Assembly (NCBI GenBank): GCA_019637795.1
Contig: JAHBUY010000001.1
Coordinates: 827,001 to 891,000 of the forward strand
From: a bacterium
GTDB lineage: Bacteria; Desulfobacterota; Binatia; HRBIN30; CADEER01
Reading direction: 5' to 3'
Length of the DNA: 64,000 bases
Numbering within the stretch: position 1 is the stretch's first letter; each line of letters begins with the position of its first letter. Of the stretch, positions 1 to 64,000 are shown piece by piece. The notes below the pieces were generated by a model that ran no database searches, was not told the DNA's origin, and saw only the letters and a program-made list of their open reading frames with translations. The position numbers and the translations under genes are program-made.

Positions 1-1061
1 GTGGCGCCGTCGAGCGCCACGGACCGCACCGCGGCGCGCTGGGCGAGCAAGTCGATGCGCTCGAGCGTGAGCTCGAGACTGCGCCAGCCGACGGCCACGT
101 CGCTGAGGCTGGGCACGGCGACCGACACGTCGCGCAGCGCGACGGTGCCGTGCAGCGCGTTGGTCTGCTCCGGCACCAGCTCGTAGGTGAGACCGAGGTC
201 GAGTGCCCCCTGCAGATCGCTCCATCCGACCGTCGGCACGTACAGGCGCGCCCGGCGCAGCGGCAGGCTCTGCGCCGTCACGTCGGTAACGACGCTGACC
301 CGGCTGTCGTCGAGGGTGACGTGCGCCGTGACGTCGATCGTGCCCTCGTCGACGCCGAGCTTGACGGCGATGGTCCCCGGCTTGCCGTAGACCGCCGGCG
401 TCAGGGCGATCTGGTCCACCGAGACGCGGGCGATGCCGAGCTCGACCGGCTCGCTGCCCTGGAGGGCCAGGTCGCGGAAACGGACGCGGCCGTCGGTGAG
501 CTCGAACTTGTCGAGCCCGAACGCCCACGGCGTGCCCTCGGCGGCGACGGCGGCCGGCGTGGCGCCGGCGGTCGGCGGCGCGCCCGCCTCGACCGCGACC
601 GGCTGCTGCGGCACCAGGGCCAGCAGGTTGAGGTCGCCGCTCGCCAGGCGGTCGAGCGCGACGCGCGGCGTGTCGAGGGTGATCGAGCGGAGCTGGATCG
701 TCTTGCGCAGCAGCGGCAGGTAGCGGAGCTCGACCGCCAGGCGCTTGAAGCCGACGATCGGGCTGTAGGCGTCGAACGCCGGCGGCGGCGGCGCGTGCTC
801 GTCCTCCTCCTCGGCGGCGGGGGGCGGCGGCTCGGGCGCGCCCTTCTCGCGCACCGCGACGTCCTCGAGCGCGATGCCGCCGCGCCACAGGCGCAGGTCG
901 ACGTCCCCGACGTCGACGCGCGCGTTCAGCGCCTGCGACGCCTGGCTGACGATGACGCGGCGCAGCACCTCGGGCAGCGCGGCGCGGATGACCAGCAGCA
1001 CCGCGGCGGCGGCCAGCCACCAGCGCCAGCGGTGGAGTCGCGCCCGCCAGGTGTCCGTCAC
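1..1061 (-). CDS. AsmA/DUF748-type envelope protein, 3' end cut by window edge
   Basis: Reading the reverse strand gives a frame open from a GTG at 1061 to the left edge (353 codons seen, no stop). It starts with a basic segment and one membrane helix at residues 12-27, followed by VIVSQASQALNARVDVGDVD, a typical AsmA/DUF748 opening. Beta-rich repeats of the form 'LRSITLDTPRVALDR' follow. AGGAGA sits just upstream of the GTG and supports this start. The DUF481-like gene ends 19 bases upstream on the same strand, so the two probably form an operon. Family knowledge suggests an inner-membrane-anchored periplasmic protein involved in outer-membrane or lipid homeostasis; the exact role here is unknown. 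Confidence 0.75.
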   Translation of the reverse strand, partial: MTDTWRARLHRWRWWLAAAAVLLVIRAALPEVLRRVIVSQASQALNARVDVGDVDLRLWRGGIALEDVAVREKGAPEPPPPAAEEEDEHAPPPPAFDAYSPIVGFKRLAVELRYLPLLRKTIQLRSITLDTPRVALDRLASGDLNLLALVPQQPVAVEAGAPPTAGATPAAVAAEGTPWAFGLDKFELTDGRVRFRDLALQGSEPVELGIARVSVDQIALTPAVYGKPGTIAVKLGVDEGTIDVTAHVTLDDSRVSVVTDVTAQSLPLRRARLYVPTVGWSDLQGALDLGLTYELVPEQTNALHGTVALRDVSVAVPSLSDVAVGWRSLELTLERIDLLAQRAAVRSVALDGA

Positions 1062-1080
1062 CGTCTCCTACCGCCGCCCC

Positions 1081-2220
1081 TCACCAGCCGAGCGAGAGAC
1101 CGAACGCCAGGTAGAGGCTGTTGCGCTGGGCGTCGGCGGCGGGGTTGTTGTTGTACTCGTCGAGCAGCGAGAACTTCGCGCTCAGCGGCGTGATCAGGGG
1201 CGCCGTCAGCTCGAGCGCGTTGCGCAGCAGGTAGTCGGTGGTGAAGTTGTCGATCGCCGGCAGGTAGTCGAGCCGGTAGCCGAGGGAGATGTCGTAGGGA
1301 AAGTAGTAGGCGGCGGCGGCGCCGAAGGCGACGGCGAAGTAGTCGTTGTGGTCGCGGGTCTCGCCCGTCGTCTTGTTGACCACCGGTCCGGTGCCGCTGA
1401 AGTAGCCCTCGTACACCCAGGCGCCGCCGGCCTCGACGGCGAGGAAGTTGCGCTTCGGGGCCTCCAGCTTCTCCTGCCAGACGGTGTAGCCGACGCCGAG
1501 CCGGGGCACGCCGCGGATGCTCAACTTCTGGATGGCGTCGTACGTCACGTCGCCGGCGGCGAACCCGTAGAAGGCATCCGTGAAGTCGTACTCCTCGCGC
1601 AGGGCGCCGAAGGCGCGGTCCTCGATGGTGGTGGTGTTCTCGCCCTGCTTCTTCTGCGTCGAGTAGCGGTAGTCGCCGCCGATCGAGAAGCGGGTGGGCG
1701 CGTTGACGCGGGTGGTGTGGAGCCCGAGCAGGAAGCCGAACGTGTCGGTCGTCGCCTGCTGCAGGTTGAGGCCGAAGTCGGCGCTGCCGTCCCAGTAGCG
1801 CCAGGCGCTGCGCAGCTCGTCCTGCCAGGTCAACCCGTCGGGGCCGATCGGCAGCGCCGAGTGGATGTCGGCGGTCGGGATGGCGGTGGCGGTGGCGGCG
1901 GCGCCGCCGACCAGCAGTTTGTCGTCGCTGATCCCCTGCAGCGGCGCGTCGGCCTCCAGGCCGTCGCCGTAGAGCACCTGGAAGGGGCCGTCGGTCTTCA
2001 CGTCCTCGACGTTCTCCCACGCGATCGCCAACGATCCTTTGCCATACTCCGGCTCCAGGGTCAGGCCGGCACTGGTGAACCCGGTGATCGTCCCGGTCAG
2101 CACCGTGCCCTTCGACGTCACCTGGTCGGCGAGCGCCGCGCTCGCCAACAACAGGATCGCCGCCGCGAGCGTCGCGCTCGCCAGAGTCTCCCGTCTTCTC
2201 TCAGCTCCGCCTCCCGTCAT
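1081..2220 (-). CDS. DUF481-type outer-membrane beta-barrel protein
   Basis: The 379-residue protein has a signal peptide (hydrophobic run then ALADQ near residue 30). A short domain follows, describing 'GTVLTGTITGFTSAGLTLE' and 'SLAIAWENVEDVKTDGP', which is the usual N-terminal part of DUF481/YdiY proteins. The remainder is alternating hydrophobic strands ending in the aromatic GLSLGW, as expected of an outer-membrane barrel. The ATG at 2220 is chosen because GGAGGGG lies a few bases upstream; an in-frame start at 2301 would add 27 unlikely residues. It probably shares a transcript with the DUF748 gene downstream. Substrate and function are unknown. Confidence 0.8.
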   Translation of the reverse strand: MTGGGAERRRETLASATLAAAILLLASAALADQVTSKGTVLTGTITGFTSAGLTLEPEYGKGSLAIAWENVEDVKTDGPFQVLYGDGLEADAPLQGISDDKLLVGGAAATATAIPTADIHSALPIGPDGLTWQDELRSAWRYWDGSADFGLNLQQATTDTFGFLLGLHTTRVNAPTRFSIGGDYRYSTQKKQGENTTTIEDRAFGALREEYDFTDAFYGFAAGDVTYDAIQKLSIRGVPRLGVGYTVWQEKLEAPKRNFLAVEAGGAWVYEGYFSGTGPVVNKTTGETRDHNDYFAVAFGAAAAYYFPYDISLGYRLDYLPAIDNFTTDYLLRNALELTAPLITPLSAKFSLLDEYNNNPAADAQRNSLYLAFGLSLGW

Positions 2221-2434
2221 GGGCCCCCCTCCGCTGATGTCCGCGGGATCTCCCGCCGGTCGCTGGTGCCGGGAAAATACAGAGCAAGGCGGATTCGACA
2301 AGGGTCGCGGGCACGGTTTTTCGCGCCCGCGACCGGCGCCGTGGTGGCTCGCCGGACACGGCGCTCGCCCGCCACCTCGGCCGCCGCGGGGCAGCGCGCG
2401 GCGATCGGGTGCTTCGGCCGCCCCGGGCGTGTGC

Positions 2435-2601
2435 TAACAGTCCGTTGAAAAACAGGCGGCGTAGCGAGGGCGAGGGATTGTGCGCCAGATCGAGGCGCCG
2501 AACCGGAGGCAAACCGGTCGGTTCTGTCGAGGATTCGGCAACGAAGAGCTGGCGCACAAGACCTGCCCGCAGTAGCCGACCTGTTCTTCAACGGGCTGCT
2601 A
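2435..2601. repeat. 167-bp imperfect palindrome, MITE-like
   Basis: The two ends are near-perfect inverted repeats over about 22 bases (TAACAGTCCGTTGAA at left, the complement of TTCAACGGGCTGCTA at right, three mismatches). Pairing continues inward: TGTGCGCCAG near 2480 pairs with CTGGCGCACA near 2552, and the centre carries ACCGGT. The whole element is therefore one long imperfect hairpin without coding capacity. CTA occurs at both edges and might be a target duplication or part of the repeat. It ends 10 bases before the Shine-Dalgarno of the ATPase gene at 2624. Ends of this type recall DDE transposon termini, from memory and unverified. Confidence 0.65.
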
Positions 2602-2623
2602 CGGCGCCCGCGAGGGAGTGCCC

Positions 2624-4069
2624 ATGGATTCCACCGCCTTGCCGATCGCCAGGGGCGACGAGGTCATCGAGCTGCTGCCGCGCATGGCCAATCGACACGG
2701 GTTGATCGCGGGTGCGACCGGCACCGGCAAGACCGTCACCCTGCGGGTGCTCGCCGAGCAGTTCAGCCGCATCGGCGTGCCGGTCTTCCTGGCCGACGTG
2801 AAGGGCGACCTGTCGGGGATGGCGCGGCCGGGCGGCGACAACCCCAGGGTGGTCGAGCGCGCCGCCCAGCTCGGCGTCGCGCTCGCGCCGGCGGCCTGTC
2901 CGGTGACGTTCTGGGACCTGCGCGGCGAACAGGGGCTGCCGGTGCGCGCCACGGTCAGCGAGATGGGGCCGCTCCTGGTGGCGCGCCTGCTCGGGCTCAA
3001 CGACACCCAGGCGGGCGTGCTGGCGATCGTCTTCAAGGTCGCCGACGACCGCGGCCTGCTGCTCCTCGATCTCAAGGATCTCCGCGCCATGGTGCAGGAG
3101 GTCGGCAACCGCGCCGCCGAGCTGCGCAGCGCCTACGGCAACGTCTCGACCGCCAGCATCGGCGCCATCCAACGCGGCCTGCTGGGGCTCGAGCAGCAGG
3201 GCGGCGAGCGCTTCTTCGGCGAGCCGGCGCTCGATCTCGACGACCTGCTGCGGACACGGGACGGCGCCGGGGTGGTGAACATCCTGGTCGCCGACTCCCT
3301 GATGCAGACGCCGGCCCTCTATTCCACCTTCCTCCTGTGGCTGCTGGCCGAGCTGTTCGAGCGGCTGCCGGAGGTCGGCGATCCGGAGAAACCGACGCTG
3401 GTGTTCTTCTTCGACGAAGCGCACCTCCTCTTCGACGACACGCCGAAGGCGCTGATCGACGAGGTCGAGCGCGTCGTCCGCCTCGTCCGCTCCAAGGGCG
3501 TCGGCGTCTACTTCTGCAGCCAGAGCCCGCTCGACCTGCCCGACGCGGTGCTGGGCCAGCTCGGCCACCGCATCCAGCACGCCCTGCGCGCCTTCACGCC
3601 CAGGGACCAGAAGGCGGTGAAGACCGCCGCCGATACCTTCCGCGCCAATCCGCGACTGCAGACGGCGACCGCGATCACCGAGCTCGCCGTCGGCGAGGCG
3701 CTGGTCTCGGTGCTCGACGCCCAGGGCGCGCCATCAGTGGTCGAGCGCGCCCTCATCTACCCGCCGCGCAGCCAACTGGCGCCGCTGACGGCGGCCGAGC
3801 GCGCCGCGCTGGTGCGCGACTCGCCGCTGCGCCAGCGCTACGAGCAGACGATCGACCGCGAGTCGGCCTTCGAGCGCCTGAGCCAACGCGCCGAGCGCGC
3901 CGCCGGCACGCCGCCCGGCGGCGGCCGCGGCGGCGCCGCGCCCCAGGACCCGCTGACCAAGGCGGCGATCTCGATCGGCACCAGCGTCATCCGCAGCATG
4001 GGCACGCAGGCGGGTCGCTCGCTGGTCCGCGGGGTCCTGGGCGCGCTGTTCGGCGGCCGCCGGCGGTGA
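2624..4069 (+). CDS. HerA-like/DUF853 ATPase
   Basis: A 481-residue protein with Walker A GATGTGKT at residues 30-37 and Walker B FFFDEAHLL near residue 260. Length and motif order match the DUF853 (YjgR) branch of the HerA/FtsK-like P-loop NTPases. The C-terminus is low-complexity (Gly-rich) before a final 'SVIRSMGTQAGRSLVRGVLG' segment typical of the family. The ATG at 2624 has GAGGGAG just upstream; a GTG at 2618 is possible but lies inside that Shine-Dalgarno. The family is thought to act on DNA or as a motor, but its cellular role is not established. The palindromic element at 2435-2601 lies directly upstream and may supply or disturb its promoter. Confidence 0.88.
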   Translation: MDSTALPIARGDEVIELLPRMANRHGLIAGATGTGKTVTLRVLAEQFSRIGVPVFLADVKGDLSGMARPGGDNPRVVERAAQLGVALAPAACPVTFWDLRGEQGLPVRATVSEMGPLLVARLLGLNDTQAGVLAIVFKVADDRGLLLLDLKDLRAMVQEVGNRAAELRSAYGNVSTASIGAIQRGLLGLEQQGGERFFGEPALDLDDLLRTRDGAGVVNILVADSLMQTPALYSTFLLWLLAELFERLPEVGDPEKPTLVFFFDEAHLLFDDTPKALIDEVERVVRLVRSKGVGVYFCSQSPLDLPDAVLGQLGHRIQHALRAFTPRDQKAVKTAADTFRANPRLQTATAITELAVGEALVSVLDAQGAPSVVERALIYPPRSQLAPLTAAERAALVRDSPLRQRYEQTIDRESAFERLSQRAERAAGTPPGGGRGGAAPQDPLTKAAISIGTSVIRSMGTQAGRSLVRGVLGALFGGRRR

Positions 4070-4167
4070 GCCGGCGGCGCCGCCCTTTCCGGCTTGTGCA
4101 ACCGAACGACTCGGCTAGACGTGAACGCGGCGACCCGGCGGCCACCGGCCTGGCGCCCGACGAAGCG

Positions 4168-7128
4168 ATGGCGAAGCCCCTGCGCGTACTGCTGATCGAG
4201 GACAGCGAGGCCGACGCCGAGCTGCTGCTGCGCGAGCTGCGGCGCGGCGGCTACGAGACCGCGTGGCGCCGGGTCGACACCGCCACCGATCTCGCCGACG
4301 CGCTGCGCGACGGGCCGTGGGACGTCATCACCTGCGACTACGTCATGCCCCGGTTCAGCGCCCTGGCGGCGATGAAGATGATCCGCGCCTCCGACCCCGA
4401 GCTGCCGGTGATCATCGTCTCCGGGCAGGTCGGCGAGGAGGTCGCGGTCAGCGCCATGAAGGCCGGGGCGCAGGACTACGTCAGCAAGCACCGCATGGTG
4501 CGCCTGGTGCCGGCGATCGAGCGCGAGCTGGCCGACGCCCGCGAACGGCGGCGGGTCGCGACGACCCTGAAGGAATCGGACGCCCGCTACCGCGAGCTGG
4601 TCGAATCGCTGCACGACGTGGTGTTCGAGATCGGCGCGGACGAGCGCATCACCTACCTCAGCCCCTCGATCGTGCCGCTCGCCGGCTCCCCGCCCGAGGC
4701 CTACCTCGGGCGTCCGTTCCGCGACTTCATCTACCCCGACGATCTGCCGGCCGTGCTGCGGAGCCTGCAGCGGACGCTCGCCGGCCAGCGCGACCCGCAG
4801 ACCTATCGCATCCTCGACGCCGCCGGCGGCGTGCACTGGGTGCGCTCGTCCACCCGCCCGGTGCTCGACGAGGCCGGCGGCTTGCGGGCGCTGCGCGGCG
4901 TGCTCACCGACGTCACCGAGCAGGTCGAGGCCGAGCAGGCCTATCAGACGATCGTCGAGCACTCGCAGCAGGGGCTGGCGGTGGTGCAGGACGACCGCAT
5001 CGTGCTCGCAAACCCCGCCCTGGCGGCGCTCACCGGCTACTCGGCGGATGAGTTGCGCGGCGGCTCGCTCCTGGCGCTGACCGCGGCGCTCGTCCATCCC
5101 GAGGATCACCAGCGCATGGCGGCGGCGGCGCGCCTCTACCTCGAGGGCCGGGCGCGCGCCGGCGGCTTCGAATTCCGCATCCGCCGCCGCGACGGCCAGA
5201 CGCGGCACGTCATCACCACCCACACCGACGTGCAGTACCGCGGCCGGCCGGCGCGCCTGGTGGTGTACATCGACGTCAGCGAGCGCGCCCAGGCGGAGGA
5301 GGCGTATCGGACCATCTTCGAGCGCTCGGTGAACGGCCTGGCGGTGATTGCGGGCGACCGCATCCAGCTCGCCAACCCGGCGATGGCGGCGATCACCGGC
5401 CGCTCGCTGGAGGAGCTGACGAGCACGCCCTTGCAGCAGCTCATCGACCTGATCGTGCACCCCGACGATCGCGAGGAGCAGCGGCAGGCCGTCCGCCGCT
5501 ATGCCGACGGCCATCGCGACGACGGCGCGCTCGCCTACCGCATCCGTCGCCCCGACGGCAACGTGCGCCACATCGTCGCCCTGCGCACCGACTTCCCGTA
5601 TCGCGGCGAACCGGCCCGGCTGCTCACCTACGTCGACGACACCGAACGCTGGCAGGCGGAGGAGGCCTACCGGACGATCTTCGAGGGCGCGATCCACGGC
5701 ATGTTGCTGATCCAGGGCAATCGGATCGTGATGGCCAATCCGGCCGTCGACGCGATGCTCGGCGCCGGTGGGCGCGCCGTGCTCGAGCGGCCGCTGAGCG
5801 AGATCATCGAGCAGCTCGTCCATCCCGACGAGTTGGAGACGATCCACCTCTACATCGAGCGCTGGCGCGCCACCGGCCAGGTGCCGCGCCGAGCGGCGCT
5901 GCGCGTCCACCGCCTCGACGGCACCGAGGGCCACCTGTTCCTGCAGACGGCGACCGTCAGCCACCGCGGCGCCCCCGCGGCGCTGGTGGCGGTGGCCGAC
6001 CTCACGGACCGCTGGCGCGCCGAGGAGGCCTACCGCGCCGTCTTCGAGCGTTCGCTCGAGGCGCTGCTGGTGGTGAGCGGCGACCACGTGCTGATGGCCA
6101 ACCAGGCGGCGGCCGAGCTGAGCGGCTACCCGATCGACGAGCTCACCGGCATGCCGACCGCGGCGCTGCTGGAGCGCCTCGTCCATCCCGACGATCGGGA
6201 ACCGATGCGCGAGGAGCTGGCGACCTACCTCGCCTCCGGCGCGGCGCGCACCCGGCGCTTCGAGTTCCGGCTGCGGCGGCGCGACGGCGAGGAGCGGCGG
6301 GTGCTCAACTCCTGCGCGCCGATGACCTTCGCCGGGCGGCCGGCGGTGCTGATCGGGCACATCGACATCACCGAGCGCTGGCGGGCGGAGGCCGCGCTGC
6401 GCGAGCTGAACGCGGTGCTCGAAGCGCGCGTGGACGAGCGCACCGCGGCGCTGGAATCGACGGCGCGCGAGCTCGAGGCGTTCACCTATTCGGCTTCGCA
6501 CGACCTGCGCGCGCCGCTGCGGGTGATCGACGGCTTCTGCCAGGCGCTGGTCGAGGACTACGGCGACACCCTGCCCGAGGACGCCCTGGCGCTGCTGCGG
6601 CGCGTCGTCGGCGCCGCCGCCAACATGCGCCAGCTCCTCGACCAACTGCTCGTGCTGTCGCGCGTCGCCCGCGGCGAGCTGCGGCGCGAGCCGGTCGATC
6701 TGAGCGCCCTGGCGCGCGAGGTCGCCGCCGCGCTGGCGCGCGACGACACGGACGGGCGGATCGACGTCGCGGTCGAGGAGGGGCTGCGCGGCGAGGGCGA
6801 TGCGGCGCTGCTGCGCGCCGTGCTCGACAACCTGCTCGGCAACGCGGTGAAGTTCTCGCGCCCCCGCCCGCGCGCCGCCATCGCCGTCGGCGCCCGCCGC
6901 GATGGCGACCGGGTGGTGTTCTTCGTCCGCGACAACGGCGTCGGCTTCGACCCGGCCTATGCCGACCGCCTCTTCCGTCCGTTCCAGCGCCTGCACGCCG
7001 CCAGTGAGTTCAGCGGCCACGGCATCGGCCTGGCGACCGTCGCCCGCATCATCACCCGGCACGGCGGCCGGGTGTGGGCCGAGAGCGCCGCCGACGGCGG
7101 CGCGACCTTCTACTTCACCCTCGGCTGA
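4168..7128 (+). CDS. Receiver-PAS(x5)-histidine kinase
   Basis: A 986-residue soluble sensor kinase. Residues 1-125 are a receiver domain with the acidic pair at 11-12, phospho-acceptor D57 and K107. Five PAS repeats follow, starting near residues 140, 257, 377, 500 and 621, four of them opening with AY(Q/R)(T/A)(I/V)(V/F)E. A coiled coil leads to the HisKA helix with SHDLRAP (phospho-His 778), and the HATPase domain shows NLLGNAVKFS near 888, DNGVGFD and GHGIGLA. There are no membrane segments, so it senses in the cytoplasm. The N-terminal receiver suggests control by another kinase. No dedicated response regulator is next to it. The start is the first ATG giving a complete receiver; no strong ribosome site is seen. 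Confidence 0.9.
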   Translation: MAKPLRVLLIEDSEADAELLLRELRRGGYETAWRRVDTATDLADALRDGPWDVITCDYVMPRFSALAAMKMIRASDPELPVIIVSGQVGEEVAVSAMKAGAQDYVSKHRMVRLVPAIERELADARERRRVATTLKESDARYRELVESLHDVVFEIGADERITYLSPSIVPLAGSPPEAYLGRPFRDFIYPDDLPAVLRSLQRTLAGQRDPQTYRILDAAGGVHWVRSSTRPVLDEAGGLRALRGVLTDVTEQVEAEQAYQTIVEHSQQGLAVVQDDRIVLANPALAALTGYSADELRGGSLLALTAALVHPEDHQRMAAAARLYLEGRARAGGFEFRIRRRDGQTRHVITTHTDVQYRGRPARLVVYIDVSERAQAEEAYRTIFERSVNGLAVIAGDRIQLANPAMAAITGRSLEELTSTPLQQLIDLIVHPDDREEQRQAVRRYADGHRDDGALAYRIRRPDGNVRHIVALRTDFPYRGEPARLLTYVDDTERWQAEEAYRTIFEGAIHGMLLIQGNRIVMANPAVDAMLGAGGRAVLERPLSEIIEQLVHPDELETIHLYIERWRATGQVPRRAALRVHRLDGTEGHLFLQTATVSHRGAPAALVAVADLTDRWRAEEAYRAVFERSLEALLVVSGDHVLMANQAAAELSGYPIDELTGMPTAALLERLVHPDDREPMREELATYLASGAARTRRFEFRLRRRDGEERRVLNSCAPMTFAGRPAVLIGHIDITERWRAEAALRELNAVLEARVDERTAALESTARELEAFTYSASHDLRAPLRVIDGFCQALVEDYGDTLPEDALALLRRVVGAAANMRQLLDQLLVLSRVARGELRREPVDLSALAREVAAALARDDTDGRIDVAVEEGLRGEGDAALLRAVLDNLLGNAVKFSRPRPRAAIAVGARRDGDRVVFFVRDNGVGFDPAYADRLFRPFQRLHAASEFSGHGIGLATVARIITRHGGRVWAESAADGGATFYFTLG

Positions 7129-7217
7129 CGGCGCGGCCCGAAGGCATCATACAGGGGTGCCAGCGCCTGGTGCCGGGCGGCTGGCGGGACATCGCGGTGG
7201 CGGATTAGAAGGAGCCG

Positions 7218-8558
7218 ATGGCCGCCGAGATCGATGCCCTGGTCGCCGCCGCGGCGCAGCGGCCGCTGCCGGTGTACCTGATCATCGGCGAGCCCTTCGC
7301 GACCGAGCCGGTGGCGCGGGCGCTCATCGACGCGCTGGTGCCGCCGGACAAGCGCAGCTTCAGCCTCGAGCAGTACGACGGCCGCTCGGCGCCGATCGGC
7401 CCGATCCTCGACAGCCTGCGCATGCCGAGCCTGTTCGGCGGCACCAAACTGATCTGGGTGCGCGAGCCGACCCTGTTCCTCTCCGGCGAGAAGCGCGCCG
7501 ACGTCGCCGAGGCGCTGTTCGCCGCGGTCGAGGAGGAGCGGCCGCTCGAGGCCGCCGAGAAGCTGCTGGTGCTGGCGGCGCTCGCCGGCTGGACGCAGGC
7601 GGAGCTCGCCGCCGCCGACTGGAGCGCCATGAGCGGCAGCGAGCAGAGCGCGCTGTTCGGCCGCCGCCTGGACGCCGGCGAGGCGGCGGTGCTGGACGGA
7701 CTGCGGGCCCTCTGCGCCGAGCGCGGCCTGACGGTGAGCGCCTTCCGCGACGAGAGCGGCCAGCTCGAGCTGTATCTCGCCAGCCCCTCGCCGCAGACCG
7801 TGCTGCTGTTCACCGCCAGCGCCGCCGACCGGCGCAAGCGGGTGGTGAAGACCATCCAGCAGGGCGGCGCGGTGCTCGAGCTGGCGGTGCAGCGCGAGCG
7901 CTCGGGGGCGCTCAGCGCCGAGAGCGTCGACGCGCTGATCGCCGGCGTCGTCGGCGGCGCCGGCAAGCGGCTCACTCCCGGCGCCCGCCAACTGCTCGTG
8001 CGCCGCGCCGGCAGCCAGGCCGGCGTCCTCGCCGGCGAGCTCGAGAAGCTCTGTCTCTATGCCGGCGACGCGGCGACCATCGACGAGGCCGCGGTGCGCG
8101 AGAGCGTCCGCGACCTGGCGGAGTCGTGGGTCTTCGACTTCACCAAGGCGCTGGCGCAGCGGCAGGCGGGCGCCGCCGTCGCCCAGCTCCGCGCCCTGTT
8201 CGCCCAGGGCGAGCACCCGCTGCGCCTGCTGTCGCTGATCGCCCGCGAGCTGCGCCTGCTGCTGCTGGCCCGCGACTGTCTGCGCGGCTCGCTGGCCGGG
8301 AGCTGGACGCCGCGCACCACCTACAACACCTTCCGCGACCGCCTCCTCCCCACCCTGGACGAGGACGAGAAGGCGGCGCTCGGCGGCATCCACCCCTTCG
8401 TCCTCTACCAGTGCCTGCAGAACGCCGGCCGGGTGGGCGGCGCCCATCTGCGGCGCGCCATGCTCGCCCTGCAGGACCTCGACATCGCCTTCAAGAGCAC
8501 GCCCACCGACCCGCGCATCCGCCTCGAGGCGTTCGTGCTCGATTTCTGCCGCACCTGA
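7218..8558 (+). CDS. holA: DNA polymerase III delta subunit
   Basis: A 446-residue clamp-loader subunit with the HolA layout. The N-terminal domain opens PVYLIIGEPF, where a degenerate P-loop lies in this family. The middle has 'SSPQTVLLFTA'-like strands and 'KRVVKTIQQGG'. The C-terminal helical collar contains FDFTKAL and the repeated LLSLIARELRLLLLARD segment. GGAG lies 5-8 bases before the ATG at 7218. It is about 100 residues longer than the E. coli protein, mainly because of an Ala/Glu-rich insertion around residues 90-165. It loads the beta clamp onto DNA as part of the replicative holoenzyme. It follows the kinase gene by 89 bases. Confidence 0.85.
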   Translation: MAAEIDALVAAAAQRPLPVYLIIGEPFATEPVARALIDALVPPDKRSFSLEQYDGRSAPIGPILDSLRMPSLFGGTKLIWVREPTLFLSGEKRADVAEALFAAVEEERPLEAAEKLLVLAALAGWTQAELAAADWSAMSGSEQSALFGRRLDAGEAAVLDGLRALCAERGLTVSAFRDESGQLELYLASPSPQTVLLFTASAADRRKRVVKTIQQGGAVLELAVQRERSGALSAESVDALIAGVVGGAGKRLTPGARQLLVRRAGSQAGVLAGELEKLCLYAGDAATIDEAAVRESVRDLAESWVFDFTKALAQRQAGAAVAQLRALFAQGEHPLRLLSLIARELRLLLLARDCLRGSLAGSWTPRTTYNTFRDRLLPTLDEDEKAALGGIHPFVLYQCLQNAGRVGGAHLRRAMLALQDLDIAFKSTPTDPRIRLEAFVLDFCRT

Positions 8559-8630
8559 GCCGGCGCGGCCCCCGACGGACCAGAGCGTGGCGCGCGCGGC
8601 GTTCGCGGGCGGCGATCGACTCCCGCCCTC

Positions 8631-8665
8631 GGTGTTTCTTGATGGTCATTGGTGTGCATTAGTGC
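8631..8665. repeat. Short degenerate tandem repeat before the yihY start
   Basis: A comparatively AT-rich stretch in a GC-rich gap reads as degenerate units of the kind GGTGTTTCTTGAT / GGTCATT / GGTGTGCATTAGTGC. It ends about 20 bases before the start chosen for the YihY gene. A similar AT-richer stretch of GTGTTCATC units precedes the dehydrogenase gene at 32815. Units of this style recur in intergenic DNA of many high-GC genomes, from memory. Function unknown. Confidence 0.35.
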
Positions 8666-8684
8666 TTCCGTTTCCCCTGACCCG

Positions 8685-9617
8685 ATGAACGGCACCCCGA
8701 TCGCCGCCGAGTCCTGGTTCGAATCGCACGTCCTGCGCCCCTGGGTGCCGGCGACGCTGATCGTGCTGCCGCTGGCGCTGGTGCGCTTCCTCGCCCACCA
8801 GTGCATCCAGTGGGCGGCGGCGCTCGCCTACTACACGCTGATCGGCTTCGTGCCGCTGTCGGCGGCGATCTTCGCCCTGATCAAGCTCTTCGGCCTGCAC
8901 CGGCAGCTCACGCCGTTCGTCGTCAGCACCGTCGGCGCCGGCTCGCCGGCGGTGGCGCGCGACGTCGTCGACTTCATCGACGCCACCAACCTGAAGGCGG
9001 TGGGCGTGCTGGCGGCCCTCGGCGCCGTGCTCGCCGTGATCGGCATCATGGGCAACGCCGAGCTGTGCTTCAATCAGATCTGGAACGTGCGCGGCCGCAC
9101 CTGGCGGCGCAAGTTCCGTTCCTTCGTGCTGCTCTGCGTCGCGGCGCCGCTGCTGCTGCTGCTGGCGCTCACCCTCACCGCGATCCTCCAGCCGGGCCAC
9201 GGGATCTACGACTTCCTCGAGACCTGGCGGCTCGGCGTCGTCGTGCTGGTGTTCCTGCGCTGCCTGCCCTACGGCCTGCTGTGGCTGAGCTTCACCCTGC
9301 TCTTCACGCTGCTGCCCAACACCGAGGTGCGCACCCGCTCCGCGGTCTTCGGCGCCGTGGTCGCCGGCACGCTGTGGCAGTTCGCGCAGTGGGGCTACGT
9401 CCTCTTCGTCATCCGCCTGGTGCGCTACAGCGCGGTCTACGGCGCCCTGTGGCAGTTGCCGATCCTGCTCGCCTGGATCTACGTCGCCTGGGGCATCATC
9501 CTCTTCGGCGGCGAGGTCTCGCGCGCCCACCAGGAGGTGACGGTGCGCCGGCTCACCTGGCGTGAGGCGGCACGATCAGCACCGGACATGGGGCGTGATG
9601 AATCAGTGCCTGGGTGA
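8685..9617 (+). CDS. YihY/BrkB family inner-membrane protein
   Basis: A 310-residue integral membrane protein with about six hydrophobic segments. It carries the family signature 'QWAAALAYYTLIGFVPLSAA' near residues 40-60, then 'GNAELCFNQIWNVR' and 'FGAVVAGTLWQ', and ends in a helix with YVAWGIILFGGEV. YihY/BrkB proteins are inner-membrane proteins sometimes annotated as RNase BN in error; their real function is uncertain. The ATG at 8685 is preferred because the region further upstream lies in a repeat-like sequence, although no clear ribosome site is seen. Its last 65 bases overlap the tail of the oppositely oriented stress-protein gene. Confidence 0.85.
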   Translation: MNGTPIAAESWFESHVLRPWVPATLIVLPLALVRFLAHQCIQWAAALAYYTLIGFVPLSAAIFALIKLFGLHRQLTPFVVSTVGAGSPAVARDVVDFIDATNLKAVGVLAALGAVLAVIGIMGNAELCFNQIWNVRGRTWRRKFRSFVLLCVAAPLLLLLALTLTAILQPGHGIYDFLETWRLGVVVLVFLRCLPYGLLWLSFTLLFTLLPNTEVRTRSAVFGAVVAGTLWQFAQWGYVLFVIRLVRYSAVYGALWQLPILLAWIYVAWGIILFGGEVSRAHQEVTVRRLTWREAARSAPDMGRDESVPG

Positions 9618-10014
9618 CGCTCTCGTGCAGGAGGTCGGTCGGTTGGTGGTGCGTGTGGCGATCGGTCACGGCGGTGACGATGATGTCGGCGTTGCGCTCC
9701 CTGGCGAGCGCGATCGCCGACTCCGCCGGGGCGCCGAACCTGGCGACCAGCTCGACGTCCGGGTAGTCGCCCGCCAGTCGCTGGCGCAGCGCGGCGAGCT
9801 GCTCCAGCGCCCGCTCGCGCCCTTCTGACAGCGTCAGGTGCGTCGGCCCGTGCGGGTCGTGCGACAGCAGCTCGCCGCTCGCCACGTGGACCAGGTGGGC
9901 GAGGACGAGCGTGGCCTTCGTCGCGCGCGCCAGGCGCACCGCGTGCACTGCGGCGTGTTCCGCCTCGGGGGAGAAATCCGTGCAACAGAGGATGACGCCC
10001 AACGTGTCCGACAT
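9553..10014 (-). CDS. Universal stress protein (single domain)
   Basis: A 153-residue UspA-fold protein. It opens GVILCCTDFSPEAEHAA, has the strand-helix pattern of the family, and ends with NADIIVTAV and the CPVLIVPPHAR terminus. The usual ATP-binding G-x2-G-x9-G-S motif is degenerate here ('TAVTDRHTHHQPTDLLHES'), so ATP binding is doubtful. The ATG at 10014 has AAGGAGG at 10021-10027; an in-frame start at 10041 lies upstream of that site. It lies 48 bases downstream of the CoA-transferase gene on the same strand. The 3' end overlaps the convergent YihY gene by 65 bases. Confidence 0.88.
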   Translation of the reverse strand: MSDTLGVILCCTDFSPEAEHAAVHAVRLARATKATLVLAHLVHVASGELLSHDPHGPTHLTLSEGRERALEQLAALRQRLAGDYPDVELVARFGAPAESAIALARERNADIIVTAVTDRHTHHQPTDLLHESVTQALIHHAPCPVLIVPPHAR

Positions 10015-10062
10015 GCTCGACCTCCTTCGCCCCTCGGCCATTGCGCGTCCGCCGCGGTGGCG

Positions 10063-11880
10063 TCAACCGGACGGGAGAAAAAGCCGCGCGCACCGATCGC
10101 CGCCGAGGTCGCGGATGCGCGGCACGATGCCGTCGCGCGCGACGCCCTCGACGCGGCGCCACCAGCCGCGGTGGCGGAGCTGCGGATCGGCGGCGAGATC
10201 GGCCGGCGTCGCCACCACCGCGGCAGCCACGCCGGCCTCCTGCAGGCGCGCCACCAGCGCCTCGGCCGGCTGCGCGCCGGCCGCCGCCAGGAGCGCCGTC
10301 GGATCGGCGCGCTGGCCGGCATCGTCCGGCGGCGCCACCGCGCACCAGCGCTCCCCGTCGTCCGCGTCCGCGCAGCGCACGATCAGGCCCGCGGTCGGCG
10401 GCCGCGCGCCGGCGCGCGCCGCCGCCAGGACGGGCGCCAGCAGGAGGCCGAGGACGTCGCGCTGGGTGAGCGCCAGGCGCGCCGCGCCGCCGCGCCACAG
10501 CGCGGCGGTGATGGCGACGGCCGCCGCCCAGGCGGTCGCCGTGTCGGCCCAGGCGAATCCCGGGCCCGCCGGCCGGCCGTCGCCGTCGCGCATGGCGTCG
10601 ACCAGGCCCGACATCGCCTGCAGCGTCGGGCCGAAGGCCGCCCAGTCGGCGCGCCCGTCGCCGGGCGGGAAGCCGGTCAGGTGGACGATCACCAGGCGCG
10701 GGTTGAGCGCGTGCAGCGCCGCGTCGTCGAGGCCGAGGTTGGGCAGCACGCGGCGGCTGAAGTTGTCGACCACGACGTCGGCGTCGCGCAGCAGGGCGCG
10801 CAGCGCCGCCAGGCCCTCGGCGGCGCGCAGGTCGAGGGACAGCCGCCGCTTGCCGCGCTGCAGATTGATCGCGCTGGTGCCGGCGGGCGGCGGCGCGTCG
10901 GGGCGCTCGACGCGGATCACCTCGGCGCCGCAGTCGGCGAGGATGCGCGTCGCCAGCGGCCCGGCGACCACCCAGGTGAGGTCGATGACCCGCGCCCCGG
11001 CCAGCGGGCGCGGCGGCCCTGGCGCGATCGCCGCCCCGGCGGACAACAGCGACGGGCCGGGCGGCTCGCCCAGCTCGCGCGCGAAGCGGGCCCAGCTCCA
11101 CACCGGGGCGAACGGCAGGCGGCGCAGTTGCGCCTGCTCGACCAGCGCGTCGACCTCGTAGGTCGCGGCCCAGGCGTCGAGCACGTCGAAGACGTGCGCG
11201 GCGTGGCGGCAGCGCTCGTCGACGTCGTCCCAGCGCGGCGCGGCGAGGTCGGCGGCGGCGCCGTCGGCGCGCAGCCACTCGCGCAGCGCCGTCCAGTCGC
11301 CGACGTGCGAGAGCAGCGCCTCGCCATCGCGGCAGCGGCCGACGCGAAAGGTGCCGCTCCAGTGCAGCGACCCGCGCCGCCGCCCGAGGTCGCGGCGGTC
11401 GAACCATTCGCCGGCGAGATGCTCGAGCGACGCCGTCGCGCTCTCCTGCAGGCTGACGTCGACCAGCCGCCCGCGGCCGTCGCGCTGCCGAGCCTGCAGC
11501 GCGATCAGCGCCCCCAGGGTCGCGTGCAGGCCGGCGACGCGGGTCGCCGGCTCGCCGGGCAGCGGCAGCGGCGGCGTCCCCGGACTGCCGTTGGGCCACA
11601 CCATGCCGCCCGCCGCCTGCGCCACCAGCTCGCCGCCCGCCCACTCGGCGCGCGGGCCGTCGAGCCCGAACGGCGTCACCACCACCCAGACGAGCCGCGG
11701 CCACTCGCCGGCGCGCCGCAGCCAGGCGCGATCGGCGCGTCCGCAGACGACGACGTCGGCGCGCGCCAGGGCGGCGGCGGCGAGCGGCGCCCGCGCGACC
11801 TCCGCGCCCAGCCCGCGCATCACCTCGACCGCGAAGCCGCCGAGCCGATCGGCGGCATCGAGCACGCGCACGCCGTTCAT
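10063..11880 (-). CDS. Tandem (double-domain) family III CoA transferase
   Basis: A 605-residue protein of two CaiB/Frc-like halves. The N-terminal half (residues 1-285) keeps the DVSLQES segment near residue 141, where family III enzymes carry the catalytic Asp, but has lost the opening 'VLDLTR..AGP' motif. The C-terminal half (from about 290) has the classic opening 'ARVIDLTWVVAGPLATRIL', 'SAINLQRGKRRLSLDL' and 'DVVVDNFSRRVLPNLGLD', but reads ALTQRDV where the Asp is expected. The two halves therefore look complementary, and the fusion could form one composite active site. Its ATG overlaps the nuclease stop by four bases (ATGA), so translation is coupled. Acyl substrate unknown. Confidence 0.85.
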   Translation of the reverse strand: MNGVRVLDAADRLGGFAVEVMRGLGAEVARAPLAAAALARADVVVCGRADRAWLRRAGEWPRLVWVVVTPFGLDGPRAEWAGGELVAQAAGGMVWPNGSPGTPPLPLPGEPATRVAGLHATLGALIALQARQRDGRGRLVDVSLQESATASLEHLAGEWFDRRDLGRRRGSLHWSGTFRVGRCRDGEALLSHVGDWTALREWLRADGAAADLAAPRWDDVDERCRHAAHVFDVLDAWAATYEVDALVEQAQLRRLPFAPVWSWARFARELGEPPGPSLLSAGAAIAPGPPRPLAGARVIDLTWVVAGPLATRILADCGAEVIRVERPDAPPPAGTSAINLQRGKRRLSLDLRAAEGLAALRALLRDADVVVDNFSRRVLPNLGLDDAALHALNPRLVIVHLTGFPPGDGRADWAAFGPTLQAMSGLVDAMRDGDGRPAGPGFAWADTATAWAAAVAITAALWRGGAARLALTQRDVLGLLLAPVLAAARAGARPPTAGLIVRCADADDGERWCAVAPPDDAGQRADPTALLAAAGAQPAEALVARLQEAGVAAAVVATPADLAADPQLRHRGWWRRVEGVARDGIVPRIRDLGGDRCARLFLPSG

Positions 11881-12533
11881 CGCGACGACTCCGCCTCGCG
11901 CGCCGCGCCGCCGCGGCGGTCCATGGCGGGCGCGTAGCCGGCGGCGCGCGCCGCGTCCTCGGTCGGGAAGTAGACGCGGTTGGCGGGCGCGATGTCGTCG
12001 TAGTGCGCCTGCCCCGGCAGGTGGTAGAGCCGCGAGCGCCGGTTGCCGATCACCGGGCCGGCGGGCGTCAGCCCCCACAGGCCGCGGCCGGCGCGCCGCG
12101 CCGCCGCCTCGTCGGCCAGGAACGCGTCGCGATAGCGGAAGGGGCCGCGCGCGTAGGCGCGGGCATAGCCCTGGCGCAACAGCTCGCGATTGAAGAAGGT
12201 GCCGTCGGCGAGAAAGACGTAGGCGAGCGTCCGCCCGTAGCGGTCGTGGCGGTCGCCGGCCTCGTAGGCGAGCTCCACCGATCGACCGCGCAGGCGGGCG
12301 CGGGTGAACGCCGCCGCCTCGCGCGCGTACGGCTGCGGCGGCGCGCCGCGGTCGGCGCGATCGCCGAGCTCGGGCGTGTCGACCCCGATCAGCCGGATGG
12401 TCAACCGCTCGCCGCGCATCAGGACGCGGATGGTGTCGCCGTCGACCACCGACTCGACCCGCGCCGTGTCGCGGGCCGCCGCCGGCCCAGCCAGCAGCAG
12501 CGCGACGAACAGGAGCACCGCCGCCGAACGCAT
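11877..12533 (-). CDS. Secreted thermonuclease-like protein with Ada-like C-terminal domain
   Basis: A 218-residue protein: signal peptide (residues 1-20, ending AAARD), then an SNase fold with VVDGDTIRV, LIRLIGVDTPE-like and DRYGRTLAYVF, which carry the calcium-site and catalytic residues of staphylococcal nuclease homologues. The last 50 residues (VIGNRRSRLYHLPG...NRVYFPTEDAARAAGY) resemble the small Ada-type metal-binding module often attached to such nucleases. The usual Cys after LPG is replaced by Gln, so metal binding may be lost. The ATG at 12533 gives a clean signal peptide. It is translationally coupled to the CoA transferase. It likely degrades extracellular or periplasmic nucleic acid. 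Confidence 0.85.
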   Translation of the reverse strand: MRSAAVLLFVALLLAGPAAARDTARVESVVDGDTIRVLMRGERLTIRLIGVDTPELGDRADRGAPPQPYAREAAAFTRARLRGRSVELAYEAGDRHDRYGRTLAYVFLADGTFFNRELLRQGYARAYARGPFRYRDAFLADEAAARRAGRGLWGLTPAGPVIGNRRSRLYHLPGQAHYDDIAPANRVYFPTEDAARAAGYAPAMDRRGGAAREAESSR

Positions 12534-12662
12534 ACGGTCCGTTACCAGCTCGCGGCGCGGAAGACATCGCGACCGCGCCGCGGCAGGCGGGGAATTTCGT
12601 GTCGTCAACGCTTCCGTCCGTGCTATGGCTCGCAGGAGCGATCTTTTCCCGGGGGACGGACC

Positions 12663-14018
12663 ATGTACAGGGATATCGGGCAGCGCCTGGTCTGGGCAGC
12701 CGTGGCGATGGCGATCATCTGCCAGCCCGCCGTCGGCCGCGCCTATTCGACCGGCATCGCCAGCACGGTCTTCGGGCCGAGCGGCTGCCCGGCCTGCCAC
12801 ACCGGCGGGGTGACGCCGACCGTCATCCTGAGCGGACCGACGACCGTGGCCCCCGGCAATACCGCCGACTACACGCTCACCATCTTCGGCACCGCCGCGC
12901 AGCCGGCCGGCGGCCTCAACGTCGCCGCCGACGACGGCACGCTCTCCACCGGCGGGCTCTTCGCCGGCGGGACGCAGACGGTGTCCGGCCTGGGCGGTCG
13001 ACAGGAGATCACCCACAGCGCGCCCAAAGCGGGCGACCTGCTGCACATCATCGAGTTCAGCTTCCGCTGGACCGCGCCGCCCACGTTCGTCGGCACCGTC
13101 CACCTGCGCGGCTGGGGCAACGACGTCAACCTCAACGGCGCGCCCAGCGGCGACGCCGCGGCGCTGGCGACGCTGAGCATCGTCTCGTCCGCGCCCTCGC
13201 CGACGCCGACCGCGACGCCGACGCCGGCGCCGAATCTGTGCCTCGACGTCGCGCCGCTCGACCCGGCGCTGGTCGCCGACGACGGCCAGTCCTGCCAGAA
13301 GGCGATCGCCAAAGCTGGCGCCCTCTATGCCAAGCAGGGCCTGAAGGCGGCGCAGAGCTGCCTCAAGGCGCTGCAGGCGAGCGGCACCCCAGGCGACCCG
13401 ATCGGCCTCTGCGCCGGCAGCGCCGCCGGCGCCATCGCGCCCGCCGACGCCAAGGCCGCCGCGGCGCTCGCCAAGGCGGAGAGCAAGCTGCGGGCGCTGA
13501 TCGGCGGCAAGTGCGGCGATCCCGCGGTCGCCGCGCTCGGCCTCTGCGCGTCCACCGCCGCCGGGCTCGCGGACTGCCTGCTCGCCGCCCACCACCAGGG
13601 CATCGTCGACGCGATCGCGACCCAGTACGGCGCCCTGCAGCCGACCAACGACCCCAACGCCCGCCGCTGCCAGGGCGCCATCGGCAAGAACGCCGCCGGC
13701 TTCCTCGACGCCTACCTGAAGGCGAGCCAGAAGTGCCTGAACGACCGCAACAGGAACGCCACCGCGGGCTCGGGCGCCGAGCGCTGCATCGGCTCGATGA
13801 GCGGCGGCTTCGTGCCGCCGAGCGACGGCGACGTCGCGGCGGCCCTGCAGAAGGCGACCGGCAAACTGTCGTCGAAGATCAGCTCGCTGTGCAGCGAGAC
13901 CGACGTCGGCCATCTCGACGCCTGCGCCGGTAACAAGGCCGATCTGATCGAATGCCTGGTCTGCGGCCAGCGCAGCATTGCGTTCGCGCTCCTGGGCGCG
14001 CAGTACGGGGGCAACTAG
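12663..14018 (+). CDS. Secreted choice-of-anchor-V-like protein with CxxCH motif and Cys-bearing repeats
   Basis: A 451-residue exported protein. After a signal peptide (about residues 1-27) comes GCPACHTGG (C42, C45, H46), a single haem-c-type CxxCH. An Ig/Reeler-like beta domain with APGNTADYTLTI and 'LLHIIEFSFRWTAP' follows to about residue 180. A linker PSPTPTATPTPAP leads to about 250 residues of Ala/Lys/Cys repeats (SCQKAIAKAG, RCQGAIGKNAAGF, CIGSMSGGF). This architecture is common in Binatota-like genomes, from memory. GGGGGACGG lies upstream of the ATG. It may be a surface electron-transfer or binding protein, but haem attachment is only inferred from the motif. A 146-bp hairpin repeat begins 26 bases after the stop. 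Confidence 0.75.
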   Translation: MYRDIGQRLVWAAVAMAIICQPAVGRAYSTGIASTVFGPSGCPACHTGGVTPTVILSGPTTVAPGNTADYTLTIFGTAAQPAGGLNVAADDGTLSTGGLFAGGTQTVSGLGGRQEITHSAPKAGDLLHIIEFSFRWTAPPTFVGTVHLRGWGNDVNLNGAPSGDAAALATLSIVSSAPSPTPTATPTPAPNLCLDVAPLDPALVADDGQSCQKAIAKAGALYAKQGLKAAQSCLKALQASGTPGDPIGLCAGSAAGAIAPADAKAAAALAKAESKLRALIGGKCGDPAVAALGLCASTAAGLADCLLAAHHQGIVDAIATQYGALQPTNDPNARRCQGAIGKNAAGFLDAYLKASQKCLNDRNRNATAGSGAERCIGSMSGGFVPPSDGDVAAALQKATGKLSSKISSLCSETDVGHLDACAGNKADLIECLVCGQRSIAFALLGAQYGGN

Positions 14019-14044
14019 CCAACCTTGATCTGAAAAAGAACTCC

Positions 14045-14190
14045 CACCACGGAGGCACGGAGACACGGAGGGTACAGCGGCAGGATGGCTGGTTGGTGGA
14101 ATCCCTATGGTCATTGCTGATGGCGTTGGGGATCTCGCCCCCGAACCCTCTCTTGTTTAGGTTACTCCGTGTCTCCGTGCCTCCGTGGTG
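14045..14190. repeat. 146-bp hairpin repeat, CACGGAG type, copy 1
   Basis: The arms at 14045-14070 and 14165-14190 are exact 26-base inverted complements built from three CACGGAG-like units (CACCACGGAG, GCACGGAG, ACACGGAG). The core of about 94 bases is homologous to copies at 46755 and 49143 (shared ATCCCTATGGTCATT-like and AACCCTCTCTTG-like segments). An outer inverted flank also continues (CCTTGATCTGA at left, complement of TCACATCGAGG at right). It sits between the CxxCH protein gene and the small coiled-coil gene. Confidence 0.9.
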
Positions 14191-14240
14191 AAATGTTTTC
14201 GTCACATCGAGGCTAACCAGGACCTTCGCGGGAGGATCGC

Positions 14241-14495
14241 GTGTCACAGGACGATGTCGCCGCCGAGCTCGAGCGGCTGAAGAGAGAGAACGAGGCGTTG
14301 CGCCAGCAGGCGAAGGCCAAGCCGGGGCAGGTCAGCCTGAAGGTCAGCGAGAAGGGCGCGGTGAGCGTCTACGGGCTCGGCCGCTTTCCGGTCACGCTCT
14401 ACCAGGAGCAGTGGCTCAAGCTGCTGGAACGCGGCGACGAGATCCGCGAGTTCATCCGCCTCAACGAGAGCCAGTTGAAGAAGAAGGACGCTTGA
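14241..14495 (+). CDS. Small conserved coiled-coil protein
   Basis: An 84-residue protein starting at a GTG with GGGAGG 7 bases upstream. Residues 1-25 form a heptad-like coiled coil (VAAELERLKRENEALRQQ). The conserved core is LKVSEKGAVSVYGLGRFPVT, followed by LYQEQWLKLL and a helical tail ending LKKKDA. From memory, short proteins with this 'SVYGLGRFPVTLY' core occur widely without assigned function. There is no signal peptide or membrane segment. The gene is flanked on both sides by hairpin repeats (14045-14190 and 14534-14665), so it is probably its own transcription unit. Confidence 0.8.
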   Translation: MSQDDVAAELERLKRENEALRQQAKAKPGQVSLKVSEKGAVSVYGLGRFPVTLYQEQWLKLLERGDEIREFIRLNESQLKKKDA

Positions 14496-14533
14496 GCGGC
14501 GCGCGCCCGGGCCGGTCCAGATACGACAAACAC

Positions 14534-14665
14534 CTTCACCACGGAGACACGTCGACACGGAGGACTCGGTGCCATAGCGAAGGCGCGGGGCCTTCTCACT
14601 CCATTTCCAATGAACTTTGGGATGAACGCCGAGCGGGCTTCGAGATCAGTACTCTCCGTGGTGAA
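14534..14665. repeat. Degenerate CACGGAG-type hairpin repeat with different core
   Basis: The outer arms TTCACCACGGAGAC (left) and CTCTCCGTGGTGAA (right) are inverted complements over 13 bases. A second unit GACACGGAGG is visible only on the left. The outer flanks GACAAACACC and GTGTTTTCGTCAGATC match those of copies 1-3, but the core (14560-14650) is unrelated. It lies between two convergent genes, and the TGA stop of the DUF1003 gene falls in its right flank at 14680-14682. Confidence 0.75.
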
Positions 14666-14679
14666 GTGTTTTCGTCAGA

Positions 14680-15210
14680 TCAAGGCTGGTCCGGCTGGGC
14701 GACCACCCGGCCGTGGATCTGGCGCGTCAGCTCTTCGATGCGCTGCGCCAGCTCGCGGGTGATGCGCGTCAGCTCGGTGTTCTGATCCATCAGCGCTCGG
14801 AGGGCGGCGGTCTCCTGCGCCGCCAGCTCCTGGCGTTCGATGCTGGCGCGCGCCAGGTCCTCGCGGTGCAGCGCGTCGGCGTCGGCGTGCGCCTTGTCGC
14901 GATCCGCCTGTCGCGTCTGCGCCAGCAGGATCAGCGGCGCCGCGTACGCCGCCTGCAGGCTGAACGCGAGGTTGAGCAGGATGAAGGGATAGAGGTCGAA
15001 CTGCACGAGGCCGACGACGTTGGCGAGGATCCAGACGCCGACGATGATCGTCTGCACCACCAGGAACGTCGGCGTGCCGAAGAAGCGCGCGAAGCGCTCG
15101 GCCGACGCGCCGAACCAGCCCTCGCCGAAGGTCGGCGCCAGGTGCGCGTGCGGCGCATGGAAGCGGAAGTGGCGCCGGTTCCCTGTCGTCTCGTCCGTGG
15201 GGGTCGTCAT
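14680..15210 (-). CDS. DUF1003 membrane protein
   Basis: A 176-residue protein with a cytoplasmic N-terminus (FRFHAPHAHLAPTFGEGW), then two membrane helices: 'FLVVQTIIVGVWILANVVG' and the 'YPFILLNLAFSLQAAYAAPLILL' hairpin, the DUF1003 signature. A coiled-coil tail follows (QETAALRALMDQNTELTRI). The ATG at 15210 has GAGGAGGAG upstream and overlaps the stop of the CitE-like gene by four bases, so the two are coupled. The stop codon lies in the outer flank of a hairpin repeat. The function of DUF1003 is not established; members are often called cyclic-nucleotide-related or stress membrane proteins. Confidence 0.85.
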   Translation of the reverse strand: MTTPTDETTGNRRHFRFHAPHAHLAPTFGEGWFGASAERFARFFGTPTFLVVQTIIVGVWILANVVGLVQFDLYPFILLNLAFSLQAAYAAPLILLAQTRQADRDKAHADADALHREDLARASIERQELAAQETAALRALMDQNTELTRITRELAQRIEELTRQIHGRVVAQPDQP

Positions 15211-16115
15211 GCCGTCTCCTCCTCGTCGCCGGTCGCCAGCGCGCCGGCTTGGCGGGCCCGCTCGAGCACCTGCTCCTCGGCCGCCACCAGTGGCGCGTCG
15301 ACCATCATCCCGTCGAGCGTGAGCACGGCGTGGCCGTCGCGCCGCGCCGTGCGCCAGGCGGACACCACCCGCCGGGCACGCGCGATCTGCGCCGGCGTCG
15401 GCGTGTAGACCTGGTTGACGATCGCCACCTGCTGCGGGTGGATGCAGAGCTTGCCGGCGAACCCGAGCTCGAGCCCCAGCCGCGCGTCGGCGCGCGCCGC
15501 CTCGGCGTCGCGCACCGCCAGGCAGACGCAGTCGATCGCCGCCAGGCCGCGGCCGCGCGCCGCCAGCGCCAGGGCGCAGCGCGCGTGGTGGAGGACCCCG
15601 CGCGCGGCGTCGGCGCCGGCGAGACGCAGGTCGCGCGCCAGGTCCGCGTGCCCGAAGCACAGGGCCTCGAGCCGCGGCGTCGCGGCGCCGAGCGCGAAGG
15701 CGTCGGCGATGCCGGCGGCCGTCTCGACCAGCGCCAGCAGCCGCACGCTGCCCGGCGGCCGGCCGTGGGCGCGCTCCAGCCCGTCGAGCCGCTCGGCCAC
15801 TGCCGCCAGCTCGCCGGCGCGCTCCGCCTTCGGCACCATGATCGCGGCGGCGCCGGCGGCCACCGTCGCCGCGAGGTCGGCCCCGAACCACGGGGTGCCG
15901 GGGGCGTTGACGCGCACCGCCGGCTCGCTGGCGCCGTAGCCGCCGGCGCGCAGCGCCGCCGCCACCAACCCCCGCGCCTCGCCCTTGGCCGCGGGGGCGA
16001 CCGCGTCCTCGAGATCGAACACCACCGTGTCGGCGCCGGCGGCGCGCGCGCGCGCCAGATGGCGCGGCTCGCTGCCGGGCACGAAGAGGAGGGAGCGGCG
16101 AAGCGACGCGGCCAT
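15207..16115 (-). CDS. CitE-like CoA ester lyase (HpcH/HpaI family)
   Basis: A 302-residue TIM-barrel protein with the CitE markers RSLLFVPGSEPRHL, DTVVFDLEDAVAP, VRVNAPGTPWFG, IMVPKAE, LLALVETAAGI and 'CIHPQQVAIVN'. These include the acidic Mg-binding residues of FDLED and the Glu of VETAAG. The family cleaves or hydrolyses beta-hydroxyacyl-CoA esters (citryl-, malyl-, beta-methylmalyl-CoA or citramalyl-CoA). The substrate cannot be told from sequence. The ATG at 16115 is preferred over an in-frame start at 16187 because it begins at the family's usual N-terminus and has AAGGCGAG upstream. It is coupled to the DUF1003 gene. Confidence 0.85.
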   Translation of the reverse strand: MAASLRRSLLFVPGSEPRHLARARAAGADTVVFDLEDAVAPAAKGEARGLVAAALRAGGYGASEPAVRVNAPGTPWFGADLAATVAAGAAAIMVPKAERAGELAAVAERLDGLERAHGRPPGSVRLLALVETAAGIADAFALGAATPRLEALCFGHADLARDLRLAGADAARGVLHHARCALALAARGRGLAAIDCVCLAVRDAEAARADARLGLELGFAGKLCIHPQQVAIVNQVYTPTPAQIARARRVVSAWRTARRDGHAVLTLDGMMVDAPLVAAEEQVLERARQAGALATGDEEETA

Positions 16116-16223
16116 CGAGACTCGCCTTCTACCCGCTCGTCGCCGCGGAGCACAGCGGCGCGACGCCGGAGTGGACGCGGCGGTCAATTCCGCGACGACA
16201 TGGTCGCGCAGCGCCGCGCGCCG

Positions 16224-18101
16224 CTACGGCGCCGCCAGGCAGACGAGGCGCACGACGTCGGCGTCGGTGCGCGCGCCGGCGTCGGCGCGGGTGCGGATGG
16301 CGAGGCGGGCGCTGCGGCGGCCGTTGAGCGGCAGGACGACCGGCACCGCCGGGCCGCAGGTGCCGGGCGCGGCGAGGGTGTCGAGGCTGGCCTGCAGCGC
16401 CGCGGCGATGGCCGGATCGGCCGGCGCCAGGCGGCCGACCGCGACGGCGCTCGGGATCTCGCCAAGGCAGGCGACGCGGCGGTCGTCGCCGGGCGTGCAC
16501 GGCTGCAGCTCGATCGTGCACTGGCCGGCGACGGCGTCGGTGTCGCAGAGCGGATCGCCGTCGCGGCAGACGAAGCGCGAGCGCGGCGACGGGCGGTCGA
16601 TGGGAATGGTCGGCGCGGTGCTCGTCCACTCGACCAGGCAGTCGCTGCCGGCGCGGCCGGCGAAGCCGGGGGCGAGGGCGCGCCGCGGCGCCGCCGACGC
16701 CGTCACGGCGCGCAGGCGGTCGGTCACCTCGGGCCACGGGTCGTCGTTGATGTCCACCAGGCCGAAGTTCTGGTTCTCGCCGTCGAAACGTCCGGTCGCC
16801 GGCTGGTCCATGTACTGGAACCAGTGCGCGCCGACGAGGTACGGGCGCGCCAGCACGCGGCGCAGATAGGTGCCGAGCGCCTGGGCGCGCTCCACCTGCG
16901 TCGGCAGGGTGGGGAAGAAGGGCGGCAGGGTGTTCGGCAGGCCGGCGTCGGCGGCGCGATAGCTGTACTCGCCGATCAGGATCGGCGTGCCGGCGATGCG
17001 CTGCATGGCGTCGAGGTCATCGAACATGCGGCTGAACGGGATCCCGTAGTCCGCGGGGTAATCCGGCGCCAGGGCGAGGATCGCGGCCGCGATCTCGTAG
17101 TAGTTGACGGTGAGGACGTCGACGTACGGCGCGATCGCCGCCACCACCTCGGGACGCGTCGACATGATCAGCAGGCGGCTGCCGAGAATCAGCAGGTCGG
17201 GCGACAGCGCCCGCAACGCGTCGTGGGTGACCTGGTGGAAGCGCGCCGCGACGTGGGCGTCGAAGGCGCGCCGGTCGGCGATCTGCGCCGGCGAGCCGGT
17301 GGGCCGCGCCGGCGCCGAGGCCGGCGCCGGCAGCAGCGCGCCCAACGTCTGGACGTCGTCGAACGACGCCAGCGCCGTGCCCCACACGGCGTTGAACGCG
17401 GCCACGTCGCCGCCGTAGCGATCGGCCAGGAACGCCTGCGCCGCCACCTTCCCCGGCGCGCCCGGCGGCAGCAGCAGGTAGGCATCGAGGTACGGCAGCA
17501 CCGCCGCCAGGCTCTGGTTGAGGCCGAGCTCGTTCTCGGTGAAGACGCCGATGCACCACGGATCGGCGGCGCACGGCGCCGCCGCGGTGGCGACGCTCGC
17601 CGCGACGCCGGCCGGGAACGCGGGGTCGAAGTAGTCGCGCGTCACCCGCGCCACCAGCGGCGGCGGCACGCCCGGCACCGCCGGCGCGTTGGCCGCCAGC
17701 GCCAGCGTCACCGTGTACGCGATGGCGTTGGGAAAGCGCGCCGGCTCGCTGAAGGCGCCGATGGTGTTGATGCCGAAGTCGCGCAGGCGCGGCAGGGTCG
17801 CCGCCGCCCACGCCGTCTCGCTGCCGTACCTGGCGATGATGTTGTCCTGGTACGGCGCGGTGCCGAGCGGCGGCGAGAAATCGCCTCCCGGCCGCAGGTG
17901 GTCGACGCCGACCGAGAAGAAGCCGTGGCCGGCGGGGGTGATCAGCCACCAGACGCCGTCGATGCGCTCGGTGCGAAAGCGCCCGGTGGCGGCGGTGGTG
18001 ATGCCCTGCCAGCCGCCCCAGGCGTCGTACCCGGGATCGGGGGCCGCGGCATGGGCGGTCGTGGCCGCGACGGCGAGCGCGAACAGCACGGTGCGGAGCA
18101 T
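16224..18101 (-). CDS. Exported glycoside hydrolase-like TIM-barrel protein (agarase/beta-galactosidase type)
   Basis: A 625-residue exported protein. After a signal peptide (residues 1-19, ending AHAAAP) comes 'RTERIDGVWWLITPAGHGFFSVGVDH', an opening shared with GH50/agarase-like and related GH42-like barrels. TENELGLNQS near residue 189 and GEYSYRA near 375 are the likely acid/base and nucleophile Glu positions, and GAHWFQYMDQPATGRFDGEN is a conserved late segment. The last 150 residues form a Cys-containing beta region (QCTIELQPC, CRDGDPLCD) of unknown role. Polysaccharide substrate unknown. The ATG at 18101 gives the clean signal peptide. Confidence 0.75.
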   Translation of the reverse strand: MLRTVLFALAVAATTAHAAAPDPGYDAWGGWQGITTAATGRFRTERIDGVWWLITPAGHGFFSVGVDHLRPGGDFSPPLGTAPYQDNIIARYGSETAWAAATLPRLRDFGINTIGAFSEPARFPNAIAYTVTLALAANAPAVPGVPPPLVARVTRDYFDPAFPAGVAASVATAAAPCAADPWCIGVFTENELGLNQSLAAVLPYLDAYLLLPPGAPGKVAAQAFLADRYGGDVAAFNAVWGTALASFDDVQTLGALLPAPASAPARPTGSPAQIADRRAFDAHVAARFHQVTHDALRALSPDLLILGSRLLIMSTRPEVVAAIAPYVDVLTVNYYEIAAAILALAPDYPADYGIPFSRMFDDLDAMQRIAGTPILIGEYSYRAADAGLPNTLPPFFPTLPTQVERAQALGTYLRRVLARPYLVGAHWFQYMDQPATGRFDGENQNFGLVDINDDPWPEVTDRLRAVTASAAPRRALAPGFAGRAGSDCLVEWTSTAPTIPIDRPSPRSRFVCRDGDPLCDTDAVAGQCTIELQPCTPGDDRRVACLGEIPSAVAVGRLAPADPAIAAALQASLDTLAAPGTCGPAVPVVLPLNGRRSARLAIRTRADAGARTDADVVRLVCLAAP

Positions 18102-18490
18102 GCCCGTGCCTAGGCGGGGCCCGGCCGCGAAGTCAATGCGATCCGCGCCCGCCGCCCACCGCCTCCGGCCCGAGGCGTGCCCCCGGTGACGGCCGGCGTG
18201 GCCTGGACGCGAGACGTCGCAGCAAGGAGCTCGTGCCCGCGGGTGGGAATCGCAGCGAGGCGAGGAGACCCCGGCGGCACCCTTCAGGCGACGCAGCATC
18301 TGGCGGGCGATGCCGCATCGCCGCGCCCGGCGCGAGGCCAGCGGCACGGGCGCTCGTCGACGCGCAGCGGTGGCGGCCACAAATTCGCACTGACGCGCCG
18401 CCGCCCGTGGTGTAGACAGATCCAGCCACGGGCCGCCGGCGGGGCGCGCCGGCCCAGCCGGCGCTGCGCGGCCGCGGAGCGAACCCACAC
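18102..18490. other. Divergent intergenic region, no gene seen
   Basis: 389 bases between two divergent genes. Open frames here on either strand have no family features or ribosome sites. The sequence AGGAGACCCCGGCGGCACCC near 18275 was examined as a possible riboswitch core and not supported. Promoters for both genes must lie here, but no convincing -35/-10 pair is visible. Confidence 0.5.
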
Positions 18491-20983
18491 GTGCCGAACG
18501 ATCCGACCGAGGCGGAGGCGACCGCCGGCCGCGGGCTGCGCGACGAGGAGGCGCGGTTCCGCGCCCTCCTCGAGCATTCATCCGACGTCGTCACCGTGCT
18601 CGGCGCCGACGGCACGGTGCTCTACAACTCGCCGTCGGTGCGGCGCGTGCTCGGCTGGGCGCCGGACGAGCTGCGCGGGCGCCGGGTCTTCGACCTCATC
18701 CATCGCGACGATCTCGATCTCGTGCTGCAGCGCTTCGGCGAGGCCCTGGCCGCGCCCGGCGCGCCGGTGCCGGTCACCTTTCGCTTCCACCACCGCGACG
18801 GTCACTGGGTGTTGCTCGAAGCGATCGGCAGCAGCCGCCTCGACGATCCCGCCGTGCGCGGCGTGGTGGTCAACAGCCGCGACGTCACCGAGCGCGCCCG
18901 GGTCGAGGCGACGCTGCGCCAGAGCGAGCAGCTCTCGCGGCTGCTGTTCGAGCAGGTGCCGGTGGGGATCATCTTCACCGACCCCAGCGGCCAGGTCACC
19001 AGCGCCAACCCGGCGGCGCTGGCGATGCTCGGCTCGCCGAGCGCCGACGCGACCGCCCAGTTCAACGTGCTGCGGATGGAGCGCCTGGCGCGCGCGGGCA
19101 TCAGCGACGCCTACCGCCGCGTCCTCGACACCCACGCCACGGAGCGCGTGGAGATCGCGTACGAATCGCATTGGGGGCGGCGCGCCGAGATGCGCGCCCT
19201 CATCGCGCCGCTCTTCGAACAGCCGGCGCGGCTGCTCGGCACGGTGGCGATCGTCGAGGACGTCACCGAGCGGGCCCGCGCCGACCGCGAGCGGGCGGCG
19301 TTGCTCGAGATCGCGCACGAGATCGGCGGCTCCCTCGACCGCGGCGCGATCCTCGATCGCGTCCACCGCCGCGCCGCCGAGCTGCTGCCCTGCGACCGGG
19401 TGGCGACGCTGATCGCCGACGCGGCCCACGGCAGCCTGCGCGCGCTGGCGGAGCACGGCGCGCCGGCAGGCCGCGCCCTCGTCGAGCGCCTCACGCTGGC
19501 GCCGGACCACCCCCTGACGCAGGCGATCAGCCGCGGCCGCATCGCGATGTGGAGTGATCCCGAGCAGCAGCCCTGGATCGCCGCCGCGCAGCTCCGCGCG
19601 CTCGGCATCGGCGCCGCCATCGTCGCGCCCCTGATCGGCCGCGGGATCGTCACCGGCGCTCTCATCGCCATCCGCCAACCGGGCGCTCCCGGCTTCGTCG
19701 ACGCCGACGTGCAGCTCCTCAACGGCATCGCGCGGCAGACGGCCTTGGTGCTGGGGGCCGCCGACCTGCATCGGGCCGAGCAGGAGGAGGCGGCCGTGTC
19801 GACCGCGCTGGCGCGCGTCGGACAGGCCCTGATCTCCTCCCTCAGCGGCCCCGAGATGCTCGCCCGACTGTGCGAGGTGACCGCGCAGGCCCTCGGCTGC
19901 GACCGCAGCCACACGCTGCTGTTCGAGGACGACGACGCGATGCTGCGCATCGCCGCCGGCTACGGCGACACCGCCGACGAGCAGGCGTTCGCCGCCAGCA
20001 TGCGTCTGCCCGCGTCGCTGGCGGCGGGCGCGCTGGCGCGCCTGCGCGAGGACGACGTCACCCAGGTCGATCGCGAGCGCGATCCCGTGGTGTTCGCGGT
20101 CAACGAACAGTACGGGGTCAGCGCCGCCATCTATCTGGCCCTGCGCCGCGGCCCGGCGCTGATCGGGCTGCAGAGCGCCGAGTATCGGGGCGGCGCCACC
20201 CGTTTCAGTCCGCGCCAGGAGCGGATCGCCCGCGGCATCGCGCAACTGGCATCGCTGGCCCTCGAGGTGGCGCGGCTGGTCGACGAGCTCGAGCGCGCCA
20301 ACCGGCTGAAGTCGGAATTCGTCGCCACCATGTCGCACGAGCTGCGGACGCCGCTGAACATCATCCTCGGCTACCAGGACCTGCTGCTCGACGAGACGTT
20401 CGGCGAGCTGACGCCCGAGCAGCGCGACGCGCTCGAGCGCTCGGAGCGCAACGCCCGGGCGCTGCTCGAGCTGATCAGCGCCACCCTCGACCTCAGCCGC
20501 CTGGAGTCCGGTCGGCTGCCCGTCGACCGGCGCGAGTTCGATCCCACCGCCGTGCTGCGCGAGCTGGAGCTGGAGAGCCGCGACCTGGCGCTCTTCCCGG
20601 GCGTGATCGTGGACTGGCCGCCGCCGCCGCCGCTGCCGCCGCTCTACAGCGATCCGGCGAAGTTGAAGGTCGTGCTCAAGAACCTGCTCGGCAACGCGGC
20701 GAAGTACACCCACGCCGGACGCATCACCGTGCGCGCCGCGCCGCGCGGCGATGGGGTCGAATTCGCGGTCGCCGACACCGGCATCGGGATCGCCGCCGAC
20801 CTGGTGCCGACCATCTTCGAGGCCTTTCGCCAGGTCGGCGACGGCGTGCCGCTGCAGGGCGGCGTCGGCCTCGGGCTTTACATCGTCCGCCGCCTGCTCG
20901 GCGAGCTGGGCGGCACCGTCCAGGTCGAGAGCGAACCCGGCCGCGGCTCCGTCTTCCGGGTGGTCCTGCCCGGGCGGGCGTGA
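18491..20983 (+). CDS. PAS-PAS-GAF-GAF sensor histidine kinase
   Basis: An 830-residue cytoplasmic kinase. Two PAS domains cover about residues 20-140 and 145-265 (FRALLEHSSDVVTVLGADG; LFEQVPVGIIFTDPSG). Two GAF-like domains cover about 270-425 (ILDRVHRRAAELLPCDRV) and 435-590 (CEVTAQALGCDRSHTLLFED). HisKA has FVATMSHELRTPLNI with phospho-His 616. The HATPase domain shows NLLGNAAKYT near 731, DTGIGI and GVGLGLYIVRR. No transmembrane segments. The GTG at 18491 is the first plausible start before the PAS; the ribosome site is weak. No partner regulator is adjacent. Confidence 0.88.
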   Translation: MPNDPTEAEATAGRGLRDEEARFRALLEHSSDVVTVLGADGTVLYNSPSVRRVLGWAPDELRGRRVFDLIHRDDLDLVLQRFGEALAAPGAPVPVTFRFHHRDGHWVLLEAIGSSRLDDPAVRGVVVNSRDVTERARVEATLRQSEQLSRLLFEQVPVGIIFTDPSGQVTSANPAALAMLGSPSADATAQFNVLRMERLARAGISDAYRRVLDTHATERVEIAYESHWGRRAEMRALIAPLFEQPARLLGTVAIVEDVTERARADRERAALLEIAHEIGGSLDRGAILDRVHRRAAELLPCDRVATLIADAAHGSLRALAEHGAPAGRALVERLTLAPDHPLTQAISRGRIAMWSDPEQQPWIAAAQLRALGIGAAIVAPLIGRGIVTGALIAIRQPGAPGFVDADVQLLNGIARQTALVLGAADLHRAEQEEAAVSTALARVGQALISSLSGPEMLARLCEVTAQALGCDRSHTLLFEDDDAMLRIAAGYGDTADEQAFAASMRLPASLAAGALARLREDDVTQVDRERDPVVFAVNEQYGVSAAIYLALRRGPALIGLQSAEYRGGATRFSPRQERIARGIAQLASLALEVARLVDELERANRLKSEFVATMSHELRTPLNIILGYQDLLLDETFGELTPEQRDALERSERNARALLELISATLDLSRLESGRLPVDRREFDPTAVLRELELESRDLALFPGVIVDWPPPPPLPPLYSDPAKLKVVLKNLLGNAAKYTHAGRITVRAAPRGDGVEFAVADTGIGIAADLVPTIFEAFRQVGDGVPLQGGVGLGLYIVRRLLGELGGTVQVESEPGRGSVFRVVLPGRA

Positions 20984-20998
20984 ACGCCGGCGGCGTCC

Positions 20999-21763
20999 TC
21001 ACCCGGCCATGGTCAGGCCGCCGCTGACGCTCAGGACCTGGCCGGTGACGTAGGCCGCGTCGGGCGAGGCGAAGAAGGCCACGGCGGCGGCGATCTCCTC
21101 CGGCGCGGCGAGCCGGCGCATGGGGATGGCGCGGGTCATGGCGGCGATGATCCGCTCGCCCTGCGCGCCGCTGGTGATCTCGTCGAGCAGCGCCGTGCGC
21201 GTCGGACCGGGACAGACGGCATTGACGGTGATCCGGTGCCGCGCCAGCTCGCGGGCCAGGGTCTTGGAGAACGAAACGACGCCGCCCTTGCACGCGGCGT
21301 AGACCGCTTCGCCGCTGCTGCCGACGCGCGCCGCGTCGGAGCTGATGTTGACGATCGCCCCGCCGCCGCCGGCGATCATGTCGTCGAGGACGGCGCGCGT
21401 GCAGTGGATCGGCCCCTTGAGATTGATCGCGATCAGGCGATCCCAGAGCGCCGGCTCGTTGTCGACGAAGGGCTCGACGCGGTCCCAGCCAGCGTTGTTG
21501 ACCAGGACGCCGACGGCGCCCAACCGGGTCCGCACGGCGGCGGCGGCGGCCCGCACGGCGGCGAAGTCGGTGACGTCGACGGTCACCGCCTCGGCCGATC
21601 CGCCGGCGCCGCGGATCGCCTCGACCGTCGCCGCGGCGCCGGCCGCGTTGACGTCGGCCACCGCGACGCGCGCCCCCTCACCGGCCAGGCGCTGCGCGAT
21701 GGCGCGCCCGATACCGCTGCCGGCGCCGGTGACCAGCGCGATCCGTCCCTCCAGGCGCGACAT
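20999..21763 (-). CDS. SDR oxidoreductase, BadH-like
   Basis: A 254-residue classical short-chain dehydrogenase: TGAGSGIGRAI (NAD-binding glycines), NNAGWDRVEPF, catalytic Ser in NISSDAARVG, and YAACK (Tyr/Lys). The phrase 'ISSDAARVGSSGEAVYAACK' closely recalls BadH, the 2-hydroxycyclohexanecarboxyl-CoA dehydrogenase of alicyclic acid and anaerobic benzoate metabolism, so an acyl-CoA substrate is plausible but unproven. Two in-frame ATGs (21763, 21775) are four codons apart; the inner one matches the usual SDR start. It converges on the kinase gene, whose stop lies 15 bases away. Confidence 0.85.
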   Translation of the reverse strand: MSRLEGRIALVTGAGSGIGRAIAQRLAGEGARVAVADVNAAGAAATVEAIRGAGGSAEAVTVDVTDFAAVRAAAAAVRTRLGAVGVLVNNAGWDRVEPFVDNEPALWDRLIAINLKGPIHCTRAVLDDMIAGGGGAIVNISSDAARVGSSGEAVYAACKGGVVSFSKTLARELARHRITVNAVCPGPTRTALLDEITSGAQGERIIAAMTRAIPMRRLAAPEEIAAAVAFFASPDAAYVTGQVLSVSGGLTMAG

Positions 21764-21887
21764 CGCGCCCACCATACGCCTGCAGCGGCGCCGACGTCCA
21801 CGCCGGCGCTCGCCAGCGGGCTATGGCGCCGCGGCGACGAAACGCGCTATGCGAGGCTCCGTCGGCGATCGGGGCAGCGAGGAGCGC

Positions 21888-22067
21888 GTGGACGAAGTCG
21901 AGCTGGCGGAGGCGGCCATCTTCAGCTTGAAGCAAGCGGCGCAGCGACTGCGGACGCTCGCCGAGCAGACGCAATCCGCGGATCTGCGCGATCGCCTGCG
22001 CGCGCTCGCGGACTCGATCGACGAGCAGACGCGGCATCTGCTCGCGCAGCGCCGCGCCTCCGCCTGA
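21888..22067 (+). CDS. Small helical protein
   Basis: A 59-residue, almost entirely helical protein (VELAEAAIFSLKQAAQRLR ... LRALADSIDEQTRHLLAQRR) starting at a GTG with GAGGAG just upstream. A longer in-frame start at the ATG at 21849 lacks a ribosome site. The stop is 13 bases before the membrane-protein gene at 22081, suggesting co-transcription. No family recognised. The strong ribosome site and operon position are the main support. Confidence 0.5.
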   Translation: MDEVELAEAAIFSLKQAAQRLRTLAEQTQSADLRDRLRALADSIDEQTRHLLAQRRASA

Positions 22068-22080
22068 GGCGGGTTGTCGC

Positions 22081-23367
22081 GTGGCGGATCGCAGCGCGGC
22101 GCGCCGCGCCGCACGGATCGCGGGGCGCTGGCTGCCGCTGCTGGCGTTGTTCGCGATCTTCCTCTGGCTCACCCATCCGCCGGCGGAAGCGGGGCGCCTG
22201 CCGATCAAGGTGTTTCCCGACTCGGCGAGCTACACGACGTGGGGCCACGGCCGCCCGCCGGTGCCGTTCCTCTTCTACTCCCTGTTCGGCAGCGGCGCCG
22301 CGGCGGCGGTCGCGCAGACGATCCTGTCGCTGATCTGCTGGTTGGGGCTCGGCTGGACGGCGCTCGGCCTGCCCGGCGCGCTCGCCGCCGGCGTCCTCGC
22401 CGGCGCCCTGCCGGTGGTGCTGTGGAACGAGACCGTGCTCTCGGAATCCCTGGCCCTCAGCCTCGGCGCCGCCTTTCTCGCCACCAGCCTGGCGCTCGGC
22501 CGCCGCTGGACGACGACACGGCTGTCGCTGTGGGTCGCCTGCCTGCTGCTCTACACCGGCGTCCGGGTCGAGAATTTCTTTCTCGTGCCGCCCGTCCTCG
22601 CCGCGCTGTCGCTCTGGCACTGGCGTCACTGGAAGGCGCTCGGCGCCGCCGGCGCGATCGCGGTGGCGCTCTTCGTCACCTTCAGCGTCGTCATCGACAA
22701 GCAGAACCGCAACTGGCAGATCCGCATGACCAACATCGTGCTGACGCGCATCCTGCCGGACGCCGCGTTGCGCGACGAGCTCATCGCCCGCGGCCTGCCG
22801 GACGAGCCGGCGCTGCTCGCCGCCAGGGGCCGCATGCTGGCGGCCTACGACCCGGACTTCGTCGCCGCGACGCCGCGCTTCCAGCGCTGGCTCGACGAAG
22901 AGTCGCGCGGCACCTACCTGGCCTGGCTGCGCACGCTCGCGCCGCACCGCATGTTGATCGGTGGAATGGACGCCGCCATGACGCACTGGCCGTACGCCTT
23001 CAACTACTACTTCGCCGGTCTGCGCCTCCCGGCCAGCGCCTGGGACTTCTACCCCTGGTCGCACGCCATGCGCCTGCCGTTCGCGCAGTGGCGATGGCTG
23101 ACGCTGATCCCCGTCGCCTGCGTCGTCCTGACCTGCCAGCTCACCTTCGCCGACCTGTTCGCCGTCGCCTACCTGCTCGGCGTCTACCTGATGGCCTTCG
23201 CCGTCTTCCACGGCGACACCGGCGAGCTCGACCGCCACCTCGTGCTCACCGCCGCGCTCTACCGCTTCGCGCCGATCGTCGCCCTGACGCCGATCTGGGA
23301 ACGCACCCGCCGGCTGTGGAGCGAGCCGCGCGGCGCGAGCGCGGCTCACCCGCGCGCTCTTCGTTGA
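22081..23367 (+). CDS. Multi-pass membrane protein, GT-C glycosyltransferase-like
   Basis: A 428-residue protein with about nine hydrophobic segments. The short first luminal loop contains 'FPDSASYTTWGHGRPP'. A conserved-looking NETVLSESLALSLG segment lies near residue 120, and a large soluble insertion (about residues 215-310) is rich in charged residues. Membrane topology and the 'ETVLSESL' region recall GT-C-type lipid-linked sugar transferases, but the acidic catalytic pair cannot be assigned with certainty. The GTG start follows GAGGCGGG by about 10 bases. A neighbour of the small helical protein gene upstream; the VapBC pair is downstream. Confidence 0.6.
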   Translation: MADRSAARRAARIAGRWLPLLALFAIFLWLTHPPAEAGRLPIKVFPDSASYTTWGHGRPPVPFLFYSLFGSGAAAAVAQTILSLICWLGLGWTALGLPGALAAGVLAGALPVVLWNETVLSESLALSLGAAFLATSLALGRRWTTTRLSLWVACLLLYTGVRVENFFLVPPVLAALSLWHWRHWKALGAAGAIAVALFVTFSVVIDKQNRNWQIRMTNIVLTRILPDAALRDELIARGLPDEPALLAARGRMLAAYDPDFVAATPRFQRWLDEESRGTYLAWLRTLAPHRMLIGGMDAAMTHWPYAFNYYFAGLRLPASAWDFYPWSHAMRLPFAQWRWLTLIPVACVVLTCQLTFADLFAVAYLLGVYLMAFAVFHGDTGELDRHLVLTAALYRFAPIVALTPIWERTRRLWSEPRGASAAHPRALR

Positions 23368-23401
23368 CGACCACGATCATGATGTGGTAGTGGAGGACAT
23401 C

Positions 23402-23686
23402 ATGAAACCGCTACAGGTCTACCTCGACGAAGCCGAGTTGGCTCGGCTCGACGCCTGGGCGAACGAACGCGGCTGGACCAAGTCGCAGGCGATCCGGGCT
23501 GCCGTGCGGGCGCTGACGCGGCCGCCTGACGCCGATCCCCTGCTCACCATCAGCGGCATGATCCAGGACGGGCTGCCGGTCGACAGCGCGGCCCAGTTCG
23601 ACCGCCATCTGCAGGCCACCTTCGTTGCGGAATCGCCGACGAAATACGCTGCGCGTCGTCGGTCGCGCCCCCGTTCTCGTCGATAG
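23402..23686 (+). CDS. Ribbon-helix-helix antitoxin, VapB-like
   Basis: A 94-residue protein with an N-terminal ribbon-helix-helix (KPLQVYLDEAELARLDAWAN followed by TKSQAIRAAVRAL). This is the DNA-binding part of many VapB and similar antitoxins. GGAGG stands 6 bases before the ATG at 23402. Its 3' end overlaps the PIN-domain gene by about 60 bases, the usual toxin-antitoxin layout. The protein likely binds and neutralises the toxin and represses the shared promoter. The Arg-rich tail RRRSRPRSRR is encoded in the overlap. Confidence 0.8.
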   Translation: MKPLQVYLDEAELARLDAWANERGWTKSQAIRAAVRALTRPPDADPLLTISGMIQDGLPVDSAAQFDRHLQATFVAESPTKYAARRRSRPRSRR

Positions 23687-24071
23687 CGGGGTGTGGATCG
23701 CGCTCGCCTCGGCGCGCGACCAGCATTACCGCGCCGCCGACGCCGCGCTGCGCGAAGCGATCGCGGCCCACACGCCGCTGCTGACCACCAGCCTCATCCT
23801 GGCGGAGGTGCACCGTTTCCTGCTCTTCCACGCCGGCATCCACGCGGCGGCGGTGATGTTGGAGCGGATTGCCGCGAGTCCCAGCGTCGCGATCGTCTAC
23901 CCGGGCGCCGAGCACGATGCCGCCGCCCGCCAGTGGCTGGCGCGGCTCGATGATCAGCGGATCACCCTGACCGATGCGGTGAGCTTCGCGGTCATGCAAT
24001 CGCACCGCTGCGCCGCGGCCCTCAGCTTCGATCGCGACTTCGCGATCGCCGGCTTCGCGATCCGCCCCTGA
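23625..24071 (+). CDS. PIN-domain toxin, VapC-like
   Basis: A 148-residue (maximum) PIN-domain RNase. The acidic quartet is visible: Asp in VLVDSGVWIA, Glu in ILAEVHRFL, Asp in TLTDAVSFAVM and Asp in SFDRDFAIAGF, the last being a family hallmark. Family members cleave specific RNAs and are held inactive by the upstream antitoxin. No ATG or GTG precedes the first motif in frame; TTG at 23625 is the longest option, and translation may be coupled to the antitoxin gene, so the start is uncertain. Chromosomal context gives no sign of a mobile element. Confidence 0.8.
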   Translation: MRNRRRNTLRVVGRAPVLVDSGVWIALASARDQHYRAADAALREAIAAHTPLLTTSLILAEVHRFLLFHAGIHAAAVMLERIAASPSVAIVYPGAEHDAAARQWLARLDDQRITLTDAVSFAVMQSHRCAAALSFDRDFAIAGFAIRP

Positions 24072-24148
24072 GCGATGCGGCGGGATCGGGAGGTCGCGGG
24101 CGGCGCCGCGGCGTGGTCGAGCGGGTCGCGTCCGGGCGCGGCGCGGCG

Positions 24149-25015
24149 TCAGAGCCGCAGCATGTCGACCGACACCTCGAGGGTGTGCGGGCCGCCGCCG
24201 AAGATGACGCCCTTGAGCGGGGTGACGTCGGTGTAGTCGCGGCCCCAGGCGGTGGTGACGTGGCGGTCGGTCGGCAGGAGATCGTTCGTCGGGTCGAAGT
24301 CGACCCAGCCGGCGTCGGGCACGTGGACGGCGAACCAGGCGTGCGAGACGTCGGCGCCCTGCAGGCGGTCCCGACCGGGCGGCGCCACGGTTTCGAGGTA
24401 GCCGCTGACGTAGCGCGCCGGCAGGCCGAAGGCGCGGACGCAGGCGATCGCCAGGTGCGCGAAGTCCTGGCAGACGCCGTGGCGCTGCGCCAGCACGTCG
24501 CCGAGCGGCGTCGCGACGGTGGTGCTCTCGGGATCGAAGGTGAAGTCGCGATGGATGCGCTGGTTGAGGTCGGCCACCGCCTCGAGCAGCGGCCGCCCCG
24601 GGGAGAACGACGGCGCCGCATAGGCGCGCACCTCGGCGGTGACGGCGGCGCCGGGCGAGTCGAGGCGGAACTGCCGCGCCAGGCGGGTCTCCGGCTGCGC
24701 GCTCTCGAGCAGCCGCTGCAGCGCCGTCTCCCACGCCGGCGATGCGGGCGCCGCGGCCGCCGCGCCGATCTCGACCTCGCTCGTCGCCGTCACCGTCAAC
24801 GCCTGATGCGGCTCCTGCACGGCGAAGTAGAGGACGCGGTTGCCGAAGGCATCCTCGTGCTCGGCGCGCTGCTGCGGCGGCGGATCGATGGCCAGCGCGG
24901 CGGCGGCGCAGGTCTGGATGGCGGTGGCGCGCGGGTGCATGCGCGCCTCGCTGTGGGCCAGCACCACCGGCTGGCTGTAGACGTAGCGGGTGCGGTGGAC
25001 GATGCGGTACCTCAT
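24149..25015 (-). CDS. Bacterial transglutaminase-like protein (locus A)
   Basis: A 288-residue protein with the N-terminal beta domain of bacterial transglutaminase-like proteins (RIVHRTRYVYSQPV) and a papain-like core. The triad is intact: GVCQDFAHL (Cys near 181), SHAWFAV (His near 225) and DFDPTND (Asp near 237). The C-terminus TTAWGRDYTDVTPLKGV is family-typical. Its ATG overlaps the stop of the ATP-grasp/alpha-E gene (ATGA), so it is the last gene of a three-gene operon. Probably a peptidase or amide-transferring enzyme acting with the ligase; substrate unknown. Confidence 0.88.
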   Translation of the reverse strand: MRYRIVHRTRYVYSQPVVLAHSEARMHPRATAIQTCAAAALAIDPPPQQRAEHEDAFGNRVLYFAVQEPHQALTVTATSEVEIGAAAAAPASPAWETALQRLLESAQPETRLARQFRLDSPGAAVTAEVRAYAAPSFSPGRPLLEAVADLNQRIHRDFTFDPESTTVATPLGDVLAQRHGVCQDFAHLAIACVRAFGLPARYVSGYLETVAPPGRDRLQGADVSHAWFAVHVPDAGWVDFDPTNDLLPTDRHVTTAWGRDYTDVTPLKGVIFGGGPHTLEVSVDMLRL

Positions 25016-27522
25016 GCGACCCGCACCAACTGTTGCGGCCGGTCGCCGCGGCTGAAGTAGGCGGCGGCGAGCGCATCGGCGGCGACGCCCAGCGCGGCGC
25101 CGATCCGCTGCAGCGTGTCGTCGAGGCCGTGATCCAGGGCGCGGCCGGTGGTCGGGCCCGGGTGGCGCAACTCGCCGCGCGCGGCGCGCACCGCCTCGCG
25201 CGCCGCGCCGGGCGTGCCGGCGCCGGCGGTGAGGCCGTCGAGCAGCGCGTCGAGCTGCAGGAGCTGGTAGGCGAGCGAGCGCGGATTGCTCTCGTCGTCG
25301 ATCAGCAGATCGAGCACGGCGCCGGCATCGGCGGTGGCGCGGTAGCGGCGGCGGTACGTGATCGAGGCATCGGCGACGGCGAGCAGGGCCTCCCACGGCA
25401 CGGCGGCGATGTCGGTGCCGGGCGGGCACAGGCCGCGCAGCAGGTTGACGACCCCGAGGCCGCGTTCGAGGCGGCGGCCGATCTCGAGGAAGCGCCAGCG
25501 CTGGCCGCGGCTCATGCTGTCGGCGCTGAGGCCGCCGAAGGCGGCGAGGAGGAGCAGCAACTGTTCGATGCGCTCCGGGGCCGCCTCCAGGCTGGCGCCG
25601 TCGGCGAGCGCGCGCTGCATGGCGGTGAGGACGCGCCAGGTGTCGGTGGAGAGGCGGTCGCGCACCGCACGCGCGGCGCGGGCCAGCGCCTCGAGGTTGA
25701 AGCGGGCGCCGCCGACGCGGGCGCGATCGAACAGCAGCCCGCGCAGCTCGCCATCGGGGACCGCCGCGCGCTCCGCGGCGCCGGCGCCGGCGAACCCGGG
25801 GAAGGTGCCGGTGACCCAGGTGACGGCGCGCAGCAGGGCGGCGCGGTGCGCATCGCGCGGCGCCGCATCGCCGTCGAGGACGCGGTTCAGCGCCTCGCGC
25901 AGCACCCGCGCCGTCGCCTCGGCGCGCTCGGCATAGCGGCCGATCCAGAAGAGATTGTCGGCGACGCGCCCCGGCACGTCCTGGCCGCCGCGCTCGACCA
26001 GCAGTGGATGGGTCGCCGGCACCAGCACGCCGACCTCCGGCTCGGGCTCGGAGGCGAGCACCCAGACGTCCTTGCTGACGCCGCCCTGCTGGTTGGAGAC
26101 CATCAGGGTCGACGGCGAGGGCGCCACCCGGCAGAGGCCGCCGGGCATCACCGCGTAGCCGTCGCGGTCGGCCACCAGGAAGCCGCGCAGCACGCTGGCC
26201 CGCGCCTCGAGCGCGCCGCCGGCCCACACCGGCACGGTCGAGAGCGCGACCCGTTCCTGGCCGACGAAGGCATCGGGCCGCCACTCGATCTGGGCGCGCA
26301 GGGCGTCGAGATCGGCGGCGCTGAGCTCGTCGCCGAACGCCGTCACCCGGCTGGCGTGCGGATCGATCGGCTTCACCACCAGCTCGGGCAGATGCTCGAG
26401 CACGTAGGCGCGCGACTGGGGGTCGCCGCACCACCAGGTCGGCACCGACGGCAGGGCCAGCTCCTCGCCGAGCAGCGCGCGCGCCAGCGCCGGCAGGAAC
26501 GGCATCAACCCCGGATTCTCGACGGCGCTGCTGCCGAGCGGGTTGAGCACCGCGACGTGGCCGGCGCGCACCGCCTGCAGCAGGCCGGGCGCGCCGAGCA
26601 GCGAATCGGGCCGCAGCTCGAGCGGGTCGCAGAAGGCGCCGTCGACGCGCCGCAGCACGACGTCCACCGCCTGCAGCCCGTCGAGGGTGCGCAGCCACAG
26701 CCGTTGATCGCGCACCGTCAGATCGTCGCCCTGCGCCAACGTGCAGCCGAGCTCGCCGGCGAGCAGCGCCTGCTCGAAGAAGGTCTCGCTGCCCGGCCCC
26801 GGCGTCAGCAGCACGATCTGCGGATCGTCGCCGCCGGCCGGCGCCAGCGCCGCCAGGGTGGCGCGGACGCGGCGCAGGAATGGCGGCAGCCGGTGCGCGT
26901 GCGCGTTGCGGAAGACGCTGGGCAGGATGCGCGACAGGACGACGCGATTCTCCAGCGCGTAGCCGACGCCGCTCGGCGCCTGGCTGCGGTCGCCGAGCAC
27001 GCAGCGGCCGCCGCCGGGCAGGCGCGCCAGGTCGGCGGCATAGAGCGCCAGGTGCCGACCGCCGGCCGGCGCGACGCCGACGCACGGGCGCGCGAACCCG
27101 GCGTGCGCGAACACGACTTCGGGCGGCAGCAGCCCGCGCCGCACCAGCGCCTGCGGGCCGTAGAGATCGGCGAGCACCAGCTCGAGCAGCTCGGCGCGCT
27201 GCACCAGGCCATGCTCGATCGCCTGCCACTCGGCGCTGGTGAGCAGCAGGGGCACCGGATCGAGCGGCCACAAGCGCTCGATCGCCTGCGGATCCTCGTA
27301 CACGTTGTAGGTGGCGCCGTGCTCGCGCAGCAGCCGCCGCGCCTCGCGATGGCGCTGCGCCAGCTCGTCGCCGCCGAGCGCGTCGAGCGCGTGCAGCACC
27401 GGCGCCCAGTGCGGGCGCGGCCGCCCGTCGTCGGCGACGCACTCGTCGTAGCCGCCGCCGCCGCGATAGCCGGCGAGCAGGGACGAGGGCGCGCGCTGCG
27501 GATCGATCATCGGCGGGCGCAT
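25012..27522 (-). CDS. Circularly permuted ATP-grasp fused to alpha-E domain (locus A)
   Basis: An 836-residue fusion. Residues 1 to about 490 are a type 2 circularly permuted ATP-grasp (GATYNVYED, APSGVGYALENR, IVLLTPG, LVVKPIDPH and the end SNQQGGVSKDVWVL). An alpha-E domain runs from about residue 515 to 836 (RVADNLFWIGRYAERAEATAR, then 'ALADGASLEAAPERIEQLLLL' and SITYRRRYRA). In locus B of this window the same two domains are separate genes. Family knowledge predicts amide or peptide ligation by the ATP-grasp domain, with alpha-E as helical partner. An in-frame ATG four codons later is an alternative start. It lies between the DUF2126 gene (56-base gap) and the transglutaminase (4-base overlap). 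Confidence 0.88.
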   Translation of the reverse strand: MRPPMIDPQRAPSSLLAGYRGGGGYDECVADDGRPRPHWAPVLHALDALGGDELAQRHREARRLLREHGATYNVYEDPQAIERLWPLDPVPLLLTSAEWQAIEHGLVQRAELLELVLADLYGPQALVRRGLLPPEVVFAHAGFARPCVGVAPAGGRHLALYAADLARLPGGGRCVLGDRSQAPSGVGYALENRVVLSRILPSVFRNAHAHRLPPFLRRVRATLAALAPAGGDDPQIVLLTPGPGSETFFEQALLAGELGCTLAQGDDLTVRDQRLWLRTLDGLQAVDVVLRRVDGAFCDPLELRPDSLLGAPGLLQAVRAGHVAVLNPLGSSAVENPGLMPFLPALARALLGEELALPSVPTWWCGDPQSRAYVLEHLPELVVKPIDPHASRVTAFGDELSAADLDALRAQIEWRPDAFVGQERVALSTVPVWAGGALEARASVLRGFLVADRDGYAVMPGGLCRVAPSPSTLMVSNQQGGVSKDVWVLASEPEPEVGVLVPATHPLLVERGGQDVPGRVADNLFWIGRYAERAEATARVLREALNRVLDGDAAPRDAHRAALLRAVTWVTGTFPGFAGAGAAERAAVPDGELRGLLFDRARVGGARFNLEALARAARAVRDRLSTDTWRVLTAMQRALADGASLEAAPERIEQLLLLLAAFGGLSADSMSRGQRWRFLEIGRRLERGLGVVNLLRGLCPPGTDIAAVPWEALLAVADASITYRRRYRATADAGAVLDLLIDDESNPRSLAYQLLQLDALLDGLTAGAGTPGAAREAVRAARGELRHPGPTTGRALDHGLDDTLQRIGAALGVAADALAAAYFSRGDRPQQLVRVA

Positions 27523-27578
27523 GGGTATCTCACGCGGGCGGCGAAGTCATCCGCGGGTGGACCGGCGGGCGCGCCGCC

Positions 27579-30902
<3,324 letters not shown>

Positions 30903-31470
30903 GACGACGCGCGGGCGCAGAGGCCCCGCGCCGGGAGAGCGAACGGCGTGCCGACCGCGGGCGGCGGACCGGCGCCATGGCGCGGCGACGCCGGACCGGA
31001 TCCGCGGTGCCCACTTCGTGCTCACCTGCCTACGCAGCGGGCGGCGGCGGGCGGTCGCTGCCCTATCGCGCGGCAGCGAGGCGAGACCGCGCCACCGAAC
31101 GGCGATGCGCAGGCTCCCAGCGCCCGCCGGCAGGCCGCGACGGTGGCGGCGCCGCGGCGATTCCCCTTGGCGTCGAGCTCGGCGAGCCTCGGCGGCGGGC
31201 CTGGGCGGGCCCCGTTCCGACGGACGTGGCTCGCCGCCCCGGGCTCCCGCGACGCGTCCGCCACCCGGCTACCGCAGCCGGTGGCGATCTGCGACCGCTC
31301 GCGGCTGTCGCGCGCCCCAGCCCCACCACCCTTCCGCCTCGCCGACCATGCCGCACTGCACGGATTGTCGCTGCCGTCAATAATGTTTCTGGCGACACGA
31401 TCATACACACAAAATGTATTGCTCCGTCACATCCATCGCGTATTCAGCCATGCACGATGCAGGGGTTGGC
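30903..31470. other. Divergent intergenic region with an AT-richer patch
   Basis: 568 bases between the locus A operon (leftward) and the mucin-like gene (rightward). Bases 30903-31340 are GC-rich and show no supported gene. From about 31370 to 31520 the sequence becomes clearly richer in A and T (TCAATAATG, ATCATACACACAAAATGTAT), marking a probable promoter region for the rightward gene. No clear -35/-10 pair can be fixed. Confidence 0.5.
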
Positions 31471-32739
31471 ATGAATGAAGGCAGATGGATCGTCGATAAT
31501 ATGAGTGAACATGACAGCGGATCACGCGACTTTCTCGGCAACCACATATCTTGCGCCGCACGCCGGGGCATCTTGTTGTGGCTGGCGCTACTGACCACCG
31601 TGTTCCCCGGGCGGGCCGCTGGGGAGGGAACGTCGACCCCGACGCGCACGGCGACGCGGACAGCGACGCGGACCGCAACGCCAACCAGTACCGCGACCCG
31701 GACGCCGACGCAGACCGCGACGCGCACCGGCACCGCCACCGCGACGCCGCCGAACACCCCGACGGCCACGCCAACCTCGACCCACTCCGCGACTCCAACG
31801 TCGACCCACTCGGCGACTCCGACCGATACCGCCTCGCCGACCCCGACCGCGACCAGCTCGGCCACACCGACCGACACCGCCTCGCTGACCCCAACCGCGA
31901 CCAGCTCGGCCACGCCGACCGAGGTCGACACCCCGACGGGGACGGCAACCGCGACCGCCACCGCGGTGGACACTCCCACCAGCAGCCCGAGCCACACGGC
32001 GAGCGCGACCGCCACGACGACGGCAACGATCACGGAGACCGTGACTGCCACCGTCACGGCCACCCCGACCGACACGCCCGCGGCCACGGCCAGCGTCACC
32101 CCGATCGACACCCAGACGGCGACCCGCACCGAAACCGTCACGGCCACGCCAACGGCATCGGCGACGCCGACCGGCTCCGCCACGGCCACCAGCACGCCGA
32201 CGGCGAGCCGCACCCTCACCGCGACCGCCACCGCTTCCGCGACGGCGAGCCGCACGCTGACGGCATCCGCGACGCAGACGGCCACCTTCACCCCGACCGC
32301 CACCGCCTCGTCGACCCGGACCGTCACCGACACGCCCACGGTCACCGTCACGCCGACGCCGACGTTGGCACCGCCGGACATCGGCACCGGCGTCGCGCCG
32401 GGTAGCGACGACGTCTCGGGCACGGGCACGCCGAACTGCCACATCGACATCTGCAGTATGGGCGGCACCGTTCCGGGTCCCCAGGCGTGCCACGCGCCCG
32501 ACAGCCTGCTCGGCTCCGGCACGACCAGTGGGGCGGGCCGATTCGAGATCGCGATCGCCCCGCCCCTGGCGCCCGGGGCCTGCGTGTACGCCGTCGACAC
32601 CTGCACGATGCTGACGAGCGCGGTGGAATGCGCGACCTCGGCGGCACCGGCGCCGGCGCTCGGACCGCGGGCGCTGTTGCTCGCGCTGGCCGCGCTGATG
32701 GCGGTCGCCGTGGTCGGACTGCGGCGGCGGCCACTCTAG
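31471..32739 (+). CDS. Thr-rich mucin-like surface protein with C-terminal anchor
   Basis: A protein of about 422 residues. It has a basic N-region and hydrophobic signal (RRGILLWLALLTTVFPG), then about 240 residues of almost pure Thr/Pro/Ala/Ser (TPTRTATRTATRTAT-like) including tandem blocks such as TDTASPTPTATSSATP repeated twice. A short Cys-bearing globular part follows (CHIDICSMGG, CVYAVDTCTM), then a hydrophobic helix with a terminal basic cluster (GLRRRPL), the pattern of C-terminal sorting or anchoring signals. The start is uncertain: ATGs at 31414, 31450, 31471 and 31501; 31471 has AGGGG upstream. Probably a stalk-like, possibly glycosylated cell-surface protein. Confidence 0.65.
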   Translation: MNEGRWIVDNMSEHDSGSRDFLGNHISCAARRGILLWLALLTTVFPGRAAGEGTSTPTRTATRTATRTATPTSTATRTPTQTATRTGTATATPPNTPTATPTSTHSATPTSTHSATPTDTASPTPTATSSATPTDTASLTPTATSSATPTEVDTPTGTATATATAVDTPTSSPSHTASATATTTATITETVTATVTATPTDTPAATASVTPIDTQTATRTETVTATPTASATPTGSATATSTPTASRTLTATATASATASRTLTASATQTATFTPTATASSTRTVTDTPTVTVTPTPTLAPPDIGTGVAPGSDDVSGTGTPNCHIDICSMGGTVPGPQACHAPDSLLGSGTTSGAGRFEIAIAPPLAPGACVYAVDTCTMLTSAVECATSAAPAPALGPRALLLALAALMAVAVVGLRRRPL

Positions 32740-32814
32740 GCGATGGGCCGCGACGACCGCACGCCGCCTCCGCGCCGCCTGGCCGCGGGTCGAGTCGCGG
32801 TCGATGGCCGACCG

Positions 32815-32848
32815 GTGTTCATCGGCGGCGATCTGTGTTCATCTGTGG
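32815..32848. repeat. GTGTTCATC repeat at the dehydrogenase start
   Basis: GTGTTCATC occurs at 32815-32823 and 32835-32843 (20-base period), with a partial ATCTGTGG at the end. The stretch is less GC-rich than its surroundings. It ends four bases before the GTG chosen as start of the dehydrogenase, so it lies in the untranslated leader or just upstream of it. Confidence 0.4.
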
Positions 32849-32851
32849 CGG

Positions 32852-34363
32852 GTGCGGGTCCGTCCCTGGTTGCTGATCCCATTCGCGCTCGCCGTCGCCG
32901 TCGGTCTGCCGCTCGCCTGCGGGTACCTGAAACTGCCGGGCGGCTGGACGGTGAACTTCCCCGGCTTCGGCCGCGAGCCGATCCCGGATGATGAGCTGCG
33001 AGCGCGCCTGCGGGTCCCCGAGGGGTTCAGCGTCAACACCTACGCGGCCGGCATCGAGAATGCCCGCCTGCTGCTGTTCACGCCGGCCGGCGACCTGCTG
33101 GTGAGCGCGCCGCGCACCGGCACGGTCTGGCTGCTGCAGCGCGACGCCGACGGCGACGGGGTCGCCGATGGGCGGCGGGTGCTGCTCGACGGTCTGTACC
33201 AGCCGCACGGGCTCGCCCTGCACGACGGCTGGCTCTACATCGCCGAGACGACGGGGGTGCTGCGCCTGCGCTATGACGCGGCGGCGGGCGCGGTCGGCGG
33301 TCCGCCGGAGCGGATCATCAGCGGCCTGCCGGATGGCGGCAACCACTGGACGCGCACCGTCCACGTCGGACCGGACGGCAAGCTCTACGTGTCGATCGGC
33401 TCGAGCTGCAACGTCTGCATCGAGGACGACCCGCGGCGCGCCACGATCATGCGCTTCGACCTCGACGGCGGCCAGGGCGAGATCCACGCCACCGGGCTGC
33501 GCAACGCAGTCGACTTCGACTGGCAGCCCGGCACCGGCGCTCTCTACGCCACCGACAACGGCCGCGATCTGCTGGGCGACGACTTCCCGCCCTGCGAGCT
33601 CAATCGGATCGTCGCCGGCGGCTTCTACGGCTGGCCGATCGCCAACGGCGACCGCGTGCCCGACCCCGATCACGGCGCCGGCAACGAGGCCCGCATCGCC
33701 GCCTCGATCCCGCCGGCGCACCAGTTCGGGCCGCACGTCGCGCCGCTCGGCATGACCTTCTACCGCCGGCCGCCGGGCCCCGCGCCGGCGGCCTTCCCAG
33801 CCGAGTACGACGACGTCGCCTTCGTCGCCGAGCACGGTTCGTGGAACCGCTCGCGCAAGATCGGCTACCAGGTGGTCGCCCTGCGTTTCGCCGCCGACGG
33901 CGGCATCGCCGAGACGCCCTTCCTCAGCGGCTTCCTCGCGGACGACGCGGTGTCCGGACGGCCGGTCGATCCCGCCGTCGGCCCCGACGGGGCGCTCTAC
34001 GTCTCCGACGACTACACCGGCGTCGTCTATCGCATCGCCTACGGCGAGCCGGCGCGCGCCAGCGGCGTCGCCGCGCCCGCCGCTTCGCCGGGCGATCCGT
34101 TCGCCGGCCTCGACGCCGCGGCGCTTGCCGCCATGCAGGCGCGCGGGGCGGCGCTCTGGGACGCGCATCCCTGCGCCGACTGTCACGTCGCCACGCAGGC
34201 CACGCCCGGCGCCTACAAAGCGCTCGAGCACCTCACCGCCCGCTACTCGGTGGACGCGCTCGCCGCCTTCCTCCGTACCCCGCAACCGCCGATGCCGGTG
34301 TTCCCGCTCGACGAGCCGCAGCGCCGCGACCTGGCGGTGTACCTGCTGCGCGCCCATCCCTGA
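32852..34363 (+). CDS. PQQ-dependent sugar (sorbosone-type) dehydrogenase with C-terminal cytochrome c
   Basis: A 503-residue exported protein: hydrophobic N-terminus (VRVRPWLLIPFALAVAVGLP), a six-bladed propeller of the glucose/sorbosone dehydrogenase type (GDLLVSAPRTGTVWLL, QPHGLALHDGWLYI, HWTRTVHVGPDGKLYVSIG, GLRNAVDFDW, EHGSWNR), then a compact cytochrome with CADCH near residue 440 and a Met in PQPPMPVFPL as possible second haem ligand. Such proteins oxidise sugars or alcohols in the periplasm and pass electrons to haem. The GTG at 32852 is chosen because an ATG at 32804 would translate the repeat at 32815-32848. Stand-alone gene. Confidence 0.8.
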   Translation: MRVRPWLLIPFALAVAVGLPLACGYLKLPGGWTVNFPGFGREPIPDDELRARLRVPEGFSVNTYAAGIENARLLLFTPAGDLLVSAPRTGTVWLLQRDADGDGVADGRRVLLDGLYQPHGLALHDGWLYIAETTGVLRLRYDAAAGAVGGPPERIISGLPDGGNHWTRTVHVGPDGKLYVSIGSSCNVCIEDDPRRATIMRFDLDGGQGEIHATGLRNAVDFDWQPGTGALYATDNGRDLLGDDFPPCELNRIVAGGFYGWPIANGDRVPDPDHGAGNEARIAASIPPAHQFGPHVAPLGMTFYRRPPGPAPAAFPAEYDDVAFVAEHGSWNRSRKIGYQVVALRFAADGGIAETPFLSGFLADDAVSGRPVDPAVGPDGALYVSDDYTGVVYRIAYGEPARASGVAAPAASPGDPFAGLDAAALAAMQARGAALWDAHPCADCHVATQATPGAYKALEHLTARYSVDALAAFLRTPQPPMPVFPLDEPQRRDLAVYLLRAHP

Positions 34364-34407
34364 GGCGCGCGGCGCCCGCTCGCCACCGCGGGGCGGCGGC
34401 GAACGAA

Positions 34408-35358
34408 TCAGGATCCGCGGCCGCCGCGGATGATCCGCGCCAGCACCTGGGTGTGGGTGCCGACCGGCCGCAGCGACGGGTCGTGCGGCATCGCCTCTCG
34501 CGTCACCGACGGCAGCAGGTACGCCGGGATCGCCGGGAACGCATGGTGCGTGGCGTGGTCGACGAAACCGTAGGCGCCCCAGATACAGCGCTCGATCAGC
34601 CCGGGGGAGAAGTTCCGCAGCGCCGCGTCGCCGACCACCACCTCCCCGGCACCGCGCGGTTGGTGCTCGGCGATGCCGCGCAGGGTGTGCACGAGCGGCG
34701 TCAGGCTGGCCAGGCCGTAGCCATAGACGAGGAGATAGGCCGCCGCGGCGGCCATCATCGTCGCCGCCGGCGCGCCGGCGTGCCCCCAGTACGCGCAGAG
34801 CACGATCGTGCCCAGGAAGCCCGCCTGGACGGCGGCGATCCAGAGGGCGGAACGCGGACGCAGGCCGCCGTCGATCGCCGACGTCGTCTGCAGCTTCATC
34901 TTCGCCGCCCCCTCCCGCAGCAGGAGCGAGCGCGCCACCAGGCCGAGGACGGCGGTGCCCCGAATGTCCACGCGATAGGTGTATTTCGGGTCCTGCGCCG
35001 TGCCGAGCGCCCGATGGTGCGCCCAATGGCGGCTGCGGAAGGCGGCGAAGTCGGTCAGGAACAGGGGCGACACCGCATAGGCGAGGGCTTCGTTCCAGAC
35101 GGGATTGCGGAAGGCGAGCTTGTGGATGCACTCGTGCAGGAGGAGCAGCAGCCCGTGCGCCAGCACGCCGAACCACACCCAGCACGCGAGCAGGTGCCAG
35201 CCGATGCCTGTCCACGCGGCGAGGTAGATCGGGGCGACGACGGCGGCGACGTGGCCGCCGTAGATCGCCAGCGACAGCGCGTCGGAGCGGCGCGCCTTGG
35301 CCGCCAGCGCCGCGCGGGCGACGGCGCGCGCCGGCGCGTCGTCGAGCATGGCCGTCAT
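34408..35358 (-). CDS. Fatty acid desaturase-like membrane di-iron enzyme
   Basis: A 316-residue membrane protein with the three His boxes of membrane desaturases and hydroxylases: HECIH near residue 75, HWAHH near 112 and DHATHH near 265. About four hydrophobic segments lie around them. The boxes bind a di-iron centre for oxygen-dependent desaturation or hydroxylation of lipid or aliphatic substrates. The ATG at 35358 overlaps the stop of the methyltransferase gene (ATGA); a second ATG three codons later is possible. Co-expression with a methyltransferase suggests lipid or natural-product tailoring, but the substrate is unknown. Confidence 0.85.
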   Translation of the reverse strand: MTAMLDDAPARAVARAALAAKARRSDALSLAIYGGHVAAVVAPIYLAAWTGIGWHLLACWVWFGVLAHGLLLLLHECIHKLAFRNPVWNEALAYAVSPLFLTDFAAFRSRHWAHHRALGTAQDPKYTYRVDIRGTAVLGLVARSLLLREGAAKMKLQTTSAIDGGLRPRSALWIAAVQAGFLGTIVLCAYWGHAGAPAATMMAAAAAYLLVYGYGLASLTPLVHTLRGIAEHQPRGAGEVVVGDAALRNFSPGLIERCIWGAYGFVDHATHHAFPAIPAYLLPSVTREAMPHDPSLRPVGTHTQVLARIIRGGRGS

Positions 35359-36332
35359 GCCGCCGGCCCTGCCGGTCGGGTGGCCTGGAAATCGACCACG
35401 CCCGAACGGCCGCACGACGCCTGGACCACCTCGAGCGGCAGGCTGGCGAGCAGCAGCGGCCCGAAGAGCCGGGCGCGGCCGAAACGCAGGCGCAGGTTCC
35501 AGCCGCGGCCGACCAGCGCGTTCTGCAGCGAAAGCGGAATCTGGATGTGCGGCGTGGACCGGATGCGAATGTCGACGAAGCCGACGCGCTGCAGGAGCCG
35601 CGTCAGCCCGGCGCGCGAGAAGACGTGCAGATGGCGCGGAAAGTGATAGCCGGCCCAGTACGGTCCGAAGGCGCGCGCCTCCCAACTGGAATTGGTCGGC
35701 AATTGGCCAACCAGGTGACCGCCGGGCCGCAGCAGTTGGAAAGCGCGCCGGGTCACTTCGCCGGGATCGATCACGTGCTCGAGCACGTGGTTCATGGAGA
35801 CGATGTCGTAGCGGCCGAGGTGGCGCGTCAGGTCGGCGCGCTCGAGCGTCCCGCTTTCGACATCGAAGCCGCGCGCCCGCCCCTGCTCCGCCATGCGTGG
35901 GTTGATCTCGATGCCGGCGCAGGTGAACGGGTGGTAGCGCAGGAGCTCGGTGAAATGCCGGCAGTCGCCGGCGCCGACGTCGTAGAGGGCGCCCGGCCGT
36001 CCCCCGACCAGAGCCGCGTAGGCGCGGGCCCGCAAGCGGGCGCGGATGCCGACGAGCAGCGTCGCCACGGCACCGTGGTCGTCGTTGTAGGCGTGATAGC
36101 CGGGCGGATAGAAGCTCAGCAGCTCGGCCTCGGTCGGCGTCGGCGTCAGCCGCTCGCTGCCGCACTCCGGGCAGCGCGCGAAGGCGAAGGGGCGCGCCGG
36201 TTCCACGCCGTATTCGTAGTCGGCGACGGGGAGCGCATCCGCGGTGGTCGCGGAGGCCCCGCAGGCCGCGCAGGAGGTGCCCTCGGCCGGCAGCGCGTCC
36301 CGGCGCGCCGCGTTGCTCTCGCCGCCCGTCAC
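35355..36332 (-). CDS. SAM-dependent methyltransferase with N-terminal zinc-ribbon
   Basis: A 325-residue protein. Two CxxC pairs (CAAC at residues 21-24, CPEC near 54) form a likely zinc ribbon, as in the methionine/sugar-type methyltransferase group. The Rossmann core has LYDVGAGDCRHF (motif I), GIEINPRM, and 'DIVSMNHVLEHVIDPGEV' (motif IV region with the MNHVLEHV segment). The tail contains HLHVFSRAGLTRLL. The acceptor is unknown; related proteins methylate sugars or polyketide-like substrates. GTG start at 36332 with only a weak ribosome site. Coupled to the desaturase gene. Confidence 0.82.
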   Translation of the reverse strand: MTGGESNAARRDALPAEGTSCAACGASATTADALPVADYEYGVEPARPFAFARCPECGSERLTPTPTEAELLSFYPPGYHAYNDDHGAVATLLVGIRARLRARAYAALVGGRPGALYDVGAGDCRHFTELLRYHPFTCAGIEINPRMAEQGRARGFDVESGTLERADLTRHLGRYDIVSMNHVLEHVIDPGEVTRRAFQLLRPGGHLVGQLPTNSSWEARAFGPYWAGYHFPRHLHVFSRAGLTRLLQRVGFVDIRIRSTPHIQIPLSLQNALVGRGWNLRLRFGRARLFGPLLLASLPLEVVQASCGRSGVVDFQATRPAGPAA

Positions 36333-36395
36333 CGCTTCAGCTAGGCCGCCGCGCCGAGGGCTGTCAAGAAAGCCCGGCGGGCGGGCGAGGCGCGG

Positions 36396-38435
36396 TCACA
36401 ACCGGGCGACCACCGCGATCCCGGCATAGCTGTTGAAGGTCGGCGCCGGCTCGAAATAGCGGCCGCCGAGGGCGTTGAGGCGGACGGTGCCGGCGTAGCT
36501 CTGGTTGGCGAGGTTGTTGAAACCGACGTAGGGCGCGACCTCCCAGTGCTCGTTGAAGCGCACCTGGTAGCCGAAGCGCAGGTTGAGCAGCTCGTAGGCC
36601 GACGTGCTGGCGGTGTTGGCGTCGTTCACGAAGTAGCCGTCGACCAGATAGGCCTGGGCGGCGGCGAAGAAGCCGAGCGGGTGGTCGTAGCGCAGCTCCT
36701 GGAAGATCCACCACTGCGGGATGCCGGGCTCGTCGTTGCCGGCGAAGTTCTGCGTGCCGACCTGGTAATCGGTGTACTCGCTCTTGATCAGCGTCACCGC
36801 GCCGCTCCAGCGCAGCGGCGCCAGCAGGCGCGCCTGCCAGTCGAGCTCGAGGCCGTAGCGGCGCGAGCGGCCGGCGCTGCGGTAGGCGGCGCGGCCGTTC
36901 GGCGCCTCGAACTGCACCAGCTCGTCCGCGACCTCGATGTAGTACGTCGAGGCTTCGGTGATCAGGCTGCCGGGCCAGTGGGCGCGGCCGCCGATCTCGT
37001 AGGTGACCGAGGTCTGCGGCTGCACGTCCGGATTGAGCCCGACGCCGCTGACGTTGACCAGCTCGGTGGTGGTCGGCGTCTGGAAGGCGGTGCCGATGGT
37101 GGCGAAGAGCGACAGGTCGCGCAGCACCGCCGGGCGGCCGTCGAGCCACGTCCAGCGCAGCCCGCCGGTCGGACTGAGCTGATCGAAGGTACGCGAGCCG
37201 GAGTCGGGGCTGCCGGGCGGGGTGTCGACGTTGACGTCGAAGAAGACGGCGTCGTAGCGCAGGCCGACGCTGAGCTCGAGATCGGGGCGCAGCATCACCG
37301 CCTCGCGCGCGTACGGACCGACGCTGCCGACCTGCTCGCGCTGGCGGATCGCCAGCGGCCCGGCGTCGCCGCCCTGGTTCGGATAGCGGCTGCGGTCGTC
37401 GTCCTGGTACTGCAGATCGATGCCGGTGGTGAACGTCTGATCGAAGCCGAACAGCGGCCCGAACAGCGTCCAGCGCGCGCCGCCGCCGGGGGCGAGGCGG
37501 TTGAAGGTGACGATGCCCTGGCCGTTCATCGGCAGGATCGGTAGCGCGCTGTAGAAATCGCGGGTGATCACGTAGCCGTAGGCGTTGAGCTCGCTCGCCG
37601 CGGCGCGGTGGTTGACGCTGAAGCCGACGCGCGCCTGCCGCACGTTCTCGCCGGCGTCGAGCCGGACGTTGAGATCGCGCGCCTGGCGCGGATCCGCCGC
37701 CATCTGCTCGGCGGTGAGCCCGCCGGGATCGTTGGCCACCGGCGTGTCGACGCCGTTGGCGAGGAGCGTCAGATCGGTGTCGTCGGTGAAATCGTAGCGC
37801 AGCTTCGCCAACCACGTCCCCGACTCGGTGTTGCTGTGCTGGCGATAGCCGCCGAGCTGGAGGAACGAGCCGAAGGCGTAGGTCGAGGCCCTGCCGGCGC
37901 GGGCGCCGCCGGCGAGCTGGTACTTGCCGAAGCCGTACGAACCGCCGCTGATGTCGAGGGTCGCGGTCGGCACCGGCGGCGCGTCCTCGCTGAAGAGCTG
38001 GATGACGCCGCCGGAGGCGTTGCCGTAGAGCGCGCCGGCGGGGCCGCGCAGGACCTCGATGCGCGCGATGCTGCCGAGGTCGAGGTCGTCGATCTGCGTC
38101 TGCCCGTCGGGCATCGTCTCGGGGAAGCCGTCGAGCAGCACCCGCACCTCGCGAATGCCGAACGCGGCGCGGGTGCCGAAGCCGCGGATCTGGATGCGCA
38201 CGTCCTGGGCGAAGTTGTCGCTGTTCTGCACCAGCACGCCGGGGACGCGGTCGAGCGACTCCTGCAGCGCGTTGCCGCGCTGCCCGCCCTGGACGTCGAG
38301 CCCCTCGAGCACGCTGACCGACGCCGGCACGTCGCCGAGCGGCTGCGCCAGCCGCGTCGCCGTCACCACCACCGGCTCGAGCTGCAGTGGATCCTCCTGC
38401 GCCGCGACGGCCGTGGAGAGCAGACAGAGAAGCAC
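36396..38435 (-). CDS. TonB-dependent outer-membrane receptor; 5' end probably frameshifted
   Basis: About 680 residues: plug domain (EPVVVTATRL, LDRVPGVLVQ, IQIRGFG, EVLRGPAGALYGNASGG) and a 22-strand barrel ending in the aromatic/hydrophobic GIAVVARL. The receptor imports siderophore, vitamin or other ligands with TonB. The frame contains a perfect signal peptide core (LLWAVLLCLLSTAVAAQ), but its only near-canonical start is GTG at 38435, which leaves a signal with no basic N-terminus. An ATG at 38487, one base out of frame, begins MRRPPQPCA; deleting one base between 38460 and 38475 would join it into an ideal signal peptide. So a frameshift or assembly error is likely. Divergent from the MFS gene. 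Confidence 0.85.
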   Translation of the reverse strand: MLLCLLSTAVAAQEDPLQLEPVVVTATRLAQPLGDVPASVSVLEGLDVQGGQRGNALQESLDRVPGVLVQNSDNFAQDVRIQIRGFGTRAAFGIREVRVLLDGFPETMPDGQTQIDDLDLGSIARIEVLRGPAGALYGNASGGVIQLFSEDAPPVPTATLDISGGSYGFGKYQLAGGARAGRASTYAFGSFLQLGGYRQHSNTESGTWLAKLRYDFTDDTDLTLLANGVDTPVANDPGGLTAEQMAADPRQARDLNVRLDAGENVRQARVGFSVNHRAAASELNAYGYVITRDFYSALPILPMNGQGIVTFNRLAPGGGARWTLFGPLFGFDQTFTTGIDLQYQDDDRSRYPNQGGDAGPLAIRQREQVGSVGPYAREAVMLRPDLELSVGLRYDAVFFDVNVDTPPGSPDSGSRTFDQLSPTGGLRWTWLDGRPAVLRDLSLFATIGTAFQTPTTTELVNVSGVGLNPDVQPQTSVTYEIGGRAHWPGSLITEASTYYIEVADELVQFEAPNGRAAYRSAGRSRRYGLELDWQARLLAPLRWSGAVTLIKSEYTDYQVGTQNFAGNDEPGIPQWWIFQELRYDHPLGFFAAAQAYLVDGYFVNDANTASTSAYELLNLRFGYQVRFNEHWEVAPYVGFNNLANQSYAGTVRLNALGGRYFEPAPTFNSYAGIAVVARL

Positions 38436-38561
38436 CGCCCACAGCAGCGGCGAAACGGCGGGCGCACGGTTGAGGTGGGCGACGCATCCCTTTAACCAGG
38501 AAGGATGCCGCCGTGGCCCTCGCCTTCTCCGTCGCTGCCGTGCTCCGCGTGAGCTCCCGGC

Positions 38562-39761
38562 ATGGCTGAGCACGCGCGGGCGCTGCGCCTGCTGTTCGTG
38601 TCGCTGGTCTGCATCGGCATCGGCCAGTCGATGCTGTTCAGCATTCTGCCGCCGGCGGCGCGGCAGATCGGCATCACCCCGTTCCAGGTGTCGACGATCT
38701 TCGCCACCTCGGCGACGCTGTGGGTGTTCATCAGCCCGTGGTGGGGGCGGTGCAGCGACCGGCGCGGCCGGCGGCCGATCATGATGATCGGGCTGTGCGG
38801 CTACGCCTTCTCGATGTTCGCGCTGGCGGTGGTGATCGAGGTCGGCCTGCACGGCTGGTTGCCGGGGGTGCTGATCTACCCGCTGCTGATCCTGGCGCGC
38901 TGCCAGTTCGCGATCTTCGGCTCCGGCACCGGCCCGGCGGCGCAGGCCTACGTCGCCGATCGCACCAGCCGTCACGACCGCACCGCCGGCGTCGCGCTGG
39001 TGAGCGCCGCGATGGGGGTCGGCGAGACGCTCGGGCCGGGCGTCGGCGCGCTGTTGGCGACGGTCGATCTGCTGGCGCCCCTCTACCTCTCGGCGGCGCT
39101 CGCCGTGCTCAGCGCCCTGGCGCTGCATCGCTGGCTGCCGGAGGAGCGACCGGTGGTCCACGCCGGCATGGCGGTGTCGCGCCGCCTCAGCCCGCTCGAT
39201 GCCCGGGTCGCGCCCTTCGTCCTGGTCTCGGCGGCGCTGCAGGCGACGCGGGCGACGACGGTCATCACCTTCGCCTTCTTCCTCCAGGATACGCTCGGCC
39301 TGACGCCCGAACGCACGGTGCAGTTGTCCGGCATCGGCTTCGTCGCCCTCGCCATCGCCAGCCTGGTGGCGCAATTGGTCATCGTCCAGCGCTTCAAGCC
39401 GACGGCGCGCCGCATGCTGCGCATCGGCCTGCCGCTGTCGGTCGCGGCATACGCCCTGCTCGCCGTCGGTCACGGCCTGCCCGCCTATCTGACGGCGCTG
39501 CTGCTGCTCGGCATCGGGCTCGGACTGATCCGTCCCGGCAGCGCGGCCGGCGCCTCGCTGTCGGTGGACGCCAACGAGCAGGGCGCGGTCGCGGGGCTGG
39601 TGAACGGGGTGGCGGTGATCGGCAATGTCGTGGGCCCGATGATCGGCACCACCCTATACGCCATCAACCCGGTCGGGCCATACGTGATGAACGCCGCCGT
39701 GATGGCCGCCGCCTGGGCGCTGCTCTACGCCAACCGGCGGCTGCGCCTGCTGCGGGCGTGA
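38562..39761 (+). CDS. MFS transporter, drug-efflux type
   Basis: A 399-residue protein with 12 predicted membrane segments. The loop 2-3 motif GRCSDRRGRRP is the MFS motif A, and TM5 has LGPGVGALLA (motif C of antiporter drug exporters). The family is the 14/12-TM drug:H+ exporters of the TCR/Tet type. Substrate unknown. It is divergent from the TonB receptor gene with about 75 bases between possible starts, so the two may share a regulatory region. Ribosome site weak. Confidence 0.87.
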   Translation: MAEHARALRLLFVSLVCIGIGQSMLFSILPPAARQIGITPFQVSTIFATSATLWVFISPWWGRCSDRRGRRPIMMIGLCGYAFSMFALAVVIEVGLHGWLPGVLIYPLLILARCQFAIFGSGTGPAAQAYVADRTSRHDRTAGVALVSAAMGVGETLGPGVGALLATVDLLAPLYLSAALAVLSALALHRWLPEERPVVHAGMAVSRRLSPLDARVAPFVLVSAALQATRATTVITFAFFLQDTLGLTPERTVQLSGIGFVALAIASLVAQLVIVQRFKPTARRMLRIGLPLSVAAYALLAVGHGLPAYLTALLLLGIGLGLIRPGSAAGASLSVDANEQGAVAGLVNGVAVIGNVVGPMIGTTLYAINPVGPYVMNAAVMAAAWALLYANRRLRLLRA

Positions 39762-39875
39762 GCGGAGAGCCGAGGGCGCGCGGTCGCGGCGCCCTCCCGG
39801 GCGGCAGGCCTGCCCAGAAGTTCAGCAGGGCCGGTGGGCGCGCCGGCGTCCGACCGTGACACCTGCCGGGCCCGG

Positions 39876-41357
39876 ATGCTGGCACGGGAGTTGGACTTCA
39901 CGCCCCCCATGCTCGGCCTGCCCACGGAATCGCCCGCCAATGACCGGATGCCCTACCACGAGTTCTACCTCGACGACTTCGCGCCGCGGCCCCACTACCG
40001 GCCGCTGTGGGAGCACATCCGCCGCACCGGCCAGAGCGCCCTCGGATCCAAGGTCCACGAGGCCGACCTGGCGCTGCGCTCCGAGGGCGTGACCTTCACC
40101 GTGTACAGCGACAAGGAGGAGGGCATCGAGCGCGTCTGGCCGTTCGATCTGATCCCGCGCATCATCCCGGCCAACGAGTGGGCGACCATCGAAGCCGGGC
40201 TCAAGCAGCGGGTACGGGCGCTCAACCTCTTCGTCCGCGACCTGTACCACGACCAGCAGATCCTGCGGGACGGCGTCGTGCCGGCCGAGATGATCTTCAA
40301 CGGCAAACACTTCCTGCGCGAGATCATGGACATCGACCCGCCGCAGGACATCTACGTCCACATCAGCGGCATCGATCTCGTCCGCGACGGCCCCGGCCGC
40401 TACCTCGTCCTGGAGGACAACCTGCGCACCCCGTCCGGGGTCTCGTACATGATCGAGAATCGGATCGTGGAGCGCCACATCCTGCCCGAGTTCTTCGCCA
40501 AGTACCGGGTGCGGCGGGTCGAGCACTATCCGGCGCTGCTGCTCGAGGCCCTGCGCTTCCTCTCGCCGCGCGGCAAGGACTGCGCCGAGATCGCGCTGCT
40601 CACCCCCGGGGTCTACAACTCGGCGTACTTCGAGCACACCTTCCTCGCCAAGGAGATGGGCATCGAGCTGGTCGAGGGGCGCGACCTGGTGGTGAAGGAG
40701 GACGTCGTCTTCATGAAGACGACGCACGGCCTGCGGCGCCTCGACGTGCTCTATCGCCGGGTCGACGACGCCTTCCTCGACCCGCTCTGCTTCCGCGCCG
40801 ACTCGGTGCTCGGCGTCGCCGGCATCATCAACGCCTGGCGCGCCGGCAACGTCGCCATCGTCAACGCGCCCGGCAACGGCATCGCCGACGACAAGGCGAT
40901 CTACCCGTTCGTGCCCGACATCATCCGCTACTATCTCGGCGAACAGCCGGTCCTGCAGAACGTGCCGACCTACCAGATGACCAACGACGACGATCGCGCC
41001 TTCGTGCTCGACAACCTCGAGCAGATGGTGGTCAAGGAGGTCAGCGAGTCGGGCGGCTACGGCATGCTGATGGGCCCGTCATCGACCCCGGCGCTGCGCG
41101 CCGAGTTCGCCAGCCGCATCAAGGGCAACCCGCGCAACTACATCGCCCAGCCGGTGGTGCCGCTGTCGCGGCACGTCTGCTACCTCGACGGCGAGCTCGA
41201 GTCGCGCCATATCGACCTGCGCCCGTTCGTCATCTACGGCGAGGACATCCAGGTCGTTCCCGGCGGTCTGACGCGGGTGGCGCTCACCAAGGGCTCGCTG
41301 GTGGTGAACTCCTCGCAGGGCGGCGGCAGCAAGGACACCTGGGTGCTGGCGGAATAG
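39876..41357 (+). CDS. Circularly permuted ATP-grasp ligase (locus B)
   Basis: A protein of about 493 residues, single-domain type 2 circularly permuted ATP-grasp: GVTFTVYSD, VWPFDLIPRIIPANEW, 'YLVLEDNLRTPSGVSYMIENR', CAEIALLTPG, KPI-equivalent MVVKEVSESGGYGM and the end SSQGGGSKDTWVL. Ligand-binding motifs are intact. Candidate starts are GTG 39834 and ATG 39876, 39909 or 39948; homology starts near 39948 and no site has a strong ribosome motif. Predicted to make amide or peptide bonds using ATP. The alpha-E and transglutaminase partners lie 1.5 kb downstream, beyond two genes on the opposite strand. Confidence 0.88.
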   Translation: MLARELDFTPPMLGLPTESPANDRMPYHEFYLDDFAPRPHYRPLWEHIRRTGQSALGSKVHEADLALRSEGVTFTVYSDKEEGIERVWPFDLIPRIIPANEWATIEAGLKQRVRALNLFVRDLYHDQQILRDGVVPAEMIFNGKHFLREIMDIDPPQDIYVHISGIDLVRDGPGRYLVLEDNLRTPSGVSYMIENRIVERHILPEFFAKYRVRRVEHYPALLLEALRFLSPRGKDCAEIALLTPGVYNSAYFEHTFLAKEMGIELVEGRDLVVKEDVVFMKTTHGLRRLDVLYRRVDDAFLDPLCFRADSVLGVAGIINAWRAGNVAIVNAPGNGIADDKAIYPFVPDIIRYYLGEQPVLQNVPTYQMTNDDDRAFVLDNLEQMVVKEVSESGGYGMLMGPSSTPALRAEFASRIKGNPRNYIAQPVVPLSRHVCYLDGELESRHIDLRPFVIYGEDIQVVPGGLTRVALTKGSLVVNSSQGGGSKDTWVLAE

Positions 41358-41375
41358 GCGGCGCGCCCCGCGTGC

Positions 41376-41987
41376 TCACCGCGCAGCGGGCAGGTAGGTC
41401 GCCTGGCGGTCGAGCATCGCGGCGAACGCCGCCAGCAGCCCGTCCAACCCCGTCGTCTCGGGCTCGATGATGCGCAGCGCGCCGACGATCGCCTCCACGG
41501 TCGCCAGGCAGTGCGCCTGCGGCTCGCGGCGCAGACCGCGATAGGCGCTCGGGCGGCGTGGCGTGAGCGCGACGTGCGGCAGCGCCCGCAGCCAGGAGTG
41601 GGCGTCGTAGATCTTCTTGGCGAGAAACCAGGTGCCGTCGATCACCACCAGATGCCGCGGCCGCTCGCGGGGCGCGAGCGTGGCGAGGTCGCGCGCCGCC
41701 GGACCGGGATAGAGCAGGGCGGCGTCCCCCGGCAGCCGCTGGCGGATCGCCGACGCATCCTCCCACGGCGCGCACCACTCGACGCGAGCCCGCGCCAGGC
41801 CGAGGCGCGCGATGCGGACGGTGCCGAGGGCGTGAAAGCGCTCGCGCGGGTGCTGCAGGATGGTGACTGGGGTGCGGTTGGCCACCGTGCGCACCGCGTC
41901 GCAGATGCAGGCCACCCGCGGCTTGAAGCAGCGATAGCAGGAGGCGCGGGCCTCCGTGGCGCCCGCCGATCGGCGATCGGCGGGCAC
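41376..41987 (-). CDS. DTW-domain tRNA-uridine aminocarboxypropyltransferase
   Basis: A 203-residue protein with an N-terminal Cys cluster (CYRCFKPRVACIC) as in TapT/YfiP-type enzymes. The SPOUT-like core has LQHPRERFHALGT, LLYPGPAARDL and DGTWFLAKKI, the DxTW motif that names the family. Related enzymes transfer an aminocarboxypropyl group from SAM to uridine in tRNA (acp3U47). The GTG at 41987 is the first plausible start after the RRM gene stop at 42001; an open extension further upstream is Ala/Val-rich antisense of the Gly-rich RRM tail. Co-directional with the RRM gene, 13 bases apart. Confidence 0.82.
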   Translation of the reverse strand: MPADRRSAGATEARASCYRCFKPRVACICDAVRTVANRTPVTILQHPRERFHALGTVRIARLGLARARVEWCAPWEDASAIRQRLPGDAALLYPGPAARDLATLAPRERPRHLVVIDGTWFLAKKIYDAHSWLRALPHVALTPRRPSAYRGLRREPQAHCLATVEAIVGALRIIEPETTGLDGLLAAFAAMLDRQATYLPAAR

Positions 41988-42000
41988 GCCTGCGGATGAC

Positions 42001-42375
42001 TCAGCGCCGGCCGTAGCCGCCGCCCCGGCCGCCACCACCGCCCCGACCACCACCGCCGCCGCCGAAGCCGCCGCGACCGCCACCACCGCCGCCCCGGCCG
42101 CCACCGCCGAAGCCACCGCCGCGGTCCTCGCGCTCGCGCGCTTCGTTGACCTTGATGGCGCGGCCCTTGAGCTCGTGCCCGTCGAACTGCTGCACCGCCC
42201 GTTGCGCCTCGGATTCGCTGCTCATTTCCACGAAGCCGAAGCCGCGCGACTGACCGCTGAACTTGTCCGTGATCACGGTCGCCGAATCGCAGCTTCCGGC
42301 CTGAGAGAACAGCTCCTGTAGATCGGCGTCGGTCACTTGGAATGCGAGATTACCGACGTACAGCCTTCGTCCCAT
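42001..42375 (-). CDS. Glycine-rich RRM RNA-binding protein
   Basis: A 124-residue protein: a single RRM (residues 3-80) with RNP2 LYVGNL and RNP1 SRGFGFVEM, then a Gly/Arg tail of about 40 residues (GGGFGGGGRGG repeats) ending YGRR. AGGAG stands 6 bases before the ATG. Small bacterial RRM proteins of this sort are often cold- or stress-induced RNA chaperones. The gene is followed after 13 bases by the tRNA-modifying DTW gene, so the pair may be an RNA-handling operon. A long leader (42376 onward) with a palindrome at 42511 could carry post-transcriptional control. Confidence 0.92.
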   Translation of the reverse strand: MGRRLYVGNLAFQVTDADLQELFSQAGSCDSATVITDKFSGQSRGFGFVEMSSESEAQRAVQQFDGHELKGRAIKVNEAREREDRGGGFGGGGRGGGGGGRGGFGGGGGGRGGGGGRGGGYGRR

Positions 42376-42885
42376 TGCGAACTCCTAGTTGGTGGGCCGC
42401 GGCAGCGACCGGTTTGTCGAGGCGTCCTGGGTCTGCCGAAACCCGGGGCGGCGGATCGTCTGCCGTCAGAACGACGACATGGACCGCGCAGCCACTGCGT
42501 CAGAATGCGCGGGACTGCAGTCCCCGCGACGCCTATGTGTACAGGCGGTTTGTCCGCGACCAAAGCTGAGCAACGAGGCGTCTGTAGCAGCTCCGATGTC
42601 CACCTGCCAAGAGCGAAAAGCTCAATGTTTTCAACAGAAGATATCTGGCAGCACTTTCGCGCAGGGCACCCGTGGCGCCGCCGCCCCGGCCATTCGGGCG
42701 GCGCTGTAAGCTCTGGTTGTCAATCTGCCTAGCGCTCGGTCGTGCCTGCTCAAATCGAAGGCACTCGGGCGCTGGGGGTCTGCTGCCCAACTCGCCAGCC
42801 CGACCGCCATGCGGTGGCATGGAGATTGCCGTTTTGCTGATCGGCCCGACGGCGTGTTGCGTCGGACAGCCGGGGGTCGTTCCAA
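42376..42885. other. Divergent intergenic region with palindrome; no gene seen
   Basis: 510 bases between the RRM gene (leftward) and the alpha-E gene (rightward), less GC-rich than average. A perfect 14-base palindrome GGGACTGCAGTCCC is at 42511-42524. GAGCGAAAAGCTC near 42610 and GCCGCCCCGGCCATTCGGGC near 42675 form short hairpins. Open frames here lack family features. It must hold the promoters of both flanking genes, and a long RRM leader is possible. Confidence 0.5.
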
Positions 42886-43845
42886 ATGCTCAGCCGGATC
42901 GCGGATTCTCTCTACTGGATGTCGCGCTACCTCGAGCGCGCCGGCAACACGGCGCGTCTGGTGGAGATCAACCTGGTCCATCTGCTGGAGGCGGAGGACG
43001 CGCTGCCGGAGGCGGCGCAGTGGCGGCCGTTGCTGTCCATCGGCGGCAGCGAGGAGGCCTACCAGGCGCGGTTCGACGGCGCCGAGGTCACCGCCGCGCG
43101 CACCATCCAGTTCATGACCCGCGAGCGCAGCAATCCCAACGGCATCCGCACCAGCCTGCGCCTGGCGCGCGAGAATGCGCGCGTCGTGCGCGACCGCATC
43201 TCGAACGAGATGTGGGAGGCGATCAACGAGATGTGGCTGCGCATCGACCGGCTGATGGAGCGCGGCGGCGCCGAGCGGTCGCCGGGCCTGTTCGCCGAGG
43301 TGCGCAACGGGGTCGCCCGCTTCCACGGCATCTCGGTCAGCACGATGATGCGCGGCGAAGCCTTCGGCTTCTACCTCCTCGGCACCTGCGCCGAGCGCGC
43401 CGACATGACGGCCCGGATCCTCGACGTGAAGTACCACCTGCTGCTGCCCGACGTGGCGATGGTCGGCTCGCCGCTCGACTACTACCAGTGGGCGGCATTG
43501 CTGAAGTCGCTGTCGGCGTTCGAGGCCTTCCGGCGCCGCTACCACGCCGGTCTGCGGCCGGTGGACATCGCCGAGTTCGTCCTCTTCGAGCGCGACTTTC
43601 CGCGCTCGCTGCGCTTCTCGGTCGACCGCATGGGCCACGCGTTGCGCGAGATCGGGGTCGGCGACGACGACCGGCAGGCGGCGGCGCTGCGCGACCTCGA
43701 CGCGCACCTGGCGGAGTCGACCGCCGAGCAGATCTTCACCGTCGGCCTGCACCAGTATCTCGACGCCTTCCTGGCCAAGGTCGGCGCCTTCAACACCGCC
43801 GTCTCGCGCGCCTATTTCGAACAGGTTCTCGGGGACGAACGGTGA
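42886..43845 (+). CDS. Alpha-E domain protein (locus B)
   Basis: A 319-residue all-helical protein opening MLSRIADSLYWMSRYLERAGNTAR, the alpha-E hallmark, with SNPNGIRTSLRLARENARVV and RSLRFSVDRM further on. The alpha-E family always accompanies circularly permuted ATP-grasp genes and is predicted to be their structural or regulatory partner. Start at the ATG of 'atgctcagccgg'; no strong ribosome motif upstream. The stop (TGA 43843-43845) overlaps the GTG of the transglutaminase-like gene, so translation is coupled. Confidence 0.88.
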   Translation: MLSRIADSLYWMSRYLERAGNTARLVEINLVHLLEAEDALPEAAQWRPLLSIGGSEEAYQARFDGAEVTAARTIQFMTRERSNPNGIRTSLRLARENARVVRDRISNEMWEAINEMWLRIDRLMERGGAERSPGLFAEVRNGVARFHGISVSTMMRGEAFGFYLLGTCAERADMTARILDVKYHLLLPDVAMVGSPLDYYQWAALLKSLSAFEAFRRRYHAGLRPVDIAEFVLFERDFPRSLRFSVDRMGHALREIGVGDDDRQAAALRDLDAHLAESTAEQIFTVGLHQYLDAFLAKVGAFNTAVSRAYFEQVLGDER

Positions 43846-44696
43846 GATACGAGATCGCCCACACCCTCCGGCTCGCTGCCGCGGCGCCGGTGTGGGAGCA
43901 CCATTGCGAGCTGCGCCTCGCCCCGAGCCCGACGCCACACCAGCAGGTCGGCGAGGTGGCGCTCGCCGTGGCCCCGGAGGCGGCGGTGCGCCGCTACCGC
44001 GACGGCTTCGGCAATACCGTCCACGCCTTCGATCTGATGGCGCCGCACGACGCGGCGCGCGTCACCCTGCGCGCCGCGGTGGAGACGACGCTCGCCAATC
44101 CCTTCGACTTCGCCCCGCTGCCGCCGGGCAACGAGCGCGCCTGGATCGCCCAGGCGCTGCACGGCCAGCCGCGGCTCTGGGACTATCTGCTGCACCGCAG
44201 CCCGCTGACGCCGGCGCTGGCGACGCTCGAGCTGGCGGTGCCGGACCGCGACCCGGGCAAGCCCCTGCTGGCGGCGCTGCAGGCGGTGATGGAGTGGATG
44301 CGCGACGCGCTCAGCCGCGAGGCCGACGCCGCGCCGGCGCCCGTCCTCGCCCAGGCCCTGCGCGGCGAGGCCATCGACGCGCTCGCCCTCGGCCACCTCC
44401 TGGTCAGCATCGCGCGCGCCTGGGGCGCCCCGGCGCGCATCGCCCGCGGCTACCGCGATCCCGCCTACGCGGAGGACGACGCGGAGCAGGTGCTGCACGC
44501 CTGGGCCGAGATCCTCGTCCCCGGCGCCGGCTGGCGCGGCATCGACCCGTGCACCGGCCTGGTCACCAACGACACCTACATCACCGTCGCCGTCGGCCGC
44601 GACGCCGCCGACTGCCCGCCCGTTCGTTCCGCCTGCAAGGGCGACGAGACCGAGCTGGCGCGCGTCTCGGCGGTGGAGGTGCGCGGTGAGCAGTGA
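43842..44696 (+). CDS. Transglutaminase-like protein lacking the catalytic Cys (locus B)
   Basis: A 284-residue protein of the same family as the gene at 24149: beta domain (YEIAHTLRLAAAAPVW), FGNTVHAF, ANPFDFAPLP and a core ending 'TVAVGRDAADCPPVRS'. At the position of GVCQD in active homologues it reads GEAIDALALGH (Ala at residue 177 instead of Cys). The His (219, in LHAWAEIL) and Asp (235, in GIDPCTG) of the triad remain. It is therefore probably a non-catalytic, binding member, or uses another residue. GTG start overlapping the alpha-E stop. Part of a four-gene operon with the two AstE-like hydrolase genes. Confidence 0.85.
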   Translation: MRYEIAHTLRLAAAAPVWEHHCELRLAPSPTPHQQVGEVALAVAPEAAVRRYRDGFGNTVHAFDLMAPHDAARVTLRAAVETTLANPFDFAPLPPGNERAWIAQALHGQPRLWDYLLHRSPLTPALATLELAVPDRDPGKPLLAALQAVMEWMRDALSREADAAPAPVLAQALRGEAIDALALGHLLVSIARAWGAPARIARGYRDPAYAEDDAEQVLHAWAEILVPGAGWRGIDPCTGLVTNDTYITVAVGRDAADCPPVRSACKGDETELARVSAVEVRGEQ

Positions 44697-44742
44697 CCGG
44701 CGCCCCCGCCCGACTCCGGGCCGCGACTCGCGCTGGTAGCGA

Positions 44743-45693
44743 ATGATGGAGATCCTCCACGACGACATCGTCTCCCTCGCCCTGCCCTACCGCGAGACGC
44801 TGCGCGTTCAACGCACCAGCTTCGTCGGCGGCGGCGGGCCGCGCGTGGCGGTGATCGCCGGCATCCACGGCGACGAGCTCGAGGGACTGTTCGTGTGCCA
44901 CCGCCTGGCGGCCTGGCTCGAGCAACTGGCGGCATCGCACCCGCACGCGCTGCGCGGGCGCGTCGACCTGGTGCCGGCGATCAACCCGCTCGGCATCGAC
45001 ACGCTGGAGCGCTTCGTGCCGGTGTTCGACGCCGACCTCAACCGCAACTTCCCCGGCGACGCGGAGGGACTGCTGCCGCAGCGCATCGCCGCCGGCGCCA
45101 TGGCCGCGCTGTCGGGCGCGGCGCTGGTCATCGACATCCACGCCAGCAACATCTACCTGCGCGAGATCCCGCAGGTGCGCATCGCCGAGGACTTCGCCGC
45201 GACCCTGGTGCCGCTCGCCCAGGGCATGAACCTCGACCTCATCTGGCTGCACGGCGCCGTGACCGTCCTCGAGGCGACCATCGCCCACAGCCTGAACAGC
45301 ACCGGCACGCCCTGCCTGGTCGTCGAAATGGGCGTCGGCATGCGCATCACGCCGGCGTTCACCGAGCAACTGCTGATCGGCATCGTCAACGTCTGGCGCA
45401 CGCTCGGCGTCCTGGCGCCGGATCTCGAGCTGCCGCCGCCGACGCACACGCCGCTGGTCGCCGACGACTCCAACGTCCACTACCTCAACGCCGCCACCTC
45501 CGGCCTGTTCGTTCCCGACATCGAGCACTGGATGGCGGTGCGCAGGGAGCAGACGCTGGGGCGCATCGTCTCGCCGCTGCACGGCGGCACCCTCGCCGCC
45601 GTCCGCTCCCCGGTCGACGGCATCCTGTTCACGCTGCGCGAGTACCCCGCCGTCTACGAGGGCTCGCTCATGGCGCGGATCATGGCGGTGTGA
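44743..45693 (+). CDS. AstE/AspA-type zinc hydrolase 1 (locus B)
   Basis: A 316-residue member of the succinylglutamate desuccinylase/aspartoacylase branch of the M14 fold: IAGIHGDELEG (zinc His and Glu of HxxE), NPLGIDTLER, DADLNRNFPG (Arg/Asn substrate-binding), DIHAS (third zinc His) and VVEMG with Glu 195 as catalytic base. The C-terminal beta part contains GLFVPDIEHWMAV. The family hydrolyses amide bonds of N-acyl amino acids or small peptides. It starts ATGATG 47 bases after the transglutaminase gene and its stop overlaps the ATG option of the next gene, so it is in the same operon. Confidence 0.88.
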   Translation: MMEILHDDIVSLALPYRETLRVQRTSFVGGGGPRVAVIAGIHGDELEGLFVCHRLAAWLEQLAASHPHALRGRVDLVPAINPLGIDTLERFVPVFDADLNRNFPGDAEGLLPQRIAAGAMAALSGAALVIDIHASNIYLREIPQVRIAEDFAATLVPLAQGMNLDLIWLHGAVTVLEATIAHSLNSTGTPCLVVEMGVGMRITPAFTEQLLIGIVNVWRTLGVLAPDLELPPPTHTPLVADDSNVHYLNAATSGLFVPDIEHWMAVRREQTLGRIVSPLHGGTLAAVRSPVDGILFTLREYPAVYEGSLMARIMAV

Positions 45694-45728
45694 TGCGCGC
45701 GCGCCCGCGCGCCCACGAGAGGCCTCCC

Positions 45729-46715
45729 GTGACCACGCCCACGCTGCTGGAAATGACCGCACCGCTGCGCGACGACTTCGCCATCCCGTACCACGACCTC
45801 GGACCGGCGGGAGAGCGGCCGGCGCTGGCGCTGGTCGCCGGGCTGCACGGCAACGAGCTGAACGGCATCTTCGTGCTCTCGCGCCTCGCCGAGTTCCTGG
45901 CCCGCGTCGCCGACGGGCGCGAGCCGGCACACGCCCTGCGCGGCCGGGTCGTCATCGTGCCGGCGGTGAACGTGCTGGGCGTGAACACGCGCTCGCGCCG
46001 CTGGCCGTTCGACAAGACCGACATCAATCGCATGTTCCCCGGCTACGACGCCGGCGAAACGACGCAGCGCATCGCCAACGCCGTCTTCCAGGCGACGCGC
46101 GCGGCACGCTACCGGGTCGACATCCACAGCTCCAACCTCGACTTCGAGGAACTGCCGCAGGTGCGTCTCTACGAACCGAGCGAGGACGAGAAGGCGAGCG
46201 CGCTGCTGTTCGGCCTGCCGGCGGTGATCGAACGGCGCACCGACCAGGTGTTCACCAGCACGCTCGGTCACGCCTGGCGCGGCGCCGGTGGCGAGAGCTT
46301 CGTCATCCAGGCGGGCCGCGCCGGCGACCTGCAACTGCCGCACTGCGAGCGGCTGTTCCGCGCCCTGATGGCCTTTCTCCACCACACCGGCCTGGTCACC
46401 GGCATCGACCTCGCCGCCGAGGACCAGGACACGCACTACTTCGGCGTCGACCGCACGCTGTCGCTCGTCTCCGACCACGCCGGCCTCTTCGTCACCCATG
46501 TCCAGGTCGGCACCTGGCTGCAGGCCGGGGCGCTGATCGGCGAGGTCTACGACGGCTTCTCGGGCGAACGCCGCGCCGAGGTCCGCGCCCCGACCGCCGG
46601 CCTGCTGAGCGGCATCCGCCGCCAGCCCCTCCTCTACGAGGGCGACCTCATCGCCCGCCTGCAGACCCGCACCCCGACCGGCAGCGAGAAGCAGGTGAAG
46701 GGCCAGGAGCAGTGA
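45729..46715 (+). CDS. AstE/AspA-type zinc hydrolase 2, altered catalytic position (locus B)
   Basis: A 328-residue paralogue of the preceding protein: VAGLHGNELNG, VNVLGVNTRSR, KTDINRMFPG and DIHSSNLDF keep the zinc ligands and the Arg of NRxFPG. Where the first copy has VVEMG this one has FVIQAGRAG, so the catalytic Glu appears replaced by Gln (codon at 46308). It may therefore bind but not hydrolyse efficiently, or use a different mechanism. GTG at 45729 has AGAGG upstream; an ATG at 45693 overlapping the previous stop adds 12 residues and is an alternative. Last gene of the operon; a hairpin repeat begins 39 bases after its stop. Confidence 0.85.
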   Translation: MTTPTLLEMTAPLRDDFAIPYHDLGPAGERPALALVAGLHGNELNGIFVLSRLAEFLARVADGREPAHALRGRVVIVPAVNVLGVNTRSRRWPFDKTDINRMFPGYDAGETTQRIANAVFQATRAARYRVDIHSSNLDFEELPQVRLYEPSEDEKASALLFGLPAVIERRTDQVFTSTLGHAWRGAGGESFVIQAGRAGDLQLPHCERLFRALMAFLHHTGLVTGIDLAAEDQDTHYFGVDRTLSLVSDHAGLFVTHVQVGTWLQAGALIGEVYDGFSGERRAEVRAPTAGLLSGIRRQPLLYEGDLIARLQTRTPTGSEKQVKGQEQ

Positions 46716-46754
46716 CCGGGCGCGCCAGCCAACCTCGATGCGACAAAACACCTT

Positions 46755-46900
46755 CACCACGGAGGCACGGAGACACGGAGGGGGCAGCGTTGGAATGGCG
46801 GGTGGGTGCGATCCCCATGGCCATTGTTGATGGCGTTGCGGATCTCCTCCCCGGACCCCCTCTTGTCCAGGGTACTCCGTGTCTCCGTGCCTCCGTGGTG
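46755..46900. repeat. 146-bp hairpin repeat, CACGGAG type, copy 2
   Basis: The arms at 46755-46780 and 46875-46900 are exact 26-base inverted complements, the same sequence as copy 1, and pairing extends by TT/AA on each side. The core is homologous to copies 1 and 3. It lies between two convergent genes. The TGA stop of the phosphoesterase gene (46917-46919) falls in its right outer flank (complement of GTGATGTGACG). Confidence 0.9.
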
Positions 46901-46916
46901 AAATGTCTTCGTCACA

Positions 46917-48080
46917 TCACGGCCAACGCGCGCCGCGGATGGTGAGCTCGACGATTTCCGCCGGCGCGAAGAGGCGCAGGGCCGGGCCCCAGAAGCCGGT
47001 GCCGCGGCTGACGTAGAGTTGCGACCGGCCGCGCCGATAGTAGCCGGCGACGAACGGCGTGCTGAGGCGCACCAGATAGCGGAACGGCCAGATCTGGCCG
47101 CCGTGCGTGTGCCCCGACAACTGCAGATCGACGCCGCGCCGCGCCGCTTCCTTGAATGTGAGGGGATCGTGCGCGAGGAGCACCAGCGGCCGATCCGGAT
47201 CGCGGCCGGCGAGCGCCGCGCCGAGATCGCTGCGCCGCGTCGCACTGACCAGGTGCGCGCGATGATCCTCGACGCCGGCGAGGTCGAACCCGGCGGCGCC
47301 GTCGCCGATGCTGACGCGCTGGTTGCGCAGCGGCCGCAGGCCGAGCGCCGTCACCCGCCCCACCCAGGCGTCGGCGCCGGAGTAGTAGTCGTGGTTGCCG
47401 GTGACGAAGAACACGCCGTGCGCCGCGCGCAGGCCGGCGAAGGGCGCGATCTCGTCGCCGACGTGACGCACGTCGCCGTCGACCAGGTCGCCGGTGATCG
47501 CGACGAGGTCGGGTGCGAGGGCGTTCACCTGCTCGGTGAGCGCCGCGGCGAAGCGGCGATCGAGGATCGGGCCGATGTGCAGGTCGCTGATCTGCACGAT
47601 GCGGAAGCCGTCGAGCGCCGCCGGCCAGCGCGCGATGCGCACGGTCACCCGGGTCAGGCGCGGTCCCTGGCGCAGCTCGCGGCTGCCGCGCCAGAGCGCG
47701 ACCACCGCCAGGGCGGTGATCAGCATCGCCTGCGCCCGCGCCGCCGTCTCCGGCGCCGCCACGCCCGGCGTCACCGCGCCCATCAGCGCGCCGAGCCCGT
47801 CGCTCAGCAGCGCGCCGACGAGCAGGAAGAACGCGGCGCCCATCCACAGCGAGGCCGGCCAGGCGATCAGCCGCCCCAGTCGCCGCGGCAGGGTGCGCTC
47901 GGCGATCGGCTGCAGCAGCAGCGAGAGCGCCCCGGCGGCGAGCAGCCCGAGGGCGAGATCCCGCCATGGCGCCGGCAGCGCCGGCCTCCAGACCAGGCGC
48001 TGCGCCAGGTAGAGGTGGCCGCCGACCAGCACCGCCAGCAGGACGCCGACGAAGACGGCCACCAGGACGAGACGACGCAT
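46917..48080 (-). CDS. Membrane-anchored metallophosphoesterase
   Basis: A 387-residue protein. The first 125 residues hold four or five hydrophobic segments. The calcineurin-like domain follows with ISDLHIG (near 165), ITGDLVDGD, TGNHDYYSG and SGHTHGGQIWPF, all metal-binding motifs intact. This arrangement (integral membrane N-terminus, cytoplasmic or periplasmic phosphoesterase) is that of YkuE-like proteins, some of which cleave UDP-diacylglucosamine-like lipids; the substrate here is unknown. ATG at 48080. Convergent with the hydrolase operon, separated by a hairpin repeat. Confidence 0.87.
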   Translation of the reverse strand: MRRLVLVAVFVGVLLAVLVGGHLYLAQRLVWRPALPAPWRDLALGLLAAGALSLLLQPIAERTLPRRLGRLIAWPASLWMGAAFFLLVGALLSDGLGALMGAVTPGVAAPETAARAQAMLITALAVVALWRGSRELRQGPRLTRVTVRIARWPAALDGFRIVQISDLHIGPILDRRFAAALTEQVNALAPDLVAITGDLVDGDVRHVGDEIAPFAGLRAAHGVFFVTGNHDYYSGADAWVGRVTALGLRPLRNQRVSIGDGAAGFDLAGVEDHRAHLVSATRRSDLGAALAGRDPDRPLVLLAHDPLTFKEAARRGVDLQLSGHTHGGQIWPFRYLVRLSTPFVAGYYRRGRSQLYVSRGTGFWGPALRLFAPAEIVELTIRGARWP

Positions 48081-48189
48081 GGCGGTACAGTACCGGATGC
48101 GGCACGGCGCGCCAGCCGAGCCACCGGCTGCTGTTTCCTACTTGGCGCCGGCCGACGGCGAGCTATGGATCGTCTCGAGAGGTGCTGCC

Positions 48190-49041
48190 ATGGCCGAGAT
48201 CAAGACCGTCCTCTGTCCGATCGACTTCTCCGAGCTCTCCCGCCACGAGCTGGCGCTGGCGATCGAGGTGTGCGCGGCGCTCGGATCGCGCCTGGTCATG
48301 CACCACAACCTGAGCGAGATCGCCCCCGGCCTGACCCGCCAGTGGGAATGGGACCAGTTCCATCGCGCCGGCTATCTCACCGCGGACGAGACCGAGTCGC
48401 GGCTGCGGGCGCTGCTCGCCGAGGTGCCGGACGGCGTCGCGGCCGAGGCGACCGTCAGCCGTGGACCGGTGGGTCTGGTGCTGCTCGACATGGCCGCCAC
48501 GCTGCCGGCGGACCTCGTCGTGCTCGGCTACCACGGGCTGAAGGACCTCGACCACGCGTCGGTCACCGAGCGCATGCTCGACCAGTGCGCCGCCCCGATC
48601 CTGACCGTCCACGAGGGCGCCGCGATCGACGGCTTCAAGCTGCGCGGCGACACCGTCCCGGTGCTGGTGCCGGTCGACCTCGCCAACGGCGCGGCCGTGC
48701 TCACCGACTACGCCTGCGCCCTGGCGCGGCGCCTGCCGCTCCACCTGCATCTGCTGCATGTCGCCTCCAGCATCGCCTCCGCCGCGGCGGTCGAGCAGGC
48801 GCAACAGAACCTGCGCGCCCTGGTGCCGCCCGACCTCGCCGGCCGCGCCACCTGTCACATCGCCCGCGGCAACGCCGTCGGCCACATCCTCGAGGCGGCC
48901 GAGCGACTGCGCGCCGGCTTCATGATCATGGGCGAGCACAGCCGCAGCCTCCTCGTCAGCCTGTTCGTGAAGGACAACGCGAAACAGATCCTCGAGAAGT
49001 CGGTGTGCCCGGTCTGGTACGTTCCACGCCCGCGAGCGTAG
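48190..49041 (+). CDS. Tandem universal stress protein
   Basis: A 283-residue protein of two UspA domains. The first (IKTVLCPIDFSELSRHELA ... ADLVVLGYHGLKDLDHASVTERML) and the second (VPVLVPVDLANGAAVLTDYA ... GFMIMGEHSRSLLVSLFVKD) each have the beta-alpha pattern. The second carries the MGEHS start of the ATP-binding motif but without the following glycines. The ATG at 48190 has GAGAGG upstream. A single-domain relative is at 9553. Roles in stress or hypoxia are known for the family; no specific ligand is predicted. A hairpin repeat begins about 100 bases downstream. Confidence 0.87.
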   Translation: MAEIKTVLCPIDFSELSRHELALAIEVCAALGSRLVMHHNLSEIAPGLTRQWEWDQFHRAGYLTADETESRLRALLAEVPDGVAAEATVSRGPVGLVLLDMAATLPADLVVLGYHGLKDLDHASVTERMLDQCAAPILTVHEGAAIDGFKLRGDTVPVLVPVDLANGAAVLTDYACALARRLPLHLHLLHVASSIASAAAVEQAQQNLRALVPPDLAGRATCHIARGNAVGHILEAAERLRAGFMIMGEHSRSLLVSLFVKDNAKQILEKSVCPVWYVPRPRA

Positions 49042-49468
49042 GGACCACCGCCGCGCCCGCTCCGCCATCGCCTGCTCGACCCTGACGCAGAGGAGCTCGC
49101 CTCCGCCGCCGCGTGTACCTGGCCTCGATAGGACAAGACAACTTCACCAGGGAGGCACGGAGCCACGGAGGGTGCAGCGTGGGAATGGCGGGTGGGCGCG
49201 ATCCCTATGACCATTTGCTGATGGCGCGGGGATCTCGCCCACGAACCCTCTCTTGTCCAGGTTGCTCCGTGCCTCCGTGGTGAAATGGCCTTCGTCACAT
49301 GGTGGTCCACTGCCCCTCCGACTTTGCACTGCCAAGTCGCGTGTGCAGTCCGTGTACTGCGACCGCAGTCTGGGCTTTGCAGCGACTCGAACTCGCCCGC
49401 GTGCTCTCGTGCGCCGCCCCGATGGGCACATCACTTGCTCTGACGTGTCAGCGTCGAGGAGGTCAGAC
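49042..49468. other. Intergenic region with hairpin repeat and leader of small membrane protein
   Basis: 427 bases with no gene. The repeat copy 3 occupies 49143-49284. The remaining 184 bases before the small protein gene contain recurring GCAGT / ACTGC motifs and an inverted CTGAC-GT-GTCAG at 49440-49451 just upstream of the Shine-Dalgarno, a possible operator. No convincing promoter pair was found. Confidence 0.5.
49143..49284. repeat. 142-bp hairpin repeat, CACGGAG type, copy 3
   Basis: The left arm (49143-49170) has three units (CACCAGGGAG, GCACGGAG, CCACGGAG) and the right arm (49265-49284) two (CTCCGTGCCTCCGTGGTG). The core matches copies 1 and 2 closely. The right outer flank is CTTCGTCACAT as in the other copies. 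It lies between two genes of the same direction, about 100 bases after the stress-protein stop. Confidence 0.88.
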
Positions 49469-49648
49469 ATGATGGTGATCGACTTCACAGCCGAAGCAGC
49501 TCCCGTCATCTACGTGATGATCGCGATCCTCGTGGTATCCGCCGTCGGTGTCGCGATCGAGCCGACCGCCCGCGCGTTGCGCACCTGGGTGCGCGCATTG
49601 CAGCCACGCTTCCACATTCGCCGCCCGGCGCTGGGGCATTCGCGGTGA
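49469..49648 (+). CDS. Small single-pass membrane protein
   Basis: A 59-residue protein starting ATGATG with a strong GAGGAGG Shine-Dalgarno 7 bases upstream. Residues 12-30 are a clear membrane helix (PVIYVMIAILVVSAVGVAI), followed by a basic tail (RALRTWVRALQPRFHIRRP). No known family. The very good ribosome site and the helix support a real gene. Its leader contains an inverted repeat. It has no co-directional neighbour downstream; a strong hairpin lies between it and the convergent DUF2332 gene. Confidence 0.65.
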   Translation: MMVIDFTAEAAPVIYVMIAILVVSAVGVAIEPTARALRTWVRALQPRFHIRRPALGHSR

Positions 49649-49873
49649 CCTGCGGCGCTCTCGAGATTGGCGCGACGGCGGTCGCGCCACCGGTGCACCC
49701 TGCCGACCCGACGTCGGAGGCGTGGTCGCGTTCGCCCGAGCGCGGCTGTGCCTGTGTGCAACGGCCCACGCAGCGGCTCGTCCCGCTCCCCCCAGACGAT
49801 GACGAAGCCGCGATCCACCAGTAACACCGCGCGACCCCAAGCGCGCGGCTGACGCACCCCCCTCCCTCCCCAG

Positions 49874-49905
49874 CGAGCTCGCGGGCCACACGGTCCGCGA
49901 GCTCG
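49874..49905. terminator. Strong hairpin between convergent genes (possible terminator)
   Basis: CGAGCTCGCGG (49874-49884) and CCGCGAGCTCG (49895-49905) form a perfect 11-bp stem with a 10-base loop, lying 18 bases beyond the DUF2332 stop and convergent with the small membrane-protein gene. Neither strand has a following U-tract, so it is at best a GC-hairpin or Rho-assisted terminator. Confidence 0.5.
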
Positions 49906-49922
49906 TCCATCCGAGCACCGGG

Positions 49923-51062
49923 CTACGTCTCTCCGGTGCCTTCCCGCCAGTCCACCCAGCGCCCGTGCGGGCAGGCGGCGGCGAGCGTGCGCGGCGCGCC
50001 GCCGGGCCACAGGCGGAGCTCGACCTCGTAGTGCGCGGCGCCGAAGAGATCGAAGCGCAGCCAGGCGAGCGGCGCGGCGGCGGTGGCGCGGGCGCCGGCG
50101 GTTTCGATCAGCGTCGTGACCCGCTCGCGCTCCGCTTCCGAGAGGTACCACCACATCACGGAGTGGAAGACCACCGTGGCCACCCCGTCGCCCGCCGGCG
50201 CCAGTCGGACCGCGAGCCAGTCGGCGGCCGAGCAGCGTTCGATCGCCGGTGGATCGCGGCGCGCGGCGGCGATCGCGGCGCGCAATTGCGCCAACCGCTG
50301 CGGCTGGTCGCCCCAGATGAACGCTTCGAGGCGCCGCGTCTGGTCGGGATCGGTGACGTCGATCGGCGCCAGGTCGCACCCCTGCCGCGACGCCACACGC
50401 GCGGTGCCGCGCAGCACGTCGCCCGGACCGTGCCATCCGGCGCGCACGGTCATGGTGGCGTCGTCGGCGCCCCAGCGATGGACCACCGGCGCGTCGGCCG
50501 CGGGCGGGGTGGTGGCGGCGGCGGCGAGAAATTCGTACCGATAGCGGTCCCAGCGCAGGTTGAGGCCGGCGCTGCAGCCGATTTCGAGCAGGCGCAGCGG
50601 CAGGCCGGTCGCCGCGGCGACGGTGAGGAAGCCGCCGAGCAGGGCGCCGCTGCGGCGCACCTCGTTGGTCTGCACCTGGCGATCGAGCTCCGGCCGGATC
50701 GCCTCGGCGCGCGCGGCGAGCACGGCGCGGAAGGCATCCCAGGCGGCGGGCCAGCGGGCGCTGCCGCCGACCGTCGCGTAGTGGGTCGCCAGCTCCGGCG
50801 CCGCGCCGTCGAGCACCAGGCGGTGTACCGCGCCGCACAGGCGCATCGGCAGCGCGTCGGGAATCGGCTTGCCCTGCCAGCCGTCGAGCAAGCGCGCCAG
50901 CGGCCCGCCCTGCTCGATGTCCTCGGCGCAGCGGCGCAGCAGCTCGCCGTAGAACGGCGAGCCGAATTCGGCGCTGAAGTGGGCCTGGAGGCGGAACGAC
51001 TCGACGATGCCGTCGGCGAGCATGGACGCAGGATGGCCGATGGCGGGCGAAAGATGAAGCAC
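49923..51062 (-). CDS. DUF2332 domain protein
   Basis: A 379-residue protein with DUF2332 features: HFSAEFGSPFYGELLRRCAED near the N-terminus, 'RSGALLGGFLTVAAATGLPLRLLEIGCSAGLNL' (a methyltransferase-like G-rich loop, LEIGCSAG), VVFHSVMWWYLSEAERERV, and WLRFDLFG near the end. The nucleotide loop suggests a SAM-type or related Rossmann fold, but function is unassigned. GTG at 51062 has GAGAGG upstream; an ATG at 51023 is the alternative. Divergent from the CrtC/AttH-like gene with 61 bases between starts. Confidence 0.85.
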   Translation of the reverse strand: MLHLSPAIGHPASMLADGIVESFRLQAHFSAEFGSPFYGELLRRCAEDIEQGGPLARLLDGWQGKPIPDALPMRLCGAVHRLVLDGAAPELATHYATVGGSARWPAAWDAFRAVLAARAEAIRPELDRQVQTNEVRRSGALLGGFLTVAAATGLPLRLLEIGCSAGLNLRWDRYRYEFLAAAATTPPAADAPVVHRWGADDATMTVRAGWHGPGDVLRGTARVASRQGCDLAPIDVTDPDQTRRLEAFIWGDQPQRLAQLRAAIAAARRDPPAIERCSAADWLAVRLAPAGDGVATVVFHSVMWWYLSEAERERVTTLIETAGARATAAAPLAWLRFDLFGAAHYEVELRLWPGGAPRTLAAACPHGRWVDWREGTGET

Positions 51063-51123
51063 GCCGTTTCCTCTCTCGTCGGCGGCTTTCGTCGCCCGCC
51101 GGCCTTTGGGCTAGGCTGCGCGC

Positions 51124-52116
51124 ATGTCGACCCTCACGCTCGCAGAGCTCACCCGCTTCGGCATCACGCCCGCGGACGAACACCCGCATCCGTTCAGCCC
51201 CGAGTACGAGTGGTGGAACGAGTCGGTCTTCTACGACTGGTACGACGCCGACGGCGGCAACGCCGGCCACTGCCGCATCGGCTGGCACCCCAACCAGCAG
51301 CGCCTGTGGGTGTGGCTGTTTCTGTGGAACGGCGCGGAGTGGGTGGCGATCGAGGAGCCGCGCCTGCCGCTGGCGGCGCTCAGGCTGCCCGCCATCGCCT
51401 ACGACGACGGCTGGGGCCTGGCGTTCTCCTACGCCGTCGACGAGCCGCTGCGCCGCGGCCGCTTCGCGGCGCGCGGCTTCGGACGCGTGCTGTGCGGGCC
51501 GCGCGCCGGCATGATCCTGCCGGTCGGGGTCGAGCTCGAGGTCGAGACCGTCGGGGCGGCGCATTCGCTCGGCCAGCAGCAGCTCGCCGGCCACAGCGCC
51601 GAGGGATACTCGGTGAGCCGCTTCGAGCAGCCGATCCGGGTGCGCGGGACGTACCACGTCGCCGGCGACCGACGCGCCATCGTCGGCCGCGGCGAGCGCG
51701 ACCACTCCTGGGGCCCGCGCTGGTGGAACATCGAGTGGAACTTCTGCGTCGCCCACGCCGACGCGTACCGCTTCCAGGCCGCGCACGTGCGCATCCCCGG
51801 CGCCTCGGAGATCGACACCGGCTACCTGCACGTCGGCGAGCAGACCGGCAACCTGAGCGCGCTGACCCTCGACCTGACGTTCGATGACGCCAACGTCACC
51901 CGCCCGGTGTCCGGCCGTTTCGCGTTCACCGCCGACACCGGCGCGGCATTGTCGGGCCGCATCGAGCCGATCACCGCTGCCGAGATCGACATCACCCACA
52001 CCTTCGTCCCGCCCCGCCGCTCGGTGTACCGGCGGAGCCTGATCCGGGTGATCCCGGACGACGCCCCCGCCGGCATCGGCTGGCTGGAGTCGAACCGCTT
52101 CGCGGAGGAGTCGTAG
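51124..52116 (+). CDS. CrtC/AttH-like beta-barrel domain protein (DUF7064-type)
   Basis: A 330-residue protein, no signal peptide, all-beta. The first half has HPFSPEYEWWNESVFYDWYD and IGWHPNQQRLWVWLFLW; the second half has RDHSWGPRWW, the motif seen in hydroxyneurosporene synthase (CrtC)/AttH-type lipocalin-like folds, and a HTFVPPRRSVYRR end. Such proteins may hydrate or bind lipophilic molecules. From memory, proteins with this pattern carry DUF7064/DUF7065 names and often lie beside lipid or steroid-like degradation genes. Function here unproven. Convergent with metXW. Confidence 0.7.
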   Translation: MSTLTLAELTRFGITPADEHPHPFSPEYEWWNESVFYDWYDADGGNAGHCRIGWHPNQQRLWVWLFLWNGAEWVAIEEPRLPLAALRLPAIAYDDGWGLAFSYAVDEPLRRGRFAARGFGRVLCGPRAGMILPVGVELEVETVGAAHSLGQQQLAGHSAEGYSVSRFEQPIRVRGTYHVAGDRRAIVGRGERDHSWGPRWWNIEWNFCVAHADAYRFQAAHVRIPGASEIDTGYLHVGEQTGNLSALTLDLTFDDANVTRPVSGRFAFTADTGAALSGRIEPITAAEIDITHTFVPPRRSVYRRSLIRVIPDDAPAGIGWLESNRFAEES

Positions 52117-52185
52117 CCGCGGCCGCGTGCCCGAAGACTGCTCGGCCGCCTCCGCGCAGGGGCGACGCGCACCCGTGCCTTGCGC

Positions 52186-53985
52186 TCAGCGGCTCAGCAC
52201 CGCGATCGCCACGTCGGCGTTGAGGTTCGGATCGTCGGTCACCCATCGCCCGGCTTCGCTGTCGAGGTACACCTGGCGCGCCATGCGGATCCCCTTGGCG
52301 GCGCAGAAGGCCTCGAAATCCGCGATCGACGGAAAGCGGCGGTTCGGCGTGTCGTACCACTCGAAGCTGTACGGCCCCTCCGACTTCGGCGACCGCCCCT
52401 CCTCCGCCAGCATGCGGCGGAGCTTGCGGTAGGCGAAGTTCGGGAAGCTGACGATCACCTGGCGGCCGACGCGCACCGCTTCGTCGACGATGCGCTCGGT
52501 CTCGACCACCGACTGCAGCGTCTGCGACAGCACGACGACGTCGAACTGCCGGTCGCGGAAGGGCGCCAGCCCCTGCTCGAGGTCGCACTGCACGACATCG
52601 AGGCCGCGCCGCACGGCGGCGAGGATCGCCGCCTCGTCGAGCTCGACGCCGAGCAGGCGCGCGTGGCCGCGGGCGCGCAGGCGCGCCAGCAGCTCGCCGC
52701 CGCCGCAGCCGACGTCGAGCACGCTGGCGCCGGCCGGGATGAGATCCAGGATGCGCTCGTAGTCGAGCCGGCGGCCGTGAAAGATGCTGGTCGGCGCGGT
52801 TTCGCTGCCGGCCGGCGCGACCGCGGGGTCGGGCGGCGCCGCCAGGTGGGCGAGGAAGCCGGCGATCAGGCCGCCGGTGGTTTCGAGTTTCTCGGCCAGC
52901 AGGAAGGCGTCGTGGCCGCCCGAGGCGGCGATGTCGCAGTACGACACGCCGCGATCCTCGGCGAGCAGGGCGTCGACGAGCTGGCGACTCTGTTCGGCGG
53001 GGAACAGCCAGTCGCTGCTGAAGCTGGCGACCAGCCAGCGGCAGCGGCTCCGGCCGAGCGCGGCGCGCAGCGCGGCCGGGGTGTCGCCGAGGTCGAAGAG
53101 GTCCATCGCCATCGACAGGGTGACGTAGCTGTTGGCGTCGAACCGTTCGACGAACTTGTGCCCCTGGTGGGCGAGGTAGGAGCCGACGGAGAACTTCTGC
53201 TCGAAGGCGGTGGCGACCTCGCGCGGCGCCAGGCGGCTGGGGTCGAACTTGGCCGTCATCGCCTCGCGCGAGAGGTAGGTGACGTGCGCCAGCATGCGCG
53301 CCAGCGCCAGGCCGGTCGCCGGACCGGGGCCGCGATCGTAGTACTCGCCGCGCCGATACCCGGGATCGTTGAGGATGGCGTTGCGGCCGACCACGTCGAA
53401 GGCGATCGCCTGGCTGGTGAGGCGCGCCGAGCTGGCGAGCGCCACGCAGCCGCGCAGCCGCGCCGGGTGGGTGATCGCCCAGGTGATCGCCTGGTGGCCG
53501 CCGAGCGAGCCGCCCACCACGGCGTGCAGGACGTCGATGCCGAGGTGGTCGACGAGCCGGCGCTGCGCCTCGACCATGTCGGCGACCGTCACGGTCGGAA
53601 AGTCGGCGCCGTACGGCCGACCGCGCCGCGGGTCGATGCTGTTCGGCCCGGTGGTGCCGCGGCAGCCGCCGAGCACGTTGGCGCAGATCACGAACCAGCG
53701 CTCGCTGTCGATCGCCCGACCGGGGCCGACCATCAGGTCCCACCACCCCGGCTCGTCGTCCGCGTCGTGCCGCGCCACGTGCGAGTCGCCGCTGAGCGCG
53801 TGGCAGACCAGCACCGCATTGTCGCGCGCCGGGGCCAGCCGCCCGTACGTCTCGTACGCGACCGTGACCAACGGCAACGCGCCCCCGAGCGCCAGCGCCA
53901 GCGGCTCGTCGAAGGTGACCGACCGCGCGTGCCGCAGCGGCGCCCCGCTGCGCACGCTGTCGGACGAGTGGAAGGAGTCACTCAT
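52186..53985 (-). CDS. Homoserine O-acetyltransferase fused to MetW
   Basis: A 599-residue fusion. Residues 1 to about 385 are MetX: the alpha/beta-hydrolase fold with GGCRGTTGPNSID, nucleophile Ser in VGGSLGGHQA near 160, Asp in SSDWLFP and His in ASGGHDAFL. From about residue 400 to the end is MetW, a methyltransferase-like domain (LDYERILDLIPAGASVLDVGCGGGELL, GVELDE, VVVLSQTLQSV, RFPSIADFE). MetX makes O-acetylhomoserine; MetW is required with it in many bacteria. Separate neighbouring genes are usual, so the fusion fixes a 1:1 ratio. ATG at 53985; metY lies upstream on the same strand with a hairpin repeat between. Confidence 0.92.
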   Translation of the reverse strand: MSDSFHSSDSVRSGAPLRHARSVTFDEPLALALGGALPLVTVAYETYGRLAPARDNAVLVCHALSGDSHVARHDADDEPGWWDLMVGPGRAIDSERWFVICANVLGGCRGTTGPNSIDPRRGRPYGADFPTVTVADMVEAQRRLVDHLGIDVLHAVVGGSLGGHQAITWAITHPARLRGCVALASSARLTSQAIAFDVVGRNAILNDPGYRRGEYYDRGPGPATGLALARMLAHVTYLSREAMTAKFDPSRLAPREVATAFEQKFSVGSYLAHQGHKFVERFDANSYVTLSMAMDLFDLGDTPAALRAALGRSRCRWLVASFSSDWLFPAEQSRQLVDALLAEDRGVSYCDIAASGGHDAFLLAEKLETTGGLIAGFLAHLAAPPDPAVAPAGSETAPTSIFHGRRLDYERILDLIPAGASVLDVGCGGGELLARLRARGHARLLGVELDEAAILAAVRRGLDVVQCDLEQGLAPFRDRQFDVVVLSQTLQSVVETERIVDEAVRVGRQVIVSFPNFAYRKLRRMLAEEGRSPKSEGPYSFEWYDTPNRRFPSIADFEAFCAAKGIRMARQVYLDSEAGRWVTDDPNLNADVAIAVLSR

Positions 53986-53992
53986 GAAAGAG

Positions 53993-54074
53993 CTTCACCG
54001 CAGAGACGCGGAGGCGCGGAGACATCGCAGCTCGGAACCGGATCGCTCTGCGTCTCTGCGTCTCTGCGGTGAAG
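53993..54074. repeat. 82-bp hairpin repeat of the GCAGAGAC type
   Basis: The arms CTTCACCGCAGAGACGC (left) and GCGTCTCTGCGGTGAAG (right) are inverted complements, with further partly matching units inward (GGAGGCGCGGAGA at left, TCTGCGTCTC at right). This is the same design as the CACGGAG repeats but with a different unit. It fills the gap between metY and the metXW gene: the metY stop (TCA at 54075-54077 on the plus strand) abuts its right end, and the metXW ATG is eight bases from its left end. Confidence 0.85.
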
Positions 54075-55385
54075 TCACTTCTGCGATGCCGCCATCGCCT
54101 GCTGCAGGTCGGCGATGATGTCCGCGACGTCCTCGATGCCGATCGACAGGCGGACGTACTCCGGCGTCACGCCGGTATCGCGCTGCTCCTGCTCGGTGAG
54201 CTGCGAGTGGGTGGTCGAGGCGGGATGGATGACCAGGGTCTTGGCGTCGCCGATGTTAGCCAGGTGGCTGGCGAGCTTGACGCTGTTGATGAACTTCACG
54301 CCGGCGGCGCGCCCGCCCTTGATGCCGAAGCCGACGATGGCGCCGGCGCCGTGCGGCAGGTAGCGGCGGGCGTTGGCGTGGTCGGGATGGTCGGTGAGGC
54401 TGGGGTAGTTCACCCACTCCACCGCCGGGTGCTGGCGCAGCCACAGGGCGACGTCGAGCGCGTTCTTGCAGTGGCGTTCCATGCGCAGGTGCAGGGTCTC
54501 GAGACCGAGCAGGGTGAGGAAGGACGCGAACGGGCTCATGCAGGCGCCGGTGTCGCGCAGCCAGTGGGTGCGGATGTGGAGGATGTAGGCGATGTTGCCG
54601 ATCGGGCGCAGCGCCTCCTCGAACACCAGGCCGTGGTAGGCCGGATCGGGGGCGCACAGCTCCGGCCAGCGCTGCGGGTCCCTGGCCCACGGGAAGGTGC
54701 CGCCGTCGACGATGGCGCCGCCGATGTGCACGCCGTGACCGCCGATGAACTTGGTGGTCGAGTAGACGACGATGTCGATGCCGTGCTCGATCGGCCGCAG
54801 CAGCATCGGCGTCGTGACGGTGTTGTCGCAGATCACCGGCAGGCCGCAGGCGTGGGCGGCATCGGCCACGGCGCGGAAATCCGGCACGTCGTTCTTCGGA
54901 TTGCCGAGGCTCTCGAGATAGACGCAGCGGGTGTTGGCGTCGGCGAGCTGCGCGATCTGCTCCGGGTGGTGCGGGTCGAAGAAGCGCACCTCGATGCCCA
55001 GCTTGGCGAGCGTCTGCGTGAACAGCGTCCAGGTGCCGCCGTACAGCGACGTGGCGGAGATGAAGTTCTGCCCGCTGTGACAGATGGTGAGCAGGGCGGC
55101 GGTGATCGCCGCCTGGCCGGAGGCGAAGGCGAGACCGGCGGCGCCGCCGTCGAGCGCCGCGAGGCGCTTCTCCAGCACGTCGTTGGTCGGGTTCATCAAC
55201 CGCGAGTAGATGTTCCCGAACTCCGCCAGGGCGAAGAGCCGGGCGGCGTGATCGCTGTCGTCGAAGACGAACGACGTGGTGGCGTAGATCGGCACCGCGC
55301 GCGCGTGGGTGGTGGGATCGGGGGTCTGGCCGGCGTGCAACGCCCGGGTGCCGAGCCCCTGCGGCGGCGTGTCCTGCGAGCTCAT
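54075..55385 (-). CDS. metY: O-acetylhomoserine aminocarboxypropyltransferase
   Basis: A 436-residue PLP enzyme of the Cys/Met metabolism family: GTRALHAGQTPD, PIYATTSFVF, NIYSRLMNPT, FASGQAAITAAL, 'SLYGGTWTLF', ESLGNPKND, 'CDNTVTTP', the PLP-lysine in YSTTKFIGGHG near residue 210, and 'HPASTTHSQL'. It converts O-acetylhomoserine and sulfide to homocysteine. ATG at 55385 with AGGAGG upstream. It precedes the MetX-MetW fusion on the same strand with an 82-bp hairpin repeat in between; together they carry homoserine to homocysteine. No SAM or cobalamin riboswitch is evident upstream. Confidence 0.93.
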   Translation of the reverse strand: MSSQDTPPQGLGTRALHAGQTPDPTTHARAVPIYATTSFVFDDSDHAARLFALAEFGNIYSRLMNPTNDVLEKRLAALDGGAAGLAFASGQAAITAALLTICHSGQNFISATSLYGGTWTLFTQTLAKLGIEVRFFDPHHPEQIAQLADANTRCVYLESLGNPKNDVPDFRAVADAAHACGLPVICDNTVTTPMLLRPIEHGIDIVVYSTTKFIGGHGVHIGGAIVDGGTFPWARDPQRWPELCAPDPAYHGLVFEEALRPIGNIAYILHIRTHWLRDTGACMSPFASFLTLLGLETLHLRMERHCKNALDVALWLRQHPAVEWVNYPSLTDHPDHANARRYLPHGAGAIVGFGIKGGRAAGVKFINSVKLASHLANIGDAKTLVIHPASTTHSQLTEQEQRDTGVTPEYVRLSIGIEDVADIIADLQQAMAASQK

Positions 55386-55506
55386 GCGCGTCCTCCTGGT
55401 CGCGCGTTGGACAGAGCAGGATGCCGGCGCCCTGGCAAGCCCGCACGGGTGAGAGGATCGCCCCGCGCCGGTTGCGTGAGGGCAGCGCGGCCGGTAGCCA
55501 GGGAGA

Positions 55507-56175
55507 GTGATCCGGCCGGCGACCGCTGCCCTGCTGCTGGTGTGCGCCGGCAGCGCGTTCGCACACGACGTCTGGCGCGAGGAGTTCCGCAGCCTGCCGT
55601 TGGGCTGGGAGGTGCGAACGGTGCCGGGCACCGCCGTCACCAAGTTCCGCGCCGATCCCGACGGCGCCGACGGCGCCGGCGTCCTGGTCATGGAGGCCGA
55701 CAACGCCAGCGCCACCTTCGCCACCCAGCTCAAGACCGTCGACCTGCGCCGCACGCCGCTGCTGCGCTGGCGCTGGCGGGTGCTCGAGTACCCGCGCGAC
55801 GCCGACGGCCGGGTCAAGGCGCGCGACGACCAGGCGATCGCCATCTACGTCAGCCACGGCGGCCTGCTCGGCCAGCGCTCGATCGCCTATCGCTGGGAGA
55901 CCGACACGCCGGTGGGCACCGAGGGCGATGCCACCTACGCCGCCGGCATCGTGAAGGTACACTGGATCGCGGTGCGCAATGCCGCCGACGGCACCGGCCA
56001 GTTCCACATCGACGAGCGCAACGTCGCCGCCGATTTCCAACGCGTCTTCGGCTTCGTCCCCGACGATCCGATCATCGCCGTCACCAGCAACAGCCAGTAC
56101 ACCGGTTCGCGCGCCGTCGCCGAGCTGGACTGGCTGGAGCTGGCGCCGCTGGCCGAGATCCGCAGCCGCGAGTGA
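55507..56175 (+). CDS. Secreted DUF3047 protein
   Basis: A 222-residue exported protein: signal peptide (residues 1-19, ending SAFAHD), then DUF3047 with EEFRSLPLGWEVRTV, LVMEADNASATFA, 'PLLRWRWRVLEYPRDADGR', 'DDQAIAIYVSHGG' and 'DPIIAVTSNSQYTGSRAVAELD'. The domain probably binds ligand or polymer in the periplasm; function unknown. GTG start at 55507 with GGGAG just upstream. Followed by an esterase gene after 97 bases. Divergent from metY. Confidence 0.85.
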   Translation: MIRPATAALLLVCAGSAFAHDVWREEFRSLPLGWEVRTVPGTAVTKFRADPDGADGAGVLVMEADNASATFATQLKTVDLRRTPLLRWRWRVLEYPRDADGRVKARDDQAIAIYVSHGGLLGQRSIAYRWETDTPVGTEGDATYAAGIVKVHWIAVRNAADGTGQFHIDERNVAADFQRVFGFVPDDPIIAVTSNSQYTGSRAVAELDWLELAPLAEIRSRE

Positions 56176-56272
56176 TGCGGCGGCTGGCGAGCCGCCGCAC
56201 GGTCGTGGCCATGCGCGCCCTCGCGCCGGCGCCGCGGTCTCCTGTATGGTCCTCCCCTCGAAGGGGGGATCC

Positions 56273-58102
56273 ATGCATCGAACGCGCTCGCTCGCCCTGC
56301 TGGTCGTGCTGATCGCCGGCGCCTGCGGGCGCGCCGGGCGCCCGCCGGCGACCGTGGACCCGACCTCGGCGCGCACCCTGCCGGCGGGGCCCGTGGTCGG
56401 CGCGGCGGGCGACGCCGGCGAGCACGCGTGGCGCGGCATTCCCTACGCGCAGCCGCCCACCGGGGCGCGGCGCTGGCAGGCGCCACAGCCGTTGCCGCCC
56501 TGGCAGGAGACGCGGCAGGCGTTGCGCGCCGGCTCGCCCTGCCCGCAGTACGCCAGCCCGCTGGGCGGCGTGCCCGGCACGGACGGCACCGTGGTCGGCG
56601 ACGAGGACTGCCTCTACCTCAACGTCTACGCGCCGCGCTTCGCGCCCGGCGACGTGCCCACCGGAGCGCAGCGGCTGCCGGTCATGCTGTGGATCCACGG
56701 CGGCGGCAACTCGATCGGCGAGGCCGGCTTCTACCATCCCGGTCGGCTGGCGGCCGACGAGCGGGTGATCGTGGTCACCACCAACTACCGCCTCGGTCCC
56801 CTCGGCTGGATGCGGCACGCGGCGCTGCGCGACGGCGCGACGCCGGTCGAGCAGTCGGGCAACTTCGCCACCCTCGACCTCATCGCCGCCCTGCAGTGGG
56901 TGCGCGACAACATCGCCGCCTTCGGCGGCAATCCGGACAACGTCACCATCTTCGGCGAGTCGGCCGGCGGTCAGAACGTCTTCACCCTGCTCCTCGCGCC
57001 GCAGGCGAAGGGGCTCTTCCACCGCGCCATCTCACAGAGCGGCGGCCTGTGGATGTCGTCGCCGGCGCAGGCCGAGCACTTCGTCGACGACGCCGAGCCC
57101 GGCGACGCGCGCAGCTCCAACGAGGTGTTGCTGGCCCTGCTGCAGCGCGACGGCGCCGCCGATCGCGCCGCCGCCAGGGCGAGGCTCGCCGCCATGTCGC
57201 CGGCGCAGATCGCCGCCTACCTGCGCGGCAAGTCCGCCGCCGAGATCCTCGCCGTCTACACGCCATTCCCCCGCAACGGCATGATCGAGATGCCGAAGGT
57301 GTTCCGCGACGGCACCGTGCTGCCGGACGAGGACCCGATGGCGCGCTTCGCCCGCGCCGACGGCTGGAACCAGGTCCCGGTGATCCTCGGCACCAATCGC
57401 GACGAGAACCGCCTCTTCATGTTCGGCGATCCGCACTGGGTGACGCGCTGGTTCTGGATCGTGCCGCGGCTGCGCAACGAGCCGCTGTACGTGGTCACCT
57501 CGGAGTACCTGGCGCGCAACTGGAAGGCGACCGGCGCCGACATGCCGGCGGCGGCGATGCGCGGCAACAGCGACGACGTCTACGTCTACCGCTTCGACTG
57601 GGACGAGCAGCCGCGCGTCCTCGGCGCCGACCTCTCGGTCATGCTCGGCGCCGCGCACGGCTTCGAGATCCCGTTCGTCTTCGATCATTTCGACCTCGGC
57701 CCGCAGGGGAACGTCATGTGGACCGACGAGAACCGCGCGGGGCGCGAGCAACTGTCGCAGGCGATGATGGGCTACTGGGCCGAATTCGCGCGCACCGGCC
57801 GCCCCGGCCGCGGCGGCGACGGCACGGTCGAATGGCTCGCCTGGGACGCGCGCGCTCCGGCGGCGCCGAAGTACCTGGTGCTCGACACCGCCGCCGGCGG
57901 CGGCATCCGCATGTCCAGCGACGTCGTCACCCTCGAGGGTCTGCGCGCCGCCCTCGCCAGCGACCCACGCCTCGCCGACCCGCGCGACCGTTGCGCGGTG
58001 TACCACGAGCTGTCGCGCTGGGGCCGCGGCTTCAGCCGCGCCGAGTACGACGCGGCGCCGGAGTGCCGGGAGTTTCCGTTCGACCAGTACCCGTGGGGGT
58101 GA
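56273..58102 (+). CDS. Lipoprotein type B carboxylesterase
   Basis: A 609-residue enzyme with a lipoprotein signal (LIAGAC, lipid Cys 18). The carboxylesterase-B features are GIPYAQPPTGARRW, EDCLYLNVYAP, VMLWIHGGGN (oxyanion hole), 'VVVTTNYRLGPLGW'-like, and FGESAGGQN with Ser 230. GTNRDENRLF supplies the Glu/Asp position and AHGFEIPFVF the His. The triad appears intact. It would hydrolyse esters or lactones in the periplasm or at the outer membrane. AAGGGGGG lies upstream of the ATG at 56273. It ends six bases before the convergent P450 gene. Confidence 0.9.
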   Translation: MHRTRSLALLVVLIAGACGRAGRPPATVDPTSARTLPAGPVVGAAGDAGEHAWRGIPYAQPPTGARRWQAPQPLPPWQETRQALRAGSPCPQYASPLGGVPGTDGTVVGDEDCLYLNVYAPRFAPGDVPTGAQRLPVMLWIHGGGNSIGEAGFYHPGRLAADERVIVVTTNYRLGPLGWMRHAALRDGATPVEQSGNFATLDLIAALQWVRDNIAAFGGNPDNVTIFGESAGGQNVFTLLLAPQAKGLFHRAISQSGGLWMSSPAQAEHFVDDAEPGDARSSNEVLLALLQRDGAADRAAARARLAAMSPAQIAAYLRGKSAAEILAVYTPFPRNGMIEMPKVFRDGTVLPDEDPMARFARADGWNQVPVILGTNRDENRLFMFGDPHWVTRWFWIVPRLRNEPLYVVTSEYLARNWKATGADMPAAAMRGNSDDVYVYRFDWDEQPRVLGADLSVMLGAAHGFEIPFVFDHFDLGPQGNVMWTDENRAGREQLSQAMMGYWAEFARTGRPGRGGDGTVEWLAWDARAPAAPKYLVLDTAAGGGIRMSSDVVTLEGLRAALASDPRLADPRDRCAVYHELSRWGRGFSRAEYDAAPECREFPFDQYPWG

Positions 58103-58107
58103 GGAGG

Positions 58108-59340
58108 TCACGTCGCTGCGCGCGACGCCGGCGGCGCCGGGGCGCGGCCCTCCAGGCGCAGCGGCAGTGACGTCACGCCCTTGAACACCAGGCTCGGGTG
58201 CAGCGGCAGCGGGTCGCTGGTGGCGCGGGCGAACGCCCGGGTGTGGCGCAGCAGGGCGCCGATCGCGGCCTGCGCCTCCAGGCGGGCGAGGTTGGCGCCC
58301 AGGCAGTAGTGGGGACCGAAGCCGAAGGCCATGTGGCGGTTGTCGGCGCGGGTGATGTCGAAGCGCTCGGCGTCGGGGAAGATCTCCTCGTCGCGATTCG
58401 CCGAGCCGAGCCACGAAACGACGATCTGGTCGGGCTCGATCACCTCGCCGCCCAGCTCGACCCGGCGGGTGGCGCGGCGCGGATCGAGCTGCACCGGCGA
58501 CGAGAACCGCAGCACCTCCTCGATCGCGGTCGGCAGCAGCTCCGGCTCGGCGCGCAGGCGCGCCAGCGCGTCGGGATGGTCGAGCAGCTCGAGCACCGCG
58601 TTGCCGATCAGCGTCGTCGTGGTCTCGTTGCCGGCGACCAACAGCAGCACCAGCATGGTGATCATCTCGGCGTGGCTCAGCCGCGAGCCCTCGACCTCCG
58701 CCCGCACCAGGCCGCTGAGCAGATCCTCGCGCGGCGCAAGCCGCCGCGCGTCGGCGAGGGAGGTGAAATAGGCGCCCATCTCGCGCAGCACCGCCTGCAC
58801 CTGCTCGAGACGCGCCATGTCCGGCGGCGCGAACAGACCGGTCCCCAGCCCGGCGACGGCGATGTCCGACCACGCCTTGAACTGCGGCCGCTCCTCCGCC
58901 GGAACGCCGATGATCTCGGCGATGACGATGACCGGCAGCGGGTAGGTCATCGCCTGCACGAAGTCGACCTCCCCCTGCGCCAGCGCCGTGGTCATCAGCT
59001 CGTCGGCGATCGCGTGCAGCCGCGGCTCGAGGCGGCGGATCATGCGCGGCGTGAACGCCTGGCTCACCAGGCTGCGCAGCCGCGTGTGGTTGGGCGGGTC
59101 CTGCCCGAGCATACTGGGCGGCGGCAGGCGCTCCGGATCGACGCCGGGCGGCGGCGGAAACTGGCTCGACCAGGTCTCGGGATCGCGCAGGATCGCCTGC
59201 GCGTCGGCGTAGCGGAACACCGATACGATCGGCAGCCCGGGATGGCGATACACCGGATGCTCGCGGCGCGCCCGGGCGTAGATCGGCCCCGGATCGCGGC
59301 GCGTCTCTGGGTCGAAGGGATTGAAGTCGAAGTCGGTCAT
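58108..59340 (-). CDS. Bacterial cytochrome P450
   Basis: A 410-residue soluble class I P450: DPPNHTRLRSLVSQAF, I-helix VAGNETTTTLI, ExxR in EEVLRF, 'DPRRATRRVELGG', ANRDEEIFPDAERFDITR and the haem loop FGFGPHYCLGANLAR with Cys 346 as ligand. It should hydroxylate an aliphatic or terpenoid substrate with an external ferredoxin partner, none of which is nearby. The ATG at 59340 stands one base after the TGA of the TPR/glycosyltransferase gene, so the two are probably co-translated. Substrate unknown. Confidence 0.93.
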   Translation of the reverse strand: MTDFDFNPFDPETRRDPGPIYARARREHPVYRHPGLPIVSVFRYADAQAILRDPETWSSQFPPPPGVDPERLPPPSMLGQDPPNHTRLRSLVSQAFTPRMIRRLEPRLHAIADELMTTALAQGEVDFVQAMTYPLPVIVIAEIIGVPAEERPQFKAWSDIAVAGLGTGLFAPPDMARLEQVQAVLREMGAYFTSLADARRLAPREDLLSGLVRAEVEGSRLSHAEMITMLVLLLVAGNETTTTLIGNAVLELLDHPDALARLRAEPELLPTAIEEVLRFSSPVQLDPRRATRRVELGGEVIEPDQIVVSWLGSANRDEEIFPDAERFDITRADNRHMAFGFGPHYCLGANLARLEAQAAIGALLRHTRAFARATSDPLPLHPSLVFKGVTSLPLRLEGRAPAPPASRAAT

Positions 59341-59341
59341 G

Positions 59342-62200
59342 TCACGATGGGCGGCGGCCGACGACGATCAGATAGGTCTGATCCGCGTCGAGGCGGAAGC
59401 CGTTGAAGGTGGGATTGGCGCGCGCCCGTTCGTCGTAATAGGCGCGGTAGTCGGAGCCGAACACCGGCGCCAGGCCGGCGGCGTCGAGGGCGGAGCGGAC
59501 GGTGTCCACGTAGGCCGGCGGCGCGGCGTCGGCGGCGAAGAGGTAGACGCCGGGCCTGATCGCGAACGACACGCCGCGCTCGCCGCGCACCGTCCACCCG
59601 GCCTCCTCGAAGGCGGCGCGCAGCGCCGCGGCGAGCTGGCGGGCGCCGGCATCGCCGTCCTGCACCGCCAGCCAGACCGGCGTCCCGGCGGGGTGCGCGT
59701 GGAGCGCCGACACCAGCGCGGCGCGCGCCGCGGGATCGAGGCCGGGGCCGAGCGGCGCCGCGACGGCCGCGGCGTCGCCCGCGGGGCGGATCTGATCGAC
59801 CAGCGCGCGCGCCTCGGCGTCCGTGGGATCGATGCGCAGCGCCCGCTCCAGCTCGGCGATCGCCGCCGCCGTCCGCCCCTTGCCGTGCAGATAGCGCGCC
59901 CAGTAGACGAAGCGGCGCGGCGTGTTGGGATCGCTGGTCCGGGCGCGTTCGTCGGCCGCGTTCGCCTCCTCGGCGCGGCCGAGCGCGCGCAGGATGCGGG
60001 CGCAGGTCTCGTGCGCGTTCTTGAGGTCGGGGAAGATCGTCGTCGCCGTCCGGCAGTGCGCCAGCGCCTCCTCGAGCTGGCCCTGCTTCTCGAGGATCTG
60101 GGCCCAGCGCAGCTCGCTCATCTCGTGCGCCGGGTCGACCTCCAGGGCCGCGCGCAGTTGCGCGACGGCGCCGTCGAGATCGCCGCCGCGCTCCAATCCG
60201 ACGGCCCAGAAGTAGTACGCCGTCTGCGGCTTGGGGTCGGTGGCCACCGCCGCCTGCCAGTAGCGCACCATCTCCTCCGGCGGGGCGTGCTGTTCCATCA
60301 GACTGCCGAGCAGGTAGTGCGCGTCCTCGTTGTACGGACCGATGCGGATCGCCTCCTCCAGGGTGGCAATCGCCTCCGCCCAGCGTTCCTCGCCGCGGAG
60401 CTGGCGCACGCGCTTGTAGAGGTCGCCGACGCTCGGCCCGCCCGGCGTGCGCGCCGGCGCGGGCGCCGCCGCCGCGGGCGGGCTCGCCGCGCCACCGCCG
60501 CGCGCCTTCTCCAGGCGCGCCAGCGCCTCCTGCGCCGCGCGGCTGTCGGGGCGCAGCGCCAGCACCCGTCGCATCGCCGTCTCGGCCCGGTCGTACTGGC
60601 GGCGCGCCAGGTAGATGTCGCCGAGGGCGCGCAGCGAGGCGGGCACCGCGTCGGCGTCGACCGCCACCGCTTTCTCGTAGGCGGCGATCGCGGCATCGGT
60701 GTCGCCGGCATCGGCGCGCGCCGCGCCGTAGTTGTGATAGGCGATCGCCAGCGCGCTGCGGCGCACGTCGCCGAGCCACGCCGGATCGTGCGTCAGCAGC
60801 AACGCCAGCCCGCCGACCGCCGCGCCGGCGAGGCCGGCGCGGCTCCAGTCGCCGGCGGCGGCGGTGCGGCGCAGCCAGCCGATGCCGCCGGCGGCCAGCA
60901 CCGCCAGCGGCGGCGCGAGCGGGGCGCGAAAGCGGGCGAGGACGAAGAAGCCGATCACCGCCAGGCAGTAGAGCGCCGCCGTCGCCGCCAGCACGCGCAC
61001 CGGCCGCCGCCGCCAGCCGACGACCGCGCCGAGCAGCGCCAGCGGCGCCAGCAGGCCCATCCACAGCACCGGCAGATGGAGCACCGGCGAGACGTCCGCG
61101 ACCACCTCGATGTGGTCGTTGTCGGGCGTCTCGTACTGGTGCCAGAACAGGTACAGCTTGCGCAGCGTGCGCGTCGCCGCCGCGGCGGGATCGGCGCCCA
61201 CCGCGGCGAGGCCCTGGCCGAGCCAGTAGGCGGACGTCGCGGACGGGTCGAGCGCCGTGCCGGTACGCCGCCGCGCCTCGGCGTGGAAGTCGCTCTCCTC
61301 GTAGCGCGGATCGGGACGGACGAAGGGCGGCGGCGTGTAGACGCCGAGCGTGTTCTCCGCCTGCTGGCCGATGTAGAAGTTCTGCCCCGCGTTGGCGGTG
61401 GTGAGCACGAAGCGGCCGCCGGCGGCGAGGTTGTGCAGCGTCGCCAGCGCGATCACCGCCAGCGCGCCGGCGGAGAACGCGGCGACGCGCGGCAGGCTGG
61501 CGCGCGCCGCCCGCCAGTCGACCAGGCCGAGCGCGCCGGCCGGCACCAGGATCAGAAGCGTGCCGCGCGCCAGGACGCCGCAGCCGAGGGCGACGCCGGC
61601 GGCGAGGGCCGCCCGGGTGCCGCCGGCGAGGTAGCGGTCGAGCGCCAGCGCCAGCAGGAAGACGCCGAGCGCCGTCTTCTCGATCGCCGACTCGTAGTGG
61701 ACGGCGGGAATGAAGATCGCCAGCAGCAGCGCCGCGAGGGTGGCCAGCGCGGCGTCGCCGTAGGCGCGGCGGGCGATGCGCGCCGCCAGCCAGCAGGTGG
61801 CGACGCCGAGCCCAACCTGCAGCAGGCGCACCAGCAGCAGGCTGTGGCCGAACGCCGCGTACACGCCGCCGAGCGCATAGGCGTAGAGCGGGTCGACGAA
61901 GAACGGGCCGCCGCCGACCAACTCGCCGCCGGCGATGCGCTGGCCCCACTCGTCGTAGAAGCGGTGGTCGAGTTGCAGGGCGGTCGCGAACGGCGAGCCG
62001 CTGATCGCCGCGAAGTGGAACACGCGCAGCGCCGCGGCGAGACCGAGCACGGCGGGCAGGCTCCACGGCGCAGTCAGCAGGCGCTCGAAGGTCCCGGCCG
62101 ACGCCGCGGCAGCGGCGGGCCCGGGCGCGCTCCCCGGCCTCGGCGCGGACGCAGGCGCCAGACGCGCGGCGGCGCGACGTTCGCGACGGCGGGCGGACAC
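59342..62200 (-). CDS. GT-C-type membrane glycosyltransferase with TPR repeats
   Basis: A 952-residue protein. The N-terminal 450 residues have about ten membrane segments with an ArnT/PMT-like first loop (YDEWGQRIAGGELVG, FVDPLYAYALGG) and a conserved ESAIEKTALG. The C-terminal half is TPR-rich (AIAYHNYGAARADAGDTDAAIAAYEKAV ... AIATLEEAIRIGPYNEDAHYLLG) and ends in a small alpha/beta domain. Such proteins probably transfer sugar from a lipid donor while the TPRs bind a partner. The GTG start at 62200 has no clear ribosome site. It is coupled to the P450 gene and follows the GST gene by 81 bases on the same strand. Confidence 0.8.
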   Translation of the reverse strand: MSARRRERRAAARLAPASAPRPGSAPGPAAAAASAGTFERLLTAPWSLPAVLGLAAALRVFHFAAISGSPFATALQLDHRFYDEWGQRIAGGELVGGGPFFVDPLYAYALGGVYAAFGHSLLLVRLLQVGLGVATCWLAARIARRAYGDAALATLAALLLAIFIPAVHYESAIEKTALGVFLLALALDRYLAGGTRAALAAGVALGCGVLARGTLLILVPAGALGLVDWRAARASLPRVAAFSAGALAVIALATLHNLAAGGRFVLTTANAGQNFYIGQQAENTLGVYTPPPFVRPDPRYEESDFHAEARRRTGTALDPSATSAYWLGQGLAAVGADPAAAATRTLRKLYLFWHQYETPDNDHIEVVADVSPVLHLPVLWMGLLAPLALLGAVVGWRRRPVRVLAATAALYCLAVIGFFVLARFRAPLAPPLAVLAAGGIGWLRRTAAAGDWSRAGLAGAAVGGLALLLTHDPAWLGDVRRSALAIAYHNYGAARADAGDTDAAIAAYEKAVAVDADAVPASLRALGDIYLARRQYDRAETAMRRVLALRPDSRAAQEALARLEKARGGGAASPPAAAAPAPARTPGGPSVGDLYKRVRQLRGEERWAEAIATLEEAIRIGPYNEDAHYLLGSLMEQHAPPEEMVRYWQAAVATDPKPQTAYYFWAVGLERGGDLDGAVAQLRAALEVDPAHEMSELRWAQILEKQGQLEEALAHCRTATTIFPDLKNAHETCARILRALGRAEEANAADERARTSDPNTPRRFVYWARYLHGKGRTAAAIAELERALRIDPTDAEARALVDQIRPAGDAAAVAAPLGPGLDPAARAALVSALHAHPAGTPVWLAVQDGDAGARQLAAALRAAFEEAGWTVRGERGVSFAIRPGVYLFAADAAPPAYVDTVRSALDAAGLAPVFGSDYRAYYDERARANPTFNGFRLDADQTYLIVVGRRPS

Positions 62201-62281
62201 ACTCGCTGACTAGCCACAGCCGGCGCGGAAACACCACCGGGGAACGGCAGGGCAGCGCCGCCGCGTCCCGGCGCCGCGGCC

Positions 62282-62914
62282 TCAGACGGCGGGCACCTTC
62301 ATGCCCCGCTGCACGGCCGGCCGCTCCCCCACCCGCTCGAGCCACGCGCCGACGTGCGCCATCGGCCCGCACTGCTCGGGGGGCAGCGCCTTCAGCAGCG
62401 GCCAGGCGCTGACCACCCAGGGATAAGTCGCCATGTCGGCGATGGTGTAGTCGCCGGCGAGGTAGTCGTGCTCGCCGAGCCGGCGGTCGAGCACCGCCAG
62501 CAGGCGCAGCGATTCGTCGAAATAGCGCTTGGTGGCGTACGGGATGGGCTCCGGCGCCTGGGTGGCGAAGTGGTTCGCCTGCCCGAGCATCGGTCCGATC
62601 CCCGCCATCTGGAACATCAGCCACTGCACGGCGCGGCTGCGCGCCCGCACCTCGCCGGGAAGGAACCGACCGGTCTTCTCGGCCAGGTAGATGAGGATGG
62701 CGCCCGACTCGAAGACCGTCAGCGGCCCGTCCGGCAGATCGTGGTCGACGATCGCCGGGATGCGCTGGTTGGGATTGATGTCGCGGTAGACGTCGCTGTG
62801 CTGGTGCCCGGCCCGCAGGTCGATGGCGTGCACCCGATACGGCAGGCCGGTCTCCTCCAGCATGATGGAGACCTTGCGCCCGTTCGGCGTCGTCCAGGTG
62901 TAGAGATCGATCAT
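62282..62914 (-). CDS. Glutathione S-transferase-like protein (YfcG/YghU type)
   Basis: A 210-residue protein: thioredoxin-like N-domain (MIDLYTWTTPNGRKVSIMLEE with TPNGRK active-site loop), QRIPAIVDHD, FESGAILIYLAEKTGRFLP, then the helical domain with MLGQANHF and DYTIADMATYPWV. The TPNGRK and VFESGAI segments are those of the YfcG/YghU disulfide-bond reductases, glutathione-dependent. ATG at 62914 with GGAGG upstream; an in-frame start at 62935 adds seven residues. First gene of a possible operon with the glycosyltransferase and P450 genes. Confidence 0.88.
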   Translation of the reverse strand: MIDLYTWTTPNGRKVSIMLEETGLPYRVHAIDLRAGHQHSDVYRDINPNQRIPAIVDHDLPDGPLTVFESGAILIYLAEKTGRFLPGEVRARSRAVQWLMFQMAGIGPMLGQANHFATQAPEPIPYATKRYFDESLRLLAVLDRRLGEHDYLAGDYTIADMATYPWVVSAWPLLKALPPEQCGPMAHVGAWLERVGERPAVQRGMKVPAV

Positions 62915-63030
62915 GCGGACCCCCTCCGGCGGCACAGCCTAGCCCGATCCGCGCCGAGCGGGTAGCGGCGGGCGCGCGCCGGAAAGCGGCGTTGAAAGTG
63001 CGCCGGCCCTCGCATAGACGTCGGGCGCGC

Positions 63031-64000
63031 ATGGCCAAGAAGGACGAGCATCGCCTGATCGTGCAGCCGGATGACGGCGTCGCGCCGGTGGTCGAGCTGA
63101 TCGACGGCGCCGCCCGCTCGCTGCGCGTCAAGCAGTTCACCCTCACCGATCCCGACGTCATCGCGGCGATCCAGCGCGCCCACGGGCGCGGCGTCGGGGT
63201 GCGGGTGATGCTCAACCCGCACCGCTCCTCGGGTGACCGCGCCAACGACGACACGCACGCGGCGCTGAAGCGCGCCCACATCAACGTCGAATGGACCAGC
63301 CCGGCGTTCGCGGTGACGCACGAGAAGTCGATCGTGGTCGACGACCACACGGCGCTGATCGCGACCTTCAACCTGTGCACCAAGTACTTCACCGAGACGC
63401 GCGACTACGGCGTCGTCACCACCTGCCCCAGGGAGGTGAACGAGGTCATCGCCGGCTTCGAGGCCGACTGGAAGCGCGACGCCTTCGATCCGGCCGAGGA
63501 GTCGACGCTGCTGTGGAGCGCCACCAACGCCCGCCACCGCATGGCGTGGTTCATCGACGGCGCCAGGCACGAGCTGCTCATCCAGCATCCGAAGTTCGTC
63601 GACGCCACCATCGTCGAGCGCATCGCCGCGGCGCGCGACCGCGGCGTCAAGGTCGACCTGCTGTGCGGCGGCAAGCACGGCATCAGCGACTGGGACGTGC
63701 TCGACACCTTCGCCTCGCTGCGCCTGCTCGAGCGCGGCGGCGTCAAGGTGCGGCGGCAGAAGCACCTCAAGCTGCACGCCAAGCTGCTGCTGGTCGACGA
63801 GAAGCGCGCCCTGGTCGGCTCGATGAACATCGACCGCAGCGCCTTCGACCTGCGCCGCGAGCTCGGCGTGGTCACCGAGGCGGACGGCGTGGTGAAGCAC
63901 CTGCGCAAGGTCTTCGAGCACGACTGGCACGAGGCCAAGCCGTACGAAGCGCCGGATCCGCTGCGCCCCGAGACGCACCACGAGGGCGAGCTGCCGCACG
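63031..64000 (+). CDS. Phospholipase D-like protein, 3' end cut by window edge
   Basis: Open to the right edge (323 codons seen). Two HKD motifs: HEKSIVVDD near residue 97 with N in 'IATFN', and HAKLLLVDE near 249 with GSMNID. This is the typical two-motif PLD/cardiolipin-synthase-like layout, without the membrane segments of classical cardiolipin synthase, so a soluble PLD-like hydrolase or nuclease is possible. The ATG at 63031 opens the frame; no strong ribosome motif is seen. Divergent from the GST gene. Confidence 0.87.
   Translation, partial: MAKKDEHRLIVQPDDGVAPVVELIDGAARSLRVKQFTLTDPDVIAAIQRAHGRGVGVRVMLNPHRSSGDRANDDTHAALKRAHINVEWTSPAFAVTHEKSIVVDDHTALIATFNLCTKYFTETRDYGVVTTCPREVNEVIAGFEADWKRDAFDPAEESTLLWSATNARHRMAWFIDGARHELLIQHPKFVDATIVERIAAARDRGVKVDLLCGGKHGISDWDVLDTFASLRLLERGGVKVRRQKHLKLHAKLLLVDEKRALVGSMNIDRSAFDLRRELGVVTEADGVVKHLRKVFEHDWHEAKPYEAPDPLRPETHHEGELPH

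Follow-up and report, generated by a model that had tools for sequence, protein, structure and literature searches.

Gene systems in which an ATP-grasp, an alpha-E protein and a transglutaminase occur together are widespread; clusters related to them have been found to respond to nitrogen limitation (PMC5491218, PMC8050072). In the Anbu operon, as the account of Iyer et al. (2009) is relayed in PMC5666114 and PMC6376114, a circularly permuted ATP-grasp, an alpha-E protein and a transglutaminase accompany Anbu itself. RloB of Pseudomonas aeruginosa is an inactive transglutaminase that sits beside the ATP-grasp RloC and has a phenotype (PMC12239564); the erythrocyte protein 4.2 (EPB42), also a catalytically inactive transglutaminase, provides the precedent for a structural role (PMC10318531).

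Within the 64,000-nucleotide stretch of DNA analysed here—‘the window’—one locus (locus B, plus strand) brings the three families of the Anbu operon together: a circularly permuted ATP-grasp at 39834–41357 (CP_ATPgrasp_2; its start is uncertain and may lie further in), an alpha-E protein at 42886–43845, 1528 bases from the ATP-grasp, and a transglutaminase-like protein of 284 amino acids at 43842–44696, an intact open reading frame whose GTG start overlaps the alpha-E stop by four bases. It departs from the Anbu arrangement in three ways: the transglutaminase has no catalytic Cys; two minus-strand genes separate the ATP-grasp from the alpha-E gene; and, where Anbu would be expected, a pair of AstE/AspA-like M14 genes comes next instead, with no proteasome family found among the locus-B proteins scanned. 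A comparison with NCBIfam yielded no name for the transglutaminase, the alpha-E protein or the ATP-grasp of this locus.

The ATP-grasp looks intact from its sequence, as the sequence-only reading of this DNA had supposed, and retains 171 of the 172 columns that are invariant across all other orthologues. The two minus-strand genes (41376–42375), which by sequence resemble a DTW protein and a Gly-rich, RRM-like RNA-binding protein, occupy the 1528-base gap; in most of the other loci compared, the ATP-grasp and alpha-E genes lie close together. Downstream, the first M14 protein (M14a; 44743–45693, plus strand) is an AstE/AspA-like zinc hydrolase with intact HGDE, DIH and EMG motifs, and the second (M14b; 45690–46715, plus strand) also keeps its zinc motif. 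The Glu of the M14a sequence VVEMG was not found in the M14b orthologues shown, which read VIQAG, LLRVG, LLQIG or LLTVG at this point but keep HGxE and D[IVL]H; M14b may thus be a non-catalytic or altered hydrolase.

Judged by the curated Pfam cut-offs, the product of 43842–44696 belongs to both families expected of it, matching Bact_transglu_N (PF08379) at 64 bits (cut-off 27) and Transglut_core (PF01841) at 37 bits (cut-off 23), with no match to any other family in the Pfam scan. Its segment IDALALGH aligns without gaps to the GVCQDFAH of the homologue at 24149 and of the orthologues; the loss of the catalytic Cys noticed in the earlier reading is therefore real, although the residue in its place is Ala180 (codon GCG, 44379–44381), three residues away from the Ala 177 named there. 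Five adjoining residues of the motif are altered (G178I, V179D, C180A, Q181L and D182A), there is no Ser, Thr or Cys at residues 175–184, and no other reading frame of the gene restores a GxCxD motif—a combination that excludes a point error as well as a frameshift. The other two members of the triad stand where they were said to stand, the alignment placing His219 at the CAC codon 44496–44498 and Asp235 at the GAC codon 44544–44546. Of the features by which thiol transglutaminases and peptidases are recognised, the protein thus has the His and the Asp and lacks the nucleophilic Cys at the N-terminus of a helix.

The transglutaminase-like fold is, on the evidence of the predicted model, kept in full, as had also been suggested from the sequence. 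AlphaFold returns a confident prediction (pLDDT 92.6), for which the best match in the PDB is 3isr, a putative cysteine protease of Cytophaga hutchinsonii and the closest solved structure over the full length (Z 25.9, rmsd 2.6, 258 residues). The helix spanning residues 180–193 of the model begins exactly at the residue where the Cys is missing, and the His, Asp and Arg residues of the pocket are retained. At the aligned motif 3isr reads AGVCRDFAHL and so possesses the Cys that the window protein does not.

The loss extends well beyond this genome. From genome searches and one collection scan we gathered 53 locus-B transglutaminases with sequenced surroundings; 21 keep the Cys and 32 carry Ala or Ser in its place, the latter comprising the window, G013, G041, G660 and another 28 genomes from the same order as G660 (here the Cys-less order, which also includes L033, a ‘Chromatiales bacterium’ MAG). 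That these genes are orthologues is indicated by the match of their operon neighbours, since identity to the window is mostly 70–85% for the ATP-grasp (64% in G041), 45–67% for alpha-E and roughly 51–76% for M14, and only about 38–48% for the transglutaminase. The intact Cys-His-Asp triad is found in 30 of 30 A-type orthologues and in 83 of 87 further transglutaminases from other loci; set against 21 of 53 at locus B, these controls indicate that the loss there exceeds chance.

An alignment of orthologues had been proposed to separate a shared replacement from a change confined to this assembly, and its outcome is divided: the nearest orthologues of the window (G003 and G004) and all 30 Geobacterales loci examined retain the Cys, whereas 31 other orthologues do not. 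An assembly or sequencing error in the window genome would explain the state of those nearest relatives; it would have to accommodate, however, several adjacent differences in an intact frame, no frameshift that restores the motif and 31 independent genomes that are also without the Cys, and we accordingly reject it as having a negligible probability.

Across the Cys-less order the motif mostly reads G[CTS]AADLAHLLIA, with HAW mostly changed to H[HYQFN]W, and three more genomes of the same order (G801, G802 and G842) show a motif yet more eroded, with Ala, Pro or Thr. Alternatively, the protein might still be an enzyme with a non-canonical or migrated nucleophile, for example residue 179, Ser180 or, in the window, Cys237. 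Papain-like folds do provide cases of active-site migration (PMC10318531), the His and Asp are kept in nearly all copies, and position 179 is occupied by Thr (13), Cys (9), Ser (5) or His (1) among 28 copies of the Cys-less order, with Ser180 present in three Cys-less copies. Against this, residue 179 varies between Thr, Cys and Ser elsewhere and is Asp in the window, where residues 175–184 offer no nucleophile at all; Cys237, although near Asp235, was not found in relatives; and G734 has lost the His as well. We consider a relocated nucleophile very improbable.

Two further features of the loci compared deserve recording. Cys-less transglutaminases also occur outside locus B (L045, L046, L048 and L051), where the motif reads GSLRDFAH in Neomegalonema and is of the G[SF][TS]PW type at the other three, which are loci of methanotroph type. 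Separately, most locus-B operons of the Cys-less order have a NikR-like regulator convergent behind them (L193, L195, L196, L199, L200, L201, L204, L211, L214, L224, L275, L277, L279 and L283), often with CbiM-like or HerA-like genes near.

How often the Cys was lost depends on the tree consulted. The transglutaminase tree has poorly supported basal branches and is compatible with a single origin (p 0.24) as well as with several, so the counting was done on a tree built from the ATP-grasp and alpha-E proteins alone. On this operon tree the Cys was lost in more than one lineage: its state requires four changes, of which at least three fall on branches with strong support; G003 and G004, both Cys-intact, form the sister group of the window (support 98/93); and forcing all Cys-less members into one clade is rejected (p-AU 0.002). 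We put the number of independent losses at about three to five. Taken alone, the transglutaminase sequences would allow a single origin followed by later mixing of operon genes.

What the earlier reading missed is that the loss tracks two other features: the disappearance of the M14 pair and the presence of a Cys-intact paralogue, which the window also encodes. The paralogue belongs to locus A, a second system on the minus strand (24149–31025), which consists of the A-type transglutaminase (24149–25015; Cys-His-Asp intact, GVCQDFAH), a protein in which ATP-grasp and alpha-E are fused according to Pfam (25012–27522), and a transglutaminase/DUF2126 putative amidoligase with a GSCRD motif (27579–31025). 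In three genomes the two loci adjoin or have merged, a DUF2126-transglutaminase lying by a B-type ATP-grasp or transglutaminase (L192 in G734, L194 in G803, L206/L288 in G013). At L289 (G1196) there are two tandem transglutaminase-DUF2126 genes with GSCRD in just one, and the second may be another Cys-less case.

Calling the A-type gene at E<1e-85, we find it in 31 of the 32 Cys-less genomes versus 2 of the 19 Cys-intact ones, with the Cys verified in 30 of the A-type copies; the DUF2126 marker of locus A is distributed similarly. The M14a orthologue (E<1e-130) behaves in the opposite manner, being present in 19/19 Cys-intact genomes versus 2/32 Cys-less ones (the window and G013). No Cys-intact locus-B copy is without its M14-type pair, whereas 30 of the 32 Cys-less genomes lack one. 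In G013 the pair lies directly behind the Cys-intact A-type gene; in the window, with zinc motifs intact, it still follows the Cys-less gene, which makes this an exceptional and possibly recent state. Fisher tests give p of about 2e-10 for the A-type gene and 4e-12 for M14a, treating as independent genomes that are related, and in a sign test on independent pairs significance is out of reach with about three to five events. The exceptions to the A-type association are G660, with Ser at the Cys site and no A-type copy detected, and G003 and G004, where the A-type gene is present and the Cys is kept.

If the A-type enzyme covers the function, the locus-B copy might simply be redundant and in decay—losing its Cys, then being deleted—with the intact frame a passing stage. 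A single order does hold the whole series, from Cys-intact through Cys-less and eroded (G801, G802, G842) to absent (G677, G686, G696, G708, G721, G805). The B-type ATP-grasp occurs in 40 of 195 genomes of the Cys-less order, and in at least three of them (G686, G708 and G805) the NikR-like gene, which elsewhere stands behind the transglutaminase, follows alpha-E after 53–160 bases; the transglutaminase gene has thus been cleanly deleted. None was seen at locus B of G677, G696 and G721, and the ATP-grasp and alpha-E genes persist in several such genomes. The transglutaminase is therefore not a component that the ligase always needs. In the Geobacterales, where the Cys is kept, the ATP-grasp and transglutaminase genes co-occur, one being found in 35 genomes and the other in 36. 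At L275 (G671), where the transglutaminase is likewise absent, the alpha-E match is limited to residues 1–110, and this alpha-E gene may also be decaying.

The Cys-less copies also change faster, as decay would have it. The window shares 39–41% of its transglutaminase residues with G003 and G004 at an alpha-E identity of 62–64%, the corresponding figures between G003 and G004 being 57% and 67%; on these identities the locus-B transglutaminase appears to have evolved faster since the Cys was lost, and the five altered neighbouring residues of the window motif point the same way. Where it can be measured, however, purifying selection acts on the Cys-less copies. Medians of dN/dS for four groups of the Cys-less order are 0.08–0.21, as low as those of the Cys-intact groups (0.07–0.27), and above the 0.02–0.10 of ATP-grasp and alpha-E; the Cys-less figures come from orthologues of that one order, the window’s gene being without a close relative. 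Such selection after the loss of a catalytic residue is what characterises a pseudoenzyme. Furthermore, 43 positions are conserved in Cys-less and Cys-intact groups alike, His219 and Asp235 among them, the Asp that follows the motif is conserved in both except in the window, and the window protein retains all 17 columns that are invariant across every other orthologue. Simple decay nevertheless retains an appreciable, if minor, share of our expectation.

The reading we lean towards, with modest confidence, is that the locus-B protein is a pseudo-transglutaminase: the A-type paralogue took over its catalytic work, and the protein itself has been kept for a non-catalytic role. Its ancestor would have been a Cys-His-Asp transglutaminase within an operon of ATP-grasp, alpha-E, transglutaminase, M14a and M14b. 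In genomes with a complete locus A, the A-type enzyme would then have taken over the thiol chemistry, after which the locus-B copy would have lost its nucleophile while the fold and the His, Asp and Arg of the pocket stayed; the Cys-less protein would most likely be held as a binding or regulatory partner of the ATP-grasp/alpha-E pair, and some lineages would later have deleted its gene. On the simplest account, one step would be carried out jointly by the thiol enzyme and the M14 hydrolases, and a separate one by ATP-grasp together with alpha-E. In this scheme two things are inferred: that the A-type enzyme took over the reaction, and what the non-catalytic role is.

It is reasonable to suppose that the protein has a non-catalytic role, since it shares its loss with orthologues under purifying selection and is encoded beside an ATP-grasp that looks intact; that the role would be one of binding or regulation together with the ATP-grasp/alpha-E pair is suggested by the operon context, by selection, and by the four-base overlap with alpha-E, which most Cys-less loci have in common with the window. 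The binding or scaffolding function proposed in the sequence-only reading hence stands in part: a binding role is plausible from these sequences, and presentation of a substrate to the ligase possible, but some genomes keep the ligase pair and have no such gene, which speaks against an important role as a partner. Alternatively, the Cys-less protein could be a regulatory or specificity subunit in a hetero-complex with the A-type enzyme, coupling both ATP-grasp/alpha-E ligases of the window, with a change from self-sufficiency to pairing that is linked to the loss of the M14 hydrolases; we regard this as unlikely.

The joint pattern of Cys, M14, A-type gene and deletion amounts to a natural experiment, one that suggests the functional units to be a thiol enzyme with M14 hydrolases on the one hand and an ATP-grasp with alpha-E on the other, and a division of labour between them becomes directly testable. 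It also carries a caution for annotation, in that homology alone gives no ground for calling locus-B-type genes active transglutaminases.

We found no description in the searchable literature of a recurrent Cys loss tied to a paralogue and an M14 pair. Several elements of the picture do have counterparts. RloB resembles the window protein in having a transglutaminase domain described as inactive and encoded next to an ATP-grasp. It differs in that the domain is joined to seven transmembrane helices and is accompanied by an aspartic protease and an ATP-grasp of RimK-like type, whereas the window protein carries Bact_transglu_N and neighbours a circularly permuted ATP-grasp; the RloB-type (inactive-transglutaminase/7TM) family gives no Pfam match to the window protein at E<=1, and the neighbour is CP_ATPgrasp_2. 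EPB42 has Ala in place of the catalytic Cys, and this protein offers the likeness of a transglutaminase fold without its catalytic Cys that is retained as a structural partner. Its fold matches that of the window protein weakly (8cs9, Z 6.8), and its context is unrelated, EPB42 being a large, multi-domain eukaryotic protein of the red-cell ankyrin complex.
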